A stretch of DNA of 64,000 nucleotides, from assembly GCF_000426445.1 (NCBI RefSeq), contig NZ_KE384526.1:605213-669212 (forward strand), given 5' to 3'. The stretch comes from Brevibacterium album DSM 18261. GTDB taxonomy: Bacteria > Actinomycetota > Actinomycetes > Actinomycetales > Brevibacteriaceae. The translations under genes were made by a program, and so were the position numbers. Every line of letters begins with the position of its first letter. Within the stretch, counting starts at the first letter, position 1. Positions 1 to 64,000 of this stretch are shown here, piece by piece. The notes beneath the pieces are model-generated. The model ran no database searches. It saw only the letters and a list, made by a program, of their open reading frames with translations, and was not told the DNA's origin.

Positions 1-2
1 CC

Positions 3-305
3 TGGTCGAGGCGCCTGTTCCTCTGCGCAGCCGCACTCCGCGGGCTGCGGACGGCGGCGGTCTTCATCGACGCGGGCAGGGCCGAGGCGCTCGCCGGTCA
101 GCGGGCCCGCCGGCGCCTCGTGCGGCCCCGGGCCTTCGCGCGGCACTGGCGGCGCTGGGAGGCGCTGCGCACACGCCTGGCCGCGGGTCTCCCGCCCTCG
201 GCGCACGAAAGGTGGGGAGAGGTCCGCCTCGTCACGCGCGAGGAGGCCCCGCAGGCCGTGATGAACCTCCTCGCGGCGGACCGCCGGAGGAGAGCGCCGC
301 AGTGA
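3..305 (+). CDS. C-terminal part of an unidentified protein (5' end outside window)
   Basis: An open frame runs from the window edge to a TGA at 303-305 and gives about 100 residues without an upstream start. It is Arg/Ala-rich, with a short hydrophobic stretch ending in VFIDAG near its beginning and a basic Trp-rich segment (ARHWRRWEAL) around the middle. The pattern loosely recalls the C-terminal lid and helical region of P-loop nucleoside or uridine kinases, but no Walker motif is in view, so I do not assign a function. It points towards the yidC paralogue, which lies on the other strand 76 bp away. Confidence 0.45.
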   Translation, partial: WSRRLFLCAAALRGLRTAAVFIDAGRAEALAGQRARRRLVRPRAFARHWRRWEALRTRLAAGLPPSAHERWGEVRLVTREEAPQAVMNLLAADRRRRAPQ

Positions 306-381
306 GCGCCGCGCTGAGCGGAGACACCGCGGTGAGCGGAGGCGGAGCGAACCTGGAGAGAGCAGAGCCGGCCCGGCCCGA

Positions 382-1173
382 CTACCCCTCCTGCGGCGCC
401 ATCAGCCGCCGCAGGAGGATGCGCTCCCCCAGGGTCCACGCCGTGGACGTCATGAGGTAGAGGGCGGCTGCGAGCGGGACGAACAGGGCGATGACGGCGG
501 TCATGAAGGGCATGAAGCTCATCGCCCGCATGAGACCGCGCATGTCCGGGACTGCGGGCCCGGAGCCCCCGGTCCGGGGATCTGCCTGCGGCCGGACGTC
601 CCCGGCCTGTTCGAGCTGCGGCATGAGCACCCGGCGTGAGAAGTGCGCGACGACGACGATGACCGCGACGATGACCAGATAGGCCAGGACCGTCGTCGCA
701 GTCAGCCCTCCGCCGCCGAGGATCCCGGCGAAGCCCGTGCCCAGTTCGACGCCCATGAAGGTCTGCGTCAGCAGGGGATTGGGCACGCCGTCGATCGAAG
801 GCACGACGAACAGGCCGTAGATCGCCATGAGCACCGGCATCTGGGCGAGAGCCGGCAGGCACCCGGCGGCCGGGGATGCCCCCTCCTCGGAGTAGAGCTC
901 CAGCGTCTTCCGCTGCAGCACCTCACGCTGCCCGCCGTAGCGCCTCTGGAGTTCGCCAAGACGCGGGGCGAGGCGCTCTCGGGTCAGCGCAGCCCTCATC
1001 TGCGAAACGCCCACGGGGACGAGGAGAAGCCTGACCAGCACGGTCAGCAGCACGACGGCGAGAGCGGTGCTCACGTCACCGACCGACGGCGCGAGCAGAT
1101 CACTCAGGTGGGTCAGCGACCACTCTGCGATCCGGATGAGGAAGGCGATGGGCGGGAAGGCATAGATGTTCAT
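382..1173 (-). CDS. YidC/Oxa1-family membrane protein insertase (second, short paralogue type)
   Basis: The product is a 263-residue polytopic protein of the YidC/Oxa1/Alb3 family, which inserts proteins into the cytoplasmic membrane alone or with SecYEG. There are about five hydrophobic segments. A single Arg sits in the first core helix (TVLVRLLLVP, about residue 48), as expected for the hydrophilic groove, followed by the charged cytoplasmic hairpin (RYGGQREVLQRKTLELYSEEG) and the AQMPVLMAIYGLF helix. It lacks a lipobox and the long basic C-terminus of housekeeping YidC, and it is not next to rnpA/rpmH, so it is probably a specialised second copy. The ATG is preceded by GGAGGA. A small membrane protein lies upstream on the same strand. 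Confidence 0.85.
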   Translation of the reverse strand: MNIYAFPPIAFLIRIAEWSLTHLSDLLAPSVGDVSTALAVVLLTVLVRLLLVPVGVSQMRAALTRERLAPRLGELQRRYGGQREVLQRKTLELYSEEGASPAAGCLPALAQMPVLMAIYGLFVVPSIDGVPNPLLTQTFMGVELGTGFAGILGGGGLTATTVLAYLVIVAVIVVVAHFSRRVLMPQLEQAGDVRPQADPRTGGSGPAVPDMRGLMRAMSFMPFMTAVIALFVPLAAALYLMTSTAWTLGERILLRRLMAPQEG

Positions 1174-1363
1174 GTGCGGAGTCCTCCGGCTCGGGCGCAG
1201 TCCGCACCTGCGCAGCGCGAGCGGAGAGCCCTCCGGCGTCAGCGGAAGCAGATGCGACGGCGTGTCGGGTGCCCTGCGGGCACGGGATGCCGTGTGCGTG
1301 AGCTGCGGGACGGCGTCGCACAGGGGGCTGCCGCGAGGGGCCCCAGAGCAGTGCGGCCGGGTC

Positions 1364-1705
1364 TCAGATGCTCACGCGTAGTCCCGGCGCAGGAGCGCGG
1401 GTCCGCACCGTGCCCCGGGTCCCGGGCGCGCAGGGCCGGGCGGGGAGGAGCACTGCGTCGGCGTCTGCCTGCCGCAGGGGCGCGGCCGGCACGAGTCCGA
1501 GGAGGCGCACGACGGCGCGCACCGCGAAGGGAGTGAAGGCCGTGACCGCGAGGATCCCGACGACGGCAAGGAGCATCGCGCCCGGAAGATCCGCCTGCGG
1601 GTAGGCGCCCATGACCTGGGCGAGGGCGAACACGAGGAACTGCGCCATGAGCCAGATCGTCGTGAGCACGGCCGCATCTCCTCTCGCAGAAACCGGGCGG
1701 GTCAC
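1364..1705 (-). CDS. Small membrane protein of the DUF6412 type
   Basis: A 113-residue protein with two hydrophobic helices (about residues 14-35 and 42-70), an AFTPFAVRAVV segment and a Pro/Arg-rich tail. From memory, proteins with this layout sit beside short YidC paralogues in many actinobacteria and are labelled DUF6412; I cannot confirm this by search. It precedes the yidC paralogue on the same strand by 190 bp, so a shared role in membrane protein biogenesis is possible but unproven. The start is uncertain because several upstream GTG/ATG codons are available. Confidence 0.55.
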   Translation of the reverse strand: MTRPVSARGDAAVLTTIWLMAQFLVFALAQVMGAYPQADLPGAMLLAVVGILAVTAFTPFAVRAVVRLLGLVPAAPLRQADADAVLLPARPCAPGTRGTVRTRAPAPGLRVSI

Positions 1706-1786
1706 TGCAGTCTACGGGACGGGGTGCCGCGGCACGGGCCGCACTGGAGGCGAAAAGGCCCCCGTCCTGAGACGGAGGCCTGTCGG

Positions 1787-1859
1787 AGCCCCAAAAGGGA
1801 ATCGAACCCTTGACCTTTTCCTTACCATGGAAACGCTCTGCCGACTGAGCTATTGGGGC
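1787..1859 (-). tRNA. tRNA-Thr(GGT), copy 1
   Basis: A 73-nt cloverleaf on the minus strand. It has a 7-bp acceptor stem (GCCCCAA/TTGGGGC) with a U discriminator, a D-arm, an anticodon stem TTTCC/GGAAA around loop ATGGTAA (anticodon GGT), and a TTCGAAT T-loop. No CCA is encoded. It is identical over all 73 nt to the copy at 3649-3721. Confidence 0.97.
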
Positions 1860-2042
1860 AACAGGAAGACACTGTACACGGTGCAGGAGGCGGACGCACA
1901 CCTGATCCCGGCGACGCCCGTCGTCTCACGGGCCAGCCGGACCGGACGTCGCCTCCCGGTGCGAGGCATCTCCTCGCCGCACCGGTGTCGTCCTCGAACG
2001 GCGTGACCGACAGAGGTCCGCGGCACAGCCGCGGTCCGCATT

Positions 2043-2054
2043 TAGGATCATGGA
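2043..2054 (+). promoter_or_regulatory. -10 box for leaderless thrE transcript
   Basis: TAGGAT lies six nucleotides before the ATG at 2055, and there is no Shine-Dalgarno sequence. If transcription starts the usual 6-8 nt after the -10 box, the mRNA would begin at the start codon. Confidence 0.5.
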
Positions 2055-3398
2055 ATGCACCCCCCAGATTCAGGCGGCGGAGTCTCCGAGCCCGCGGCAG
2101 GCCTGTCGATGACCGATGTGCGATCGCGGCTGGAGTTCCTCAGCACGGTCGGGCACGGGCTGCTCGAGTCCGGCCTCACGAACGGGCAGGCCGAGCGCGC
2201 GCTCACGGACTGCGGCCGCCGGCTGCGGATGGAGGATCTCTCCATCTCGGCTTTCGGGCGGATGCTGATCCTGGAGGCATCCACCGGAGAGGGCGCGACC
2301 GTGTCCTCGTCCGGCGCGGCGAGAAGCCTCGATGCCATCGACTGCACCCGCTCGCGCGAACTCGGGCGCCTCGCCCGGCTGACGGTGCAGGCCGAGGCCG
2401 CGCACCGTCCGGGCGCGAGCGGGCGGGAGCACCTGGCCATCGCGCGTCAGGTCGCCGACCGGCTGCGGGACACCGCCACACCGTGGTGGATCGTTGCGGC
2501 GGGAATGACGATGCTGGCGTTCTTCATCTGCATGCAGGTCGGCGTGTCATGGCAGGCGTGGGTGACCGCCGCTCTGGTGCAGGCCGCGTCCTCGCTGCTG
2601 GGGCTCGGCACGAGCAGGCTGCTCATGCCGAGGCTGTTCGCGATCGCCCTGCAGAGCACCGGTGCCGGAGTGGTCGCGACGCTCCTCGTACAGGGACAGT
2701 TCGTCGGCCCGGTCGGCGCGGCCGCGGCGATCGCGGTGAACTGGCTGCTCCTGCTGCCTCTCCCCCAGGTGATCGGCGCGGTGACGGATGCGATCGACGG
2801 TGATCACCTCTCGGCCGCCACTCGCGTCGCGAGCGTTGCAGTCGCAGCGTTCGGAATCGTCATCGGGGGGACGCTCACGTTCGCCCTCGGCGAAGCCCTG
2901 GGGATGGAGCACCCCCGGATCGAAGCGCTGCCGGCGATGCCCTGGTACCTGGTGCTGGTCTTCTCAGCGCTCGGGGCGGTGGCGAACTCGTTCGCCAACG
3001 GCGGCCGTCTGGATCTCGTGGCCCCCGCCGCCTTCCTCGGCATCGCCACGGGGGCGGTGAATCAGGCACTGCTGCTGTGGGCGGGCCTTCCCCCGGTGTG
3101 GGCGGCTTCGCTCGCCGCAGCACTGCTCGGCCTCCTCAGCGCCCGCATCGCCGCTCGCACCGGCTACCCGAGCCAGGTGCTGGCTCTCATGGGGGTGACG
3201 GGCGCACTGCTTCCGGGAATCCCTGTGTTCTTCGGCATCGTCCAGCAGATGGGAGGGGCTGCGGGCCTGCCGTCATTCATCACAGCCGGAGCGGTCAGCC
3301 TCGGCATCGGCACGGGAGTCGCCCTCGGCGGCTACCTCTCGCGACTCTGGGAGAGGACCACGGTGGGAGCGTCCGCCTCAGCAGCCGTCTCCTCGTGA
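2055..3398 (+). CDS. thrE: ThrE-family threonine/serine exporter
   Basis: The 447-residue product has the two-part ThrE layout. A cytoplasmic N-terminal domain (about residues 20-150) carries the family hallmark GLTNGQAERAL and a hydrolase-like fold. About ten transmembrane helices follow (roughly 155-430), including the NSFANGGRLDLVAPAAFLG and GYPSQVLALMGVTGALLPG segments. The family exports threonine and serine using the proton gradient. The gene stands alone, between two identical tRNA-Thr genes on the opposite strand, and ends before a strong hairpin shared with tRNA-Met. The start at 2055 agrees with a -10 box 6 nt upstream. Confidence 0.85.
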   Translation: MHPPDSGGGVSEPAAGLSMTDVRSRLEFLSTVGHGLLESGLTNGQAERALTDCGRRLRMEDLSISAFGRMLILEASTGEGATVSSSGAARSLDAIDCTRSRELGRLARLTVQAEAAHRPGASGREHLAIARQVADRLRDTATPWWIVAAGMTMLAFFICMQVGVSWQAWVTAALVQAASSLLGLGTSRLLMPRLFAIALQSTGAGVVATLLVQGQFVGPVGAAAAIAVNWLLLLPLPQVIGAVTDAIDGDHLSAATRVASVAVAAFGIVIGGTLTFALGEALGMEHPRIEALPAMPWYLVLVFSALGAVANSFANGGRLDLVAPAAFLGIATGAVNQALLLWAGLPPVWAASLAAALLGLLSARIAARTGYPSQVLALMGVTGALLPGIPVFFGIVQQMGGAAGLPSFITAGAVSLGIGTGVALGGYLSRLWERTTVGASASAAVSS

Positions 3399-3495
3399 AG
3401 CGTGTCGCTGCCCTCCCGTGGTGCCTCACGATGCTCCTATTGGCGTCAAGCGGCCCCTTCCTCGGCACTCGCGGACGGCGGCTCCGCGAACGGGA

Positions 3496-3527
3496 AGAGC
3501 CCCCATCCGCGAACGGATGGGGGCTCT
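3496..3527. terminator. Bidirectional hairpin terminator between thrE and tRNA-Met
   Basis: A perfect 14-bp stem (arms 3496-3509 and 3514-3527) closes a CGAA tetraloop. No U-tract follows on either side. It lies downstream of both thrE (+) and tRNA-Met (-). Confidence 0.75.
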
Positions 3528-3531
3528 GACG

Positions 3532-3605
3532 TAGCGGGAGGGGGGCTCGATCCCCCGACCTCACGATTATGAGTCGTGCGCTCTAACCAGCTGAGCTACC
3601 CCGCC
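3532..3605 (-). tRNA. tRNA-Met(CAT), elongator type
   Basis: A 74-nt cloverleaf with acceptor GGCGGGG, D-arm GCTC/GAGC, anticodon stem CACGA/TCGTG with loop CTCATAA (anticodon CAT), and T-stem GGGGG/CCCCC. Position 54 reads A rather than T, and the acceptor has G1-U72 and G7-U66 wobbles. The G1-U72 end also occurs, as I remember, in other actinobacterial elongator tRNA-Met. It lacks the three G:C pairs of initiator tRNA in the anticodon stem. No CCA is encoded. Confidence 0.93.
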
Positions 3606-3648
3606 ACAGGCGAGTCTCCTCGGCCTAGGCGAACCTGAGATTCACCAG

Positions 3649-3721
3649 AGCCCCAAAAGGGAATCGAACCCTTGACCTTTTCCTTACCATGGAAACGCTC
3701 TGCCGACTGAGCTATTGGGGC
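3649..3721 (-). tRNA. tRNA-Thr(GGT), copy 2
   Basis: Identical over 73 nt to the tRNA at 1787-1859 and in the same orientation, 1,862 bp away. It lies 43 bp upstream (in transcription sense) of tRNA-Met, so the two are probably co-transcribed. Confidence 0.97.
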
Positions 3722-3791
3722 GAACGGGATGTAACTCTACACAGCTCCCGGAGCGGATGCAAAGCTCCGTCCCGCGTTTGTGACAGACGAC

Positions 3792-4601
3792 TCAGACCGC
3801 CTCGAACCGGGCATCGAGGTACCCCAGGAGGCGCCCCGGCCGGTTGGTGATGATCCCGTGCACACCGGTGCCCAGGAGCATCTCCCATTCCGCCGGCTCG
3901 TCCGGTGTCCAGACGAACACACCCGCGCCCGCACCCAGGAACGAATCGACGACCCCCCGCCGCATGAGCAGGCCCCGGTGCGAGGGGTTGTAAGCCATCA
4001 GCTCGAGGCCGTCGAGGTGCTGCAGATCCTCCTCCCGGGGCATGGTCCGCAGCAGGCAGCGCTCCAGCATGGGCGCGATGCTCTGCAGCAGGCCGAGCGT
4101 GGGCACCGAGAAGCTCTGCACCATCACCCGGTCCGCCAGCCCGTGCTCCACCACGAGTCCCGCCACTGCGGCCACCGCACCTGCCGACCAGTCCCCCTTG
4201 AGCTCGAGCAGCAGCCGCCCGCCGAAGTCCCCGGTCTCGCGCAGCACGGTCTCGAGCCGGGGGACGCGCTGACCCGCGAAGCCGAAGCCCGCCCACAGAC
4301 CCGCATCCAGACGTGAGAGCGCGTCGTCGTCGAAGCGGCCGACCTGGCCGCCGCCGTTGGTCGTCCGGTCCACCGTGGGATCGTGCATGACCACGGGTGT
4401 GCCGTCGGCCGTCACGTGCAGGTCCACCTCGATCCAGTCGGACCCCACGAGCCGTGCCGCGTCCACCGCGGCCATGGTGTTCTCCGGCACCGCCTCGGAG
4501 TACCCCCGATGCGCGATCACCCAGGGCCTCCTCTCACCGCCGGGCACCTCGTCGACCCCCTCGCGCATGAAGCGCGCATGCCGGATCCGCTCCCCTGTCA
4601 C
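3792..4601 (-). CDS. ugpQ: Glycerophosphodiester phosphodiesterase
   Basis: The product (269 residues from GTG) hydrolyses glycerophosphodiesters to glycerol-3-phosphate and an alcohol. It shows the GDPD signature from residue 30: AHRG with catalytic His31, the metal pair in WIEVDLH (Glu58, Asp60) and MHDPTVDRTTNG with His73. Further barrel motifs include LELKGDW and the C-terminal VFVWTPDEPAEW...GIITNRPG. The GTG at 4601 is preferred to the ATG at 4568 because GAGG lies about 10 nt upstream and the gap to glsA is then only 16 bp. It probably forms an operon with glsA. No signal peptide is seen, so the enzyme is likely cytoplasmic. Confidence 0.88.
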   Translation of the reverse strand: MTGERIRHARFMREGVDEVPGGERRPWVIAHRGYSEAVPENTMAAVDAARLVGSDWIEVDLHVTADGTPVVMHDPTVDRTTNGGGQVGRFDDDALSRLDAGLWAGFGFAGQRVPRLETVLRETGDFGGRLLLELKGDWSAGAVAAVAGLVVEHGLADRVMVQSFSVPTLGLLQSIAPMLERCLLRTMPREEDLQHLDGLELMAYNPSHRGLLMRRGVVDSFLGAGAGVFVWTPDEPAEWEMLLGTGVHGIITNRPGRLLGYLDARFEAV

Positions 4602-4617
4602 GCTCCCCGCACCTCGC

Positions 4618-6444
4618 TCATTCGGCCCTCTCCTCTCCTCGGACGGCCTGCACCAGCCGCCCGTATCCGTCGTTCGCGATGCTCCGCCACAGCGCCGCGG
4701 CCGCGCGGGGCGACTCCTCCTCCAGCCGGGCGAGCGCCTCGGCGGACAGCAGGGTGAACTCCGAGCGCTTCGCCGCCAGCACCGCGAAGGGATGCCCCGC
4801 ACCGGCGCCCAGCGCGTACTCGCCGAACGTCGCACCGGCCCGCAGCACCGCGACCAGCTCCCCGTCCGGCGCCACGCTGCGCACCTCCCCCGCGCGGACG
4901 AACCGGATCCCGTCGAACTCGTCCCCGGGACGGCGGACGACCGTTCCGGCCTCGACCGTCTCCCGCACGAGCAGGCTCCGCACCGCCGCGGCGTCGGCAG
5001 GGCCGAGGCCCGCCAGCACGGGCCCCTCGGGGCTCGGGTCCGGCAGTGCGGGCAGATCGGCGCCGCAGTGCCGCAGCACCTCCTCCTCGGCCCAGACGAG
5101 CGCACCGTGACGGGAGGTGAAGACCTCGACGACGAGATCGTCGGCATGCGCGCCCAGCAGCCCGTCGGGGTCCGCCGCGGCCATCGCGACGCCGTCATCG
5201 GCGAGACTCGCTGCCAGACGCGCGAGGCTCCTGAGCGCCGGCGGGGCGAGTCCGTCCACCCGGCCGATGTCGAAGACGAGGCACAGGGGGTCGTCAAGGC
5301 CCTCCACCAGGCGCGAGACCGCCTCGAAGCCGCTGAAGTGCACCTCCCCCACCAGCTCCACGACATGGGCGCGCGAGCCGTGGGCCTCCAGCACCGCCTC
5401 GGCCGCGGGACTCCGGCGCAGCGAGGAGTGGTCCCTGTCGGCGGTGGTGTGCGAGCGGATCACGGATCTGCCCGGCTTCGCCGCGCGCACGATGTGCAGC
5501 CCCAGGTCCGCCGACATCTGCTCGCAGGCCACGATGCCCTTGGCGCTGTTGCCGTGCCGGTCGAGCGGCGGGGAGAAGGTCGCAAGGCCCAGCTGGCCCG
5601 GCAGCACGGCGATGATCCCTCCGCCGACACCGCTCTTGGCGGGCAGGCCCACGGTCGTCGCCCAGTCCCCCGAGTCGTCGTACATGCCGCATGTGAGCAT
5701 GACCGAGAGCACCCGCTCCACGACGGCCTCGGGGAAGACCCGCTCCTGTGTGAGGGGATTCGTCCCCAGGTTGGCGAGCGTCGCCGCCATCATCGCGAGG
5801 TCCGCGGCGGTCACCGCGATCGCGCACTGCTTGGTGTAGTCGTCGAAGGCCGGATTGGGGTCGCCCTCGATGATCCCCCACGAAGAGAGGAACCAGGCCA
5901 GGCCGCGGTTGTGCGCACCGGTGTCGTAGTCCGTCTGCAGGACATCCTCGTCGAGGCTCAGCCGACGTCCGGCGCAGGCGGAGAACACGGAGAGGATGCG
6001 CTCGAAGGCCGATTCCCCGCGCGCGGGCCGCACGAGCGAGGTCGCCGCGATGGCGCCGATGTTGATGAGTGCGTTCTTGGGCCGGCCGCTGCCGGCCTCC
6101 GAGGACAGGTCGTTGTACGCGCTGCCGGAGGGCTCCACGTCGATCTTCTCGTCCACTCGCTCGAAGCCCGCGTCCATGAGCGCGAGCGCGTAGACGAACA
6201 CCTTCGAGATGGATTGGATGGAGAACTCCTGCCGGGCATCGCCCACCTGGTAGGTGAAGCCGTCGGCCGTCGTCATCGCGATGCCGAGGTGGTCCCTCCG
6301 CCCTCCATAGAGGACGGCGAGCCCGCCCTCCGGGCTCTGTGCCGCGGCCGTGCGCGAACCCGGGGTCGGATGCGCGGCGAGAAGGTCCGCTCTGCGCACG
6401 CGGGCATGCAGATCGTGCAGATACGTCTGGACCGGTGAGCGCAT
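4618..6444 (-). CDS. glsA: Glutaminase A with C-terminal STAS and cyclic-nucleotide-binding domains
   Basis: The 608-residue product starts with a serine-dependent beta-lactamase-like glutaminase (about 12-315) that hydrolyses glutamine to glutamate and ammonia. The catalytic Ser-x-x-Lys is S78-IS-K81 in FSIQSISKVF; NIGAIAAT, GLAWFLSSWG and AKSGVGGGI motifs are also present. A STAS-like domain follows (about 345-440), then a CNBD-like domain (about 465-590, ending in the GATFGEYALG turn). The two extra domains suggest regulation by protein partners or a nucleotide. The start at 6444 was chosen because TAGGGT lies 7 nt upstream (leaderless); the frame stays open a further 17 codons. Its partner is the phosphodiesterase gene downstream. 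Confidence 0.9.
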   Translation of the reverse strand: MRSPVQTYLHDLHARVRRADLLAAHPTPGSRTAAAQSPEGGLAVLYGGRRDHLGIAMTTADGFTYQVGDARQEFSIQSISKVFVYALALMDAGFERVDEKIDVEPSGSAYNDLSSEAGSGRPKNALINIGAIAATSLVRPARGESAFERILSVFSACAGRRLSLDEDVLQTDYDTGAHNRGLAWFLSSWGIIEGDPNPAFDDYTKQCAIAVTAADLAMMAATLANLGTNPLTQERVFPEAVVERVLSVMLTCGMYDDSGDWATTVGLPAKSGVGGGIIAVLPGQLGLATFSPPLDRHGNSAKGIVACEQMSADLGLHIVRAAKPGRSVIRSHTTADRDHSSLRRSPAAEAVLEAHGSRAHVVELVGEVHFSGFEAVSRLVEGLDDPLCLVFDIGRVDGLAPPALRSLARLAASLADDGVAMAAADPDGLLGAHADDLVVEVFTSRHGALVWAEEEVLRHCGADLPALPDPSPEGPVLAGLGPADAAAVRSLLVRETVEAGTVVRRPGDEFDGIRFVRAGEVRSVAPDGELVAVLRAGATFGEYALGAGAGHPFAVLAAKRSEFTLLSAEALARLEEESPRAAAALWRSIANDGYGRLVQAVRGEERAE

Positions 6445-6457
6445 GCGTGCCACCCTA
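6445..6457 (-). promoter_or_regulatory. -10 box for leaderless glsA transcript
   Basis: On the minus strand TAGGGT (6457-6452) is separated by seven nucleotides from the ATG at 6444, which predicts a transcript starting at or next to the start codon. Confidence 0.45.
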
Positions 6458-6521
6458 CTCCGGCGCGGGCGGCACAGCCGAAGGGCGAATGGCACGGAGG
6501 AGGCGACGGGATGAATGCGAA

Positions 6522-6563
6522 GAAGACCCCTTCACCAGCTGTTCCGCCGGTGAAGGGGTCTTC
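6522..6563. terminator. Hairpin terminator downstream of tRNA-Tyr
   Basis: A perfect 15-bp inverted repeat (6522-6536 with 6549-6563) around a 12-nt loop, 13 bp past the 3' end of tRNA-Tyr on the minus strand. No U-tract. Confidence 0.7.
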
Positions 6564-6576
6564 TCACCCACAAGGG

Positions 6577-6658
6577 TGGCAGGTATAGGATTCGAACCTA
6601 TGAAGGCAATGCCGGCTGATTTACAGTCAGCTCCCTTTGGCCGCTCGGGCAACCTGCC
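6577..6658 (-). tRNA. tRNA-Tyr(GTA)
   Basis: An 82-nt tRNA with a long variable arm (type II). The acceptor stem is GGCAGGT/ACCTGCC with discriminator A, the anticodon stem is GCTGA/TCAGC around CTGTAAA (anticodon GTA), and the T-loop is TTCGAAT. CCA is not encoded. Confidence 0.96.
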
Positions 6659-6837
6659 GTCGTGCTCGCTGAGCACTCGTAGAACAATACACGCCCGCCT
6701 CGGCGCACGCAAAATCGAGCGCGGCTCCCGCCCGGATAGCATGAGGGGGCTGCGGCCGCCCGCCCTCACGGCCGGCCGCACCGGGAACTGACAGCAGGCC
6801 GCGGACGCGGCGCACCCACAGCCCCAAGGAGGCAGAC

Positions 6838-7329
6838 ATGGCAGCGGATTCCAGCTTCGACATCGTCAGCAAGGTCGATCGCCAGGAGGCGGACAACGCG
6901 CTCAACCAGGCCGCCAAGGAGATCAGCTCCCGCTACGACTTCAAGGGCACGGACGCCTCGATCGAGTGGAAGGGCGAGGGCATCCAGATGCGCGCCGTCG
7001 CCGAGGACCGGGTCACCGCCGTCCTCGACGTCTTCCAGTCGAAGCTCGTGCGGCGCGGCATCTCCCTGAAGTCGCTCGATGCCGGCGAGCCCTACCAGTC
7101 GGGCAAGGAGTACCGGATCGATGCGAGCCTCAAGGAGGGCATCGACCAGGAGAACGCGAAGAAGATCTCCAAGATCATCCGCGATGAGGGCCCCAAGGGC
7201 GTCAAGCCGCAGATCCAGGGCGATGAGCTGCGCGTGACCTCGAAGAAGCGCGATGACCTCCAGGAGGTCATCGCGCTCCTCAAGGGCAAGGACCTCGACC
7301 TGGACCTCCAGTTCACGAACTACCGCTGA
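6838..7329 (+). CDS. yajQ: YajQ family nucleotide-binding protein
   Basis: A full-length (163 aa) member of the YajQ/UPF0234 family. It opens with [19 protein letters not shown] and contains SSRYDFKG, the [16 protein letters not shown] centre and the [15 protein letters not shown]-terminus. YajQ folds as two ferredoxin-like halves, and homologues bind cyclic di-GMP or nucleotides; whether this one does cannot be told from sequence. AAGGAGG precedes the ATG at good spacing. It appears monocistronic, ending in an 18-bp hairpin terminator. Confidence 0.93.
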
Positions 7330-7358
7330 GGCGCGGACCGGACCGCAGACGGCGGGTG

Positions 7359-7399
7359 CGAGGCGGCCCGGAGGAGATCTCCTCCTCCGGGCCGCCTCG
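7359..7399 (+). terminator. Hairpin terminator after yajQ
   Basis: A perfect 18-bp inverted repeat (7359-7376 with 7382-7399) with a 5-nt loop starts 30 bp after the yajQ stop. It is G+C-rich and lacks a U-tract. Confidence 0.8.
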
Positions 7400-7650
7400 T
7401 CCATTCAGCCGTCCGCGCACGCCCGGACGTCCTCACGCACCCGGCCGGCACCGAACACCCAGCCGGCCTCGACCACCCCGCACCTCGGGCACCCGAATAT
7501 AACGAGACGATAACGATGCGGGAGGGTGGCCCACGCCACCGCCCGCAACCCCCGCTCGGCCAGTCTCCTTGTGGGATATCAGGGGCCGGGCCACAGCGTC
7601 CGCCGGACCCCGCGCCCCGGGATTCCGGGTCGGTTTCAGCGAATGTGCGG
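7400..7650. other. Intergenic stretch between yajQ terminator and ectA promoter
   Basis: The yajQ-ectA gap is 356 bp in all. Apart from the yajQ terminator and the ectA promoter I see no gene, tRNA or repeat. The centre (about 7495-7515) is a small A+T-richer patch (gaatataacgagacgataacg) that could be a regulator site for the osmotically controlled ectoine genes, but no clear inverted repeat is present. Confidence 0.4.
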
Positions 7651-7685
7651 TTGATCTCAGCGCTCAGCTCGCTAGGTTGAATGGC
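7651..7685 (+). promoter_or_regulatory. ectA promoter, leaderless
   Basis: TTGATC (7651-7656) and TAGGTT (7673-7678) are 16 nt apart. The GTG start at 7686 lies 7 nt after the -10 box, where transcription should start. No Shine-Dalgarno sequence precedes this GTG or the in-frame ATG at 7710. Confidence 0.6.
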
Positions 7686-8246
7686 GTGACTCATGCACAT
7701 GCAGAGCCCATGACCACCGTCCCCCACCCCGGTTCCGGCGCACCCGCCGGAGCCCACCAGGAGACCGCGCCCACCCTCTTCCGCGCCCCGGCTCCGGCCG
7801 ACGGCGGGCACATGTGGACCCTCGCCCGCGACAGCCGGGTCCTCGACCTCAACTCCTCCTACTCCTACCTGCTCTGGTGCCGGGACTTCGCCGCCACCTC
7901 GGTCATCGCCGAGGTGGCCGGAGAGCCCGCCGGCTTCGTCACCGGCTATCTGCGCCCCGACGCGCCCGGCACCCTCATGATCTGGCAGGTGGCCGTCGAT
8001 TCCCGCTTCCGGGGGCACGGTATCGCCGCCGCCATGCTCGAGCATCTCGCCGCACGCACTGCCGCGGACCGCCTCGAGACCACCATCACGGAGGACAACG
8101 CCGCCTCGATCCGCCTCTTCACGGCATTCGCCGAGGCGCATGCGGCCCCGCTGACCACCTCGCCCCTGTTCGTCCCCGAGGACTACCCGGACGGACACGA
8201 GACCGAGTTCCTCTACGAGATCGGACCGCTGCGCTCCCGGGCCTGA
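7686..8246 (+). CDS. ectA: L-2,4-diaminobutyrate acetyltransferase
   Basis: The GNAT-family enzyme (186 aa from GTG) transfers acetyl from acetyl-CoA to the gamma-amino group of diaminobutyrate, the second step of ectoine synthesis. Typical motifs are MWTLARDSRVLDLNSSY near the start, the acetyl-CoA loop WQVAVDSRFRGHGIAAAML and TITEDNAASIRLF. It is the first of ectA-ectB-ectC. The GTG at 7686 is chosen from promoter spacing; ATG at 7710 would shorten the protein by 8 residues. The 178-bp gap to ectB leaves room for a second promoter. Confidence 0.93.
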   Translation: MTHAHAEPMTTVPHPGSGAPAGAHQETAPTLFRAPAPADGGHMWTLARDSRVLDLNSSYSYLLWCRDFAATSVIAEVAGEPAGFVTGYLRPDAPGTLMIWQVAVDSRFRGHGIAAAMLEHLAARTAADRLETTITEDNAASIRLFTAFAEAHAAPLTTSPLFVPEDYPDGHETEFLYEIGPLRSRA

Positions 8247-8424
8247 ACCCGCCCGGCCCCTGCACGGTCACTCGCCTGCGCCGCCGCACACCGGCGCCGG
8301 AGGCCAAGCCTCACCGATCCTCGGGGCGTCCCGGTGCGACAGCCGGACGTCCTGACCATCCGCCGCAGCTGCCGAGAGCCGGCACCCGGGTGGTCGAACT
8401 CACGAAGGAAGGTAGAAACCTGCC

Positions 8425-9693
8425 ATGACCGAGATCTACTACACCCTCGAGTCCGAGGTCCGCAGCTACTCCCGCAGCTGGCCCGCCGAGTTCGTGAAGG
8501 CCTCGGGCGCCACCCAGACCGCCGCTGACGGCACGGAGTACCTCGACTTCTTCGCCGGCGCGGGCGCGCTCAACTACGGCCACAACAACCCCGTGGTCAT
8601 GCAGCCCCTCATCGAGTACCTCCAGTCCGGACAGGTGCTGCACTCGATGGACATGAAGACCCCGGCCAAGCGGAGGTTCCTCGAGACATTCAAGAAGCAC
8701 ATCCTCGAACCCCGTGACCTCAACTACAAGGTGATGTTCCCCGGGCCCACGGGCACCAACACCGTCGAGGCCGCCCTCAAGCTGGCGCGCAAGTACACCG
8801 GCCGCCAGCACGTGCTCTCCTTCACGAACGCGTTCCACGGCATGACGCTGGGCTCGCTGTCCGTCACGGGCAACTCGATGAAGCGCGAGGGCGCGGGAAT
8901 CCCGCTCACCAACTCCTCGAAGATCCCCTACGACGACTACTTCGACGGTGAGACGCCGGACTTCCTGTGGCTGGAGCGCGTCCTCGAGGACTCCGGCTCC
9001 GGCGTCGACAAGCCCGCCGCTATCATCGTCGAGACCGTCCAGGGCGAAGGCGGCGTGCGCGCCGCCCGCGCCGAATGGCTCCGCGGGCTCGCAGAGCTCT
9101 GCCGACGCCACGAGATCCTGCTCATCGTCGACGACGTCCAGGCCGGCTGCGGCCGCACGGGCACCTTCTTCAGCTTCGAGGAGGCCGGCATCGTGCCGGA
9201 CATCGTCTGCCTCTCGAAGTCGATCTCCGGCTCAGGCCTGCCCCTGGCGCTCACCCTCTTCCGCCCCGAGCTCGACATCTGGTCCCCCGGCGAGCACAAC
9301 GGCACCTTCCGCGGCAACAACCCCGCGTTCGTCACCGCGACGGCGGCACTCGAGGCGTACTGGGCCGACGACTCGTTCCAGCGCGAGCTCGCCGAGCGGA
9401 TCGAGCTGCTGCAGACGCGGCTCACGAAGATCGCCCTGGCCGCGCCCGGTCTCGGCGTGCGCGGCCGCGGCATGTTCGCAGGCCTCGTCTTCGCAGAGGC
9501 CGAGCTCGCCGGGAAGGTCGCCGCCGAGGCCTACCGCAACGGCCTGCTGGTGGAGACCTCGGGTCCCAAGGACGAGGTCGTGAAGCTCCTGCCGCCGCTG
9601 ACCGTCACGCCCGACGAGCTGAACAGGGGCCTCGACATCATCACCGAGGCCGTGAGCGCAGTCGTGCCGGCGCCCGAGCTCGCCGGCGCCTGA
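8425..9693 (+). CDS. ectB: Diaminobutyrate--2-oxoglutarate transaminase
   Basis: A class III PLP aminotransferase (422 aa) that forms L-2,4-diaminobutyrate from aspartate semialdehyde and glutamate, the first committed ectoine step. Landmarks are FESEV-like start ([15 protein letters not shown]), [15 protein letters not shown], the PLP phosphate-binding [31 protein letters not shown], and [14 protein letters not shown] with the PLP lysine. The position directly between ectA and ectC distinguishes it from other class III enzymes. GGAAGG lies upstream of the ATG. Confidence 0.95.
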
Positions 9694-9734
9694 GGCGCCC
9701 CGTCACCCACCCCCACAGCACAAGGAGACACCGC

Positions 9735-10124
9735 ATGTACGTCGTCAACATCGACGATCTCGACGGCACCGACCGCGATGTGAGGTCCGAGACGTGGCGC
9801 AGCCGCCGCATGGTCCTCGCGAAGGAGGGCGTGGGCTTCTCGTTCCACGAGACCACCATCTACGCCGGAACCACCTCCACGTTCCACTACCAGAACCACT
9901 ACGAGGCGGTCTACTGCGTGGCCGGCAGGGGCACGCTCACGAGCGAGGAGACGGGCGAGTCGTGGGAGCTGCGCGACGGCACCCTGTACCTGCTGGACGA
10001 ACATGACAGGCACACCGTTCGCGCCGAGGAGGAGCTGCGGCTCATCTGCACCTTCAATCCGCCGGTGACCGGCCGCGAGGTCCACGACGAGAACGGCGTG
10101 TACCCGCTCGTCACGGAGGCCTGA
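9735..10124 (+). CDS. ectC: L-ectoine synthase
   Basis: The small cupin enzyme (129 aa) cyclises N-gamma-acetyl-diaminobutyrate to ectoine. It starts [16 protein letters not shown] and keeps the family core [14 protein letters not shown], the metal-site region [29 protein letters not shown] and [23 protein letters not shown] precedes the ATG by 7 nt, and the gap to ectB is 41 bp, so the two are co-transcribed. No ectD (hydroxylase) or dedicated aspartokinase follows; the operon stops at a 21-bp hairpin. Confidence 0.96.
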
Positions 10125-10183
10125 GCGCAGGCGTCCCTGCCGGCGGGCCTGCGCATCCCCACAGCGCGGAAGCACTGAGACGT

Positions 10184-10230
10184 CTCGGACCTCCGTCCGC
10201 ACACTGCATGTGTGCGGACGGAGGTCCGAG
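10184..10230. terminator. 21-bp perfect hairpin between ectC and fprA
   Basis: Arms 10184-10204 and 10210-10230 are perfectly complementary over 21 bp with a TGCAT loop. It lies between convergent genes and has no U-tract, so it probably terminates transcription from both sides. Confidence 0.82.
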
Positions 10231-10266
10231 CAGTTCTGCGGGCCTGTCGCCGAAGACTCAGCCGGC

Positions 10267-11676
10267 TCAGACCGCCTGTGCGATCCGCATCCCCTCGCTG
10301 CGCGAGTGGGCGAGCATGCCCTCGCGCGTGGGGATCTTCACCCGCTCACGGCCCTCGGCCTCGCCGAGGGCCTTCTCCGCGGCCTCGAGCCGGTGGAAGC
10401 CGTCCCAGTCCGCGTAGTCGACGCCGCGGGCCTCCAGCAGCGCGAGGATCGCATCCTCCTCCGGGTGCTCGGGGCTGAGCAGACCGCCGGCCGCGTGATC
10501 CTCGATGAGGTGGGTGATCGTCTCCAGCGCATCGCCCTTGGTGTGGCCGATCAGCCCCACCGGTCCGCGCTTGATCCAGCCGGTCGCGTAGACGCCGGGC
10601 ACGCGCGGGGCCTCGGCCGCGGTCTCCTGCGAGGACCCGGCGTGCACGCGCCCGCCCACGTTCGTGATGACGCCCCGGCGCGCATCGAAGGGCAGGTCCT
10701 CAAGCGGCGAGCCGAAGTAGCCCACGGCCCGGTAGACCGCGCCCACCTCCCAGTCGTGGAACGTGCCGGTGCCGGTCACGCCCCCGTTGCCGTCGAGCTG
10801 CTGGCGCTCCGTGCGCAGGCCGGTCACGCCCGTGGACTCATCGCCGAGCACCTCGGCCGGGGCATGGAGGAAGTGCAGGTGCAGCCGCCGGGGGGCGCCC
10901 GTCTCCTCGCGCAGGGTGAAGTCCGTGAGCGTCTTGGTGACCTGCTTGGTCTGGTTGTTCGAGTGGATCTGAGCCATCGAGGCCTCGTCGAACTCGTAGT
11001 CCTCCGGGTACACGATGATGTCGACGTCCTTGACGTGGCCGAGCTCGCGCAGCTCCAGCGGCGTGAACTTGGCCTGCGCCGGACCTCGGCGGCCGAACAC
11101 GTGCACATCGGTCACCTTCGAGCTCCGCAGGCCCTCGTACACGTGCGGGGGGATCTCTGTGGAGAGCATGTCATCGGCCTGCTTCGCGAGCACGCGGGCC
11201 ACATCGAGGGCCACGTTCCCATTGCCGAGGACCGCGACCTTCTCCTGGTCCAGCGGCCACTCCTGCGGGACGTCTGGGTGCGCGTCGTACCAGTTGACGA
11301 AGTCCGCGGCGCCGTAGGAGCGCGGGAGGCCGATCCCCGGGACGTCCAGCGCGGCGTCGTCGAAGGAGCCGGTCGAGAAGATCACGGCGTCGTAGTGGGC
11401 GCGGAGGTCGTCGAGCGTGATGTCCGTGCCGAAGTCGACGTTGCCGAGGAGCCGCACATCGCCCCGGTCCAGGACCTTGATGAGCGCGTTCTGGATCCCC
11501 TTGATCCGCGGGTGGTCGGGTGCGACGCCGTAGCGGACGAGGCCGAACGGCACCGGGAGGCGTTCGAACAGGTCGATCGAGAGCTCGAAGTCCCTTTCGG
11601 CCTTGGTGAGCAGATCAGCCGCATAGATGCCCGCCGGGCCGGCCCCGACGATCGCCACACGAAGAGCTCTTCCCAC
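10267..11676 (-). CDS. fprA: FprA-type ferredoxin/adrenodoxin-NADP+ reductase
   Basis: An FAD-dependent oxidoreductase (469 aa) of the adrenodoxin reductase/FprA class that passes electrons between NADPH and ferredoxin. It shows the FAD motif VAIVGAGPAGIYAAD at residues 6-20, then LPVPFGLVRYGVAPDHP, NADP-binding VLGNGNVALDVAR, FGRRGPAQAKFTPLELREL, and GWIKRGPVGLIGHTKGDA near the C-terminus. The GTG at 11676 is preferred because AAAGG lies about 10 nt upstream and the length then matches mycobacterial FprA. It is a single gene, convergent with ectC. No ferredoxin gene is adjacent. Confidence 0.93.
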   Translation of the reverse strand: MGRALRVAIVGAGPAGIYAADLLTKAERDFELSIDLFERLPVPFGLVRYGVAPDHPRIKGIQNALIKVLDRGDVRLLGNVDFGTDITLDDLRAHYDAVIFSTGSFDDAALDVPGIGLPRSYGAADFVNWYDAHPDVPQEWPLDQEKVAVLGNGNVALDVARVLAKQADDMLSTEIPPHVYEGLRSSKVTDVHVFGRRGPAQAKFTPLELRELGHVKDVDIIVYPEDYEFDEASMAQIHSNNQTKQVTKTLTDFTLREETGAPRRLHLHFLHAPAEVLGDESTGVTGLRTERQQLDGNGGVTGTGTFHDWEVGAVYRAVGYFGSPLEDLPFDARRGVITNVGGRVHAGSSQETAAEAPRVPGVYATGWIKRGPVGLIGHTKGDALETITHLIEDHAAGGLLSPEHPEEDAILALLEARGVDYADWDGFHRLEAAEKALGEAEGRERVKIPTREGMLAHSRSEGMRIAQAV

Positions 11677-11887
11677 AGTGCACACACCTTTCACGGGCAG
11701 CGCTTGCCTGCCCCACCGTTCGGGTGGACCCTCAAACTGTGCGGACGGCCGTCTGCGCCCTCCGCCAGGTCCGGTCGTTGCGAAGTCCAACCCACGATCT
11801 TAGTGCCGCCTCACCTGTTCGCGCCGCGATCCGGCTCACACCCGTCTCGCCCGGGCCGCCCTTCTGCGCAAGCTCACAGGTTCTCAC

Positions 11888-11899
11888 TAGACTGCGAGG
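11888..11899 (+). promoter_or_regulatory. -10 box for leaderless rarD transcript
   Basis: TAGACT (11888-11893) lies exactly six nucleotides before the GTG at 11900. The only purine stretch, GCGAGG, directly abuts the GTG and is too close to work as a Shine-Dalgarno sequence. Confidence 0.5.
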
Positions 11900-12826
11900 G
11901 TGACTCACCCCAGCGAACCGGCAGGACTGCCCGAGGACGAACAGGCCCGGCGTCGGGCAGGGCTCATGAGCGGGGCCGGCGCCTACCTCCTGTGGGGGCT
12001 CCTGCCCCTCTACTTCACCGCCCTGGCCCCAGCCGACAGCCTCGAGGTCCTCGCCCACCGGATCGTGTGGTGCACGCTGTTCTGCCTCGTCCTGCTCGCC
12101 TGCACCGGCGGCTTCTCCCAGCTGCGCGCCGCGCTGACCGACAGGCGCGTGTTCCTCACGCTGAGCCTGGCCGCGGTGCTCGTGTGCGCGAACTGGCTCG
12201 TCTTCCTCATCGGAGTGCAGACCGGCAACGTCGTCGAGGTCTCGCTGGGCTACTACATCAACCCCCTGCTCTCGATCCTGCTGGGCGTCATCGTCCTCCG
12301 CGAGCGGCTGCGCCCCCTGCAGTGGACCGCGATCGGCATCGCGGCGGCGGCCGTCCTCGTCATCGCCGTGGGCTACGGCGCGGTCCCGTGGTTCGGCCTC
12401 GCCGTCGCCGTGTCCTTCGCCGCCTACGGCCTCGTGAAGAACAAGGTGGGCGCGAAGGTGGGCGCGCTCTCCGGCCTCACGGTCGAGTCGATCGTCCTCA
12501 CGCCCTTCGCCGCGGGCTGGATCGGCTGGACCTATCTCGCCGGCACCGCCACCTTCACCGGCGAGGGCACCGGCCACCTCGTGCTCATGCTCCTGCTGGG
12601 CCCGGCCACCGCGCTGCCGCTCCTCCTCTTCGGCTCGGCGACGCGGCGCATCCCGCTCAGCTGGGTGGGCATGCTCCAGTACGTCACGCCCACCATGCAG
12701 TTCCTCACCGGCGTCCTCCTCCTGGGCGAGCACATGGACCCGGCGAGATGGGCGGGCTTCGGCCTCATCTGGGCGGCCTGCCTCGTGCTCGTCGCGGACA
12801 TGGTGCGCAGCTCGCGCAGGCGCTGA
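11900..12826 (+). CDS. rarD: RarD-type EamA family transporter
   Basis: A 308-residue drug/metabolite-superfamily protein with ten predicted helices. RarD hallmarks are GAGAYLLWGLLPLYF, LEVLAHRIVWC, GYYINPLLSILLGVIVLRERL, and QYVTPTMQFLTGVLLLGE at the C-terminus. The substrate of RarD proteins is not established; chloramphenicol-sensitivity naming is historical. It stands alone, divergent from fprA and convergent with the polyprenyl synthase gene. Confidence 0.88.
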   Translation: MTHPSEPAGLPEDEQARRRAGLMSGAGAYLLWGLLPLYFTALAPADSLEVLAHRIVWCTLFCLVLLACTGGFSQLRAALTDRRVFLTLSLAAVLVCANWLVFLIGVQTGNVVEVSLGYYINPLLSILLGVIVLRERLRPLQWTAIGIAAAAVLVIAVGYGAVPWFGLAVAVSFAAYGLVKNKVGAKVGALSGLTVESIVLTPFAAGWIGWTYLAGTATFTGEGTGHLVLMLLLGPATALPLLLFGSATRRIPLSWVGMLQYVTPTMQFLTGVLLLGEHMDPARWAGFGLIWAACLVLVADMVRSSRRR

Positions 12827-12881
12827 ACGGCGCCCGGGGCGCGTCCGCCCGGATCGAGCCGCCCCGCTGAGCGCTCCCGGC

Positions 12882-13997
12882 TCAGCCGGCGCGTTCGACC
12901 ACCTGCCGCGCGAAGGCCTCGAGACCCGTGCGCACCTCGCCCGCGGGCAGGGCCTCCAGCGCCTCGACCGCCTCGTCCGACCAGCGCCGGGCCTCGGCCC
13001 GGGCCCGCGCCGTGACGGGATGGGCGGCGAGTGCCGCGCGGGCCGCCTCGAGGGCCGCATCCGAGGTGAGGTCGGCATCGAGCAGGGCCACGACCTCGGC
13101 GGCGGCCCTGTCCCCGGCATCGGCGGCGGCCCGGACGTAGAGCACGGGCAGCGTCGGCACGCCCTCGCGCAGGTCCGTGCCCGGGGTCTTGCCGGAGTCT
13201 GCGGCCGAGGAGGTGAGGTCGATGATGTCATCGGCGAGCTGGAAGGCCACGCCCACCTTCTCCCCGAACTCGCGGATCGGCGCCACGAACGCCTCGTCCG
13301 CACCGGAGTAGCGCACCCCGAACTCGCCCGAGGCCGCGATGAGCGAACCCGTCTTGTCAGCGAGCACCTGGATGTAGTGGGCGATGGGATCGGCTCCGGC
13401 CTCGGGACCGGAGAACTCCGCGAGCTGGCCGAGGACCAGGCGCTCGAAGGTCTCCGCCTCGAGCCGGACGGCCTCGGGGCCCAGCCGCGCAGAGAGCAGC
13501 GAGGCCCGGGCGAAGAGGAGGTCGCCGGTGAGGATCGCGACGGAGTTGCCCCACACCTCGTGGGCGCTGGGCGCGCCGCGGCGCACGGGGGCGTCGTCCA
13601 TGACGTCGTCGTGGTAGAGGGTCGCGAGATGGATGAGCTCCACGGCGGCGGCCGCGTCGAGGATCTCCGGGCGCGCGGGGTCGCCGAGCTCCGCCGCGAG
13701 CAGCACGAGCATGGGCCGCACGCGCTTGCCGCCGGCGCGCATGAGGTGGTGGGCGGCCTCGTCCGGCAGCGTCCGCGTCTGCGCCGCGGCGGCCTCGAGG
13801 CGCTCCTCGATCTCCGCCAGGCGAGCGATCATGGACTGCGCGAGCGCCGAGCCCTCCGGTGCGAAGGGACCGGCCTGAGCGGGCGCATCCGTCTGCGCGC
13901 GTCCTCCGGCGTTCTCCGCCGGTGCGGTCTCGGAGCGCTCACCGGCGGCGTCGGAGAGCTGGGGCGCGCGTGCGTGCGTCATCGGGTCGTCCATCAT
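12882..13997 (-). CDS. Long-chain trans-polyprenyl diphosphate synthase (menaquinone side chain)
   Basis: A class I trans-prenyltransferase (371 aa from ATG 13997) that makes the polyprenyl diphosphate used by MenA. The first Asp-rich motif is in ATLYHDDVMDDAPVRRG and the second in GVAFQLADDIIDLTS; GGKRVRPMLVLLAAELG and KTGSLIAASGEFG are also typical. It is the last gene of menG-menJ-synthase on the minus strand, the order seen at Rv0558-Rv0561c-Rv0562 in M. tuberculosis. The N-terminal 60 residues are a low-complexity extension; starts at 13994, 13997 or 13982 are all possible. The chain length made is not readable from the sequence. Confidence 0.88.
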   Translation of the reverse strand: MMDDPMTHARAPQLSDAAGERSETAPAENAGGRAQTDAPAQAGPFAPEGSALAQSMIARLAEIEERLEAAAAQTRTLPDEAAHHLMRAGGKRVRPMLVLLAAELGDPARPEILDAAAAVELIHLATLYHDDVMDDAPVRRGAPSAHEVWGNSVAILTGDLLFARASLLSARLGPEAVRLEAETFERLVLGQLAEFSGPEAGADPIAHYIQVLADKTGSLIAASGEFGVRYSGADEAFVAPIREFGEKVGVAFQLADDIIDLTSSAADSGKTPGTDLREGVPTLPVLYVRAAADAGDRAAAEVVALLDADLTSDAALEAARAALAAHPVTARARAEARRWSDEAVEALEALPAGEVRTGLEAFARQVVERAG

Positions 13998-14028
13998 CCT
14001 TACGGGTGTTCCGTCACCGCGGGAGTGC

Positions 14029-15414
14029 TCATTCGTTCGTCGTCTTCGGGACTGCACGGACGAGGGCTGAGATCACACGGTCTGCGAGATCGGCGTCGCG
14101 CCCGTCCTGATGGATGTTCCCCATGAGTCTGACCGCGAAGGCCATGAGCGCGTCGACACTCATACCGTACTTGATCGCAAGCCCCATGAGCTCCGGCCGG
14201 CCGATGAGCGAGGCGAAGCCCCTCCCCAGGGTGACGTAGCCGCCCAGCACCTCCCGCACGATCCGCGGGTACTCCCCCAGCGCGCGCCGCCATGCCGCGT
14301 GCGGCTTGTTCCAGTGCGTCGCGATGACCTCGGCGGCGATGCGGGCGCTCTCGAGCGCATAGTCGATGCCCTCGCCGTTGAACGGGCTCACCATGCCCGC
14401 GCTGTCGCCGGCGAGCATGAGCCCGTCCGCGAAGTGCGGGGTCCGGTTGAAGCCCATCGGCAGCGCCGCGGACCTCACCTGCGCAAGCTGCGTCGACTCG
14501 TCCATCCCCCATTCGGTGCCCATCGCGGCCAGCCATTCCCGGAGCACCTGCCGGTAGTCCACCGCGCCGAACTGCGGGGAGGTGTCGAGGATGCCGAGCC
14601 CCACGTTCACGGTGCCGTCGCCCATCGGGAAGAGCCAGCCGTAGCCGGGCAGGGTCTCACCGCCGAGGCCGCCGTCCGCGGGCGAGCGCAGCTCCACCCA
14701 GCTCTCGAGATAGGGGTCGGCATGGCGCGGTGAGGAGTGGTACGTCCGCACCGCCACGCCCATCGGCCGGTCGTCGCGCTTCTCCCGGCCGGCTGCGACC
14801 CCCATGCGGGAGGAGACGCCGTCGCAGGCGAGGACGAGGGGCGCGGTGACGCGGGCCTCGGCGCCCGTGCGACGGCCGCGGGCGTCCCTGGCGGCCGTAC
14901 GCACGCCCGTGACCCAGCCGTCCGCCCCCGTGAGGAGCTCACCCGCCATCGTCCGCTCGTGCAGGCGCGCGCCGCGGGACTGTGCGAAGCGGGCGAGCGT
15001 CTCGTCGAGCCCCGTGCGGGCCTTCGTGAGGCCGTAGTCCGGGAAGGTGCCGCCGGGCCAGTCGATCTCGACACGGTGCCCGCCGCCGATGAGGCGCAGA
15101 CCCCGATTGCGGTGCCAGCCCTCCTCTGCCGGAGTGGGCACGCCGAGCAGGCCGAGCTCCCTCACGGCGCGCGGGGTCAGGGCATCGCCGCAGACCTTGT
15201 CGCGGGGGAAGGCGGCCTTCTCCAGCAGCACGACGTCGAGGCCCGCACCGGCGAGGTGCGCCGCGGCCGCAGACCCGCCCGGGCCCGCGCCGACGATCAC
15301 GACATCGGCGGCGGTGTCCGCCTCGAGCGGACCGGACGGCCCCGCGGCGGCGACCGAAGCGGTGGACGCAGGGCCGGCGGCGGCCCCGGGCACTGCGGTG
15401 ACAGTCCCCGCCAT
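14029..15414 (-). CDS. menJ: Geranylgeranyl reductase family protein, probable menaquinone reductase
   Basis: The 461-residue flavoprotein has an FAD Rossmann motif at about 37-52 (DVVIVGAGPGGSAAAAHLA), the family motif FPRDKVCGDALTPRAV and the second FAD motif GLMLAGDSAGMVSPFNGEGIDYALESGR-like region. In mycobacteria the orthologue MenJ saturates one isoprene unit of menaquinone. The position between menG and a polyprenyl synthase supports the same role here. It overlaps the menG stop by one base (TGATG), which indicates translational coupling. The first 30 residues are an Ala/Gly/Pro extension. An archaeal-type lipid role is unlikely in this context. Confidence 0.85.
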   Translation of the reverse strand: MAGTVTAVPGAAAGPASTASVAAAGPSGPLEADTAADVVIVGAGPGGSAAAAHLAGAGLDVVLLEKAAFPRDKVCGDALTPRAVRELGLLGVPTPAEEGWHRNRGLRLIGGGHRVEIDWPGGTFPDYGLTKARTGLDETLARFAQSRGARLHERTMAGELLTGADGWVTGVRTAARDARGRRTGAEARVTAPLVLACDGVSSRMGVAAGREKRDDRPMGVAVRTYHSSPRHADPYLESWVELRSPADGGLGGETLPGYGWLFPMGDGTVNVGLGILDTSPQFGAVDYRQVLREWLAAMGTEWGMDESTQLAQVRSAALPMGFNRTPHFADGLMLAGDSAGMVSPFNGEGIDYALESARIAAEVIATHWNKPHAAWRRALGEYPRIVREVLGGYVTLGRGFASLIGRPELMGLAIKYGMSVDALMAFAVRLMGNIHQDGRDADLADRVISALVRAVPKTTNE

Positions 15415-16121
15415 CAGCGTGCGACGGGCCGGAGGCCCCGATGGATCGCGACGATCCCGCCGGAGAGGTTGCGGTACTGCACCCGATCGAAGCCGGAGTC
15501 CGCGATGCGCCGGGCGAGCTCGTCCTGGCCGGGCCAGGCGCGGATCGACTCCGCGAGGTACTCGTAGGACTCGGGGTTCGAGCTGAGCAGCCGGGCGACG
15601 GGCGGGAAGGCGCGCATGAGGTATTCGCGGTAGATGGTGTCGAAGGGGCCGAACACCGGACGGGAGAACTCGGCGATGACGAGGCGGCCGCCGGGCCGCA
15701 GCACGCGCAGCATCTCCCCCAGGGCCGCATCGGGCTCGGCCACGTTGCGGAAGCCGAAGCTGATCGCGACGGCGTCGAAGGACCCGTCCTCGAACGGGAG
15801 GTCGAGCGCATCGGCATGGACGAATTCGATGTCGTGCCCCGCCTGGCGCTCGCGGCCCACCGCGAGCATGCCCTCGGAGATGTCCCCGGCGACCACGCGC
15901 GCACCGGCCTCGGCGAAGGGCACCGAACTCGTTCCGGTGCCCGCGGCGAGATCGAGGATGCGCTCGCCCGGCTGCGGGGCGACGGCCCGCGTGATGACCT
16001 TCCGCCACCGGCGGGTCTGCCCCAGCGAGAGCACGTCGTTCATGAGGTCGTAACGGGCGGCGACGTCGTCGAACATCGAGGCGACGTCGCCGGGATCCTT
16101 GTCCAGCCGGGCGCGATTCAT
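15414..16121 (-). CDS. menG: Demethylmenaquinone methyltransferase
   Basis: A UbiE/COQ5 SAM-dependent methyltransferase (235 aa) for the last methylation of menaquinone. Motifs include [25 protein letters not shown] at the start, SAM motif [40 protein letters not shown] and [15 protein letters not shown], ending with [14 protein letters not shown]. It is the promoter-proximal gene of menG-menJ-polyprenyl synthase. Upstream, towards the divergent MFS gene, lies a 41-bp tandem duplication. Confidence 0.93.
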
Positions 16122-16237
16122 GCCCCGATTCTCCCCCGTCCCACCGCATCCGGGCGAATCCGGCGGTCCGAGGTCCCCGGGACCGTGCGCCGGCGCACGC
16201 GGACTGCCGCGAACCTGCTGACCAGCGCAGCGGTCCC

Positions 16238-16319
16238 GGTCGGGCAGGAGCGCCCCCGGGGTCCTCCCCGCCGGCCCCGGTCGGGCAGGAGCGCCCCCGG
16301 GGTCCTCCCCGCCGGCCCC
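16238..16319. repeat. 41-bp perfect tandem duplication
   Basis: Two exact adjacent copies of 41 bp (16238-16278, 16279-16319), each with a CCCCCGGGG palindrome. The repeat fills much of the 215-bp gap between the divergent menG and MFS genes and ends five bases before the MFS -10 box, so its copy number would move whatever lies upstream of that promoter. Confidence 0.9.
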
Positions 16320-16324
16320 GGAGA

Positions 16325-16336
16325 TACCCTGAACCG
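16325..16336 (+). promoter_or_regulatory. -10 box for leaderless MFS transcript
   Basis: TACCCT (16325-16330) lies six nucleotides before the GTG at 16337; no Shine-Dalgarno sequence is present. Confidence 0.45.
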
Positions 16337-17617
16337 GTGACGAAAGCGAATCGCGCCCCGGGGACCCTGCTGCTCGTCCTCGTCGCCGCGATGGGCGCGG
16401 GCCCGCTGCTCAACTTCGCCCTCGCCGCCCTGAGCTCGCAGGTCACCGCCGACTACGGCATCACCGAGGGCCAGTACGGGTTCATCATCACGACCGTGTT
16501 CCTCCTGGCGGGGATCAGCTCCGTCCTGCTGGGCGACCTCGCCGACCGGATACCCGTCCGCGTGCAGATCGCCTTGATCTTCGGACTCCTGATCGCGGGC
16601 TTCCTCGTGAGCATCACCGCGCCCACCTACGCCGCCCTCGTGGCGGCCGCCGTCATCGCGGGGCCGGCGCAGGCGTTCGCGAACCCGGCCACCAACCGGA
16701 TCATCGCCGCGCACGTCCCCCTCGCCAAGCGCGGTGCGTGGATGGGGTGGAAGCAGTCCGGCGTGCAGTTCGGACTGCTGTTCGCCGGTGTCACGGTGCC
16801 CTTCGTGGGCGGGCTGGCCGGGTGGACCGGGGTGGCCCTCATGTGCGTGTGCCTCCTCGGCGTGCTGCTCGTGCTCGGCTGGCTCGTCATCTCCCGGCTG
16901 CCCGGCTCCCGCGACACCCGCGAGACGGTGGGCACCGAGCCCGAGGCGGACTCCCCGCCCGCTGAGACGGCCCCGGCGGAGTCCGGTCCGGGGCCCGCTC
17001 CGGAGACCGGGCCCGCATCCGGCGCCTCGAAGCTCTCCCTCGCCGTCTGGCTGCTCGCGATCTGCTCCTTCCTCAATGCGGTGGGCACGCAGGGCGTCAA
17101 TGCGTACGCCTCGCTCTTCGCGGTCCAGACCGTCGACTACCCCATAGAGCTCGCGGGCACGATGCTCGCGATCATCGGCGTGCTCGGCATCGTCGCCCGC
17201 AACGTCTGGGGGCGGATCGCGGGGCGCCTGAGCCGACCCGCGGCACTCATCCAGGTCATGAGCCTGGGCGGCATCCTCACGGCGGGAGGGCTCATCGCGA
17301 CCGAGCACACGCACCTGGAAGCGCTCATGTGGGTGGGCGTCGCACTCCACGCCTTCTTCCCGCTCGCGGCGAACGTCGTCATCAACTCCGGTGTGGTCGC
17401 GGCGGCACCCCCGGGCCGGATCGGCGTCGCCTCCGGGCTCGTCGCCGCCGGCATGAACCTCGGCTTCGCAGCGGGGCCGGCGGTCGTGGGGCTCGGCATC
17501 GACCTCACCGGGGCCTACACGCCGGGCTGGATCGCGCTCGCGGTCGTCTACCTCCTGTGCTTCGGCGTCGCGGTCGTGCTCGGACGGGTGGACCGTCCGG
17601 GGAGGGACGCGGACTGA
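16337..17617 (+). CDS. Major facilitator superfamily transporter
   Basis: A 426-residue, 12-helix MFS protein. The loop 2-3 motif [14 protein letters not shown] matches the MFS signature, and [14 protein letters not shown] in the fifth helix region resembles the CynX/NimT-type branch. The central loop (about 195-235) is replaced by a Pro/Glu/Ala low-complexity stretch. The substrate is not deducible. It sits between menaquinone genes but nothing in it points to quinones. The GTG start is supported by the -10 box six nucleotides upstream. Confidence 0.85.
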
Positions 17618-17669
17618 CGGCCCGCCGCGCGCACAGGCACTCCCGCCACGCGGTGCGGCGGCGGGTCAG

Positions 17670-17681
17670 TATCGTGGACGC
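17670..17681 (+). promoter_or_regulatory. -10 box for leaderless menF transcript
   Basis: TATCGT (17670-17675) followed by six nucleotides and the ATG at 17682. No Shine-Dalgarno sequence. Confidence 0.45.
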
Positions 17682-19232
17682 ATGACCGACCCCGCCTCCG
17701 AAAGCGCAGACTCCGGCCCCGCCTCCCTCGGCACCACGGCACCCGCCGATGCTCCGGCGCCGGCCGTCTCTGCGGCCCCTTCCGGCTCGCTTCCCCATCA
17801 GGACGAGGCGGCATGCCTTCCGCGCCTCACTGTCCGCTCCTGGTTCGTCGACGGGGTGACCCCGTCCGCTCCCGCGCCCTTCGCCGCGAGCATCCCCAGC
17901 CGCTCCCTCGACTTCCTCGAGCAGCTGCCGGAGGACCGCTTCTCCTGCTGGGTGCGGGGCCGTTCGGGGATCGTGGGCTTCGGGCGCAGACTGCGGCTGT
18001 CCGCGCAGGGTCCGCGCCGGTTCCGCGAGCTCGAGCAGAAGTGGACGGCGCTGGCCGACGGCGCCGAGGTCGACGACAGGGTGGAGCTCCTGGGCTCCGG
18101 TCTCGTGGGCTTCAGCGCCGTCGCGTTCGCGGACTCCTCGGCGGTGTCCTCGATCATCGATGTGCCCGAATTCGTCCTGGGCCGGAGGGACGGACGGGTG
18201 TGGCTCACCCACATCGCCGAGGTGCCCGGCACCGGCGCGGGAGCGGCCTCGGAGACGGGCGCGGCCTCGGGCTCGGACTCTGTTCCTGGAGCGGCCGGCG
18301 ACGCGCACGCGAGCGGCGGCGCAGGCACGGCCCCCGGACTGGACTTCCGCCTCACCCCGCGGCCGCTGCGCGAGCCCCCCGTCCTCAGCTCGGAGCCGGG
18401 CGACGTCTCCCCCGAACGGTACGAGGAGATGGTCGCACGCGCCTCAGCGCGGCTGCGGAGCCCCCGGGCAGGCGAGCGCAAGGTGGTCCTCGCCCGCGAC
18501 GAGGTGATCACGACCGACGGCGACATCGACGTCCGCGCAGTCGTGGGCCGTCTCAACCAGGCCTTCCCGAACACCTGGACGTTCAATGTGGGCGGCCTCG
18601 TGGGCGCCACGCCGGAGCTCCTGATCGGGGTGGAGAACGGCACGGTGCACTCGCGGGTGCTGGCGGGCACGTACCGCGTCGAACGGGATCCCGCGGAGGA
18701 GCTCGCAGCCGCCCGCGCCCAGCTCAGCGGGCACAAGGACTCGATCGAGCACTCCTACGCGATCGACTCGCTGGCGGCGACGCTCGGCTCCGTCACGGAC
18801 GAGCTCCACGTCGACCGGGAGCCCCATCTGCTGCAGCTCGCCAATGTCATCCACCTGGCCTCCGACGCCCACGGCACCCTGCGCGCGGGGACCGACGGCC
18901 GCCCCATCAGCCCGTTCCGCGTCGCCGAGGCCGTCCATCCGACCGCGGCCGTGGGCGGGACCCCGCGGGAGCGGGCGTTCGAGCTCATCGCCGAGCTCGA
19001 GGGGATGGACCGGGGCCGCTATGCCGGGCCGGTGGGCTGGGTGGACGGGTACGGCAACGGGCAGTTCGGCATCGCACTGCGCTGCGGGCAGCTCGAGGAG
19101 CGCGACCGCATCCGCATCTTCGCGGGCGCCGGCATCATGCCGGACTCCGACCCGGTCTCGGAGCGGCGCGAGACGGACGCGAAGCTCTCCCCCATGCGCG
19201 CAGCGCTCGGGGTGGAGCGCTCACCGCGCTGA
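17682..19232 (+). CDS. menF: Isochorismate synthase
   Basis: A chorismate-utilising enzyme (516 aa) that makes isochorismate, the entry to menaquinone. The MST fold spans about 245-505 with FNVGGLVGATPELLIG, the SGHKDSIEHSYAID segment, HPTAAVGGTPRERA, GRYAGPVGWVDGYGNG and the C-terminal FAGAGIMPDSDP...ETDAKL. A trpE or salicylate synthase is less likely given menD next door. Two low-complexity parts are notable: the first about 45 residues, and an insert at about 184-218 rich in Ala/Gly/Ser. The gene is convergent with menD, 37 bp away, so the two are not co-transcribed. Confidence 0.9.
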   Translation: MTDPASESADSGPASLGTTAPADAPAPAVSAAPSGSLPHQDEAACLPRLTVRSWFVDGVTPSAPAPFAASIPSRSLDFLEQLPEDRFSCWVRGRSGIVGFGRRLRLSAQGPRRFRELEQKWTALADGAEVDDRVELLGSGLVGFSAVAFADSSAVSSIIDVPEFVLGRRDGRVWLTHIAEVPGTGAGAASETGAASGSDSVPGAAGDAHASGGAGTAPGLDFRLTPRPLREPPVLSSEPGDVSPERYEEMVARASARLRSPRAGERKVVLARDEVITTDGDIDVRAVVGRLNQAFPNTWTFNVGGLVGATPELLIGVENGTVHSRVLAGTYRVERDPAEELAAARAQLSGHKDSIEHSYAIDSLAATLGSVTDELHVDREPHLLQLANVIHLASDAHGTLRAGTDGRPISPFRVAEAVHPTAAVGGTPRERAFELIAELEGMDRGRYAGPVGWVDGYGNGQFGIALRCGQLEERDRIRIFAGAGIMPDSDPVSERRETDAKLSPMRAALGVERSPR

Positions 19233-19253
19233 GACGGCCGCCCACTGGTCAGA

Positions 19254-19274
19254 GCTCAGGGCTCAGGGCTCAGG
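19254..19274. repeat. Three tandem copies of GCTCAGG
   Basis: Perfect 7-bp triplicate at the menF/menD convergent junction. The third copy contains the menD stop codon (19270-19272), so the repeat reaches the very end of the gene. Confidence 0.85.
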
Positions 19275-21207
19275 GCAGCCTGATCTCGCACAGCCCCGGC
19301 TCGCCCGAGTCGAGGAAGGCGGCGAGCGCCTGCGCCCCCGCAGAGCGTTCACCCGCATCGACCGTAAGTGCCGGCCAGCCCAGGGCCTCGGCGGCGGCGG
19401 CGAGGCCGAGGCCGTGCGGAGTGCCGAAGAAGCGCGCGAAGTACGGCTCGAGATGCGCCGCGGAGTGCTCGAGACCCGAGAAGATCGCACCGCCGTCGTC
19501 ATTGAGCACGATGATCTGCAGCCGGGGCCGGCGCTCGTGCGAGGGCACCACGAGCCCGCCGAGGTCGTGCAGGGCCGCGAGATCGCCCACCAGCAGGCGC
19601 ACCGGCCCCGCCGCCTGCTCACGCCCGGCGTCCTCGAGCCCGAGCGCGAGGCCCGAGGCGGTCGCGATCAGCCCGTCTATGCCCGCGAGTCCCCGGGAGG
19701 CGAGCACCCGGGCGGGGTGGTGCGGCAGCTGCTCGGCGGCGAGCAGGCGGATCGCGTTCGAGCTCGCGGCGAACAGCACGCCCGGTCGTTCGAGCAGCAT
19801 GCGGACCGCGGCCGCACCGTCGAAGGCCGCATCGGCCTCGCCTCCGCCCACTCGATCTGCCGAGTGAGCACTTTCTGTCGTTTCCACCGCTGAAACCCGA
19901 CAGAAACCGCTCACTCGGGAGGGAGAACTGGGGGAGGCATCGTCCGCTGCACCCTCGACGACAGCGCGCCCGGCGACGGCCCAGGCGCTCAGCCACTCCT
20001 CCCGCCCCAGAACTCCCGCACTTCTCCCGTCTCCCACCGTCCAATCCCCAGAGTGAGCACTTTCTGTCGATTCCACCGCCGAAATCCGACAGAAACCGCT
20101 CACTCGGGAGGGAGAGCCATCATCCTGCCGGGCGCCCGTCCCGTCCAGGTCGTAGGGCAGGTCGATGCGCACCACGTCGTCCCGGCCGAGCAGCTTCGCG
20201 ACGGGCCGGGAGAGCGTGGGCCTGCCGCTGACCACCACGTGGGTGACGGCCTCTCGCAGGCCGGCCGTTCCGGCATCGGCGAGCACCTGTGCATGGGCGG
20301 GGACCACGTGCGGATGCGAGGCGAGCGCCGAGGACGGCTCCGCGAACACGGGCATCCCGCACGCCGAGGCGAGTGCGGCCGCCGTCTGCGAGGCGAACCC
20401 CAGATCGTCGCCGGCCACGAGCACGCCGCGCGCCTCGGGATCCGAGGCGAAGGCTCGGATCCGCTCATGCAGCTCCGCGTGCGCTCCCGGGTGCGGGGAG
20501 AACGTCTCGGCGGGCCCGTCCGCGAAGGAGGCGGCGAGATCGCCGGCCTCCGGCACGAGCGGCACGTCGAACTGGACGTTGAGCTGCACGGGACCCGGCA
20601 GGGCATCGGGCAGGCGCCGGCCCCCGTACGCGCGGGGGTCCGCCCCCAGGGCCTCGGCCTGGGCGGCCCAGGCGGGGTCCGCCGCACCGCATCCGGGAGC
20701 GTGGCGGGTCCCCAGGGCGGTGTGCGCCGCCTCGATCACCAGCTGCTCGTCGTGGCGGAGCCAGGCCTCTCCCCCGCGCACGCCGAGATCCCAGCTCACG
20801 ACCGTCTCCGGCAGCGCGAGGTGCTGGGCGTCGAGCGTCTGGTTGGCACCGGTCCCGCGCAGTCGGGCGGGCCTGTCGGCGCTGAGCACGATGAGCGGCA
20901 CGTGCGAGTGGGCCGCCTCCATCACGGCGGGGTGGAGATTTCCCACCGCCGAGCCCGAGGTCGTCACGACCGCGGTGGGGCGCTCGGCGCCCGCCAGACG
21001 TCCCGCGCGTGCGAGGCCGAGGGCGGTGAAGGCCGCATCCCGCTCGTCGATGCGCACGTGCGCCCGCACGCTCCCCGCCCGGGCCAGGACGGCGATCGCA
21101 TATGTGAGCGGGGCGGAGCGGGAGCCCGGGCACACCACGAAGTCCCTCACCCCCGCCCGGACGAGTCCGCGCACGAGTGCCTGAGCTGAAGCGGTCGAGA
21201 CGTTCAC
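19270..21207 (-). CDS. menD: SEPHCHC synthase with two in-frame palindromic-element insertions
   Basis: The ThDP enzyme (645 aa from GTG 21207) adds 2-oxoglutarate-derived succinic semialdehyde to isochorismate. The N-terminus has VCPGSRSAPLTYA and the catalytic-type Glu55 in RIDERDAAF; TSGSAVGNLHPAVMEAA and SADRPARLRGTGANQT follow; the ThDP/Mg motif is IVLNDDGGAIFSGLEH (566-581). The usual length is about 550. The excess lies at about 357-460, where two related peptides (SPSRVSGFCR...ESAHS at 365-386 and 428-449) are encoded by two copies of a 65-bp palindrome. No stop or frameshift results and both flanking domains are intact, so the enzyme is probably functional. Confidence 0.9.
   Translation of the reverse strand: MNVSTASAQALVRGLVRAGVRDFVVCPGSRSAPLTYAIAVLARAGSVRAHVRIDERDAAFTALGLARAGRLAGAERPTAVVTTSGSAVGNLHPAVMEAAHSHVPLIVLSADRPARLRGTGANQTLDAQHLALPETVVSWDLGVRGGEAWLRHDEQLVIEAAHTALGTRHAPGCGAADPAWAAQAEALGADPRAYGGRRLPDALPGPVQLNVQFDVPLVPEAGDLAASFADGPAETFSPHPGAHAELHERIRAFASDPEARGVLVAGDDLGFASQTAAALASACGMPVFAEPSSALASHPHVVPAHAQVLADAGTAGLREAVTHVVVSGRPTLSRPVAKLLGRDDVVRIDLPYDLDGTGARQDDGSPSRVSGFCRISAVESTESAHSGDWTVGDGRSAGVLGREEWLSAWAVAGRAVVEGAADDASPSSPSRVSGFCRVSAVETTESAHSADRVGGGEADAAFDGAAAVRMLLERPGVLFAASSNAIRLLAAEQLPHHPARVLASRGLAGIDGLIATASGLALGLEDAGREQAAGPVRLLVGDLAALHDLGGLVVPSHERRPRLQIIVLNDDGGAIFSGLEHSAAHLEPYFARFFGTPHGLGLAAAAEALGWPALTVDAGERSAGAQALAAFLDSGEPGLCEIRLP
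19862..19926 (-). repeat. Palindromic element inside menD, copy A
   Basis: A 65-bp element with 20-bp arms (19861-19880 and 19898-19917) matching at 18 of 20 positions around a 17-nt loop, followed by GGGAGGGAGA. It is 62/65 identical to copy B at 20051-20115 and lies in the same orientation. It is translated on the minus strand as part of MenD (about residues 428-449). Confidence 0.9.
20051..20115 (-). repeat. Palindromic element inside menD, copy B
   Basis: The second 65-bp copy, differing from copy A at three positions, two of them in the loop. The arms are 20051-20069 and 20087-20105. It is translated as MenD residues 365-386. The two copies are separated by 124 bp. Confidence 0.9.
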
Positions 21208-21512
21208 CCGCACGATTCTTCCACGCGGTGCGCGCCCCGCCTGACCTCCCACCGGGTCGGGAGCGCCCCCCGGCCGATCCCACGAGCCCGCCCGAGCGCA
21301 CCGCATCCTCGTCCAGCGGAGCGCGCGGTGCCTCGCAGAGGTGTGCCCGCGCCGCTGCGTCCGCGACGGTGTGTCCAAGCTGGCACATGCGGCGGTGCTT
21401 CCGCGCTCCCCGCCTCCATTACCGTAGTCGTGTCAACACCAGCGCCGCCGCCTTCGGGCGAGAGCGCATCCGTCCTGGGGCATCCGGCCCAGGCCCTGCC
21501 GAGGAGCAACCC
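21208..21512. other. Intergenic region between divergent menD and lipoprotein gene
   Basis: 305 bp without a supported gene on either strand. It must hold the promoters of menD (leftward) and of the lipoprotein gene (rightward). For the latter, TACCGT near 21421 is a possible -10 box. No inverted repeat or RNA structure stands out. Confidence 0.5.
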
Positions 21513-22253
21513 ATGAAGACCACCGCCGCCGCTTTCAGGACCCGCACCGCGCTGACCGGCCTCGTGCTGGGCGCCGGCCTCATCCTCTCCGCATGCGGTT
21601 CGGACGACGCCGCCCCGGCCGAGGAGGGCGCGGCTCAGGAGGAGGGCGGCCAGGAGGCCGCCGCACAGGAGGAGGCCGCCGAGGCTCCCGCGGCCACCGC
21701 CGAGGACCTCACCGCCGCGATCGAGGCGCTCGGCTACACGGCGCAGGCGACGGACGCCTCGCAGCTGGGAGAGATGCAGAGCGCGATGGGCGACATCTCC
21801 GTCGAGCCGGCCGAGTGCGAGGCCGTCATGAACGCCGGTATGGCCGCCGCCGAGGGCTCGGACGCCTCGCTGGTCGTGGGCATGCCCGCCGATCCCACGA
21901 CCGAGCCCACCGTCGTCGGCATGGCCTACGGCTCCGCCGACGAGGCCGCCTCCCCCCTCTCCGCCAACCAGGAGTCCCTCGGCTCGTGCAGCGAGGTCAC
22001 GGTGACAATGCAGGGCATGGAGGTCTCCAGCTCGACCACCGAGGTCTCCGCGGACGTGGAGGGCGCGGACGCCGTCTTCGCCACCGAGGCGACCATGGAC
22101 CTCTCCGGCCAGGAGATGACGACGCGCAACCTCGTCGTGCAGAAGGGCTCGGCACTCGTGACCCTCACCGGTGTCGCCGCTCCCGGTGCGGAGGGTGCGG
22201 ACATGGACTCCCTCGCGGAGACCGCCGCGAGCGTCGTCGCCGAGCTCCCCTGA
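21513..22253 (+). CDS. Putative secreted lipoprotein, function unknown
   Basis: A 246-residue protein with a type II signal peptide: a basic start (MKTTAAAFRTR), a hydrophobic core and the lipobox LSAC with the lipidated Cys at about residue 29. An acidic Glu/Ala/Gln-rich linker (about 33-65) leads to a compact domain with two Cys (in ECEAV and SCSEV, possibly a disulphide). The domain faintly recalls the mycobacterial PknH-C/lipoprotein sensor fold, but I cannot name it. GAGGAG precedes the ATG. The gene is monocistronic and convergent with menC. Confidence 0.75.
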   Translation: MKTTAAAFRTRTALTGLVLGAGLILSACGSDDAAPAEEGAAQEEGGQEAAAQEEAAEAPAATAEDLTAAIEALGYTAQATDASQLGEMQSAMGDISVEPAECEAVMNAGMAAAEGSDASLVVGMPADPTTEPTVVGMAYGSADEAASPLSANQESLGSCSEVTVTMQGMEVSSSTTEVSADVEGADAVFATEATMDLSGQEMTTRNLVVQKGSALVTLTGVAAPGAEGADMDSLAETAASVVAELP

Positions 22254-22259
22254 TCCCGC

Positions 22260-22298
22260 GCCGCCCGTGCGCGGCGCTCCCGCTCACGCACGGGCCGC
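22260..22298. terminator. Hairpin between lipoprotein gene and menC
   Basis: 12-bp arms (22260-22271, 22287-22298) pair at 11 of 12 positions around a 15-nt loop, starting 7 bp after the lipoprotein stop and 24 bp beyond the menC stop. No U-tract. Confidence 0.6.
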
Positions 22299-22321
22299 AG
22301 CGCCCACGCGACCTCTCAGCC

Positions 22322-23365
22322 TCAGAGCTGACGGGCGAGCACATCCCAGCAGGCCCCGAGCCGTTCGGTCCAGAATCGGACGCGCTCGGGGCTTGCCGCG
22401 TGTGCGCGCAGCAGCGCCTCGTCCGGGGCCGCCCGCCCCACGGGCAGCGCACCGCCGGCCGGCAGCAGGGGCGGATCGCAGACGTCCGCTGCGAACAGGG
22501 CCGCCGTGCCCAGTCCCGCGGCCGGGACGGCAGGCAGCGCCGAGGCCGGCAGCGAGGCGGCGAGCGCGGCCCCTGCGGCCAGCCCCACGCTGGATTCGAG
22601 CGCGGAGGACACCACCGCCGGCAGGCCCGCCTCCTCGACGATCCGCGCCGCGGCGCGGATGCCCCCCAGCGGCTGCACCTTGACGACGATGACGTCCGCC
22701 GCCCCCAGTGCGGCGACGCGCAGCGGATCCTCGGCCTTCCGGATCGACTCATCGGCGGCGAGCGGCACGGGCAGCCCCTCGGCGGCGACCCAGGCGCGCA
22801 GCTCGGCCAGCTCCTCGACCGCGGCGACCGGCTGCTCGACGTACTGCAGCGGCCCGCTCCCGGCGAGGGCGGCGAGCGCAGTCCGGGCCTCAGCAGGGCT
22901 GTAGGCGGCATTCGCATCGCAGCGGAGGGCGGCCTCGGGAAGGGCTCTGCGCACGGCGGCGACGCGCGCGAGGTCCTCCTCGAGGGAGGCCATGCCGTGT
23001 TCGGCGATCTTCACCTTCACCGCGGTCGCTCCCTCGAAACGCGCGGCCAGGTCCGGCACACGTTCGGCCGGGACCGCGGGGATCGTCGCGTTCACCGGCA
23101 CCGCGCCCCTGAGCGGCGCAGGGAAGCCGAGCACCGCGGACTCGACAGCGGCCGCGAGCCAGTGGGCGGCCTCGGGCGCGGCGTACTCGACGAAGGGCGC
23201 GAACTCCGCCCACCCGGCGGGACCGTGCACGAGGCAGGTCTCCCTGACCGTGAGCCCGCGGAACCGGGTCCGCATGGGCAGGGACACGGGTACCACGCGG
23301 TCGAAGACATCGGACGGGCCTGCGGCGCTGGCGAGGACGGCGCGGACCTCAGCGGGGATGAGCAT
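22322..23365 (-). CDS. menC: o-Succinylbenzoate synthase
   Basis: An enolase-superfamily enzyme (347 aa) that dehydrates SHCHC to o-succinylbenzoate. Catalytic and metal motifs are VKVKI (Lys pair after the cap domain), LRCDANAAYS (Asp ligand), YVEQPV (Glu ligand), LAADESIRK (Asp ligand and general-base Lys region) and VVKVQPLGGI. ATG 23365 gives the normal length. The gene is divergent from menB with 130 bp between the starts. Dipeptide epimerase is the main alternative in the superfamily, but the men neighbourhood decides. Confidence 0.9.
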   Translation of the reverse strand: MLIPAEVRAVLASAAGPSDVFDRVVPVSLPMRTRFRGLTVRETCLVHGPAGWAEFAPFVEYAAPEAAHWLAAAVESAVLGFPAPLRGAVPVNATIPAVPAERVPDLAARFEGATAVKVKIAEHGMASLEEDLARVAAVRRALPEAALRCDANAAYSPAEARTALAALAGSGPLQYVEQPVAAVEELAELRAWVAAEGLPVPLAADESIRKAEDPLRVAALGAADVIVVKVQPLGGIRAAARIVEEAGLPAVVSSALESSVGLAAGAALAASLPASALPAVPAAGLGTAALFAADVCDPPLLPAGGALPVGRAAPDEALLRAHAASPERVRFWTERLGACWDVLARQL

Positions 23366-23482
23366 CCCCACAGGATAGGACGCGGCCGGGCACGTGGGAG
23401 AGGCCGCATGCGGCACGTGCTGCCCAGCCCCGAGCGGAGGCGCACCTGCCCGGGCGGGACGAAGAGCGGAGAAGCGCGCGGA

Positions 23483-23495
23483 TATGCTGACTGGC
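23483..23495 (+). promoter_or_regulatory. -10 box for leaderless menB transcript
   Basis: TATGCT (23483-23488) with seven nucleotides to the ATG at 23496; no Shine-Dalgarno sequence. It probably drives menB-menE. Confidence 0.55.
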
Positions 23496-24443
23496 ATGAG
23501 CGACAACTCCGGCAGCGCTGAGCGCGCACAGGTCTCCGACATCTTCGATCCCACCCGCTGGCGCGCCGTGAGAGGCTTCGACTTCACGGACATCACGTAC
23601 CACCGGGCAGTGGACGCGGACGGACGCGACCTGGGCTGCGTGCGCATCGCCTTCGACCGGCCGGAGGTGCGCAACGCCTTCCGCCCGCACACCGTCGACG
23701 AGCTCTACCGCGCCCTCGACCACGCCCGGCAGACCCCGGATGTGGGCGCCGTCCTCCTCACCGGCAACGGGCCCAGCCCCAAGGACGGCGGCTGGGCGTT
23801 CTGCTCGGGCGGCGATCAGCGCATCCGCGGCCGCTCCGGCTACCAGTACGCCGACGGCGAGACCGCGGAGACGGTGGACCCGGCCCGCGCCGGCCGCCTG
23901 CACATCCTCGAGGTCCAGCGCCTCATCCGCACCATGCCCAAGGTCGTCATCGCCGTGGTGCCGGGCTGGGCAGCCGGCGGCGGCCACTCTCTCCACGTGG
24001 TGTGCGATCTCACCATCGCGAGCCGCGAGCACGCTCGGTTCAAGCAGACGGATGCGGACGTGGGCTCCTACGACGCCGGCTACGGCTCCGCGTACCTCGC
24101 GAAGATGGTGGGCCAGAAGAAGGCGCGGGAGATCTTCTTCCTGGGCCGCACGTACTCGGCCGAGGACATGGAGCGAGCCGGTGCGGTCAACATCGTCGCC
24201 GACCATGCGGAGCTCGAGTCCACCGCGCTCGAGGTGGCGGGCGAGATCCTCGGCAAGTCCCCCAACGCCCAGCGCATGCTCAAGTTCGCGTTCAACCTCG
24301 TGGACGACGGGCTCATGGGCCAGCAGGTGTTCGCGGGCGAGGCCACGCGCCTGGGGTACATGACCGACGAGGCCGTCGAGGGCCGCGACGCCTTCCTCCA
24401 GAAGCGCGACCCCGATTGGAAGTCCTTCCCCTGGTACTACTGA
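23496..24443 (+). CDS. menB: 1,4-Dihydroxy-2-naphthoyl-CoA synthase
   Basis: A crotonase-fold enzyme (315 aa) that cyclises o-succinylbenzoyl-CoA. Diagnostic segments are RPEVRNAFRPHTVDELYRAL, AFCSGGDQRIRG (oxyanion hole), VVPGWAAGGGHSLHVVCDLTIAS, and DADVGSYDAGYGSAYLA with the catalytic Asp and Tyr, ending in RDPDWKSFPWYY. This separates it from general enoyl-CoA hydratases such as the one at 53130-53942. The start is set by promoter spacing. menE follows after 35 bp. Confidence 0.96.
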   Translation: MSDNSGSAERAQVSDIFDPTRWRAVRGFDFTDITYHRAVDADGRDLGCVRIAFDRPEVRNAFRPHTVDELYRALDHARQTPDVGAVLLTGNGPSPKDGGWAFCSGGDQRIRGRSGYQYADGETAETVDPARAGRLHILEVQRLIRTMPKVVIAVVPGWAAGGGHSLHVVCDLTIASREHARFKQTDADVGSYDAGYGSAYLAKMVGQKKAREIFFLGRTYSAEDMERAGAVNIVADHAELESTALEVAGEILGKSPNAQRMLKFAFNLVDDGLMGQQVFAGEATRLGYMTDEAVEGRDAFLQKRDPDWKSFPWYY

Positions 24444-24478
24444 GTGCAGGAGGACTTCGATGCCATGAGGAGGCCCGC

Positions 24479-25948
24479 ATGATCGTCGACCAGGTCTCCC
24501 GGATGCTGGCGGGAGAGACCGGCCTCATCCTTCCGCGGGACCGCAGCGGTGAGGTGACCGAGTTCCGCGCCGGGCAGTTCGACCCGGCGGACACGGGCCG
24601 GAGCGCGCCCGCGCTCGTGCTGTTCACCTCGGGCTCCACCGGGACGCCCAAGGGCGTGGGGCTGAGCCTCGATGCGCTGACCGCCTCCGCCCGCGAGACC
24701 GAACGCCTGCTCGCCGGCCCCGGCCTCTGGCACCTGTGCCTGCCGGCGAACCACATCGCCGGTTTCCAAGTGGTGTTCCGCTCCCTCCTCGCCGGGCACA
24801 CGCCCTCCCTCGCATCGCCGGGCCCCTTCGATGCCCGGTCCTTCGCCGCGGAGCTCACCGCACTGCACGCACGCGCGGGTGCGGCACCGGTCTACACCTC
24901 CCTCGTCCCCACACAGCTGGTGAGGGTGCTTGCGGTGCCCGAGGCCGCCTCGGCCGCCGCCCGCTGCGCGGCCGTCCTGGTGGGCGGGGCCGCGCTCTCC
25001 CCGCGCCTGCTGGAGCGCGCGCAGGAGGCGGGGATCCCCCTCGTGCGCACCTACGGGATGAGCGAGACTGCGGGCGGATGCGTGTACGACGGGCGGCCGT
25101 TCCCCGATGTGCGCGTGCGCCTCGATGCCCACGGCCGCGTCGTCCTGGCCGGGCCCGTCCTCGCCGACGGGTATCTCCGCGTGCGCGAGGACGGAGGCCC
25201 GGGAGCGAGCGGGCTCGGCGCGACGGTGGGCTCAGCATCGGGAACGCGGCACGCGATGGGAGCGCCGGGCGCGACAGAGGTGCCGGAGGCTGCGGAGCCG
25301 GACGGGCCCCTGCTCACCGCCGTGCCCAATGGGATCCTGCCGGGGGCGGGCGGACCCCGCGGCACAGCCGATCTGGGCGGTGCGATTCCGGACGGTGCTA
25401 CGGACGCGGTCGCACCGGGGTTCTGGGGCGAAGGCGCCGCGCGCCTCCTCGTCACGAGCGACCTCGGGCGGTGGGAGGAGGCGCCGTCGCCCTCGCAGGG
25501 AGCTGCAGGTGGAGGCGGGGGGCGGCTGGCGATCCTGGGACGGGCCGACGACATCATCATCACCGGCGGCGAGAACGTGTCGCCGCACGAAGTCGAGGCG
25601 CATCTGCTGCGGGTCGCGGAGCCGCTCGGCTTCCGGGAGGCCCTCGTGACCTCGGTGCCGGACGAGGAGTGGGGGCAGGTGCTCGTTGCCCTGCTCGTAC
25701 CCGACGCCGATCACGAGGTCCGCCCCGATGGGGCCTCGGTGCCCGCGCTCCTCCCGCCCTCCGTCCAGCGCACCCTGCAGGGCGGCCTGCGCGCACTCGG
25801 GATGAGCCCGGCGCAGCTGCCCCGTGCCGCATACGCGGTGGAGGAGATCCCATCGCGCGGCATCGGCAAGCCCGACCGCCGGGCGGCTCGCGAACTCACC
25901 CAGCGATGTGTCTCACAGCACTTCGGGTCTGCTAGGTTTTCCGGATGA
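24479..25948 (+). CDS. menE: o-Succinylbenzoate--CoA ligase with a long internal insert
   Basis: An acyl-adenylate-forming ligase (489 aa) that activates o-succinylbenzoate. The ATP motif is FTSGSTGTPKGV (49-60), then TYGMSETAGGCVYDG (191-205), the hinge LGRADDIIITGGENVSP (353-369) and the catalytic lysine K464 in GIGKPDRR. An insert of about 85 residues (236-320), Gly/Ala/Pro-rich and without hydrophobic core pattern, separates GYLR from LLVTSDLGRW, which are nearly adjacent in other MenE proteins. GAGGAGG lies 8 nt before the ATG. Co-transcribed with menB. Confidence 0.93.
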   Translation: MIVDQVSRMLAGETGLILPRDRSGEVTEFRAGQFDPADTGRSAPALVLFTSGSTGTPKGVGLSLDALTASARETERLLAGPGLWHLCLPANHIAGFQVVFRSLLAGHTPSLASPGPFDARSFAAELTALHARAGAAPVYTSLVPTQLVRVLAVPEAASAAARCAAVLVGGAALSPRLLERAQEAGIPLVRTYGMSETAGGCVYDGRPFPDVRVRLDAHGRVVLAGPVLADGYLRVREDGGPGASGLGATVGSASGTRHAMGAPGATEVPEAAEPDGPLLTAVPNGILPGAGGPRGTADLGGAIPDGATDAVAPGFWGEGAARLLVTSDLGRWEEAPSPSQGAAGGGGGRLAILGRADDIIITGGENVSPHEVEAHLLRVAEPLGFREALVTSVPDEEWGQVLVALLVPDADHEVRPDGASVPALLPPSVQRTLQGGLRALGMSPAQLPRAAYAVEEIPSRGIGKPDRRAARELTQRCVSQHFGSARFSG

Positions 25949-25971
25949 TCGCCCTCGAGGACGAGGTCTGA
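25933..25971 (+). promoter_or_regulatory. -10 box and eight-codon leaderless mini-ORF ahead of the RDD gene
   Basis: TAGGTT (25933-25938) at the 3' end of menE is followed by six nucleotides and an ATG (25945) that opens an eight-codon frame, MIALEDEV, ending at 25971. The frame stops 18 nt before the RDD start, whose own ribosome site (AAAGGGAG) follows. It could be a short leader peptide of the RDD transcript. This is inferred from spacing only. Confidence 0.35.
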
Positions 25972-25989
25972 CCGGAAAGGGAGCTTCAC

Positions 25990-26616
25990 ATGACCACACC
26001 CCCGCCTCCTGCCGCACCGCCCCCGCCGAGCTCCGGCACTCCGCAGCTGCAGTACGGCTCGCAGCCGCAATTCGGCTCGCAGCCGCAGTTCGGTTCGGGC
26101 CCGGTCCCCGTCTCGGCACCGCAGACGCATCCGGGGGATGCCGCCCACTCCTACGCCCAGCCCCCTGTCCCCGTGCCGCAGGCCCGGCCGGGCGCTGCCG
26201 GGCCCGCGCGATTCGCGAGCCCGGGCCAGCGCCTCGTCGCCCGCATCGTCGACTGGTTCCTGCTCTTCGTCGTGGTCTTCCTCATCGCGCTGATCCCCGT
26301 CGTCGGTCTGATCATCGGCCCCATCGTCGGGGTCGTGCTCATGGTGTCGCTGGAGATGATCTGCAACCTCACTGCCGGGCGCACTCCCGGCAAGAAGCTC
26401 ATGGGGATCAGGATCGTCCGCGCCGCGGACGGCGGCCGCCCCGAGGGCAGCGCGTACTTCAGCCGTGCGCTCGTGCAGTTCGTGCCCGGCGTCCTCCCCT
26501 TCGTCGGCTGGATCTATCAGATCCTCGTCGACCTCAGCCTGCTCTTCGACGGCGCGCCCCGCTACCGCTCCTGGCAGGACCGTGCCGCGAAGACAGTGGT
26601 GGTCGTCTCACCCTGA
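25990..26616 (+). CDS. RDD family membrane protein
   Basis: A 208-residue protein. The first 75 residues are Pro/Gln-rich and carry short repeats of GSQPQF. The RDD domain follows: a helix starting with the family signature RLVARIVDWFLLFVVVF (Arg, Asp), a second helix ending in MVSLEMICNLTAGRTPGKKLMGIRIV (the conserved G-x-TpGK), and a third near 165-185 that ends in LFDGAPRYRSWQDRAAKT. The function of these proteins is poorly known; some are Na+(Li+)/H+ antiporters. It lies between menE and menA. Confidence 0.85.
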   Translation: MTTPPPPAAPPPPSSGTPQLQYGSQPQFGSQPQFGSGPVPVSAPQTHPGDAAHSYAQPPVPVPQARPGAAGPARFASPGQRLVARIVDWFLLFVVVFLIALIPVVGLIIGPIVGVVLMVSLEMICNLTAGRTPGKKLMGIRIVRAADGGRPEGSAYFSRALVQFVPGVLPFVGWIYQILVDLSLLFDGAPRYRSWQDRAAKTVVVVSP

Positions 26617-26697
26617 GCGGAGCGTGCGTGCCGGGCGCAGACCACACGGCACGGGCCGATACGATACGGAGGTCCGGCTGAGCAGAAAGGGCGTGGG

Positions 26698-27633
26698 ATG
26701 GCGACGTTCGGCGAATGGGTCTCCGGTGCACGGCTGCGCACCCTTCCGCTCGCGCTTGCCCCCGTCCTCATCGGCACCGGGGCCGGTCTCGGCGCGCTCG
26801 GCGGCTTCTCCGTCATCATCCTCGGCTCCGTGGGCCCGGGGCAGAGCGCGGGTCTGGACGTGGGCGCGGTGCTCCTGCGCAGCCTCCTCGCACTCATCGT
26901 CGCCCTCGGGCTGCAGATCGGCTCGAACTACGCCAACGACTACTCCGACGGCATCCGCGGCACCGACGACGAGCGGGTGGGGCCCATGCGCCTGACCGCC
27001 TCCGGAGCTGCGGCACCGGAAGCCGTCCGACGCGCGGCGTTCATCAGCTTCGGCGTCGCGGCCGCGGCGGGCGTCGCCCTCGTCCTCGCGTCCCGGCAGT
27101 GGTGGCTCATCCCGGTGGGCGTCCTCGCGGTGCTCGCGGCCTGGTACTACACGGGGGGCAAGAGGCCCTACGGGTACATGGCGCTCGGCGAGGTGTTCGT
27201 CTTCGTGTTCTTCGGCCTCGTCGCCACACTGGGCACCGCCGCCGCCATCTCCGGTGCCGTCACGCTGGCTGCGGTGAGCGGCGCGATCGGAATCGGCCTG
27301 TTCGCCTGCGCCGTGCTCATGGCGAACAACATCCGCGACATCCCCAGCGACCGCGAGGTCGGCAAGAACACGCTCGCCGTCGTCATGGGCGATCAGCTGT
27401 CGCGGGCCGTGTACACCCTGCTCGTCGCCCTGCCGTACGTGTTCCTCATGGGCGCGATCCTCGACGGGCACCCGCAGGCGGTCCTCGCGGTCCTCTCCCT
27501 CGTGGTCGTCGTGCAGCCCGTGAAGATCGTGCTCTCGGGCGCGAGCGGCGCCGCACTCATCCCGACCATCAAGTCCACCTCTCTGGCCGCGCTCGCCTAT
27601 GCGTTCCTCCTGGGGATCGGCACGGCCCTCTGA
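26698..27633 (+). CDS. menA: 1,4-Dihydroxy-2-naphthoate polyprenyltransferase
   Basis: A UbiA-family membrane prenyltransferase (311 aa, eight to nine helices) that attaches the polyprenyl chain to DHNA. The first Asp-rich motif is NYANDYSDGIRGTDDER (about 80-96) and the second NNIRDIPSDREVGKNT (about 212-227), matching MenA rather than UbiA or chlorophyll synthases. A GGGCGTGGG purine run precedes the ATG. A TACGAT box about 37 nt upstream suggests its own promoter. It ends six bases before a 27-bp hairpin shared with the convergent DUF4229 gene. Confidence 0.95.
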   Translation: MATFGEWVSGARLRTLPLALAPVLIGTGAGLGALGGFSVIILGSVGPGQSAGLDVGAVLLRSLLALIVALGLQIGSNYANDYSDGIRGTDDERVGPMRLTASGAAAPEAVRRAAFISFGVAAAAGVALVLASRQWWLIPVGVLAVLAAWYYTGGKRPYGYMALGEVFVFVFFGLVATLGTAAAISGAVTLAAVSGAIGIGLFACAVLMANNIRDIPSDREVGKNTLAVVMGDQLSRAVYTLLVALPYVFLMGAILDGHPQAVLAVLSLVVVVQPVKIVLSGASGAALIPTIKSTSLAALAYAFLLGIGTAL

Positions 27634-27638
27634 CCGAA

Positions 27639-27702
27639 ACGGCCCGCATATTCCTTTTCGCACCATGCCGCGGCGTGGTGCGAAAAGGAATATGCGGGCC
27701 GT
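27639..27702. terminator. 27-bp perfect hairpin between menA and DUF4229 gene
   Basis: Arms 27639-27665 and 27676-27702 are perfectly complementary over 27 bp, and the 10-nt loop contains its own GCCGCGGC palindrome. It is the longest hairpin in the window. It separates convergent genes. The stem holds an A+T-rich middle (ATATTCC/GGAATAT) unlike the other terminators, so it might also be a mobile palindromic element. Confidence 0.8.
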
Positions 27703-27726
27703 CGGGAGTGAGAGCGCAGCACACCC

Positions 27727-28002
27727 TCACGCATCGTCGATGCTGCGGTCCTCCTCGGCGTCGTCGCGGCGCGGCTTGACGGCGCGCTGGGCCTTCTCCT
27801 CCCTGCGCCGCTGGGCCCGGGCGAGGAGGTCCTGCGCCGATTCGTTCCGCAGCGGGGCGAGCACGGCGAAGCTCAGGAGCGAGGAGATGACGACGCCGGC
27901 GACCGTCCCGATGAGAGACGGCTTCCAGATCGCCCAGATGACGAGGACGCAGGCGATCAGCAGGGCCAGCCGTGCGAGGTTGTAGACGAGGAACGAGCGC
28001 AT
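27727..28002 (-). CDS. DUF4229-type small membrane protein
   Basis: A 91-residue protein with two hydrophobic helices (about 5-26 and 30-50; VYNLARLALLIACVLVIWAI and LIGTVAGVVISSLLSFAVL) and a highly charged C-terminal tail. The domain resembles DUF4229, which I recall as often encoded near menA in actinobacteria. Function unknown. The start follows TAGACT by 8 nt. Confidence 0.7.
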   Translation of the reverse strand: MRSFLVYNLARLALLIACVLVIWAIWKPSLIGTVAGVVISSLLSFAVLAPLRNESAQDLLARAQRRREEKAQRAVKPRRDDAEEDRSIDDA

Positions 28003-28016
28003 AGGGTGCAAGTCTA
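28003..28016 (-). promoter_or_regulatory. -10 box for near-leaderless DUF4229 transcript
   Basis: On the minus strand TAGACT (28016-28011) is eight nucleotides before the ATG at 28002. Confidence 0.45.
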
Positions 28017-28087
28017 GTGGGGGCGGCTCTGCGCCGGGCTCAGGGCCCGCACGGCACGACGAAGTGACCCCCATGACACGGCGCAGG

Positions 28088-28125
28088 GCCTCGGCCGCAA
28101 GCCTCGGCCGCAAGCCTCGGCGGCA
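28088..28125. repeat. 13-bp tandem repeat, about three copies
   Basis: Two exact copies of GCCTCGGCCGCAA (28088-28100, 28101-28113) and a partial third, in the divergent gap between the DUF4229 and PLDc_N genes. Confidence 0.75.
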
Positions 28126-28184
28126 CGGCGGAACGACCCGTCTCATGCACGCCCCTCCCTCACTTCGCGTCCAGGCGCGTCGAT

Positions 28185-28196
28185 TATCCTTGAGAC
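28185..28196 (+). promoter_or_regulatory. -10 box for leaderless PLDc_N transcript
   Basis: TATCCT (28185-28190) is six nucleotides before the ATG at 28197; no Shine-Dalgarno sequence. Confidence 0.45.
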
Positions 28197-28523
28197 ATGG
28201 CAAGAGGACTCATCGTGGCCATCGTCGTCATCGTGGCCATCACGCTGTACAGCGTCTTCGACTGCGCGCTGCGGCCGCGCGATCGGATCGCAGCGCTGCC
28301 CAAATGGGCGTGGATCCTCGCCATCCTGATCTTCCCCCTCATCGGCGCAGGCCTGTGGTTCTTCCTCGGTCGCAGGACGCCCGGAGGCGGAGGCGGCGGT
28401 GTTCCGCGCCGGCAGACCGGCCCCATCGCCCCGGACGACGATCCGGACTTCCTGCGCCGCATCGCAGAGGACGTGGAACAGCAGCAGCGCCGCGAACGTC
28501 GCGAGCGCGGCGAGCTGGACTGA
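28197..28523 (+). CDS. PLDc_N-domain small membrane protein
   Basis: A 108-residue protein with two helices and the PLDc_N (phospholipase D nuclease N-terminal) pattern: YSVFDCALRPRDRIAALPKWAWILAILIFPLIGAGLWFFLGR. It has no phospholipase catalytic domain. The C-terminal 35 residues are charged and likely cytoplasmic. Such proteins are common next to menA-type clusters in actinobacteria; the role is unknown. Confidence 0.8.
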   Translation: MARGLIVAIVVIVAITLYSVFDCALRPRDRIAALPKWAWILAILIFPLIGAGLWFFLGRRTPGGGGGGVPRRQTGPIAPDDDPDFLRRIAEDVEQQQRRERRERGELD

Positions 28524-28589
28524 GCCCGCTTCCCACACGACCGGACTACCACGAACGGACAACGGAGTCTCAGAGGAAGGCCGGGGCAC

Positions 28590-29540
28590 ATGATGCAGGA
28601 GCCCGCAGACGATCCCTCCCAGCGGCCTCCCGCGCCGCCTGAGCCCCCGTACCCACCGTACGCACATCCGGACGCCCCGGCCCCGTTCGCGCACCCCGGA
28701 CAGGGGTCACCGCACGCACCACCCCCTCAGCCGCCCACGTCCGAAGGCTGGCGTGAGCGCGGTGCGGCCCTGCTGGAGCGGGGACGCTCCGCCGCGGCCG
28801 AGGGCACGCGCCTCGCGCGCCGTTCGGGTGAGGCGCTCACGGACGCGGCCGGGCGCACGGCAGGGGCGGCCCGAGAGGGCTGGCAGCAGCGCGTAGACCT
28901 CCGCAGGCAGGCCGCCGACCGGATGAGCCACTGGGCCGGTTCCGGAGCCGCAGCGGCGGATGCGGTGATCGGCACGGCCTCGGCACAGTCCGCGCAGGCG
29001 TGGGAGCGCGGCAGCACCGCCTATGCATCGGCGGTGTCCGTCCCCGTCGACGCCCACGGTCGCGCAGTGCGCCCCTGGGAGGTGCGGGCGGCAGCCGTCC
29101 TCGGGCTCATCGCGCCGGTCTTCATCGTCATCGCGGTGGTGACCCTGGCCGTCTCGGGCGGCCGCTCCCTGCGGATCCTCGGGTTCATGCTCCAGCGTGC
29201 CGGCTCCGCCGCCGAGGCCGAGGCGATCACCGCCACCGGCGAGGTCTCCACCGGCCTGGCGAATCTCCTCGTCGGGCTCGGCATCGCTGCGGGCGTGCTG
29301 GTGATCGCGGCCTTCGCCGTCTACGTCTGGCGGGTGCTGACCGGTCGCGGCCGAGCCCGGTGGATCGCCCTCGCGGCCATGGTCCTCGCGTTCTTCTTCG
29401 TCACGCCCCTGAGCCCCGTGCTCTCAGGGTGCTTCCTCCTCGTGGGCGCCGCGAGCCTCGTCTGTGCCTTCATGCCGCGCTCCACTGCCTGGTTCGCACG
29501 GGAGCGAGCCGGCTCGCAGAAGAACCGCACCCTGCCGTAG
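28590..29540 (+). CDS. Hypothetical membrane protein
   Basis: A 316-residue protein I do not recognise. The first 50 residues are Pro-rich. Residues 50-150 are Ala/Arg-rich and probably helical (repeated A-G-R-x-A patterns, possible coiled coil). The C-terminal half has about four transmembrane helices (around 165-187, 225-250, 258-275 and 278-296), ending in a basic tail. The start at 28590 is the first of two ATG codons in a row. It follows the PLDc_N gene by 66 bp and is convergent with ccsB. Confidence 0.7.
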   Translation: MMQEPADDPSQRPPAPPEPPYPPYAHPDAPAPFAHPGQGSPHAPPPQPPTSEGWRERGAALLERGRSAAAEGTRLARRSGEALTDAAGRTAGAAREGWQQRVDLRRQAADRMSHWAGSGAAAADAVIGTASAQSAQAWERGSTAYASAVSVPVDAHGRAVRPWEVRAAAVLGLIAPVFIVIAVVTLAVSGGRSLRILGFMLQRAGSAAEAEAITATGEVSTGLANLLVGLGIAAGVLVIAAFAVYVWRVLTGRGRARWIALAAMVLAFFFVTPLSPVLSGCFLLVGAASLVCAFMPRSTAWFARERAGSQKNRTLP

Positions 29541-29613
29541 CCGCACACCTCGTGGACGCGCCGGAGCAGATGCCGCACTCCACTGCGCGTCCGCTGCGCA
29601 CCGCGCGGCGCGC

Positions 29614-30690
29614 TCACACCCCCGCGTAGGAGTGCAGTCCGTCGAAGTAGGTGTTGACGATCGTGGCGTTGAAGATGATCGTCGCGACGCCGATGAGGTT
29701 GAGCACGGCCACGCGGGTCGCGGTCCAGCCGCGGGTGGCGCGTGCGTGCAGATAGGCCGCGTAGACGACCCACACGACGAAGGTCCAGATCTCCTTCGCG
29801 TCCCAGCCCCAGTAGCGGCCCCATGCGATCTCGGCCCAGAACGCACCGGCCACGAGCGTGAAGGTCCAGGTCACGAAGCCCACCGCGGCCATGCGGTAGG
29901 AGGTCTTCTCGAGGTCCGTCGACGACGGCAGCGCCCGCACGAAGCGCAGCGGGCCAGGCACGGTCTCGCGTCCCTCGCTCCACGCCTTGACGATCTGCAC
30001 CACCGCCATGCACGCGGACAGGGACAGGAGCACGGTCGAGAGGATCGCGATCGGCACGTGGATCCAGATCCAGTAGTTGTCCAGCGCCGGGATGATGCCG
30101 GCGGCCGGCGTGTAGAACACCGTGATGCACAGGCCCAGCGTCAGCAGCACCGCACCCGTCACGAGTGTGCCGAGGAAGCGGACGTCCCGGATGAGCAGCA
30201 GCACGACGTAGCCCACGGCCACGAACGCCGAGGCGATGAGCGCGTACTCCATGAGGTTGGACCAGGGCACGCGCATGACCGCCGCGACCCGCAGCACGAT
30301 CGCTGCCAGGTGCAGGACCACCGCGATCACGGTGAGCGCCGTGCCCACCCGCGCCCAGCGCCGCAGCGCCCGCACCGAGGGGCTCTCGCCGTCCGCATCA
30401 CCCGCGCCCGAGCCCGCCTCGGCGGTGTCGAGCACGGCAGTCGCAGCTCCCGAGGCAGCACCCGCCGCACTGCGGGCATCCGCCCCGCGCTCCGCGCCCT
30501 GGGCCTCGGCGGCACGGGCCTCGACGGCACCGGCGGACCCGCGAGCACCGGCCTCCTCGGAGCGGATCTGCCCCACGAAACCCGGACCGAACAGATCGAA
30601 GGCGTACATGATGAAGGCGATCGCGTAGACCGCGATGGCCGAGTAGATCAGCAGATCCGACCATTCGGCCAGCAGGGTGTTGACGTTCAT
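29614..30690 (-). CDS. ccsB: Cytochrome c biogenesis protein CcsB/ResC
   Basis: The haem-handling partner of ResB in system II cytochrome c assembly (358 aa, about eight helices). The tryptophan-rich WWD motif is at 290-302 (WGRYWGWDAKEIW), flanked by candidate haem-ligand histidines H127, H211 (in WIHVPIA), H315 and H353. A hydrophilic, Ala/Gly-rich insert (about 41-105) follows the first helix and is absent from most homologues. The ATG is preceded by GAGGAAGAAGCG. It is the last gene of the minus-strand array, 160 bp after resB. Confidence 0.93.
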   Translation of the reverse strand: MNVNTLLAEWSDLLIYSAIAVYAIAFIMYAFDLFGPGFVGQIRSEEAGARGSAGAVEARAAEAQGAERGADARSAAGAASGAATAVLDTAEAGSGAGDADGESPSVRALRRWARVGTALTVIAVVLHLAAIVLRVAAVMRVPWSNLMEYALIASAFVAVGYVVLLLIRDVRFLGTLVTGAVLLTLGLCITVFYTPAAGIIPALDNYWIWIHVPIAILSTVLLSLSACMAVVQIVKAWSEGRETVPGPLRFVRALPSSTDLEKTSYRMAAVGFVTWTFTLVAGAFWAEIAWGRYWGWDAKEIWTFVVWVVYAAYLHARATRGWTATRVAVLNLIGVATIIFNATIVNTYFDGLHSYAGV

Positions 30691-30850
30691 TGGCGCTTCT
30701 TCCTCACGATGTGCCCTCACGGAATGTGCCCGCGCGGATGGGACGCGGATGGAGCGCGGCCGGCGGGCCGCTCAGCAGCGTTCTACACAGGGTAGAACCT
30801 GCGGGCGGTCGGTTTCCAGTGCACGGAGTCTCCCGTGCGGGCGATCCCGC

Positions 30851-32431
30851 TCACGCCCGCTCCCGTGCCGCGTCCAGCTTCTCCGCGATCTCCCGGACCG
30901 CGACCTCGACGCGCGGATCCTCTCCGCGGGCGAGTCCGGCGACCTCGACCTCGTCGCCGCTCACCCGCACCCACACGCGTCGCCGGGGCACGAACAGGGA
31001 CAGCGCCAGGCCCAGGAAGAGCGCGAGCGTGAACGGCAGCATCCACACCTGCACGGGATCGTGGCGGATGTCGAGGCCCACGTACTTGCGCACCTCGTCG
31101 AGCGTGACGCTGCCGCGCTCACCCGGCAGCTCCACGGTCTCGCCCGGCTGGAGCACGAGCTGCAGCGGCGCGCCGTCCGGCTCTGCCAGCTCCGTCATCT
31201 CATCCGCGTCGAGTTCGTAGACGGACTGCGGCACGCCGGAGTCGAGGCCCAGATCGCCCTCGTACGCGCTCATGACGAGCAGCGGGTTCCGCAGCTCCGC
31301 GAACTCCGAGTACAGCTCGCCGTCCTCGTTCTGCGCTGCCGTGGGCAGGAAGATGCCCACGAAGCCCAGCTGCTCCGGACCGCCGGAGTCCGGCACCTTC
31401 ACCACGCCCCGCGAGGTGTTCGCACCGTCCTGCGGCAGGAACACGACGGGACCGGAGAACGTGACCTCGCCTGCGGCATCGCGCACCGTGATGACGGGGG
31501 CGTAGCCGTTGCCCAGCAGGTACACGCGGGAGCCGTCCACCCGCACCGGTTCGTTGGGCCGGAGCAGCATCTGCCGCGACTCCCCGTCCCGGGACAGCGT
31601 GACGGTCGCATCGAACTGCCGGGGCTGACCGAACTGCACGCCCGGCGCCTGATCGTCCCAGCGGGTCTCGAAGTGGTCGAGGGTGAGCCGGTAGTCCGCG
31701 AGCGAATCGGCGTCGAAGTACGTGCCCGGCTCGAACGAGTCGTAGGAGACCAGCGAGTTGCTGAACGTCTCCCCCTCCACGAGCACACGCTGACCGGAGT
31801 AGCCGAGCAGGCCGCCGAGCGCCATGACGATGACGACGGCGAGGATGGAGACGTGGAAGGTGAGGTTGCCCGTCTCCCGCAGATGGCCGCGCTCGGCGGC
31901 CACATGGTCCTCCGCCCGCGCCACGCGGTAGCCGGACCTGCGCAGGACCTTCTCCGCCCGGTCCAGCAGTTCCTCGCGCGTCCGGGGAGCACCCTCGCCG
32001 GACAGCGGCAGGGTCGTGTGCACGGGCATCCGGGAGAGCCGCCGAGGCGCCCGGGGCGGCCGCTGCCGCATCGCCTTCCAGTGCTGCCGGGTGCGCGGGA
32101 TGATGCAGCCCACGAGCGAGACCATGAGCAGGATGTAGACGGCGGAGAACCAGAACGACGAGTACACGTCGAACAGCTGCACCGCATCGAGGAACTCGCC
32201 CAGCGCGCCGTTCTCCTCGATGAAGCGCGCCACCGTGCCCGGGTCCTGGATGCGCTGCGGCAGGAGCGAGCCCGGGATCGCCGCGAGCGCGAGCACGAGC
32301 AGCAGGATGAGGGCCGCGCGCATCGTCGTGAGCTGCCGCCACGCCCAGCGCAGCATCCCGACGAACCCGATGTCCGCCGGTGCAGCCTTGGCCCCCGTGT
32401 CCTCCCGGCCCACTGCGTCCTCCGCACTCAC
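30851..32431 (-). CDS. resB: Cytochrome c biogenesis protein ResB
   Basis: A 526-residue ResB/Ccs1 protein with helices near 36-55, 90-110, 190-212 and 470-490. Motifs include LPQR...FDVYSSFWFSAVYILLMVSLVGCIIPRTRQHWKAMR and the large extracytoplasmic domain (about 215-465) with YDSFEPGTYFDADSLADY. It moves haem across the membrane with CcsB. The GTG start follows the ccdA stop codon with no gap. Confidence 0.93.
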   Translation of the reverse strand: MSAEDAVGREDTGAKAAPADIGFVGMLRWAWRQLTTMRAALILLLVLALAAIPGSLLPQRIQDPGTVARFIEENGALGEFLDAVQLFDVYSSFWFSAVYILLMVSLVGCIIPRTRQHWKAMRQRPPRAPRRLSRMPVHTTLPLSGEGAPRTREELLDRAEKVLRRSGYRVARAEDHVAAERGHLRETGNLTFHVSILAVVIVMALGGLLGYSGQRVLVEGETFSNSLVSYDSFEPGTYFDADSLADYRLTLDHFETRWDDQAPGVQFGQPRQFDATVTLSRDGESRQMLLRPNEPVRVDGSRVYLLGNGYAPVITVRDAAGEVTFSGPVVFLPQDGANTSRGVVKVPDSGGPEQLGFVGIFLPTAAQNEDGELYSEFAELRNPLLVMSAYEGDLGLDSGVPQSVYELDADEMTELAEPDGAPLQLVLQPGETVELPGERGSVTLDEVRKYVGLDIRHDPVQVWMLPFTLALFLGLALSLFVPRRRVWVRVSGDEVEVAGLARGEDPRVEVAVREIAEKLDAARERA

Positions 32432-33268
32432 TCAGATCACCACTTCGAAGCCGGCGATGGTGCCCTGCAGGCTGCCGATCCACTGCGTCCACAGGCCGCT
32501 GAGCAGCAGCAGACCCAGGAGGATCAGCATGATCCCGCCGGCGCGCATGATCGCCTGCTGATGCCTGCGCACCCATTCGAGGCGCCCCATCCCCTTGTGG
32601 ATGAGGATCGAGACCACGATGAACGGGATGCCGAGGCCCAGGCAGTACACGAAGGTGAGCAACGTCCCCCGGGCGACCGAGCCGTCCGTGCCGAAGCTCG
32701 TGGACAGCGCGAGCACCGCCGCGAGCGTGGGGCCCATGCACGGCGCCCAGCTCAGGGCGAACACGGCGCCCAGGACGGGCGCGCCGGCGAGCCCTGCCCT
32801 GGGCCGCCGGATCGTCTGCGCGTTCCTCTGCAGGAACGGGATGCCGCCCATGAACACGACCCCGGCGAGGATCACGACGAGGCCGAGCACCCGGATGACG
32901 ATGTCCGTCCACTGGGCGAAGAACAGCCCGATGGTCGAGAACGCCGCGCCGAGCACCACGAACACCACTGCGAAGCCGAGCACGAAGAGGGTCACGCCCA
33001 GCACGACGCGCGAGGTCTTCCGGTCCTCGAGCGAGGTCCCGCTGAGACCCGTCACGTAGCCGACGTAGCCCGGCACGAGCGGCAGCACGCACGGCGAGGC
33101 GAAGGACACCATGCCCGCGGCCGCGGCCACGAGCACCGCCAGCACGAGCGGTCCCGAGAGCACCGTCTGGGCGAAGGCCTCCCCCACTCCTGCGGCGAGG
33201 AGTGCCGGTTCTGCGAGGGAGGTCGTGTGGGCGGACGCGGTCAGAGCTGTGTGTGCGGTGATGCTCAT
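32432..33268 (-). CDS. ccdA: Cytochrome c biogenesis protein CcdA
   Basis: A DsbD-family membrane thiol reductant carrier (278 aa, six helices after an N-terminal extension). The two redox Cys are in VSFASPCVLPLVPGYVGYVTG and ALSWAPCMGPTLAAVLA. CcdA passes electrons from thioredoxin to the outside, keeping apocytochrome c thiols reduced. The ATG overlaps the tlpA stop (ATGA), which couples translation. Confidence 0.94.
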   Translation of the reverse strand: MSITAHTALTASAHTTSLAEPALLAAGVGEAFAQTVLSGPLVLAVLVAAAAGMVSFASPCVLPLVPGYVGYVTGLSGTSLEDRKTSRVVLGVTLFVLGFAVVFVVLGAAFSTIGLFFAQWTDIVIRVLGLVVILAGVVFMGGIPFLQRNAQTIRRPRAGLAGAPVLGAVFALSWAPCMGPTLAAVLALSTSFGTDGSVARGTLLTFVYCLGLGIPFIVVSILIHKGMGRLEWVRRHQQAIMRAGGIMLILLGLLLLSGLWTQWIGSLQGTIAGFEVVI

Positions 33269-33927
33269 CCCGCCAGAGCGCCCTCGATGAGCCCTCGCAG
33301 CGTCGAGCTGGACGCCGCGCCCACGACGCGGGCTGCGGCCCGCCCCTGAGCGTCGAGGATCACGGTGGACGGGGTGGCCTGCGGCGGCAGGATCGTCGAG
33401 AGCAGGGACACCATCTCGCCGCGCGCGTCGATCATGATCGGATAGGGCACGTCGAAGGTGCGCACGAACGACTCCGCGGTGGGCGCCTCGTCGCGCACGT
33501 TCGCGCCCAGGAACTCGACCTCGTCGGCGTACTCCCGGTACACCTCGTTGAGGTCCGGCGCCTCGACCCGGCAGGGCGGGCAGGCGGCGTACCAGAGGTT
33601 GATCGCGACCACCTTGGGACGCCATTCCGCGAGCGAGGCCTCCTCGCCCGTGAGCGTCGTGAAGGCGAGGTCGAGCGGCTCACCGCGGTCGGCCGCGGCG
33701 AGCTCGGTGATGACGCCCTCGCCGGAGATGTAGCCCTTGTCCTCGCCCGAGCTCGCCTGCTCCGCGAGATTCTCCCCGCCGCCGGAGCCGGAGCAGCCCG
33801 CGAGCGCGAGGCCCGCCAGGCCCAGGAGGCCGAGTGCCCCGCGGCGCGTGCTCAGCGGTCCGTGGAAGGAGCCTTCGCGCGGCAGGAAGAGCCCTGCTGT
33901 GCGCCTGTGCCGGTCCTCGCCGCTCAT
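33265..33927 (-). CDS. TlpA/ResA-like thiol-disulphide oxidoreductase (lipoprotein)
   Basis: A 220-residue thioredoxin-fold protein. The signal region ends in a lipobox, LAGC (about residue 51), so it is probably anchored on the outer face of the membrane. The active site is WYAACPPCRVEAP, with conserved cis-Pro in QATPST. It likely receives electrons from CcdA and reduces apocytochrome c. It overlaps the genes on both sides by ATGA. Confidence 0.9.
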   Translation of the reverse strand: MSGEDRHRRTAGLFLPREGSFHGPLSTRRGALGLLGLAGLALAGCSGSGGGENLAEQASSGEDKGYISGEGVITELAAADRGEPLDLAFTTLTGEEASLAEWRPKVVAINLWYAACPPCRVEAPDLNEVYREYADEVEFLGANVRDEAPTAESFVRTFDVPYPIMIDARGEMVSLLSTILPPQATPSTVILDAQGRAAARVVGAASSSTLRGLIEGALAG

Positions 33928-34589
33928 GCGCCGGTTCCCGGCTGGGTGAGGGGCATGTCCGCCGCGATGTCCTCGTAAACCACGTCGTCCAGTGTGCCGG
34001 ATCCGTCTGAGAAGGTCGTGACAGAGGCGAGTGCGCACTGGCGCCTCCGCGGATCGTGTGCCAGGGGCCTGCCGAGCGTGAAGAGGCGCGTGGACCAGAT
34101 CGGGAGCTGGTGGGTGACGATCACGCCCGAGGCCTCCTCCAGGCCCTCCGCGCGGGCCCGGGAGGCCAGCCGCGCGCGCATCGACATCATGGCCGCCCGC
34201 ACGCGCAGGGCCTGCGCGAGATAGGGCTCGCCCCATGAGGGGCGCAGGGGGTTGCGCGCGAGGAACAGCCAGTCGGGCCGGCGCAGGAGGCCCTCGGGCG
34301 TGACGTGGTTGCCCTCGAAGTCGTTGCCGGCCTCGATCACGCGCTCCTCCGTCCCGAGCTCCAGCCCCAGCCGGCCGGCCAGCGGCGCGGCCGTCTGCTG
34401 CGCGCGCAGGAGCGGGGAGGACACCACCTCCGCGATGTGCGGATCGCGGACGGGCAGCGCCTCGGCCACGCGCTCGGCCATCTCGAAGCCGCGCTCGGAC
34501 AGGTGGTAGCCGGGCATCCGCCCGTAGAGGATGCCTCCGGGGTTGTGCACCTCGCCGTGGCGCACGAGGTGGATGCGCAGGTTCGCCAT
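33924..34589 (-). CDS. Histidine phosphatase family protein
   Basis: A 221-residue member of the phosphoglycerate-mutase-like phosphatases: LVRHGEV with the catalytic His (about residue 11), YHLSERGFEMAERVAEAL, SSPLLRAQQTAAPLA (second Arg) and VIVTHQLPIW with the acid/base His. Such a gene precedes tlpA-ccdA-resB-ccsB in mycobacteria as well (Rv0525 region), but its substrate is unknown. AGGAG lies 6 nt before the ATG, immediately after a triplicated 12-bp repeat. Confidence 0.88.
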   Translation of the reverse strand: MANLRIHLVRHGEVHNPGGILYGRMPGYHLSERGFEMAERVAEALPVRDPHIAEVVSSPLLRAQQTAAPLAGRLGLELGTEERVIEAGNDFEGNHVTPEGLLRRPDWLFLARNPLRPSWGEPYLAQALRVRAAMMSMRARLASRARAEGLEEASGVIVTHQLPIWSTRLFTLGRPLAHDPRRRQCALASVTTFSDGSGTLDDVVYEDIAADMPLTQPGTGA

Positions 34590-34598
34590 GTCTCGCTC

Positions 34599-34634
34599 CT
34601 GGTCTCTGCCCTGGTCTCTGCCCTGGTCTCTGCC
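34599..34634. repeat. Three tandem copies of a 12-bp unit
   Basis: Perfect triplicate of CTGGTCTCTGCC (34599-34610, 34611-34622, 34623-34634) in the 52-bp gap between hemL and the histidine phosphatase gene, ending next to the latter's ribosome site. Confidence 0.88.
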
Positions 34635-34641
34635 GCGCCGC

Positions 34642-36033
34642 TCAGCCGCGGGACGGCTCGCCGGTGCCCGCCGCTGCCGCCGCGGCCGCCGCCGCGGGCA
34701 GCGCGGCCGCGATCCGCTCGAGCACCTCGTCGGTGTGGGCGTAGGACAGGAACCACGCCTCGAAGGCCGAGGGCGGCAGGTGGATCCCGGACTCCAGCAT
34801 CGAGGTGAAGAAGGCCGCGTGCGCGGCGGTGTCCTGCGCCCTCGCGTCCTCGTAGTCGCGCACCTCGTCCTCGGTGAAGAAGACGGAGAACATGGAGTTC
34901 GCGCTCTGGATCGTGTGGGGCACGGAGGCGGCCGTGAGCGCCTGCGCGACCTCGCCGCGAAGCACGTCGGCGGCGCGCTCCAGGTGCGAGTACACGTCCA
35001 GCTCCGTCGTCAGCCGCAGGGTCGCGAGCCCCGCCGCCGAGGCCACGGGATTGCCCGAGAGCGTGCCCGCCTGGTAGACGGGCCCGGCCGGGGCGAGGTG
35101 CTCCATGACCTCGCGGCGTCCGCCGAAGGCCGCGGCCGGGAAGCCTCCGCCCATCACCTTGCCGAACGTGAACAGGTCGGCGGGTCCGTGCGGGTAGCCC
35201 TCGCGCTCGACCTCCCAGCCGTACCAGCCGGCGGCGGAGACGCGGAACCCCGTCATCACCTCGTCGGAGACCATGAGCGCCCCGTGCTCGGCCGTGATCC
35301 GGCGGATCGCGTTCGTGAAGCCGTCGCGCGGCGGGACCACGCCCATGTTGCCGGGGCTCGCCTCGGTGATGACGCAGGCGATGTCCGCGCCGTGCTCGGC
35401 GAAGGCCGCGGCCAGGGCCTGCTGGTCGTTGTAGGGCAGCACGATCGTGTCCGCGGCCGAGGCTCCCGTCACGCCGGGCGTGTCCGGCAGCGAGAACGTC
35501 GCGAGCCCCGAGCCCGCCGCGGCCAGCAGCGCGTCGACGTGGCCGTGGTAGCAGCCGGCGAACTTCACGATCTTCGACCGCCCCGTCACCCCGCGGGCCA
35601 GCCGGATGGCGGACATCGTCGCCTCCGTGCCGGAGTTGACCAGCCGCACCTCGTCGACGGGGTCCACGCGGTCCGCGATCGCCTGGGCGAGTTCGACCTC
35701 GGCGGCGGACGGGGTGCCGAAGCTGAACCCCTTGGCCGCCGCCGCCCGCACGGCCTCGACGACCTCCGGATGGGCGTGGCCGAGGATCATCGGCCCCCAG
35801 GAGCCGATGAGGTCGACGAACTCGTTGCCGTCCACGTCGACGAGGTGCGCGCCCTGCGCGTGGTCGATGAAGCGCGGCGTGCCGCCCACGGCCCCGAAGG
35901 CGCGCACGGGGGAGTTGACCCCGCCCGGGATGAGCGCGCGGGCGCGGTCGAAGAGCTCCTGCGAGCGGGCCGCGGAGGCAGCCGGATGCGGCGCTGCGTG
36001 CGAGGCGGACTGCGGGTGCTGTGCCTGTGTCAT
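34642..36033 (-). CDS. hemL: Glutamate-1-semialdehyde 2,1-aminomutase
   Basis: A class III PLP enzyme (463 aa) that converts glutamate-1-semialdehyde to 5-aminolevulinate in the C5 haem pathway. Motifs are [56 protein letters not shown] and the PLP lysine K292 in [18 protein letters not shown]. The C-terminus has a poly-Ala run (about 445-455). It lies 45 bp after the marR stop in the haem array. Confidence 0.96.
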
Positions 36034-36078
36034 GGTCTCTCCCTTGGCAAGGAACGTGCGGTCTCTTCGGGCATGCGA

Positions 36079-36603
36079 TCAGGAGCGGGTGGTGCGGGAG
36101 GGCAGTGCGCGCATGTGCGCGAGCACGGTGTCGAAGATGCCGGCCATCTGCGCGATCTGCTCCCGCCCGAGCAGGTCGATGAGGTGCTCGCGCACGCCCG
36201 CGACGTGGACGGGTGCGGTGCGCTCCAGCAGGCCGAACCCCTCCTCGGTGAGCCGGCACTGCACGCCGCGCCTGTCGTCGACCGATTTGTCGCGGCAGAC
36301 GATCCCGCGCTCCTCGAGGCGGGAGACGATGTGCGTGAGGCGCGAACGTGACAGACCGGTGTCCGCGGCGAGCGTCGCCATGCGCAGCGTGCGGTCCTCG
36401 GCCTCGGACAGCCGCACGAGCACGGTGTACTCCGTGAGGCCCAGCGGGGAGGCTTCGCGGAGCTCGCTGTCGAGCTTCGTCATGAGGAGCTGGTGCGCGT
36501 CGAGGAAGGAGCGCCAGGCGGCCTGCTCCCCGGCGTCCAGCCAGCGCACCCTCTCACCCGCGGCCGCCTCACCTGCGTCCGCAGGTCCGCAGCTCGGGGT
36601 CAC
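36079..36603 (-). CDS. MarR family transcriptional regulator
   Basis: A 174-residue winged-helix protein. The DNA-binding segment runs from [24 protein letters not shown] through the recognition helix [20 protein letters not shown] to the wing [14 protein letters not shown]; flanking helices would dimerise. The GTG overlaps the hemB stop (GTGA), so it is translated with the haem genes and may respond to a haem precursor or an oxidant. Target and ligand are unknown. Confidence 0.9.
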
Positions 36604-37640
36604 GCCGGCTCCCGGCGGAGCTCCCGGGCGACCTCGGCGGCCCAGTAGGTGAGCACCGAGTCCGCGCCCGCGCGCTTGAAGGCGGTGAGGCTCTCGAGGA
36701 TCGCGGGCATCCGGTCGATGGCGCCGGCCGCGGCCGCGAACTCGATCATCGCGTACTCGCCGGAGATCTGGTACGCCCAGACCGGCACGGGGGACGCCGC
36801 GACCGCCTCGGCGAGCACGTCGAGGTAGGGCAGACCGGGCTTGATCATGACGATGTCCGCGCCCTCGGCGAGGTCGAGCTCGAGTTCGCGCAGCGCCTCG
36901 CGCCCGTTGCCCGGATCCTGCTGGTACGTGCGGCGGTCGCCGGACAGCTGGGAGTCCACGGCCTCGCGGAAGGGGCCGTAGAAGGCGGAGGAGTACTTGG
37001 CGGAGTATGCGAGCAGGATGACGTCCGTGTGACCGGCGGCGTCCAGGGCGTGGCGGATCGCCGCGATCTGGCCGTCCATCATGCCCGAGGGCCCCAGCAC
37101 GTCCGCACCGGCCTCGGCCTGTGCGAGCGCCATCGCGGCGTAGCGGTCGAGCGTCGCGTCGTTGTCCACCGCACCGGTCTCATCGAGCACGCCGCAGTGG
37201 CCGTGCGAGGTGAACTCGTCGAGGCAGAGGTCGGCCATGATGACGGTGTCCTCGCCCACCTCCTCGCGCAGGCGGCGGATCGCGCGGTTGAGGATGCCCT
37301 CGGGATCGTCGCCGGCCGAGCCGATCGCGTCCCGCACCTCCGGGATGCCGAAGAGCATGATCCCGCCCACACCGGCATCGACGGCCTCCTTCGCGGCCTC
37401 GGCGAGCGAGTCGAGGGTGTGCTGGACGACCCCGGGCATGGAGCTCAGGGGCGCGGGCTCGCTCAGCCCCTCCTTGACGAACATGGGGAGGATGAGCTCA
37501 GCGGGGTGCAGGCGGGTCTCCGCGACCATCCGGCGGATGGCCGGGGTGCGGCGCAGGCGGCGGGGCCGCACGGCTCCGTGCGCGAGCTGGTAGGCCGGCG
37601 CCTCGCGGCCTGCGGTGCGACGGGCAGGGGCTGACGTCAT
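36600..37640 (-). CDS. hemB: Delta-aminolevulinic acid dehydratase (porphobilinogen synthase)
   Basis: A 346-residue HemB that condenses two ALA molecules. The Schiff-base lysines are K215 ([14 protein letters not shown]) and K267 ([10 protein letters not shown]). The metal-binding region reads [15 protein letters not shown], keeping two of the three cysteines of the zinc type with Asp in place of the third. This suggests a mixed or Mg-assisted site. The ATG is 5 bp after the cobA/hemD stop. Confidence 0.96.
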
Positions 37641-37645
37641 CTCAC

Positions 37646-39238
37646 TCACCTTCTCCTGGGCCGCTGCGAGGGACGCAGCGGGGCGCGGCCTGCGGCCAGG
37701 TCCTCCGACCGCCGGTGGACAGCATGGTCGACGAGGCCGGCGATGAGCGAACCCATGTTCGCCTCGGCGGCCAGCACGTCGACCGCGAGGCCGTGGTCCT
37801 CGGCGGTCTGCGCGGTCGCGGGGCCGATGCACGCGACGACGGTGCTCGCCGGCGGCTTGCCCGCGATGCCCACGAGGTTGCGCACGGTCGAGGACGAGGT
37901 GAACAGCACCGCGTCGAAGTCCCCGGCCTTGATGGACTCCCGGATGGGCGCCGGCGGCGGCGCCGCCCGGACGGTCCGGTAGGCCGTCACGTCGTGCACG
38001 TCCCAGCCGCCTGCGGTGAGCCCCTCGACGAGCACCTCGGTGGCGATGTCCGCCCGCGGCAGGAGCACGCGGCCCACGGGATCGACGAGCGGGTCCCGGT
38101 CCGGCCAGTCCTCGACGAGGCCGCGCGCGGAGTGCTCGCCGCTGGGCACGAGGTCCGGGGTCACGCCCCAGTCCTCGAGCGCGTGCGCCGTGGGCCCGCC
38201 CACCGCCGCCACCCGCACGCCGGCGAGCGCCCGGGCGTCCAGCCCGAGGTCGTCGAACCATTCGCGCACGGCCCGCACGGCGTTGACGCTCGTGAGCCCC
38301 ACCCACTGGTAGTCGCCGTTGACGAGGCCCTGGATCGCACGCTCCATCTGCGTGGGCGTGCGCGGGGGCTGGATGGCGATGGTCGGGACGATCGTCCCGG
38401 TCGCGCCGAGCTCTGCGAGCGCCCGCGCGGTGTGGCTGCCCTGTTCCTTGGTCCGCGGGATGAGCACGCTCCAGCCGAACAGCGGCCGCGTCTCGAACCA
38501 GTCGAGCTCCGCGTGCTGTGCGATCCCCTGGCCGAAGAGCATCGTGACCTGTGTGCCCTCGTCGAACGTCTCGCGCAGGCGCTCGACCGCCGCACCGAAG
38601 GTCGACTCGATGGTCTGCTGCGCGATGGTCGAGAGGTCGGAGCTCAGCAGCACCGGTGTGGCCTCGTCCCACCCGTCTCCCAGCAGGGAGCCCAGGGCGG
38701 ACTCGATGTCCTCGCGCGCGCCCGTGAGCACGTGCCCCGTGTTCCTGTGCTTCGAGACGTCCACATGCGACTGCTCGCCGGCCTCGACGAAGCGCACCGA
38801 GCGGACGCGGTTGGTCGTGACGGGCGCTCCCGTGAACGCCGTCGCGGTCGCGGCGACGCCCACCCCGGGCACGATCTCGAAGTCGACTCCCTGGCGGCGG
38901 ACCGCCGCGGCCTCGTCCGTCGTGGTGGAGAAGAGCACGCCGTCGTGCGGCACGATCCGGACGACCATGCCGTGCTCGCGCGCCAGGCCCGCGAGCTTGC
39001 GACCGCGGGTCGTGGCCGCCTGGCCCAGCTCCTCCGCGTTCATCCGCGGAGTGGCCTCCGGGACGAACTCGTCGACGATCGCGGCGTGGCGCGGCTCGTC
39101 GGAGACGATGAGCGCGGCCTTCTGCAGCAGCTTGGTGCCGCGATAGGTCACGAGCGCGGGATCGCCCGGCCCCGCGCCCAGGAAGTAGACGGTGGGCACG
39201 GCGAGCGCGCCCTGCCCTGCCTCAGCGTCCGGCACCAT
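37646..39238 (-). CDS. hemD: Fused uroporphyrinogen-III methyltransferase-like / uroporphyrinogen-III synthase
   Basis: A 530-residue two-domain protein. The N-terminal half (about 14-265) begins [18 protein letters not shown], the SAM-binding start of CobA/SUMT enzymes, but the rest of the methylase half is divergent, so methylation of uroporphyrinogen III is less certain. The C-terminal half (about 270-510) is HemD ([39 protein letters not shown]), which cyclises hydroxymethylbilane. Such fusions are common in actinobacteria. The ATG with AAGGAGG lies inside the end of hemA/hemC (17-nt overlap). Confidence 0.88.
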
Positions 39239-42092
39239 GCGCGCCGCCTCCTTCGTCTGCGTCCTGTCGGTCCTGCTGTGCGGGCGTACCGGGCTCGCCC
39301 GCCGTGCCGAGTTCCGGTTCCGCATGGGTCTCCGCGGCCTGGGCGGGTTGGGCGGTCTGAGCGGCCTCGGCGGATTGAGCGGCCTCGGCGGGTGCGAGGT
39401 GCGTCCCGGGCGCATTGGCGCCGATGGAGCGGGCGGGATCCAGGCCGAGCCCGCTCAGCAGCTCCTCGGCGACCTGCGCACCGAGCGCCTCGGCCGCGTG
39501 CCGCACCTCCGCGGGGTCCGTGTCCGCGCTGCGGCGGGGCAGCGGGCTCCTGCGGGTGACGCGCAGCAGCGTCCCGGCCTCGTCCGCGAGCACGCCGGAG
39601 ACCTCCAGCGAGTGCCCCTCGAGGTGGGCGATGGCGCCGATGGGAGCCGAGCAGCCCGCCTCGGCGCGCGCGAGGATGGCCCGCTCGCACAGCACCGCGA
39701 GCATCGAGGCCTCGTCGTGCAGGCCGGAGAGAGCGGACCGCAGCTCCGCGTCGAACTCCGTGAGTTCGGCGTCGGCATCCCGGCACTCGACGGCCAGCGC
39801 CCCCTGCCCCGGCGCCGGCAGCATGACGGAGGAGTCCAGGACCTCGGTGACCTCGCCCAGGCGGCCGAGGCGGCGCACACCGGCCGCGGCGAGCACGACG
39901 GCGTCGAGGCGACCCTCCGTGACGTGGCGGATGCGGGTGTCCACATTGCCGCGCACGCCGGTGACCTCGATGTCCGGCCGGGCAGCGCGCAGCTGGGCGG
40001 CGCGGCGCGGGGAGCCCGTGCCGATGACCGCACCGGCCGGCAGCTGCGCGAGCGTGAGGCCGTCGCGGGTGATGAGGACGTCCGAGGGGTCCACGCGCGG
40101 GGGCACGGCCGCGAGGCTGATGCCCGGAGCCGCGGCCGTGGGCAGGTCCTTGAGCGAGTGCACTGCGATGTCGACCCTGCCGTCGAGCAGCGCCGAGCGC
40201 ACGGAGGAGACGAACACACCCGCCCCGCCGAAGCTTGCGAGCGGCGTCATGTTGACATCGCCCTCGGTGACGACCTCGACGATCTCCACGCGCAGACCGG
40301 TCTGCGCGGCGAGCTGCTGGGCGACAGCGGTGGACTGCGAACGGGCCAGCTGCGAGCGGCGGGTGCCCAGCCGGATCGTCCGGCCGCTGGGACGCGCGGG
40401 CTCGACGACGTCGAGCGTGTGCGAGGCGACGGGGCTCTCCCCGGCGGCCGCGACGTAGTGGCTGCCCGGGACCGAGGCGGTCCGCACGGACGGCTGGCGG
40501 TCCGGGAGGGGCCGGGCGTCCGGAGCTGGCCGGGCGTCCGAGGCAGGCGGACCCACGGGACGGCCCTGGTCGCCCGTGCCGCGGCCTGCCGGCTGCGGCA
40601 CCTGTGCCAGCAGGCCTCCTGCTCCGGCCTCGGCGGCGCGCGCCCCGGCCGCTGTCCCCGGCGCTGCCGCTGTCCCCGGCATCGCCCGCACACCCGCTGC
40701 GGCCGGGACCGGCACGGCGGCGGACGTACCAGCGCCGGACAGCATCCCCGCCTCGGCGCTGCCCGCAGCACTGCCCGCGGCGGCCGTCGGGGTGCGCTGG
40801 AGGTCGAAGAGCATCGTGAGCGCGGCGGCGTAGTCGATCTTCTCGTGTTCGTCGGCGGCGAGCTCCTTGACCTTGACGGTGGGCGTGTGGAGCAGCGTGG
40901 TCGCGACCTGGCGCAGTGAGCGCCTGATCGCCTTCATGTCGTCCTCGGCCACGCGGTCGCCGAGCCGCTTCTCGAGCTTCTCGATCTCCCGCGAGACGAC
41001 CGCCCCGGCCTGCTTGCGCAGCGCGGTGACGGTGGGCGCGATCGTGCGGGCGCGCTTGCCGGCCGAGAGCGCGGCCATCTCCTCGCGGATGATGGTGCGC
41101 ACCCGGCTGATGACGTCCACGACTCCGGAGGAGGCGGTGTAGTCCGTGTCCGCGAACATCGAGGAGAGCCCTTCGAGGCCGATCATCCGCACGAAGGGAT
41201 GCTCCTCGACGTTCGGGTCGACGTCGAAGGGCAGCGCGAGGTCGATGAGGAAGGTGTGCGCGGGGTCCTCCGGGTCCTCGAGGTGCGCGAGCGAGGCGGT
41301 GATCGTGTCCGCGTCGATGACGGTTCCGCGAGCGCCGATCACGGAGACCACGAGATCGGCCTTCGCGATCTCCGCGGGCAGCGCCTCGGGCGTGAACTCG
41401 ACGGCGCGGCCGTCCACGGAGGCCGCCAGGCGCTCGGCCCGCTCGAGGGTCCGGTTGAGGATCGTGATGGACCCGGCGCCGGCACGGGCCAGGGTGGCTG
41501 CGACGAGACCGGACATGGCGCCTGCGCCCACGATGAGCACGTCCGCCGTCTCGATGGGACCGATGTGCTCGGCCGCGCGCACGAGCGCGGTGTCCAGCAG
41601 GGAGCCCGCGACGGAGTCCAGTTCCGTCTCCGCGTGTGCGCGCTTGCCCACGCGCAGCGCCTCCTGCACCGTGCCGCTCAGGGCGCCCGTGAGGTGTCCG
41701 GCCTCCTGCGCGCGCGAGTACGTCTGGCGGAGCTGGCCCAGGATCTGCGCCTCGCCCACGGCCATGGAGTCCAGTCCGGCGGCGAGTGTGAGCAGGTGCT
41801 CGGTCGCGCCGTCGTCGAAGAGGACGAAGACGTGGTGCGCGAGATCCTGCCAGTCGATGCCGGTGACCTCGACGAGCGCCGAGCCCAGATCCGCGAGGCC
41901 GCCGTGGAACGACTTCACATCGGCGATGATCTCGAGCCGGTTGCAGGTCGAGAGGACCATTGCACCGTCGACGTAGTCGCCGGCCAGGGCCAGCCCGGTC
42001 AGCCTGTCCACGCCCTCGCCTGACAGCGCGAGCGCATCCAGCAGGGCCATGGGCGCGGAGCGATGCGAGACGCCCAGGACGAGATCGGTCAC
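39222..42092 (-). CDS. hemA-hemC: Fused glutamyl-tRNA reductase / hydroxymethylbilane synthase
   Basis: One uninterrupted 956-codon frame. Residues 1-430 are HemA: GVSHRSAP, nucleophile C50 in STCNRLE, SMAVGEAQILGQLR, the NADPH motif VLIVGAGAMSG (185-195), and the dimerisation helix with REEM and KLEKRL. Residues 434-570 are an Ala/Pro/Gly linker. Residues 572-885 are HemC: RLGTRRSQLARSQ, HSLKDLP with the catalytic Asp (D649), GTGSPRRAAQL, and the dipyrromethane cysteine C814 in EAGCSAPIGA. A low-complexity tail fills 886-956. GTG 42092 follows the rex stop by 3 bp with GGAG upstream. I saw no stop or good internal ribosome site that would separate the two. Confidence 0.9.
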   Translation of the reverse strand: MTDLVLGVSHRSAPMALLDALALSGEGVDRLTGLALAGDYVDGAMVLSTCNRLEIIADVKSFHGGLADLGSALVEVTGIDWQDLAHHVFVLFDDGATEHLLTLAAGLDSMAVGEAQILGQLRQTYSRAQEAGHLTGALSGTVQEALRVGKRAHAETELDSVAGSLLDTALVRAAEHIGPIETADVLIVGAGAMSGLVAATLARAGAGSITILNRTLERAERLAASVDGRAVEFTPEALPAEIAKADLVVSVIGARGTVIDADTITASLAHLEDPEDPAHTFLIDLALPFDVDPNVEEHPFVRMIGLEGLSSMFADTDYTASSGVVDVISRVRTIIREEMAALSAGKRARTIAPTVTALRKQAGAVVSREIEKLEKRLGDRVAEDDMKAIRRSLRQVATTLLHTPTVKVKELAADEHEKIDYAAALTMLFDLQRTPTAAAGSAAGSAEAGMLSGAGTSAAVPVPAAAGVRAMPGTAAAPGTAAGARAAEAGAGGLLAQVPQPAGRGTGDQGRPVGPPASDARPAPDARPLPDRQPSVRTASVPGSHYVAAAGESPVASHTLDVVEPARPSGRTIRLGTRRSQLARSQSTAVAQQLAAQTGLRVEIVEVVTEGDVNMTPLASFGGAGVFVSSVRSALLDGRVDIAVHSLKDLPTAAAPGISLAAVPPRVDPSDVLITRDGLTLAQLPAGAVIGTGSPRRAAQLRAARPDIEVTGVRGNVDTRIRHVTEGRLDAVVLAAAGVRRLGRLGEVTEVLDSSVMLPAPGQGALAVECRDADAELTEFDAELRSALSGLHDEASMLAVLCERAILARAEAGCSAPIGAIAHLEGHSLEVSGVLADEAGTLLRVTRRSPLPRRSADTDPAEVRHAAEALGAQVAEELLSGLGLDPARSIGANAPGTHLAPAEAAQSAEAAQTAQPAQAAETHAEPELGTAGEPGTPAQQDRQDADEGGGAHGAGR

Positions 42093-42095
42093 TTC

Positions 42096-42773
42096 TCAGA
42101 CTCCAGTCTTCGTGTTCGACGGAGCGAAGTGCGAGAGCACCTGCAGCTCCGTGGCGAGGTCGACATGACGCACCGTCACGCCGAGGGGGGCGCGCACCGG
42201 CACCGGCGCGAAGTTGAGCAGCCCCGTCACCGATGTGCCGGAGACGAGGTCCGTCACCGCCTGCGCGGCCGCCCCCGGCACCGCGATGACGAGCAGCTCG
42301 AGGGAGAGCGCGCGGGCGACGGTCGGGAAGTCCGTCTCCGCGGAGACCTCCAGCTCGCCCACCCGCTGGCCCACGCGCGCCGGGTCCGCGTCGAAGATCG
42401 CGCGGAGCTCGAAGCCGTGGCGCGGATCCGAGAGGTAGTGGGCCAGTGCCGTGCCCAGGCGTCCCGCGCCGACGATCCCCAGGGGGCGGGCACGGTCCAC
42501 GCCCAGGAAGGTCCGGATCGCCGAGGCGAGCTCGGCGGTGTCGTAGCCCACGCCTCGGCGGCCCGCGGGGGCGATGTGCGTGAGATCGCGGCGGACGATG
42601 GAGGCGCCCACACCGCAGGCCGCGGCCAGCGCCTCGGAGGAGACGGTGCCGCGGTGCTCCGCGAGCAGGGACTCGAGTGCGGCGAGGTACACCGGCATGC
42701 GGGTCACGGCCGGCAGCGGCGCGGTGCGGTGCGCACCGACGGATGCCGGAAGACTCGGCAGGGACTGTGCCAC
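42096..42773 (-). CDS. rex: Redox-sensing transcriptional repressor Rex
   Basis: A 225-residue Rex protein (GTG start chosen for the GAGGAGAGGAG upstream): an N-terminal winged helix (RMPVYLAALESLLAE, SSEALAAACGVGASIVRRDLTHI) and a C-terminal NAD(H) Rossmann domain (LGIVGAGRLGTALAHYL, ATDFPTV-like loop, AVPGAAAQAVTDLV, FAPVPVRAP). It releases DNA when NADH/NAD+ rises. rex-hemA linkage is known from Streptomyces. I found no convincing Rex palindrome (TTGTGA-type) in the upstream 226 bp. Confidence 0.92.
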   Translation of the reverse strand: MAQSLPSLPASVGAHRTAPLPAVTRMPVYLAALESLLAEHRGTVSSEALAAACGVGASIVRRDLTHIAPAGRRGVGYDTAELASAIRTFLGVDRARPLGIVGAGRLGTALAHYLSDPRHGFELRAIFDADPARVGQRVGELEVSAETDFPTVARALSLELLVIAVPGAAAQAVTDLVSGTSVTGLLNFAPVPVRAPLGVTVRHVDLATELQVLSHFAPSNTKTGV

Positions 42774-42999
42774 CGCTGCTCGCTCTCCTCTCCTCGACAC
42801 CGCACCCTCAGACTCGAACCCTCGGGCTGCGGCAGGTCCGTGCGGGCTCCGCACAAGCTACCCGAAGCGCACCGCGTCGCCGCGGGCTGTCCGGAAGCCG
42901 TGCGCGACCGTCTCACTCAGCGATCGCACCGGTGGACGCCGCTGCCCCTACGGGCCGCGCGGAGTCTGCACGCGGTGCGCACTCCCGGTCGCGAGCGCC

Positions 43000-43260
43000 T
43001 CAGCCGGAGGCCGCGGCCAGCCGCGCGTCGACTGCCCGTTCCAGCCGCGCCCTGTCGATCCGATGGAAGCCCACCTGCCTGCCGTCGACCAGCACGACCG
43101 GAACGTCCCAGTCGTACTTGGCCCTCAGCTCCGGGTCCGCGTCCACGTCCACCGTCGTGACGGTGACCGGCCGCGCGGCCGCCACCTGGGCGACGACGGC
43201 CTCGGCGGCCTCGCACAGACCGCATTCGGCGCGCGTCACCACCGTGATCTCACAGCTCAC
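43000..43260 (-). CDS. Glutaredoxin-like protein
   Basis: An 86-residue thioredoxin-fold protein: ITVVTRAECGLCEAAEAVV with a C-x-x-C pair at about 12-15, TVDVDADPELRAKYDWDVPVVLVDG (cis-Pro) and VGFHRID. It belongs to the DUF836/glutaredoxin-like group often found near haem genes in actinobacteria. GTG at 43260 is preceded by GGGAGGGC. It is 67 bp downstream of bS22 and 226 bp upstream of rex. Confidence 0.87.
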   Translation of the reverse strand: MSCEITVVTRAECGLCEAAEAVVAQVAAARPVTVTTVDVDADPELRAKYDWDVPVVLVDGRQVGFHRIDRARLERAVDARLAAASG

Positions 43261-43327
43261 AGGGCCCTCCCAAAACAAACCCCCGCCGACGCGATGTGCC
43301 GAACGGGGTCTGCTTGGTCAAGAAGTC

Positions 43328-43426
43328 TTACTTCTTGTTGCGACGCTGGTGGCGGGTCTTGCGAAGCAGCTTGCGGTGCTTCTTCTTCGACATACGCTTG
43401 CGACGCTTCTTGATGACGGAACCCAC
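43328..43426 (-). CDS. Small ribosomal subunit protein bS22 (AURKAIP1/COX24-type)
   Basis: A 32-codon gene starting at GTG 43426 with GAGG eight nucleotides upstream. The product is almost entirely Lys/Arg (KKRRKRMSKKKHRKLLRKTR then HQRRNKK). This matches the tiny actinobacterial 30S protein with the AURKAIP1/COX24 domain, named bS22 in mycobacteria. It is too short for routine gene callers. It is the first gene of the minus-strand block with the glutaredoxin-like gene. Confidence 0.92.
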   Translation of the reverse strand: MGSVIKKRRKRMSKKKHRKLLRKTRHQRRNKK

Positions 43427-43548
43427 AGGCAAACCTCACGGACTCGAAGTTCCGGTGAACGCGAGCGCGACACCGGCGGAACATAGCCGGTCAATCATAT
43501 CGCCGCAGAGCGCGGGAGGGCAAAAACATGTGCCGCACCAGTCACAGG

Positions 43549-43650
43549 CGCGGGCAGCCGCGTCACCGGCTACCAGCGCGCGCCTCGTCTATACAGCGTC
43601 AATCGTAGTCGCGGGCAGCCGCGTCACCGGCTCCCAGCACGCGCCTCATC
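43549..43650. repeat. Tandem duplication of the 3' end of the deacetylase gene
   Basis: Two 41-bp segments (43549-43589 and 43610-43650) match at 38 of 41 positions with a 61-bp period. The second overlaps the stop codon of the deacetylase-like gene. After the first copy, a degenerate Tyr-Asp-stop sequence is still visible around 43600, which suggests that the gene end plus flank was duplicated in tandem. Confidence 0.75.
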
Positions 43651-44851
43651 AGTCGTAGTACGCATCTAACCCGAAGAAGGGGAAGATGCTCTTACGGGTC
43701 GCCATGACGGCGCGGTCGATGTCCGCCTCGGGATCGTAGCCGTGCGACCAGGAGCGGAAGGAGCCGTCGAAGCCGTCTGTCATCACGAGCGGGGAGTCGC
43801 GCCCCACGAGCGATTCGGCGTACTTCCGCCAGCGCGAGGGCAGCTCGGAGAGCGGATCGATGTCCGCGCCCGCGGCGATCGCGATGAGCTGGGTCCACGC
43901 CCGCGGCACCACGTCGAGGATCGAGTACCCCCCTCCCCCGGTGGCGATCCAGCGGCCGTCGCACAGCTCCTCGGAGAAGCTCCGGGCCAGCAGCGCGGAC
44001 TCCCGCATCGCATCGACGCTGAGACGCAGGTGCGTGAGCGGATCGCTCCGGTGCCCGTCGCAGCCGTGCTGGGTGACGAGGATCTGCGGCTCGAAGCCGC
44101 GCAGCACCTGCGGGAGGACGGCGTCGATCGCGCGCAGCCAGTCCGGGTCGTCGGTGCGCGGAGGCAGGGCGACGTTCACGGCCGAGGCCGCCGCCTGCAT
44201 GCCCCCGATGTCATTGGCGAAGCCCGTCCCCGGGAAGAGGAAGCGGCCGTTCTCGTGGAACGAGACGGTGAGGACGCGCGGGTCGTCCCAGAAGAGAGTC
44301 TCCACACCGTCGCCGTGGTGCGCGTCGAAGTCCACGTAGGCGATCCGGTGATACCCGGCGTCCAGCAGCGTCGTGACGGTGGCGGCGACGTCGTTGTAGA
44401 CGCAGAACCCTGCCGCCCGGTCGCTCATCGCATGGTGCATCCCGCCGCAGAAGTTCACTGCGCGCAGGTAGCGCCCGCTCGCCACCGCCCGGCCCACCTC
44501 GACGCCCGCCTGGAAGATCCTGCCCGAGGCCTCGTGGATCCGCTCGAAGCGGGGAACGTCCTCGGTGCCCAGGCCCCACTCCCGCTGGAACTCCTCGTCG
44601 AGCGAGGCGGTGGTGCCCGCGTGCCTGACCGCAGCGATGAAGTCCCCGGTGTGGATGCGCCGCAGGAAGTCCTCGTCCACGTCCGGGATGTCCGAGACCG
44701 TGATCCGCGGGTGGTCGAACAGTCCGTACTCACCGGCGAGCTTGGCCGTGAGATCGAGCCGCATCGGGTGCATGGGGTGGCTCGGACCGAAGTCGTACTC
44801 GGTGAAGGCGTCTCCCCAGGCCACGAAGAGATCGAGATCACGGCTGCTCAT
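43649..44851 (-). CDS. Histone deacetylase family protein (AcuC-like)
   Basis: A 400-residue arginase/deacetylase-fold enzyme. Zinc and catalytic motifs are AVNFCGGMHHAMSDRAAGFCVYND (His pair), VDFDAHHGDGVE, SFHENGRFLFPGTG, VTQHGCDGHRSDPLTHL and ATGGGGYS. It resembles AcuC, which deacetylates acetyl-CoA synthetase in Bacillus; no acs or acuA gene is nearby, so the substrate is open. The start follows TAGAGT by 7 nt. Confidence 0.9.
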   Translation of the reverse strand: MSSRDLDLFVAWGDAFTEYDFGPSHPMHPMRLDLTAKLAGEYGLFDHPRITVSDIPDVDEDFLRRIHTGDFIAAVRHAGTTASLDEEFQREWGLGTEDVPRFERIHEASGRIFQAGVEVGRAVASGRYLRAVNFCGGMHHAMSDRAAGFCVYNDVAATVTTLLDAGYHRIAYVDFDAHHGDGVETLFWDDPRVLTVSFHENGRFLFPGTGFANDIGGMQAAASAVNVALPPRTDDPDWLRAIDAVLPQVLRGFEPQILVTQHGCDGHRSDPLTHLRLSVDAMRESALLARSFSEELCDGRWIATGGGGYSILDVVPRAWTQLIAIAAGADIDPLSELPSRWRKYAESLVGRDSPLVMTDGFDGSFRSWSHGYDPEADIDRAVMATRKSIFPFFGLDAYYD

Positions 44852-44864
44852 GGCCCCCACTCTA
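44852..44864 (-). promoter_or_regulatory. -10 box for leaderless deacetylase transcript
   Basis: TAGAGT (44864-44859) with seven nucleotides to the ATG at 44851 on the minus strand. Confidence 0.45.
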
Positions 44865-45025
44865 ACCGCACACGGCCGGCCCGGCTCGGCCTGCCTGAGG
44901 AGGCGAACGCGGCGCCCCTGCACTCGCATCCCGGGCTCAGCCCTCCTGCTGGCTGGTCACCCGGCAGAATCCAGGACGCGAGCGCCGGCCGAGTGCATTC
45001 GCGTCCTCGGCATTCCTGTCGCGGC

Positions 45026-45038
45026 TACGATGGGCCAC
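45026..45038 (+). promoter_or_regulatory. -10 box for leaderless trkH transcript
   Basis: TACGAT (45026-45031) lies seven nucleotides before GTG 45039. The in-frame ATG at 45030 overlaps the -10 box itself and therefore should not be the start if this promoter is used. Confidence 0.5.
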
Positions 45039-46424
45039 GTGAATCCCAAGGGAACCCGCCTGCGGCGGCTGATCAGGGGTCTGCGGGACTTCGTCGACGA
45101 CCTCGCGGGGACCAGTCCCGCGCGCCTCGCGATCGGGGCGTTCTGCCTCGTCGTCCTCGTGTTCGTGGTCCTGCTCTCCCTGCCCGTGTCCTATGAGGAC
45201 CCGGAGGAGCGCTCGCTGCCGAACGCGGTCTTCGTCGCCGTCTCCGCCGTCTCCGTCACAGGCCTGACTCCCGTCGAGACCCAGGACTACTGGTCCGACT
45301 TCGGCGTCGGCGTCATCATCCTGGGCATCCAGGTGGGCGGCCTCGGCATCCTCACCCTGGCCTCCCTCCTCGGCATGGCGATGTCGAAGCGGCTCGGCGT
45401 GCGCCAGCGCATGATCGCCGCCCAGGCCACCGGCACGTCCTCGCTCGGTCGCGTGGGCACGCTGCTCCGCGCGGTGTTCATCACCGTCCTCTCGGTCGAG
45501 GCCGTCATCGTCCTCCTGCTGCTGCCGCGCTTCCTCATGCGCGGGGAGTCCTGGCCGGACGCCCTGTGGCACGCGGTCTTCTATGCGATCTCGTCGTTCA
45601 ACAATGCCGGCTTCACCATCCACCCCGGCGGCATGGAGCACTTCGCCGACGACCCCTGGATCCTCCTGGTCATCGCGGCGAGCGTCTTCGTGGGTTCGCT
45701 GGGCTTCCCCGTCATCTTCATCATCGCCGTGTACTGGAACCGCCCCCGGCGCTGGGACCTCCACACGAAGCTCACGCTCACGACCTCGGCGATCCTCGTG
45801 CTCGCGGCGTTCGTGCTCCAGCTGGTCTTCGAGGCCGGCAACCCGCGCACCCTGGGCGGCAAGGACTGGGCGCAGACCGGCCTCGAGGCCCTGTTCATGG
45901 CGATCATGCCCCGCTCCGGCGGCTTCGCGACGATGGAGATGGCGGAGATGACCCAGGCCTCGCACCTCGTCTTCGATGTGCTGATGTTCATCGGCGGAGG
46001 CTCGTCCTCGACCGCCGGCGGGATCAAGGTGACCACGCTCGCGGTTCTCGTGCTCGCCGCCGTCGCGGAGGCCCGCGGGACGACGGACGCAACGGCTTTC
46101 GGCCGCCGCATCGCCCCCACCTCCGTGCGCCTGGCGGTGTCCGTCCTGCTCGCCGGCGCCTCGGTGGTCTTCGTGGGCACCATCGTCATGCTGACCCTCA
46201 CGGAGCATCCGCTCGACCTCGTGCTCTTCGAGGTCATCAGCGCCTTCGCCACGTGCGGGCTGACCTCGGGGGTGACCGCGGAGGCGCCGGACTCCGCCCT
46301 CTACGTGCTCTCCGTGCTCATGCTGGTGGGCCGCCTGGGGACGATCACGCTGGCGACGGCGCTCTCGCGCTATTCGCGCACCCGCCTGTACCGCTACCCC
46401 GAGGAGCGCCCCATCGTCGGCTGA
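45039..46424 (+). CDS. trkH: TrkH/KtrB-type potassium uptake protein
   Basis: A 461-residue membrane subunit of a Trk/Ktr K+ transporter. It shows the four P-loop pattern with selectivity glycines: VSVTGLTPVET, SSFNNAGFTIHP, PRSGGFATMEM and FATCGLTSG, each between helices M1 and M2. It needs an RCK subunit (trkA at 48026-48736), which gates the channel. Normally the two are adjacent; here 1.6 kb with an unrelated gene separates them. GTG at 45039 is preferred from promoter spacing. Confidence 0.94.
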   Translation: MNPKGTRLRRLIRGLRDFVDDLAGTSPARLAIGAFCLVVLVFVVLLSLPVSYEDPEERSLPNAVFVAVSAVSVTGLTPVETQDYWSDFGVGVIILGIQVGGLGILTLASLLGMAMSKRLGVRQRMIAAQATGTSSLGRVGTLLRAVFITVLSVEAVIVLLLLPRFLMRGESWPDALWHAVFYAISSFNNAGFTIHPGGMEHFADDPWILLVIAASVFVGSLGFPVIFIIAVYWNRPRRWDLHTKLTLTTSAILVLAAFVLQLVFEAGNPRTLGGKDWAQTGLEALFMAIMPRSGGFATMEMAEMTQASHLVFDVLMFIGGGSSSTAGGIKVTTLAVLVLAAVAEARGTTDATAFGRRIAPTSVRLAVSVLLAGASVVFVGTIVMLTLTEHPLDLVLFEVISAFATCGLTSGVTAEAPDSALYVLSVLMLVGRLGTITLATALSRYSRTRLYRYPEERPIVG

Positions 46425-46436
46425 GGTCCCGGGCCA

Positions 46437-46485
46437 CCAGGTCTCCCGAGCTGCCAGGTCCCCGAGCCGCCAGGTCCCGGAGCCG
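46437..46485. repeat. Three imperfect tandem copies of a 16-17-bp unit
   Basis: Units beginning CCAGGTC at 46437, 46454 and 46470, differing at a few positions, 13 bp after the trkH stop. Confidence 0.75.
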
Positions 46486-46625
46486 CACCACCCCTCAGCG
46501 GCGTGGGAACCGCACGCGGACGCCGGCAGCGCGACGGTTTCGCCGTGCGTCACACGGCAGGGCAGGAACCGGGTCGAGATGCGTCACTGCACCTGTGGAC
46601 CGTCGCGCAGCTCTCCACAGGAGGA

Positions 46626-47813
46626 ATGGTGCCCTGGACACAGCGGCACCGCTTCCCTTGGCTGACCGCCATGAGCACTCGATCTCCGTACGCAGAGTCC
46701 CCGCCTCACGGCCACGCCCCCGCACACCCCGTCGAGCACCCCGGCACCCCTCTGTCCGGGACACCTCCGACCGGCGCTTCACAGGTCCACGCAGGCGGGC
46801 GGCCGCAGCCGGTGCCGGAGCACCCCGAGGCCCCGCGTCCGCGCTCGGCCCGGCACCCCAGTCTGGGGACATGGAGCTGTCGGGAGAAGCAGATCCGGGT
46901 GCCCGTCCTCGTCACACCGCGCACTGCGGCCGCACACGGCCTCCCGCCCTCGGCGGTGCAGTCGCGTCCGCGCAGACGTCCGGTGGTCCGGGGCGTGTTC
47001 GCCCATCCCACGGCCACAGCCCTGATGGCGGTGCCCCTCTGGGAGGAGGACGACTGGGAGGAGATGCGCACCCGCGTCGCGGCACTTCAGCTCCGGAACC
47101 CCGGTCTGGTGCTCTCGCACCTCTCCGCCGCGCGCTTCTGCGGCTGGCCGGTGCCCGCCTCGGCGGACGAGAGGATCGACATCACGCCCATGCGGTCCCA
47201 CAGCCGCCTGCCCGGGTTCCGCGTCCACCATGTGAGGAGGGAGCTCGAGACCTGGCGTCTGTACGGCATCGCGGTCACCGCACCGGGGCAGACCCTGCGG
47301 CAGATCTCCCGGGCGCTCACCCGCAAGCAGCTCGTCGAGGTCCTCGACTGCCTCTGCGGTCCCTGGCACTCCGCCGCCTACACGACGCCCGAGGAGCTCG
47401 GACGGAAGCTGCCGGAGTGGCGCCGATTCAAGGGAAGGACCGCGCTGGGAGAGGCGCTGCAGCATGCCCGGGCGGGAGTGGGCTCGCCCCGGGAGACGCA
47501 CCTCCGGCTCACGATCACCGAGGTGGGCCTGCCCGAGCCCGTCGTCTCCCCTCCCGTCGATGTGGGCAGCGCGGTGTACCACCCGGACCTCGCATACCCC
47601 GAGCTCAAGATCGCGATCGAGTACGAGGGCGAGCACCACCGCACGGACCCTTGGCAGTGGGAGCACGACATCCGCCGCGAACGGGAGTTCGTCTCGCTGG
47701 GATGGACGTACATCCGCATTACGAAGACGACCTCGGACGCGCAGGCTGTGAGCCTGATCGCCCGTGCGCTCGCGGACCGCGGTGTCGCAGCGACCATCAC
47801 CCCTCCGGCCTGA
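46626..47813 (+). CDS. DUF559-like endonuclease-fold protein with AbiEi-type N-terminal region
   Basis: About 395 residues. The C-terminal 120 carry a PD-(D/E)XK-like core: SPRETHLR, then YHPDLAYPELKIAIEYEGEHH (Asp and Glu-x-Glu) and RREREFVSLGWTYIRITK. This is the Vsr/DUF559 type common in actinobacterial genomes, often with a helix-turn-helix N-terminus like AbiEi antitoxins; a weak match is seen at PRTAAAHGLPPSAVQ. The first 80 residues are Pro-rich. The role is unknown. The start is unsure: 46626 has AGGAGG one base away, and 46629 (GTG) and 46671 are alternatives. It separates trkH from trkA. Confidence 0.7.
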   Translation: MVPWTQRHRFPWLTAMSTRSPYAESPPHGHAPAHPVEHPGTPLSGTPPTGASQVHAGGRPQPVPEHPEAPRPRSARHPSLGTWSCREKQIRVPVLVTPRTAAAHGLPPSAVQSRPRRRPVVRGVFAHPTATALMAVPLWEEDDWEEMRTRVAALQLRNPGLVLSHLSAARFCGWPVPASADERIDITPMRSHSRLPGFRVHHVRRELETWRLYGIAVTAPGQTLRQISRALTRKQLVEVLDCLCGPWHSAAYTTPEELGRKLPEWRRFKGRTALGEALQHARAGVGSPRETHLRLTITEVGLPEPVVSPPVDVGSAVYHPDLAYPELKIAIEYEGEHHRTDPWQWEHDIRREREFVSLGWTYIRITKTTSDAQAVSLIARALADRGVAATITPPA

Positions 47814-47895
47814 GCGCCGCAGGGAGGCGGGCGGCACCCTGCGCACGCCGCACCCGCCTCCCCGCGCCAGCGCCAGCGCCAGCGCTTCGGGATCT

Positions 47896-47948
47896 TCGTC
47901 TGCCTTGCCAACGCGAAACGCCGGATTCCGCGTTCGCAGGGCAGACGA
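47896..47948. repeat. Palindromic element between DUF559-like gene and trkA
   Basis: 20-bp arms (47896-47915, 47929-47948) pair at 18 of 20 positions around a 13-nt loop. The layout equals the two menD elements although the sequence differs. It could be a terminator for the convergent genes or another palindromic repeat family. Confidence 0.75.
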
Positions 47949-48017
47949 CAACGGAGATGGGCGGCGGACTGAGCGGGCGACCCAGCACGGAGTCGGCAGA
48001 CGACAACGGGGATGGGC
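47941..48017. repeat. Direct repeat of 22 bp beside the palindrome
   Basis: GCAGACGACAACGG(A/G)GATGGGC occurs at 47941-47962, starting in the right arm of the palindrome, and at 47996-48017, ending 9 bp before the trkA stop; 21 of 22 bases match. Confidence 0.85.
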
Positions 48018-48025
48018 AGAACGCT

Positions 48026-48736
48026 CTACGGCCGGGCGTCGAAAGCCCCCAGCTGCTGGACGTTGCCCGCCACGATGAGCACGTCCTGGCTGCTCACCCG
48101 CGTTTCCGGCGCGGCATATGTGAAGTCCTTCCCCGGGGACTTGATGCCCACGACCGTCACCCCGTACTTGGCGCGGATGCCGGACTCCCCCAACGTCAGG
48201 CCGTGAATCTCCTTGGGCGCGCGCATCTTCACGACCGCGAAGTGACCGCCGTCGAACTCGATGTAGTCGAGCATCCGGGAGCTCACGAGGTGGGCCACCC
48301 GGTCGCCGGCCTCGGTCTCGGGGTACAGAACGTGCTCCGCGCCGATCCGCCGCAGGATCTTCCCGTGCGCGGCCGAGATCGCCTTCGCCCAGATCTGCTC
48401 CACGCCCAGGTCGATGAGGTTCGCGGTGGTGAGCACGCTCGCCTCGACGGAGGAGCCGATCCCCACGACTGCCGTGGAGAAGTCCCCCGCCCCGATCTGC
48501 TTGAGCGCGCTGATGTTCGTCGCGTCGGCCTCCACCACATGGGTGAGCGTGCCGGAGAACTCCTGCACGAGCTCGGGGCTGCGCTCGATCGCCATGACCT
48601 CGCGCCCCAGCCGCAGCAGCGTCCGCGCGGTGGACGAGCCGAATCTCCCCAGGCCCACCACGAGGACCGCCGAGTGCTCGTCGTCCTGTGTGGGCCGGGA
48701 CCGGCGCCGCTTCCGCTCAGCGCCCCACAGCGGCAC
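48026..48736 (-). CDS. trkA: TrkA/KtrA-type RCK potassium channel regulator
   Basis: A 236-residue cytoplasmic RCK protein: the Rossmann domain SAVLVVGLGRFGSSTARTLLRLG with E at the end of beta-2 (AIERSPELVQE), VEADATNISALKQIGAGDFSTAVVGIG, and the RCK-C domain from RAPKEIHGLTLGESGIRAKYGVTVVGI. It binds NAD(H)/ATP and gates TrkH. The GTG at 48736 has AGGAGG at ideal distance inside the end of proC (20-nt overlap), so proC and trkA are co-translated. Confidence 0.94.
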   Translation of the reverse strand: MPLWGAERKRRRSRPTQDDEHSAVLVVGLGRFGSSTARTLLRLGREVMAIERSPELVQEFSGTLTHVVEADATNISALKQIGAGDFSTAVVGIGSSVEASVLTTANLIDLGVEQIWAKAISAAHGKILRRIGAEHVLYPETEAGDRVAHLVSSRMLDYIEFDGGHFAVVKMRAPKEIHGLTLGESGIRAKYGVTVVGIKSPGKDFTYAAPETRVSSQDVLIVAGNVQQLGAFDARP

Positions 48737-49550
48737 GGTTCTCCTCCTCCATCTCCAGAGAGCGGTCCTCGGCGGCCTGCACCGCGCGTGCGACCAGCCC
48801 CGAGAGCCCCTCGGCGGCGAAGGAGTCCAGCGCCGCCGCGGTCGTCCCGCCCTTGCTGGTGACGGCCCTGCGCAGGGCGGCGGGATCGGGCGTGTCCGCG
48901 AGCAGGCGGCCCGCTCCCTCGGCCGTGGCGGCGACGGTGCGAGCGGCGACCTCGGGGTCGAGCCCGCGCTCCACCGCCGCAGTGACCAGGTGCTCGGCCA
49001 GCAGGAAGAAGTAGGCGACCCCGGAGCCGGAGATCGCCGTGAGCAGCGGCAGCTGTGCCTCCTCGACCGGCACCACGAGGCCCACCGGTTCCAGCAGGAC
49101 GGTGAGTGCCGCGACGCTCTCGGCGGAGGCGTCCGCGTCCGGGGCCAGCGAGATGACTCCGTGGCCCACCGCCGACGGCGTGTTCGGCATGATGCGGACG
49201 ACCGGGTGGTCCGGCACCGCGCGCCGGATCGTCCCGCTGTCCACGCCCGCGGCCATAGAGACGATGACGGCGCCGGGGGCCAGCACGTCCGCAACCCCGG
49301 CGAGCGTCTCCGAGAGCAGCCAGGGCTTCACTCCCGCGAAGACCAACTTCGCCCCCGCGACCGCCGTGCGGTTGGCGTCCGGGTCCGCCTCGAGTGCCAG
49401 CGCGCGGACCCCGGTCTCCGCCTCCAGGGCCTCCGCCGAGGCGGCCGAGCGGGTGGTGGCGATGACCTCGCCGGGGGGCTGTCCTCCCGCGAGGATCCCG
49501 CGCAGCAGCGCGCCGCCCATATTGCCTGTGCCGATGAACGCGATCGTCAT
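48717..49550 (-). CDS. proC: Pyrroline-5-carboxylate reductase
   Basis: The 277-residue enzyme makes proline from pyrroline-5-carboxylate with NAD(P)H. Motifs are IAFIGTGNMGGALLRGI (1-18), VFAGVKPWLL, VSMAAGV, VRIMPNTPSAVGHG and the C-terminal signature LTAISGSGVAYFFLLAEHL...TSKGGTTAAALDSF. The proline link to osmotic adaptation fits its coupling with trkA. The order ppx-TIM barrel-proC resembles Rv0496-Rv0500 in mycobacteria. Confidence 0.95.
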   Translation of the reverse strand: MTIAFIGTGNMGGALLRGILAGGQPPGEVIATTRSAASAEALEAETGVRALALEADPDANRTAVAGAKLVFAGVKPWLLSETLAGVADVLAPGAVIVSMAAGVDSGTIRRAVPDHPVVRIMPNTPSAVGHGVISLAPDADASAESVAALTVLLEPVGLVVPVEEAQLPLLTAISGSGVAYFFLLAEHLVTAAVERGLDPEVAARTVAATAEGAGRLLADTPDPAALRRAVTSKGGTTAAALDSFAAEGLSGLVARAVQAAEDRSLEMEEENRAAVGR

Positions 49551-49560
49551 GGCGTCGAGG

Positions 49561-50475
49561 CTACACGCTCGCGAGCCCCAGGTGCCTGCGCGCGAAGGCC
49601 AGGGACTCCGCGAGCATCGCATTGCGCGTGGACCGCCGCGCGGTGAAGCGGGTGTTGACCTCGACGACCACATCGCCGGCCCAGTCGTGCTTGGCGAGGT
49701 ACTGGAGCGTCTCCGCGACCGGCATCCGCCCCCGGCCCGGCACGAGGTGCTCGTCCGAGAGGGAGCCGGAGCCGTCGGTGAGGTGCACGTGCCGCAGCTT
49801 GGGGAACAGCGTCCGCACGGCGGCCAGCGCGTCCACGCCCGCGGTCGAGGCGTGGGAGAAGTCGAAGGTCACGTCGTCGTAGTCCTGGTGGGTGTTGTCC
49901 CAGTCCGGCGAGTAGACGAGCACCTCGCGGATGCCCGCGCGCCACGGATACATGTTCTCCACCGCGAGTGCGACGCCCGTCTCCTGCGCGATCTCGCGGA
50001 CCCCGGGGACGAACCGCCGCGCGTAGTCGCCCTGCCAGCGGAACGGCGGATGGAGCACCACGGTCTCCGCGCCCACGTCCTTGGCCAGCTGTGCGGTCAG
50101 CCGCAGCTTCTCCCAGTGGTCGCGGTGCATGACGCGGGGCAGGAAGAGGAGCGTGGGGGCGTGGATCGCCATGATCGGCAGACCGGTGGAGCGCACGAGC
50201 AGGCGCATGAGCTCCGGATTCTGCGTGTCCTCGCTGTTCGTGATCATCACCTCGACGCCGTCGTAGCCGAGGCGGGCGGCGGCGTCGAAGCACTCACGCA
50301 CCGTCATGGGGTAGACGGAGGAGGTGGAGAGTCCGATCCGGATGGGGTGCACGGAGCGATGCTCATCGGCCGCCGGGACGTTCTGGAGGTCGAGGACCTC
50401 CCGGTGGCGCAGGGAGTTCGCCCGCGCGGAGTTGGGGACCGTGAAGGGTCTGCGTCTGTGGCGGGGGCGGCTCAT
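49561..50475 (-). CDS. Sugar phosphate isomerase/epimerase-like TIM-barrel protein
   Basis: A 304-residue AP-endonuclease-2-type TIM barrel: IRIGLSTSSVYP, LGYDGVEVMI, AIHAPTLLF, LHPPFRWQGDYA, LAVENMYPWR, VTFDFSHAST and VHLTDGSGSLSDEHLVPGRG carry the expected His/Glu/Asp metal ligands. The substrate is unknown. It is the counterpart of Rv0498 by neighbourhood. The ATG at 50475 lies 10 bp after the ppx stop; a start about 40 codons downstream at a GTG (VHPIRIG) is possible, as no strong ribosome site supports either. Confidence 0.83.
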   Translation of the reverse strand: MSRPRHRRRPFTVPNSARANSLRHREVLDLQNVPAADEHRSVHPIRIGLSTSSVYPMTVRECFDAAARLGYDGVEVMITNSEDTQNPELMRLLVRSTGLPIMAIHAPTLLFLPRVMHRDHWEKLRLTAQLAKDVGAETVVLHPPFRWQGDYARRFVPGVREIAQETGVALAVENMYPWRAGIREVLVYSPDWDNTHQDYDDVTFDFSHASTAGVDALAAVRTLFPKLRHVHLTDGSGSLSDEHLVPGRGRMPVAETLQYLAKHDWAGDVVVEVNTRFTARRSTRNAMLAESLAFARRHLGLASV

Positions 50476-50485
50476 CGGGGATCAC

Positions 50486-51586
50486 TCACAGGAGGACGGC
50501 ACCGGATCCGGCGGTCGGGACGGCGGGACTGTGCGTCGCGGCAGAGCTGTGTGTCGCGGCTGCGGACACCGCGGTGGTCGGGAGGCGGGCCGCCGCGTCC
50601 GCATGCGCGCCGCCGAGCGCGCCCGGCAGCTCGCCCCGGGTCGGCGAGACCGTCTCCGAGGAGTCGAGGAGGTCGAGGCGGCGCATGATGATGCCCTCGC
50701 GCAGCGCCCACGGGGAGATGTGCATGGTGGAGACGTCGAACACCGTCATGGCGGCCTCTGCGACGATGGCACCTGCGAGCACCTGGCCGGCCCGCGCCTC
50801 CGAGACGCCCGGCAGCTGCGCGCGCTCCTCGGGCGTGCGCTGGATGAGCTCGTCGATGATGCCGGGCAGATCCCGCCGCTTGAGCGTGCGCGGGACGAAG
50901 ATGCCGGCGTTGCTGGGGGCCGCGCCCGCGATCCGGGCCAGCGAGCGGAAGGTCTTGGACGAGCCCACGACCTTGTCGCGGCGGCCCACCCGGTTGATCT
51001 GGCCGGCGATCCGGCCGACGGTGTAGCGCGCGTGCCGGCGGAGGCGGTCGACGTCCGCGAGGTCCGGCATGTCGCCGGCGAGGAAGTCCCGGTGCATCCG
51101 GCCGGCCCCGAGGGGCACGGACAGCGCGGCGTCCGGGTACTCGTCGCGCCCGGCCGCGATCTCCAGCGAGCCGCCGCCGATGTCGAGGAGGAGGATGCCG
51201 CCGGCGGACCAGCCGAACCAGCGGCGGACGGCGAGGAAGGTGATGCGGGCCTCGGCCTCGCCGCTCATGACGTTGAGGGCGACTCCGGTCTGCTCGTTGA
51301 TGAGCTGGATCGTCTCCTCGCCGTTGGGCGCGGAGCGGATGGCGGACGTGGCGAACGCGAGGATCTGCTCCGAGCCCTGGTTCTCCGCGATGGTGATCGC
51401 CTCGCGCACGAAGTCCACGAGCCGGTTCTGCCCGTAGGTCGAGATCGAACCGTCGTCCTTGAGGTACTCCGCGAGCCGCAGCACCTCCTTGTGGCTGGTG
51501 GCGGGCAGCGGCGGAGCGCCCACATGAGCATCGACCACCAGGAGGTGGACGCTGTTGGAACCGATGTCGAGGACTGCGAGGCGCAC
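50486..51586 (-). CDS. Exopolyphosphatase/guanosine pentaphosphatase family protein
   Basis: A 366-residue Ppx/GppA protein of the ASKHA fold: LAVLDIGSNSVHLLVVDAH (phosphate 1), FATSAIRSAPNGEET, GILLLDIGGGSLEIAAG (phosphate 2) and VGSSKTFRSLARIAG. It lacks the C-terminal HD-like domain of E. coli Ppx, like the short mycobacterial Ppx1. It degrades polyphosphate or pppGpp. The last 45 residues are low complexity. The GTG lies 6 nt after TACACT. Confidence 0.9.
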   Translation of the reverse strand: MRLAVLDIGSNSVHLLVVDAHVGAPPLPATSHKEVLRLAEYLKDDGSISTYGQNRLVDFVREAITIAENQGSEQILAFATSAIRSAPNGEETIQLINEQTGVALNVMSGEAEARITFLAVRRWFGWSAGGILLLDIGGGSLEIAAGRDEYPDAALSVPLGAGRMHRDFLAGDMPDLADVDRLRRHARYTVGRIAGQINRVGRRDKVVGSSKTFRSLARIAGAAPSNAGIFVPRTLKRRDLPGIIDELIQRTPEERAQLPGVSEARAGQVLAGAIVAEAAMTVFDVSTMHISPWALREGIIMRRLDLLDSSETVSPTRGELPGALGGAHADAAARLPTTAVSAAATHSSAATHSPAVPTAGSGAVLL

Positions 51587-51598
51587 ACCGCCAGTGTA
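51587..51598 (-). promoter_or_regulatory. -10 box for leaderless ppx transcript
   Basis: TACACT (51598-51593) with six nucleotides to the GTG at 51586; no Shine-Dalgarno sequence. It likely drives ppx-TIM-proC-trkA. Confidence 0.5.
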
Positions 51599-51681
51599 GT
51601 CCGGGAAGCGCCCGACCAGCGCACGGGACGCACACGGAATGCGCATGCGGCGCACAGCGCGGAGGGCCTAACCGGCTCGGC

Positions 51682-52419
51682 TCAGACCCCCAGCAGCGCG
51701 GGCAGCTCGCGCATGTCCGAGAAGACCTCGGCGGCTCCCGCGGCCAGCAGCGCCTCCGGCGGCGTGCTCGCCGGCAGGCCCGCGGAATAGGCGAACACGC
51801 GCGCCCCCGCCGCGACACCGGCCCTCACCCCGGTCGCGGTGTCCTCGACCACCGCGGTCCGGTGCGGATCGATCCCGAGCGCGGCCGCGGCCGCCAGGTA
51901 CACATCGGGGGCCGGTTTGGAGCGGGGGGTCTCCATCCCGGAGAAGACCCGGCCGGAGAAGAAGCGCCCGAGGCCGGTGAGGCTCAGCTGCAGCTCGCAC
52001 TTGGCGCGGTCGGCGCCGGTCGCGACGGCGGTGCGCTCCCCGTAGGCCCCGACCACCGAGGCCAGCACCGCCTCGATGCCGGGGATCGCGGTGAGACCGG
52101 CACGAAGGGCGTCGTCGCGGCGCCGGCGGAAGCCCGCGAGCCACGCCTCGTCGATGCGGACGCCGGTGTGCTCCTCGATGACCCGCCATTCGTCCTTGAG
52201 GGCCCTGCCCACGAAGCGGCTGATGCACTCCTCGTGCGTGAGACGCCAGCCGAGCTCCTCGAGCATGTCGCGGAGGACCGACTGGGTGAGGGACTCGGAG
52301 TCCACGAGAACGCCGTCGCAGTCGAAGAGCACCGCCGCGTAGGGCAGGTCCGTCGCCGCCGCCCGGCTCTCCGCGAGGCTCGCGGGCCCTTCCGCGAGAC
52401 GCTGGTCTGCGCTCCTCAT
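51682..52419 (-). CDS. HAD superfamily hydrolase (subfamily IA)
   Basis: A 245-residue phosphatase or phosphomutase: motif I VLFDCDGVLVDSESL with the nucleophile Asp, motif II AVATGADRAK, motif III RSKPAPDVYLAAAAALG and motif IV VVEDTATGVRAGVAAG. A four-helix cap (about 45-115) is of the beta-phosphoglucomutase/GPH type. The substrate is not deducible. The ATG overlaps the phosphoribosyltransferase stop (ATGA). Confidence 0.9.
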   Translation of the reverse strand: MRSADQRLAEGPASLAESRAAATDLPYAAVLFDCDGVLVDSESLTQSVLRDMLEELGWRLTHEECISRFVGRALKDEWRVIEEHTGVRIDEAWLAGFRRRRDDALRAGLTAIPGIEAVLASVVGAYGERTAVATGADRAKCELQLSLTGLGRFFSGRVFSGMETPRSKPAPDVYLAAAAALGIDPHRTAVVEDTATGVRAGVAAGARVFAYSAGLPASTPPEALLAAGAAEVFSDMRELPALLGV

Positions 52420-52925
52420 CGCGAGGGGGTGACCGGTTCCTCGGCGGACCAGGGGAAGACGATCCACTCGTCCGTGCGCCGCCACACGAAGTCCGGCTCG
52501 ACGACCGAGGCGGACTTCGCGTAGATGACGGCGGAGCGGGCCTGTGCGCCGTGGTCCGCCAGCAGATCGAGGACGAGGGCGAGCGTGCGGCCGGAGTCCG
52601 CGACATCGTCCACGACGAGCAGCTTTCTGTCCCTGATGGACTCGGTGTCCAGCATGGGCGCCAGCAGGACGGGGTCCGGCAGGGTCTGGTGGACGTCGGT
52701 GTAGAACTCCACGTTGATGGCGTCGGAGAGCTTCAGGCCCAGCGCGTATGCGAGCGAGCCTGCGGGCAGGAGGCCGCCGCGGGCGATCGCGATGACGATC
52801 TCCGGCTCGAAGTCGGAGTCCGCGATCGTCTGTGCGAGCTCACGGGAGGCGGAGCCGAACCGCTCCCAGGTCAGGATCTCCTTGTCCTCGAGCTCGCTGG
52901 AGTCCGCGTGGTAGGCCTGGGTCAT
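52416..52925 (-). CDS. Type I phosphoribosyltransferase (purine-type)
   Basis: A 169-residue PRTase. The PRPP loop is LLVVDDVADSGRTLALV (about 98-114), preceded by IVIAIARGGLLPAGSLAYALG and the hood segment EFYTD. It resembles xanthine/guanine phosphoribosyltransferases (Gpt) more than HprT, but specificity is uncertain. AAGGACA precedes the ATG. Co-translated with the HAD hydrolase gene, possibly as a nucleotide salvage pair. Confidence 0.87.
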   Translation of the reverse strand: MTQAYHADSSELEDKEILTWERFGSASRELAQTIADSDFEPEIVIAIARGGLLPAGSLAYALGLKLSDAINVEFYTDVHQTLPDPVLLAPMLDTESIRDRKLLVVDDVADSGRTLALVLDLLADHGAQARSAVIYAKSASVVEPDFVWRRTDEWIVFPWSAEEPVTPSR

Positions 52926-53129
52926 GGGGTGTCCTTCGCATTGCCGGGGTCTCGTGGGGCGCGGAGCCCGAGGCGCACTCGCTGTTGCGGGTGCGCCGTC
53001 CGGCCGGTGCGCACGGGTCTCGCACGCTCCGGCCGCAGTGACATCGTAGTGGGTGCCCCGCTCTGCTCCGCCGTCCGCGCGCGGGCCCACGGGTCCGCCC
53101 GGCTGCGCGCCCGCGGGCGCGGCTCCTCC

Positions 53130-53942
53130 TCAGCCCCGCCAGTCCTGCCGGGAGAAGCCGAACTCCGGAGCGCGCTTGCCGAAGAACGCCTCCTGCCCCT
53201 CGCCCAGCTCTGTCGGATAGGTCTCGCCCAGCCAGCCCGCCGGATCCGGCTCCTCGCCCCGCAGGATCCGCAGGAGGCCCGTCTGGCTGAACGCGGAGCG
53301 GCCTGCGATCCGCCGGGCCGTCGCCCTCGCCGCCGCGTACGGATCGTCCGCGACCTCGTGCAGGAAGCCGAGCTGCTCGGCCTTCTCCGTGCCGATGAGC
53401 GAGGCCGTGAGCAGGAGGTACCGCGCCCATGACTCCCCGATCGCGGCCGCGAAGCGCCGTGTGGGCCCCGGCGGGTAGACGAGCCCCAGCTTCGCCGCCG
53501 TGATCCCGAACCGCGAGCCGGGTGCGGCGATCCGCACATCGCAGGCCGCGGCGAGTTCGGTGCCGCCGCCCACGCACACCCCTTCGACGGCCGCGATGGT
53601 GGGCACATCGCATTCGGCCAGAGCGGCCTCGGCGGCGGAGTTCACCGCCCAGAACTCCTCCAGGGGGACATCGAGATCCCCGATGTCCGAGCCCGCGGAG
53701 AAGTTCCCGCCGCTGCCGCGCAGGATCAGCACGCGGACCTCCGGCGCGGCGTCGATCGCGGCGACGATCGCCGGCAGCGCCTGCCACATGGGACGGGACA
53801 GCGCGTTGAGCTTGGCGTTCCGGTCGAGGGTGAGCGTGCCGATGCCGTCCTCGAGCGCGAAGCGGAGGCCCTCGACGAGGGGCAGGTCCGGGCCGGGCTG
53901 CGCCGGGCCGGGCTGCGCGGAGGCGGGAGTGGGCGTGGTCAT
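53130..53942 (-). CDS. Enoyl-CoA hydratase/isomerase family protein
   Basis: A 270-residue crotonase: GIGTLTLDRNAKLNALS, ILRGSGGNFSAGSDIGDLD (oxyanion hole 1), ECDVPTIAAVEGVCVGGGTELAAACDVRIA (oxyanion hole 2) and GITAAKLGLVYPPGPTRR. It carries an acidic residue at the end of the last-named region's predecessor, but the exact reaction (hydratase or isomerase) is open. The N-terminus has two AQPG repeats. It is 212 bp downstream of prpC and might act in propionyl- or branched-chain-CoA metabolism. Confidence 0.87.
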   Translation of the reverse strand: MTTPTPASAQPGPAQPGPDLPLVEGLRFALEDGIGTLTLDRNAKLNALSRPMWQALPAIVAAIDAAPEVRVLILRGSGGNFSAGSDIGDLDVPLEEFWAVNSAAEAALAECDVPTIAAVEGVCVGGGTELAAACDVRIAAPGSRFGITAAKLGLVYPPGPTRRFAAAIGESWARYLLLTASLIGTEKAEQLGFLHEVADDPYAAARATARRIAGRSAFSQTGLLRILRGEEPDPAGWLGETYPTELGEGQEAFFGKRAPEFGFSRQDWRG

Positions 53943-54154
53943 GGAGGCGAGTCCTTCCGAATGAGGGGCGGGACGGCAGGCAGGGGTGCGCGAGCACAGA
54001 GCGACTGCGCGGGAACGAACGGCGCCCGGAGACGCCTCCGGCCGGGACACCCGCATGGGGTGCACCGGCCGGAGTCGTGCCGCGAGAGCTCAGGATCGCC
54101 ACGCAATCGCACGGCTGCTGCGAGCTTTCGCGACGCTCTGAACTGAGGCGGCGG

Positions 54155-55276
54155 TCAGCGCTCGGTCGGGACCGAACGCTGCTCGGCGCCGTCGTAGGCC
54201 GAGAGCGGGCGGATGAGCGCATTGGAGGCCTGCTGCTCCATGATGTGCGCCGTCCAGCCGGTGATGCGGCTCATCACGAAGATGGGCGTGAACTGCGGGG
54301 TGTCGAAGCCCATGAGGTGGTAGGCCGGACCCGAGGGGTAGTCCAGGTTGGGGTAGATCCCCTTCCGGCCCACGAAGTCCTCCTCGAACGCGTTGTACAG
54401 CGCGAGCAGGTCGTCGGCGCCCTTGACCTTCACCATCTCCTCGAACGCCTTGCGCATGGTCGGCACACGCGAGTCGCCGTTCTTGTAGACGCGGTGGCCG
54501 AAGCCCATGATCTTGGCCTTCTTCGCCAGCGCGTCGTCGATCCAGGCGCTCGCCGCATCCGCGGTGCCCACCTCCTCGAGCATCGCCATGACCGCTTCGT
54601 TCGCACCGCCGTGCAGCGCGCCCTTGAGCGCCCCCACCGCACCGGCGACCGCCGAGTACATGTCCGAGGTCGTCGAGGTGATGACGCGGGCGGTGAACGT
54701 GGAGGCGTTGAAGGAGTGCTCGGCGTAGAGGATGAGCGAGATGTCGAAGCAGCGCACGACCTCCGGCTCCGGCACCTCGCCGAAGACCATGTGGAAGAAG
54801 TTCTCCGCATAGCTCAGCTCCGCGCTCGGGGCGATGGGCTCGAGTCCGTGGCGGCGCCGGTGGTCGATGGCGACGACGGTCGGCAGCTGGGCGTAGAGGC
54901 GCTCGGCCTTGCGGCGGTTGGCCTCCTCGCCCTCCTCCTCGGCCTCGGGGTCCACCGCGCCCAGGTACGCCACGGCCGTCTGCACCACGTGCATGGGGTG
55001 GGTGTCCTGCGGCAGCGTGAGGATGAGGTCGACGAGCTCCTGCGAGATCGCCCGCTGGCCGCGCTCGCGGGCCGTGAACTCGCCCAGCTGCTCCTGCGTG
55101 GGCAGCTCGCCGTTCCAGATGAGGTAGGCGACCTCCTCGAAGCTGCAGTTCGCCGCGAGCTCCTGCACGGGATAGCCGCGGTAGGTCAGGGAGTTGGTCT
55201 CCTGGACCACCTTCGAGACCCGGGTGGTGTCGACGACGACACCGGCCAGGCCCTTCTTGATCTCCTGCTCAGTCAC
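54155..55276 (-). CDS. prpC: 2-Methylcitrate synthase
   Basis: A 373-residue citrate-synthase-family enzyme that joins propionyl-CoA and oxaloacetate. Catalytic His are in AEHSFNASTFTARV and GFGHRVYKNGDSR, with Asp in the C-terminal region after HGGANEAVMAML. Its length and the prpB/prpD neighbours make methylcitrate synthase the natural reading, though dual citrate synthase activity is possible. GTG overlaps the prpB stop (GTGA). Confidence 0.95.
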   Translation of the reverse strand: MTEQEIKKGLAGVVVDTTRVSKVVQETNSLTYRGYPVQELAANCSFEEVAYLIWNGELPTQEQLGEFTARERGQRAISQELVDLILTLPQDTHPMHVVQTAVAYLGAVDPEAEEEGEEANRRKAERLYAQLPTVVAIDHRRRHGLEPIAPSAELSYAENFFHMVFGEVPEPEVVRCFDISLILYAEHSFNASTFTARVITSTTSDMYSAVAGAVGALKGALHGGANEAVMAMLEEVGTADAASAWIDDALAKKAKIMGFGHRVYKNGDSRVPTMRKAFEEMVKVKGADDLLALYNAFEEDFVGRKGIYPNLDYPSGPAYHLMGFDTPQFTPIFVMSRITGWTAHIMEQQASNALIRPLSAYDGAEQRSVPTER

Positions 55277-56178
55277 TTGTGTCCCTCCTGGGAGAAGTTG
55301 AAGACGTCGGCGTCGAACTCGTTGTACGCCCCGTAGTCGATCGTCTCGTACAGGTCCGCGCGGGTCTGCATGCGATCCACGACGGAGGCCTGTGTGCCCT
55401 CGGCGCGGATGGCCTGCAGACCGTCCCTGATCGCACCCATCGCCAGCCGGAGCGTAGTGACAGGGTAGATGACGAGGCGCACGCCCGCGCTCTTCAGCTG
55501 CTCGGTGGTGAACAGCTCGCTCTTGCCGAACTCGGTCATGTTGGCGAGGATCGGCGCGTCCACGGCCTCGGCGAAGGTCTCGAACTCACCGAGGTCGCGC
55601 ATGGCCTCGGGGAAGATCATGTCCGCGCCGGCGTCGATGTAGGCCTTGGCCCGCTCGATCGCCGCGTCCAGGCCCTCGCCCGCGCGGGCGTCCGTGCGGG
55701 CGCAGATGACGAAGTTCTCGTCACGGCGGCCCTTCGCGGCGGCGGAGATCCGCTTGACCATCTCCGCCGTGGACACGACCTCCTTGCCGTCGAGGTGGCC
55801 GCACCGCTTGGGGTTGACCTGGTCCTCGAGGTGGAGGCCGGAGAGCCCCGCGTCCTCGAACTCCTGTACGGTGCGGGCGACGTTCATCGCCTCGCCCCAG
55901 CCGGTGTCCGCATCGATGAACGTGGGCAGATTGGTCACGCGGGAGATGTTCCGGCCGTGGTCGACGACCTCCGTGAGCGTCGTCAGCCCGATGTCCGGCA
56001 GCCCCTGCGCGGCGGAGAACGCACCGCCGGAGATGTAGACGCCCTCGAACCCGGACTGCTCGATGAGCTGGGCGTTGAGCGGGTTGATCGCGCCGGGGAA
56101 CTGGACGATCTCCTCGCCCGCCAGCAGCTCGCGGAATCGCCTGCGGCGATCGTGGGCCGGTGTGATGGCGCCCAGCAT
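55273..56178 (-). CDS. prpB: 2-Methylisocitrate lyase
   Basis: A 301-residue isocitrate-lyase-family TIM barrel with the signature PKRCGHLDGKEV (catalytic Cys in KRCGH), IDADTGWGEAMNVARTV (metal Asp) and GLHLEDQV. It splits 2-methylisocitrate into pyruvate and succinate. One-base overlap with the prpD stop (TGATG). Confidence 0.96.
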   Translation of the reverse strand: MLGAITPAHDRRRRFRELLAGEEIVQFPGAINPLNAQLIEQSGFEGVYISGGAFSAAQGLPDIGLTTLTEVVDHGRNISRVTNLPTFIDADTGWGEAMNVARTVQEFEDAGLSGLHLEDQVNPKRCGHLDGKEVVSTAEMVKRISAAAKGRRDENFVICARTDARAGEGLDAAIERAKAYIDAGADMIFPEAMRDLGEFETFAEAVDAPILANMTEFGKSELFTTEQLKSAGVRLVIYPVTTLRLAMGAIRDGLQAIRAEGTQASVVDRMQTRADLYETIDYGAYNEFDADVFNFSQEGHK

Positions 56179-57674
56179 CAGAAGATGCCCTTCGAGCCGG
56201 TGTGCGCGAGGCCGTCGACGACGAACGAGAGCTGGCGGACTTCCTCACCGGAGAGGCTGGAGAGGTTCTGCGCGAGGTCGAGGAAGCGGTTCTGCTCCGC
56301 CTCGCTCACGATGCCCTCGGCCAGGGTGCGGAACTTCTCGATGTAGTTCTCGCGGACGAAGGGCCGGGCGCCTGCCGGGTGCGCATCCGCGACCGCGAGC
56401 TCGTCGACGAGCGTGGTCCCGTCCTCGAACTCGATCTCCACACTGCCGCCGAAGGCCATCTCGTCCGGGTCCGTCGAGTGGTAGCGACGGGTCCACTCCG
56501 GATCCTCGCGGGTCTCGATCCTGTGCCAGAGCTCGATGGTCTCCGGACGGCCGGCGCGCTCCGGCGCGTAGGAGCGCTCGTGGTGCCAGGCCTGGTCCTC
56601 CATGGCGACCGCGAAGATGTACATGATCGAGTGGTCCAGGGTCTCGCGCGAGGCCTTGGGGTCCATCTTCTGCGGGTCGTTCGCACCGGTGCCGATCACG
56701 TTGTGCGTGTGGTGCGAGGTGTGGATGGTGACCTTGCGGATCTTCGAGAAGTCCTCGATCTGCGCGCCGATCTTCCGGGCCAGATCGATGAGCGCCTGCG
56801 CCTGGTACTCCGCGGAGTGCTCCTTGGTGTACGTGTCGAGGATGGCCCTCTTGGCCTCGCCCTTGGCCGGCAGCGGCACGGTGTAGCGGGCCTCGGGGCC
56901 GGAGAGCAGCCAGGCGATGACCCCGTCCTCGCCTTCGTAGATGGGGTTGGGCGCGCCCTCGCCGCGCATCGCGCGGTCCACGGACTCCACGGCCATCTTG
57001 CCGGCGAACGCCGGTGCGTGGGCCTTCCAGGAGGAGATCTCGCCCTTGCGGGACTGGCGGGTGGCCGTCGTCACGTGGAGGGCCTGCTGCACGGCCTGGA
57101 AGATGACCTCGGTGGGCAGGTGCAGCAGCGTGCCGATGCCGGCTGCGGCCGAGGGCCCGAGGTGCGCGACGTGATCGATCTTGTGCTCGTGGAGGCAGAT
57201 GCCCTTGACGAGGTCGACCTGGATCTCGTAGCCGGTCGCGATGCCGCGGACCAGCTCGGCGCCGCCGATGCCCTTGTGCTGGGCGACGGCGAGGATCGGC
57301 GGGATGTTGTCGCCGGGGTGCGAGTACTCCTTCGCGAGGAAGGTGTCGTGGAAGTCGAGCTCGCGCACAGCCACGCCGTTGGCCCAGGCGGCCCATTCCG
57401 GCGAGACCGTCTCGTCCAGGGAGAGGCCGAAGACGGGCGCGCCCGGCTTCATGGGGTGCGTCTGCGCCTGCTCACGGGCGTGGGTGGGGGCGGAACGGCG
57501 GACCGAGGCCGCTGCGACCGAGGCGTTGTCGATGACACGGTTGATGACCATGTCCTCGACCTCGGGGACGACGGCGACATCGTCGGCTGCAACCTCGGCG
57601 ATCTTCCAGGCGAGCTGGTCCTCGCGGGCGAGGTTCTCCGAGCTCTTGTGCGTCCGGACTTCGTGGTCGATCAT
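56178..57674 (-). CDS. prpD: 2-Methylcitrate dehydratase
   Basis: A 498-residue MmgE/PrpD protein, first gene of prpD-prpB-prpC. Family features are [68 protein letters not shown] and the C-terminal [14 protein letters not shown]. Activity is iron-sulphur independent, so an aconitase is needed for rehydration. GAAGGAGAG is spaced correctly before the ATG. The promoter carries a palindrome. Confidence 0.95.
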
Positions 57675-57746
57675 CGACTGCTCTCCTTCAAGTCAGGGTC
57701 GATCCTCTGCGATCGGCAGCACCGACCCGCGGTGGTATCGGTCACC

Positions 57747-57768
57747 ATCATATCTTGACGTCGAGATA
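57747..57768 (-). promoter_or_regulatory. prpD promoter with overlapping palindromic operator
   Basis: An 18-bp near-perfect palindrome, TATCTTGACGTCGAGATA (57751-57768; 16 of 18 positions symmetric), ends in a minus-strand -10 box TATGAT (57752-57747). The probable transcription start is near 57740, leaving a 65-nt leader to prpD. A repressor bound here would block RNA polymerase. The shape suits GntR, TetR or MarR family dimers; the regulator is not in view. Confidence 0.6.
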
Positions 57769-57878
57769 ATTTCTGCTCCGGTCCGCGATCCGGGCGAGGA
57801 CGCCCCTGCCTGGGAGCCCCGCGGCGGTCGCTCGCCCGAGGCCGGACCAGCCCGGGAGCTCCGGCGCGCGCCTCGCCC

Positions 57879-59090
57879 TCACCCCGCCGCGAACTCCGCC
57901 TGCGCCTGCTCCGCGAGCGCCGGATCCCCGAACACCGTGAGCGCGATCGCGGCGAGGATGACGGCGCCGTCCGCGATCACCGGCGACGCAGTCTCCGCCT
58001 CCCCGGCAGCGGAGGCGAACTCCCGCGTGTGCGGGGAGACCCCCTCCGCCAGGCAGATCATGGGGTGGACGGCAGGCACGACCTGGCTCACGTTGCCCAT
58101 GTCCGTCGAACCCGAACCCGCGTCCCCGCCTGCGAGGGTGCGCCCCGTCGCGAGGAACGCGCGCCGGCTGAGCCCGGTGAGGGTGGGGTTCGAGACCAGG
58201 GAGAGATAGGGAGGCGTGTTCTGGGCGATCTCCACCTCGCATCCGGTCGCATGGGCCGCCCCCTCGAAGCAGCGCTGCACCCGCGGGACCACGTCGTCGA
58301 GGAGGACCGCATTGTCCGCGGCTCGGACGAAGCACCTCAGCGCCGTGTGCTCGGGGATGATGTTGGGCGCCTGCCCGCCGTCCGTGACGATCGCGTGGAC
58401 GCGCACATCGTCGGGCAGCTGCTGGCGGAGCAGGCCGATCGCGGTGAGGGAGAGGGTGGAGGCGTCCAGCGCGTTGATGCCGCGCTCCGGAGCACCTGCG
58501 GCGTGGCTGGCCCGCCCGCGGAAGTCCACATCGAGCGCGACCCGGGACAGGCTGGTCCCGCCCACCGCGTTCCCGCCGGCGGGGTGGATCATGATCGCGA
58601 GGTCCACGCCGTCGAGCACTCCCGCCTCGATCATCGGGACCTTGCCCGCCGCACCCTCCTCGCCCGGCGAGCCGATCACCACGACGTGGGCCTCGGGCGC
58701 GCCCTGCGCGGACAGGGCACGGGTGAGGAGCAGGCCGGCGCCGAGGCCGCACGCGGCGATCAGATTGTGCCCGCAGGCGTGCCCGATGCCCTCGAGCGCG
58801 TCGAATTCGCAGAAGACGGCGATCGTGGGGGTGGAGTCTCCGGCGCCGCGGGTGGACCAGCGTCCGACGAAGGCGGTCTCCAGGCCGGCGGTGCCGCGCT
58901 CGACGGCGAATCCCGCGGCCTCGAGCTCCCCCGTCAGACGCTGTGCGGCGAAGCGCTCCTCGAAGCGGATCTCCGGCCTCGCATGCAGGTCTGCGGCGAC
59001 CTCCTCGAGGGTGCTGCGCACCTGCGGCAGATGCACCGCGCGCAGCTCTGCGACCGCCGCTTCCACTTCTTCGGCCGTATCCGTCGTCAT
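57879..59090 (-). CDS. M20 family amidohydrolase (amidohydrolase/aminobenzoyl-glutamate-type)
   Basis: A 403-residue M20 metallopeptidase-like enzyme: HARPEIRFEE, FCEFDALEGIGHACGHNLI (metal ligands), GSPGEEGAAGK (Glu base and ligand), IMIHPAG, FRGRASHAAGAPERGINALDA and the C-terminal GSGSTDMGNVSQVVPAVHPMI. The features fit the AbgB/M20D branch that cleaves acyl-amino acids or p-aminobenzoyl-glutamate. The ATG has GAAGGGGC upstream. It is divergent from a second M20 gene. Confidence 0.87.
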   Translation of the reverse strand: MTTDTAEEVEAAVAELRAVHLPQVRSTLEEVAADLHARPEIRFEERFAAQRLTGELEAAGFAVERGTAGLETAFVGRWSTRGAGDSTPTIAVFCEFDALEGIGHACGHNLIAACGLGAGLLLTRALSAQGAPEAHVVVIGSPGEEGAAGKVPMIEAGVLDGVDLAIMIHPAGGNAVGGTSLSRVALDVDFRGRASHAAGAPERGINALDASTLSLTAIGLLRQQLPDDVRVHAIVTDGGQAPNIIPEHTALRCFVRAADNAVLLDDVVPRVQRCFEGAAHATGCEVEIAQNTPPYLSLVSNPTLTGLSRRAFLATGRTLAGGDAGSGSTDMGNVSQVVPAVHPMICLAEGVSPHTREFASAAGEAETASPVIADGAVILAAIALTVFGDPALAEQAQAEFAAG

Positions 59091-59282
59091 GCGCCCCTTC
59101 ACCTGATTCGATTCCTTCCTGACAGAATTGCGCGAGCGAAACCCACCATTCAAGCATACGCATTCCTGCGCCGTTTTCCGCAGGCATCCGAGCATTGATC
59201 GTCGACATTCTCCGTGCGAGGATGCGAATGCACACTCACCGCGCCGTCCGCGCGGGGAGCCCCTCTTCGAAAAGCAGGAGCG

Positions 59283-60473
59283 ATGACGCCCGATTTCCTC
59301 ACCGAATCCGCCTCCCACCTCTCCGACCTCGTGGCGCTGCGACGCCGGCTGCACGCCGACCCCGAACTGGGCCGCCACCTGCCCCGCACCCAGCAGCAGG
59401 TGCTCGACGCTCTTGCGGGGCTGGACCTCGAGATCACGACAGGCACCTCGCTGACCTCGGTCGCCGCGGTCCTGAGAGGCGGCAGGCCCGGCCCCACCGT
59501 GCTGCTGCGCGGAGACATGGACGGTCTGCCCGTCGCAGAGGAGACCGGGCTCGAGTACGCCTCGGCCAACGGGAACATGCACGCCTGCGGCCACGACATG
59601 CACACCGCCGGGCTCGTGGGCGCGGCACGCCTCCTCCACGCCCATCGCGCAGAGCTGCCCGGCAGCATCGTCTTCATGTTCCAGCCGGCCGAGGAGGCCG
59701 GGGGCGGAGCGGAGCCGATGATCGAGGAGGGCCTCCTCGAGCTCACGGGCGAGAGGCCGGCCGCGGCCTATGCCATCCATGTGGTGTCCAGCGAGCGCGG
59801 GGTCTTCGCCACCCGTCCCGGGCCGATCATGGCCGGGGTCGCGGAACTGCGGGTGACCATCCGCGGACGCGGCGGCCACAGCTCCGCGCCGCATCTGAAC
59901 GTGGACCCCGTGCCCGCCGCCGCGGAACTCGTGTCCGCACTGAACGTGCTGGTCACGCGGGAGTTCGACATCTTCGACCCCGTGGTCCTCTCCGTCACCC
60001 AGCTGCGCGGCTCCGCCGCCATCAACGTCATCCCGGAGACGGCCGAGGTGGGCGCCTCGATCCGCACCCTGTCCCGGGAGTCGCTCGACCGGGTGCGGAC
60101 CCGCAGCGCCGAGGTCGCAAAGGGCGTCGCCGCCACCCACGGCTGCACGGCCGAGGTGGACTTCGCGGACCTCTACCCGCCCACCGTGAACACCGCCGAG
60201 GAGACGGAGGAGTCGCTGCGGGTCCTCACCGGGATGTTCGGCGAGGCGCGGGTGCGTCTCATGGAGCAGCCGCGCATGGGCTCGGAGGACTTCTCCTACG
60301 TGCTCCAGGAGGTGCCCGGGACCTTCGTCTTCCTGGGTGCGGTGCCCGAAGGCATCGAGCCCGGCGCGGCGAGCAACCACTCCCCCAAGGTGCAGTTCGA
60401 CGACGGCCTCCTGGGCGAACAGGCGGCCGCCCTGGCCGCACTCGCGTGGAACTCGCTCACGGCCCAGCGCTGA
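59283..60473 (+). CDS. M20 family amidohydrolase (hippurate hydrolase/IAA-amide type)
   Basis: A 396-residue M20D enzyme: LRRRLHADPELGRHLPRTQQ, LLRGDMDGLPVAEETG, NMHACGHDMHTAGLVGAARLL, FMFQPAEEAGGGAEPMIEEG, RGRGGHSSAPHLNVDP and RMGSEDFSYVLQEVPGTFVFLG. These are typical of hippurate, N-acetyl-amino acid and indole-acyl-amino acid hydrolases. AGGAGCG precedes the ATG. It is distinct in sequence from its divergent M20 neighbour, so this is not a recent duplication. Confidence 0.9.
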   Translation: MTPDFLTESASHLSDLVALRRRLHADPELGRHLPRTQQQVLDALAGLDLEITTGTSLTSVAAVLRGGRPGPTVLLRGDMDGLPVAEETGLEYASANGNMHACGHDMHTAGLVGAARLLHAHRAELPGSIVFMFQPAEEAGGGAEPMIEEGLLELTGERPAAAYAIHVVSSERGVFATRPGPIMAGVAELRVTIRGRGGHSSAPHLNVDPVPAAAELVSALNVLVTREFDIFDPVVLSVTQLRGSAAINVIPETAEVGASIRTLSRESLDRVRTRSAEVAKGVAATHGCTAEVDFADLYPPTVNTAEETEESLRVLTGMFGEARVRLMEQPRMGSEDFSYVLQEVPGTFVFLGAVPEGIEPGAASNHSPKVQFDDGLLGEQAAALAALAWNSLTAQR

Positions 60474-60525
60474 ACGGCGAGGGCCGCGCACACTGAAGCA
60501 GCCGCATCGGCGCGGAGACGTGTGC

Positions 60526-60562
60526 GAGGGGCACAGGCAGAGAGAATCTGTCTGTGCCCCTC
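60526..60562. terminator. Hairpin terminator between M20 gene and dppF
   Basis: 16-bp arms (60526-60541, 60547-60562) pair at 15 of 16 positions around a GAGAA loop, 52 bp after the amidohydrolase stop. The rest of the 256-bp gap (to 60729) holds no gene; it contains CATTC six times in about 145 bp. Confidence 0.75.
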
Positions 60563-60729
60563 ACATTCGCGTCAGGGTCTCTCGCATTCACAGCACGCCT
60601 GCGAATCACAGCGTGCATTCAGAATCGACACGACACCTCCCGCATTCCGGACATAAGCGATCCCCACAGGAGAATTCGTCGGCACATTCATGCCCCGGCG
60701 AACATTCGCGTCATGGATGCGCACTCATC

Positions 60730-61527
60730 TCACAGGGAGAATCCCGGGCCGCCGGGAACGGAGTCGAGGAGCTTCTGCGTGTATTCGCTCTCAGGACTGC
60801 GGAACACCCGCTCGGTGGGCCCGTTCTCCACGATCTCCCCGTGGAGCATGACGACCACGTCATCGCACACCTCCTGCGCCACCGCCAGGTTGTGGGTGAT
60901 GAAGAGCATCGAGCGCTCTCCGTCCTGCTTGAGCTCCTGCAGCACGCGGATGACCTCGGCCTGCACGGAGACGTCCAGGGCGGAGGTGATCTCGTCCGCG
61001 ACGATGAGCGAGGGGTCCACGAGGAGCGCCCTCGCGATCGCGATCCGCTGGCGCTGACCGCCGGAGAACTCGTGCGGGTACTTCCGCGCGTCCGAGGGGT
61101 CGAGCCACATCGCCTCGAGCGCCTCGGCGATCCGTTCGGTGTGCCGGCGCGGCGTCCCGCCCACGGGGTCGATCGCCTCCGCCAGCGTCTGTCCGATGGT
61201 GCGCCGGGGGTTGAGCGAGGAGTAGGGGTCCTGCGGCACATACTGGACCTTCCGGTAGAGCCGGTGACGCTGCGAGCGCGAGGCCCGGGACACCTCCTCC
61301 CCGTCGATCCAGAGCTCGCCGGAGGCGATTCTGTTCATGCCCACGATGGCCTTCGCGAGCGTCGACTTCCCGGAGCCGGACTCGCCGACGAGGCCCACCA
61401 CCCGTCCCTGCCGAACCTCCGCAGACACTCCGTGGAGCACCCGGGCCGCCCCGAACTCCACCACGACGTCCCGGCAGCTGACGACGGCTGTGCCCACCGC
61501 CTCGGCGGCGGCTGTCCCTGCTGTCAT
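60730..61527 (-). CDS. Peptide/nickel-type ABC transporter ATP-binding protein (DppF/OppF-like)
   Basis: A 265-residue ABC ATPase: Walker A GLVGESGSGKST (48-59), Q-loop YVPQDPYSSLNPRRTIG, signature EFSGGQRQRIAIARAL, Walker B PSLIVADEITSALD and the H-loop FITHNLAV. The PYSSLNP Q-loop and the C-terminal SPESEYTQKLLDS tail are typical of the second ATPase of dipeptide/oligopeptide importers. It is the last gene of the cluster, 1 bp after the fused permease-ATPase gene. Confidence 0.93.
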   Translation of the reverse strand: MTAGTAAAEAVGTAVVSCRDVVVEFGAARVLHGVSAEVRQGRVVGLVGESGSGKSTLAKAIVGMNRIASGELWIDGEEVSRASRSQRHRLYRKVQYVPQDPYSSLNPRRTIGQTLAEAIDPVGGTPRRHTERIAEALEAMWLDPSDARKYPHEFSGGQRQRIAIARALLVDPSLIVADEITSALDVSVQAEVIRVLQELKQDGERSMLFITHNLAVAQEVCDDVVVMLHGEIVENGPTERVFRSPESEYTQKLLDSVPGGPGFSL

Positions 61528-61528
61528 C

Positions 61529-63220
61529 TCAGTCCTCCTCTCTCACGTGCGCGGCTCCAGCCGCGCTGAGCACCGGAACCGCGTCCAGCAGGCTGCGGGT
61601 GTAGGGATGGCTCACCTCGCGGCTGCGGATCTGCTCCGGTCGCAGCTCCTCGACCACCTCGCCCCTGCGCATGACCAGGACGCGGTCGCAGAGCTCCTGC
61701 ACCACGCCGATGTCGTGGGAGATGAACAGGATCGCCGTTCCGTTCTCATCGCGCAGCCGGCGGAACTGCCGGAGCACATCGACCTGGACGGTGACGTCGA
61801 GGGCGGTCGTGGGCTCGTCCGCGATCATGAGCGCGGGTTCGGTCACGACCGCGCTGGCGATCATGGCGCGCTGGCGCATGCCGCCGGAGAGCTCGTAGGG
61901 GTACTGCCGCATGCGCTTCTCCGGCAGCGTCACGCCCACGCTCGCGAGCGCCCCGACCATGATCCTGCGCGCCTCGGCCCTGCCCCTGCCCATATGGGTG
62001 CGGAGCACCTCCGTGAGCTGTGCGCCCATCTTCAGCGAGGGGCTGAAGGTGGTGCCGGGGTCCTGGTAGATGATGCTGATCGTCTGCGCGAGCTCCGCCG
62101 GCGCCGGGGTGCCGAGCATGTTCATCGTGCCGACACGCAGCTCTGCCCCCTGCACATCGAGGTCATCGGCGGCGAGCCCGGCGATCGACATGGCGGTGAG
62201 CGATTTGCCGGAGCCCGATTCGCCGACGATGCCCAGGATCTCGGCGCGGTCGATGTGCAGGTCGATGCCGTGGACCAGTTCGAGCCGCTCACCGTCCTTG
62301 GAGCCGGCCACGCGGAGATCGCGCACCCGGACGAGAGCCTCGTCACCGGTCGCGAGGGCCGCAGCAGCCTGCGCCTGGGGCCTGCGCGGCACCCAGGCGC
62401 GCGCCGCGCGCGGATTCGCATTCGCCGCCAGTCCGTCGCCGACGAACATCGCGGCCACGGACATGAGGACGATCATGATCGCCGGTCCCACGGCCTCGAT
62501 GGGCTGGGTGTAGAGCGCATCGAGGCTGTCGTTGAGCAGCGAGCCCAGGTCGTACTGAGGCACCTGGACGCCGAGGCCGACGAAGGACAGCGCCGAGATC
62601 TCGACGAGCGTCGTGGCGAAGACCGTGGTCGAGAGGATGAGCAGCGGCTCGGCCATCGCCGGGATCATGTGGCGGGTGGCGAGCCTCCGCGCGGGCACGC
62701 CGAGGAACCGTGCGGTGATGAAGTAGTCGCTGTTGGACACCTGCTGGGCGAGGTTCGCCGTCACCCGGGCGAATCCCGGGATGCCCGCCACGCCCATCGC
62801 GATGACGGCGGTCGTGGCACCGGGCAGGAGCACCGCGGCGATGATGAGCGCCGTGATGAGCGTGGGATAGGCGACGGCCGACTCGAGGATGCGCAGGCAC
62901 CACTCGCGCACCCGGCCGGGTGCGAGCCAGATGGACACGCCGACGACGACGCCCAGCACCACGGAGATCGCGGAGGCGATGACCGTCATGATGAGCGTGA
63001 GCCTGGTCGCGACGAGGACGCGGGCCACATTGTCCTGGCCGAAGGCGTTCGTCCCGAGCCAGGACCCGCCCGAGGGCGGCTGGTGCCGGTTGTCGGTGAG
63101 GGTGTTCGCGGCGTCCGCCACGAGGGGCGGGGCGATGATCGCGGTCGCGACGGCGACGGCGAAGAGGATGAGCCCGATCAGCAGACCCGGGCGCAGCAGC
63201 GGTCGGCGTGCCTCAGTCAT
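61529..63220 (-). CDS. Fused ABC permease (DppC-like) and ATP-binding (DppD-like) protein
   Basis: A 563-residue fusion. Residues 1-275 are a DppC-type permease with about six helices and the EAA-like loop (ITARFLGVPARRLATRHMIPAM). Residues 285-555 are an ABC ATPase: Walker A GIVGESGSGKSL, Q-loop IIYQDPGTTFSPSLKMG, signature ELSGGMRQRAMIASAV, Walker B PALMIADEPTTALD and H-loop LFISHDIGV. The start overlaps the dppB stop by 8 nt. I judge the fusion genuine because the frame is unbroken and both halves are complete. Confidence 0.92.
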   Translation of the reverse strand: MTEARRPLLRPGLLIGLILFAVAVATAIIAPPLVADAANTLTDNRHQPPSGGSWLGTNAFGQDNVARVLVATRLTLIMTVIASAISVVLGVVVGVSIWLAPGRVREWCLRILESAVAYPTLITALIIAAVLLPGATTAVIAMGVAGIPGFARVTANLAQQVSNSDYFITARFLGVPARRLATRHMIPAMAEPLLILSTTVFATTLVEISALSFVGLGVQVPQYDLGSLLNDSLDALYTQPIEAVGPAIMIVLMSVAAMFVGDGLAANANPRAARAWVPRRPQAQAAAALATGDEALVRVRDLRVAGSKDGERLELVHGIDLHIDRAEILGIVGESGSGKSLTAMSIAGLAADDLDVQGAELRVGTMNMLGTPAPAELAQTISIIYQDPGTTFSPSLKMGAQLTEVLRTHMGRGRAEARRIMVGALASVGVTLPEKRMRQYPYELSGGMRQRAMIASAVVTEPALMIADEPTTALDVTVQVDVLRQFRRLRDENGTAILFISHDIGVVQELCDRVLVMRRGEVVEELRPEQIRSREVSHPYTRSLLDAVPVLSAAGAAHVREED

Positions 63221-64000
63221 GGGCGCTCCCTCCGAGATTCCGGGGATCGACGATCGCGAGGATGACGTCGACGACGATGATGAGCAGGGTCGCGAGCACG
63301 CCCAGCAGGAGCACGATGCCCCTGATGACCGGATAGTCGCGCATGATGATCGCATCCACGACGCCCTTGCCCAGGCCCGGCCAGCCGAACACGGTCTCGA
63401 TGACGACGGCACCGCCCAGCATGCCCGCGAGGATGAGGCCGGAGAGCGTGAGCGTGGTGGTGAGCAGGTTGGGGAACACGTAGCGCAGGTTCACGCGCCA
63501 GGGGCTCAGCCGCCAGCCGCGGGCGGTCCGCACGTAGTCCTGCTCGAGGATGGTCACCGCCTCGCGCCGCACCACCCGCGCGATCACGCAGGCGGGGCCG
63601 AGCATGATCGCGACCGTGGGCAGCACGAGGGCGTCGAGCGTCGCCGCTCCGCCCGCGGGGAACCAGCCCAGCCTGATCGCGAGGACGTAGATCATGAGCG
63701 TCGCGAGCACATAGTTGGGAACCGCGTAGACGAGGCTCGTGAGCGCATTGAACACATGGTCGACCCAGGCGTTGCGGCCGCCGCGGGTGACGATCGCGAC
63801 CCCCATGCCCAGCGGGATGCTCACCACGAGCATCGCCGCGACCGCGAGGAGTGCGATCTCCGCCGTGAACGGCAGCCGGGAGAACACCGCCGCGGTGACG
63901 GTGGTGCCCGAGGCGAAGGAGTAGCCCATGTCCAGCGTGAAGATGCCGACGAGGTACTGCCAGAACTGGACGAGCAGGGGCTGCTCGAGGCCCAGCGCCT
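63213..64000 (-). CDS. Peptide/nickel-type ABC transporter permease (DppB-like), 5' end outside window
   Basis: The frame is open to the window edge (at least 262 residues). A DppB pattern is visible: LVQFWQYLVGIFTLDMGYSF at the visible start, GVAIVTRGGRNAWVDHVFN, TSLVYAVPNYVLATLMIYVLA, the permease loop VRTARGWRLSPWRVNLRYVFPNLLT and DYPVIRGIVLLLGVLATLLII near the end. Upstream, outside the window, a solute-binding protein gene is expected. Confidence 0.9.
   Translation of the reverse strand, partial: ALGLEQPLLVQFWQYLVGIFTLDMGYSFASGTTVTAAVFSRLPFTAEIALLAVAAMLVVSIPLGMGVAIVTRGGRNAWVDHVFNALTSLVYAVPNYVLATLMIYVLAIRLGWFPAGGAATLDALVLPTVAIMLGPACVIARVVRREAVTILEQDYVRTARGWRLSPWRVNLRYVFPNLLTTTLTLSGLILAGMLGGAVVIETVFGWPGLGKGVVDAIIMRDYPVIRGIVLLLGVLATLLIIVVDVILAIVDPRNLGGSAHD

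Follow-up and report, generated by a model that had tools for sequence, protein, structure and literature searches.

To our knowledge, REPIN/RAYT is the best-known case of a bacterial enzyme gene tied to dispersed palindromes, and its enzyme, RAYT, is a Y1 (HUH) tyrosine transposase. Three further systems are relevant to the locus described here: Rickettsia palindromic elements (RPE) are read in frame within protein genes; TRIT is a sequence-conserved terminator of mycobacteria; and EDxHD is the name given to Vsr-like homing endonucleases such as I-Bth0305I. In REPIN/RAYT, the palindromes adjoin a single-copy enzyme gene, and Pseudomonas fluorescens SBW25 has three palindrome groups, each adjoining its own RAYT (PMC3116915). 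RPE-4 and RPE-6 count among the CGTC REPs, and CGTC repeats are described as seemingly lacking a dedicated transposase (PMC3733652).

The palindromes reported here come from Brevibacterium album DSM 18261, from a 64,000-nucleotide stretch (the window) and from the remainder of the genome. They resemble REP/REPIN-RAYT sequences in being short, numerous per genome, mostly extragenic and in some cases placed beside an enzyme gene. They differ in that the enzyme combines AbiEi and DUF559 parts, and in that the unit is one hairpin of 55-65 bp, found on both sides of the gene. The GTAG or CGTC end tag of REP/REPIN sequences does not mark this family either: next to the 55-bp core, GTAG is present in none of the 75 copies, and CGTC at one end in 14. 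Y1_Tnp (PF01797) had no matches in this genome, while a control search was positive in 5 of 14 known genomes; RAYT was rejected as the mobiliser because the genome has no Y1_Tnp.

The first-pass annotation had compared two of the palindromes to RPE. The likeness stands, since palindromes lie in frame in protein genes here as well, but only as a likeness by description: the lineage is another, and a bracketed nuclease-like gene exists here. With the AbiE antitoxin AbiEi, which binds inverted repeats, the bracketed proteins share an N-terminal fold and profile matches, but they carry a nuclease-like domain in addition. From the EDxHD enzymes they differ by the AbiEi-like fusion and by the bordering palindromes, which are dispersed elsewhere. 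TRIT and other conserved terminators are also sequence-conserved hairpins behind genes; the present family is set apart by its bracketing of nuclease genes, its in-gene copies and its genus-specific outer arms. An intrinsic terminator is a hairpin at a gene 3' end followed by a U tract; the copies here are hairpins that lie mostly at such ends, and a TTTT run is within 15 bases of an element end in only one of the 75.

The palindrome family and its copies in menD

Two palindromic elements had been annotated in frame inside menD, and this description holds for their sequence, positions (19862-19926 and 20051-20115), shared orientation, separation of 124 bp, identity (62/65) and in-frame reading. 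The features of the region are as follows.

19270..21207, minus strand: menD, 645 aa, GTG start at 21207; TIGR00173 above cut-off
19862..19916, no strand assigned: copy 1 of the palindrome, 55-bp core, within the menD reading frame (minus strand)
19917..19926, no strand assigned: GGGAGGGAGA flank of copy 1, outside the family unit
20051..20105, no strand assigned: copy 2 of the palindrome, 55-bp core, within the menD reading frame (minus strand)
20106..20115, no strand assigned: GGGAGGGAGA flank of copy 2, outside the family unit

In a profile scan the 702-aa open frame of menD scored 262.8 bits with TIGR00173, against a cut-off of 244.2. Both copies start at codon phase 0, and three of the six frames of copy 1 are free of stops. 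Copy 1 encodes the peptide SPSRVSGFCRVSAVETTESAHS (MenD residues 428-449) and copy 2 the peptide SPSRVSGFCRISAVESTESAHS (residues 365-386), at the residues first assigned to them. Their hairpin character is also borne out, as on either strand both palindromes outdo every one of 200 dinucleotide-shuffled sequences in folding (z -3.5 to -5.9). An Rfam scan of window positions 17000-23000 gave five matches, none of which reached the gathering score, and a known RNA family was rejected on this ground.

The family unit is shorter than the 65 bp originally proposed. It spans 55 bp, GAGTGAGC-NN-TTTCTGTCG-N17-CGACAGAAA-NN-GCTCACTC, with mirror arms that covary, and is weakly extended by GCC/GGC, a majority flank that pairs. 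The sequence GGGAGGGAGA, with which the 65-bp unit had been thought to end, is found behind both menD copies but behind no other (0 of 30) in a 32-copy alignment; it is therefore a local flank and not part of the family unit. Genome-wide, the arm pattern with up to three mismatches was found 73 times forward and 75 times reverse, compared to 4 and 4 for a reversed-pattern control, and a covariance model built from 32 copies gave at least 150 matches counted by strand, corresponding to 75 places or more. In 361,752 bases, made up of the window and the stretches around other copies, the same 75 copies were recovered and none further. The search for additional copies that the first-pass annotation had set as a test thus returned a dispersed family with intragenic members. 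Among 36 genomes of the same genus, eight had matches, which were 17-26 bases long, had E 0.06 or worse and all looked like chance fragments; the core pattern occurred in 0 of 34 same-genus relatives. The 75 cores showed no excess of direct repeats at their borders (4-bp repeats at 5%, compared to 10% of random places), in a test where the core boundaries are unproved and a displaced target-site duplication could escape.

Using gene positions from a codon-usage gene finder built for this analysis, not a curated annotation, the 75 copies were placed as 22 convergent, 31 tandem, 4 divergent, 11 overlapping a gene end, 6 within genes and 1 at a contig end. In the 11 gene-end overlaps the stop codon TGA coincides with element positions 4-6. 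For the 68 copies that remain when the six in-gene copies and the one at the contig end are set aside, a gene 3' end lies within 60 bp in 61, compared to 27% of random noncoding slots, while a gene 5' end lies that close in 7, compared to 33%. The six in-gene copies fall in four predicted genes: two in menD, two in an MrpF gene, both behind its Pfam domain, and one each in an acyl-CoA carboxylase alpha gene and a moeA-like gene. Two reading frames are used. One yields VSGFCR...ESAHS in menD and a peptide related to it in the carboxylase gene, and the other yields SEQFLSDSDAE.DRKRSLG-like peptides in the MrpF and moeA-like genes. These copies point to a route by which such elements may add peptides to conserved proteins.

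A gain of about 100 residues in MenD, as put by the first-pass annotation, is not supported. The linker between conserved anchors has 145 residues here, compared to 82-129 in the 27 of 29 relatives in which its length was measurable (two were not), and 44 residues of it derive from the elements. Judged from these sequences, the linker is hypervariable within the genus. A predicted structure of MenD, with a mean pLDDT of 77.9 and most of the core confident, falls below 50 at residues 360-368, 377-399 and 429-459, and the linker with both element peptides is predicted to be disordered. SGFCR and SAHS peptides occur in none of the 29 relative MenD sequences, and a word scan of 119 other MenD homologues, those listed of 3934 matches, gave only a single chance 5-mer. 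An old domain feature of MenD was rejected, as the element peptides are missing from both sets. The pattern that would have counted against the first-pass reading, no further genomic copies and the same peptides in MenD of distant genera, did not appear. We suggest that menD tolerates two copies because the element is stop-free in the frame used and because the linker is hypervariable and, by prediction, disordered.

The presence of two copies in one gene had been taken as a notable case of double survival. The copies are each other's nearest relatives, however, with a similarity of 0.95 compared to at most 0.85 to any other member of the family. More generally, the eight neighbouring pairs less than 2 kb apart have a mean similarity of 0.85, compared to 0.73 for random pairs, a value reached in 0 of 10,000 resamples. 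Given this likeness of neighbouring copies, one arrival followed by one local duplication is the best reading of the menD pair; two independent long-range insertions are disfavoured.

The same design beside AbiEi-DUF559 genes

A scan of public genomes together with whole-genome counts revealed TTTCTGTCG and its mirror in other actinobacteria, at a spacing of mostly 17, in some cases 18 and rarely 15 or 16 bases. The 9-base core and the near-fixed spacer are common to several genera, while the outer arms vary by lineage: GCGTGAGGGGTCA and GCTCCCGTCGCA in Microbacterium, GGGATAGTCCCTGACG in Nocardioides and CGCTGGGCCTGACG in Aeromicrobium. Under the strict pattern, the present genome has 29 occurrences, M. 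oxydans BEL163 has 22, Microbacteriaceae PS02344 has 11, M. sp. 5K110 has 7 and three other genomes have 6 each. The pattern is present in only 8 of 396 genomes of the order, this Brevibacterium included.

Several of these palindromes adjoin one type of gene. M. sp. 5K110 has a 296-aa ORF, with matches to DUF559 and MTES_1575, that is flanked by a pair of elements whose centres are identical. In the present genome (locus L203), such a gene is enclosed by the elements at 177586 and 178961 of contig 2. A DUF559-type gene is likewise flanked in M. oxydans (L307), and in N. immobilis (L047) the gene is bracketed in the same manner, its second palindrome having diverged. In G349, a genome of neither Brevibacterium nor Microbacterium, the gene comes after a TTTCTGTCG palindrome and is itself followed by a second palindrome whose centre is similar. 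Palindromes adjoin AbiEi-like plus DUF559 genes in 5 of the 21 palindrome-bearing genomes searched for DUF559, representing four genera; the other 16 are without such adjacency by PF04480 matches, and the figure of 5 is a lower bound because PF04480 missed the N. immobilis case. The profile scan of stretches of the present genome with other close element pairs gave DUF559 only at L203 and in a second gene of the window, and nothing at L306, a stretch included for its PF04480 match close to the end of a contig.

46983..47813, plus strand: second AbiEi-DUF559-type gene of this genome, group profile E 1.4e-59, open frame 46425-47810
47896..47948, no strand assigned: 53-bp palindrome of another family, TCGTCTGCC...GGCAGACGA, behind the second AbiEi-DUF559-type gene

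This other palindrome has a further copy in the same genome at L235:3632-3685; a matching palindrome was not found on the other side of the second gene.

Within a group of 28 proteins, 23 match PF18741 and 22 match PF04480 at E 0.1, and the protein of L056 exceeds the PF04480 cut-off. The bracketed protein of the present genome stays below the curated cut-offs (19.2 vs 38.2 bits and 14.8 vs 20.6 bits) and was placed in the group by the group profile and by its fold. The bracketed proteins are predicted by modelling to have an AbiEi-like fold followed by what may be a Vsr/homing-endonuclease fold. For the AbiEi-like antitoxin domain, profile matches, fold and models agree; the VIA-align and Foldseek lists behind the fold assignment include mitoribosome and viral endonuclease entries as well, with scores that are similar or lower, and these were given no weight. 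Proteins encoded next to TTTCTGTCG palindromes do not form a single clade, and the idea of one DUF559 clade for these palindromes was rejected.

The survey across the order used an alignment of four AbiEi-DUF559 proteins (A2) as the query, and matches were found in 336 of the 396 genomes. At most of the 30 best-matching loci, the gene has palindromes of about 50-65 bp to either side, with one family per locus and different families at different loci. A scripted pass, requiring an upstream and a downstream repeat of at least 40 bp (E at most 0.01) and palindromes on both sides, found such pairs at 21 of 27 testable DUF559 loci, or 19 of 25 when the two query genomes are left out, with thresholds that were chosen after the best 30 loci had been inspected; the loci are not independent events, since several are the same place in related species. 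The pair was missing at the other 6 of the 27. Among controls, it was found at 0 of 28 MenD loci, where some of the flanks start within the gene, and at none of 44 further genes 700-1100 bp in length.

Excluded were three of the 30 DUF559 loci (L329, L334 and L347), which lie at contig ends, and two of the 30 MenD loci (L159 and L167), which were too short. The arm GTGTCCAAGACACGCGG, taken from palindromes around the genes in G243 and G336, occurs 34+20 and 31+29 times in these two genomes and in 0 of the 394 others of the order.

Comparison of L332 and L337, one conserved locus in close relatives, reveals outer flanks that are 92-95% identical and genes that are 77% identical, while the palindromes are just 66-68% identical, the middle of all four arms having changed together. 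The DUF559 gene is found at the same chromosomal place in several species, and therefore looks resident while its palindromes turn over. A syntenic empty site was not found among flank matches, which led to loci chosen for their DUF559 match.

Some individual loci show further arrangements. At L345 and L350 (G243 and G336), the DUF559 genes lie amid several palindromes of one family in a small array, with 2 on one side and 3 on the other at L345. L056 and L338 are the same interval in two Microbacterium-type genomes and have a DUF559 gene in both, with different palindrome families. L309:1-115 (G409 contig 23) is a 115-bp near-perfect palindrome with CTGTCG/CGACAG, located at a contig end beside a DUF559 match.

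Proposed spread of the palindromes and alternative explanations

The association of the palindromes with the nuclease-like gene is strong. We consider it rather probable that the 55-bp family was spread in trans by the predicted AbiEi-DUF559/Vsr-like nuclease whose gene the same palindromes bracket. We infer a REPIN/RAYT-like system with an unrelated enzyme, for which binding, cleavage and movement are proposed. Recognition of the palindrome would fall to the AbiEi part, and its nicking or cleavage, as a duplex, cruciform or hairpin, to the nuclease part; repair from another copy might then convert or duplicate palindromes, often locally. The enzyme gene would mostly stay put, as suggested by its occurrence at the same chromosomal place in related species, and its two palindromes would change sequence together. 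Copies probably persist just behind stop codons because a hairpin does no damage in that position or may contribute to transcript termination or protection, and they rarely persist within genes. Nuclease-driven spread in its simple form is opposed by the lack of a single clade beside TTTCTGTCG, by the wide occurrence of DUF559-type genes and by the unflanked loci of the survey; palindrome movement was not seen in the genome comparisons.

A wider proposal, which we hold to be evenly balanced, is that of a new mobile-DNA system in Actinomycetota. A resident, palindrome-framed gene for an AbiEi-DUF559 homing-type nuclease would copy its own 55-65-bp palindromes in trans across the chromosome, rewrite them together when its specificity changes, and seed gene ends with hairpins and, rarely, enzymes such as MenD with peptides. 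If true, this would be a second, unrelated pairing of enzyme and palindrome, and enzyme-driven spread of hairpins would have arisen more than once; it would also offer a hypothesis for the very common and unexplained DUF559/AbiEi-type genes of actinobacteria and for orphan palindromes that lie behind genes in these bacteria. Among the open-licence papers listed, none linked DUF559 to palindromic repeats in its title or the opening of its abstract. Of 14 that mention DUF559, the two that also contain "palindrom" deal, judged from those same parts, with CRISPR/quorum sensing and with NAD.

The placement of the copies could also be explained if they were conserved bidirectional terminators or mRNA 3'-end hairpins, held by selection and multiplied by ordinary recombination, with the DUF559 gene merely owning one of them. 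The position behind stop codons, the 22 convergent and just 4 divergent copies, the strong hairpin on both strands and the TRIT precedent in mycobacteria all agree with this, but we regard it as unlikely: it leaves unexplained the 9-base core with near-fixed spacer across genera, the one-family palindromes on both sides of DUF559 genes compared to 0/72 controls, the lack of credible matches in 36 congeners and the in-frame copies in four genes, and the near-absence of four-T runs at the element ends also speaks against it. A MITE of an ordinary insertion sequence, so far unrecognised in this genome, would be expected to be short, multi-copy and patchy, as these palindromes are. Insertion sequences, however, have conserved outer tips, while here the outer tips vary between genera and the inner part is conserved, and the core edges have no excess of direct repeats; we find this origin highly improbable.

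Autoregulation appears quite doubtful to us. Here the AbiEi domain would act on the upstream palindrome to repress the gene that encodes it and the downstream palindrome would terminate the transcript, with the copies elsewhere serving as a regulon or as decoys rather than as mobile DNA. This view draws on the AbiEi-like fold and models, and on AbiEi antitoxins, which bind inverted repeats and repress their own operon (PMC7319586). It does not account for dispersed copies that lie behind genes and not at promoters, for flanking palindromes that change together, or for close copies that are unusually alike, as after recent duplication. Spread in trans by the bracketed nuclease is the explanation that we prefer.

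Other repeats in the window

Three further repeats were observed in the window. A nearly perfect 64-bp palindrome at 27639-27702, with 32-bp arms (97%) and no spacer, lies a few bases past 27633, where a predicted gene ends. Positions 1786-1859 and 3648-3721 are identical 74-bp stretches, 1.9 kb apart, that look tRNA-gene-like by eye. At 43539-43650, a 51-bp repeat is present in two copies that are 86% alike, with a start-to-start distance of 61 bp.
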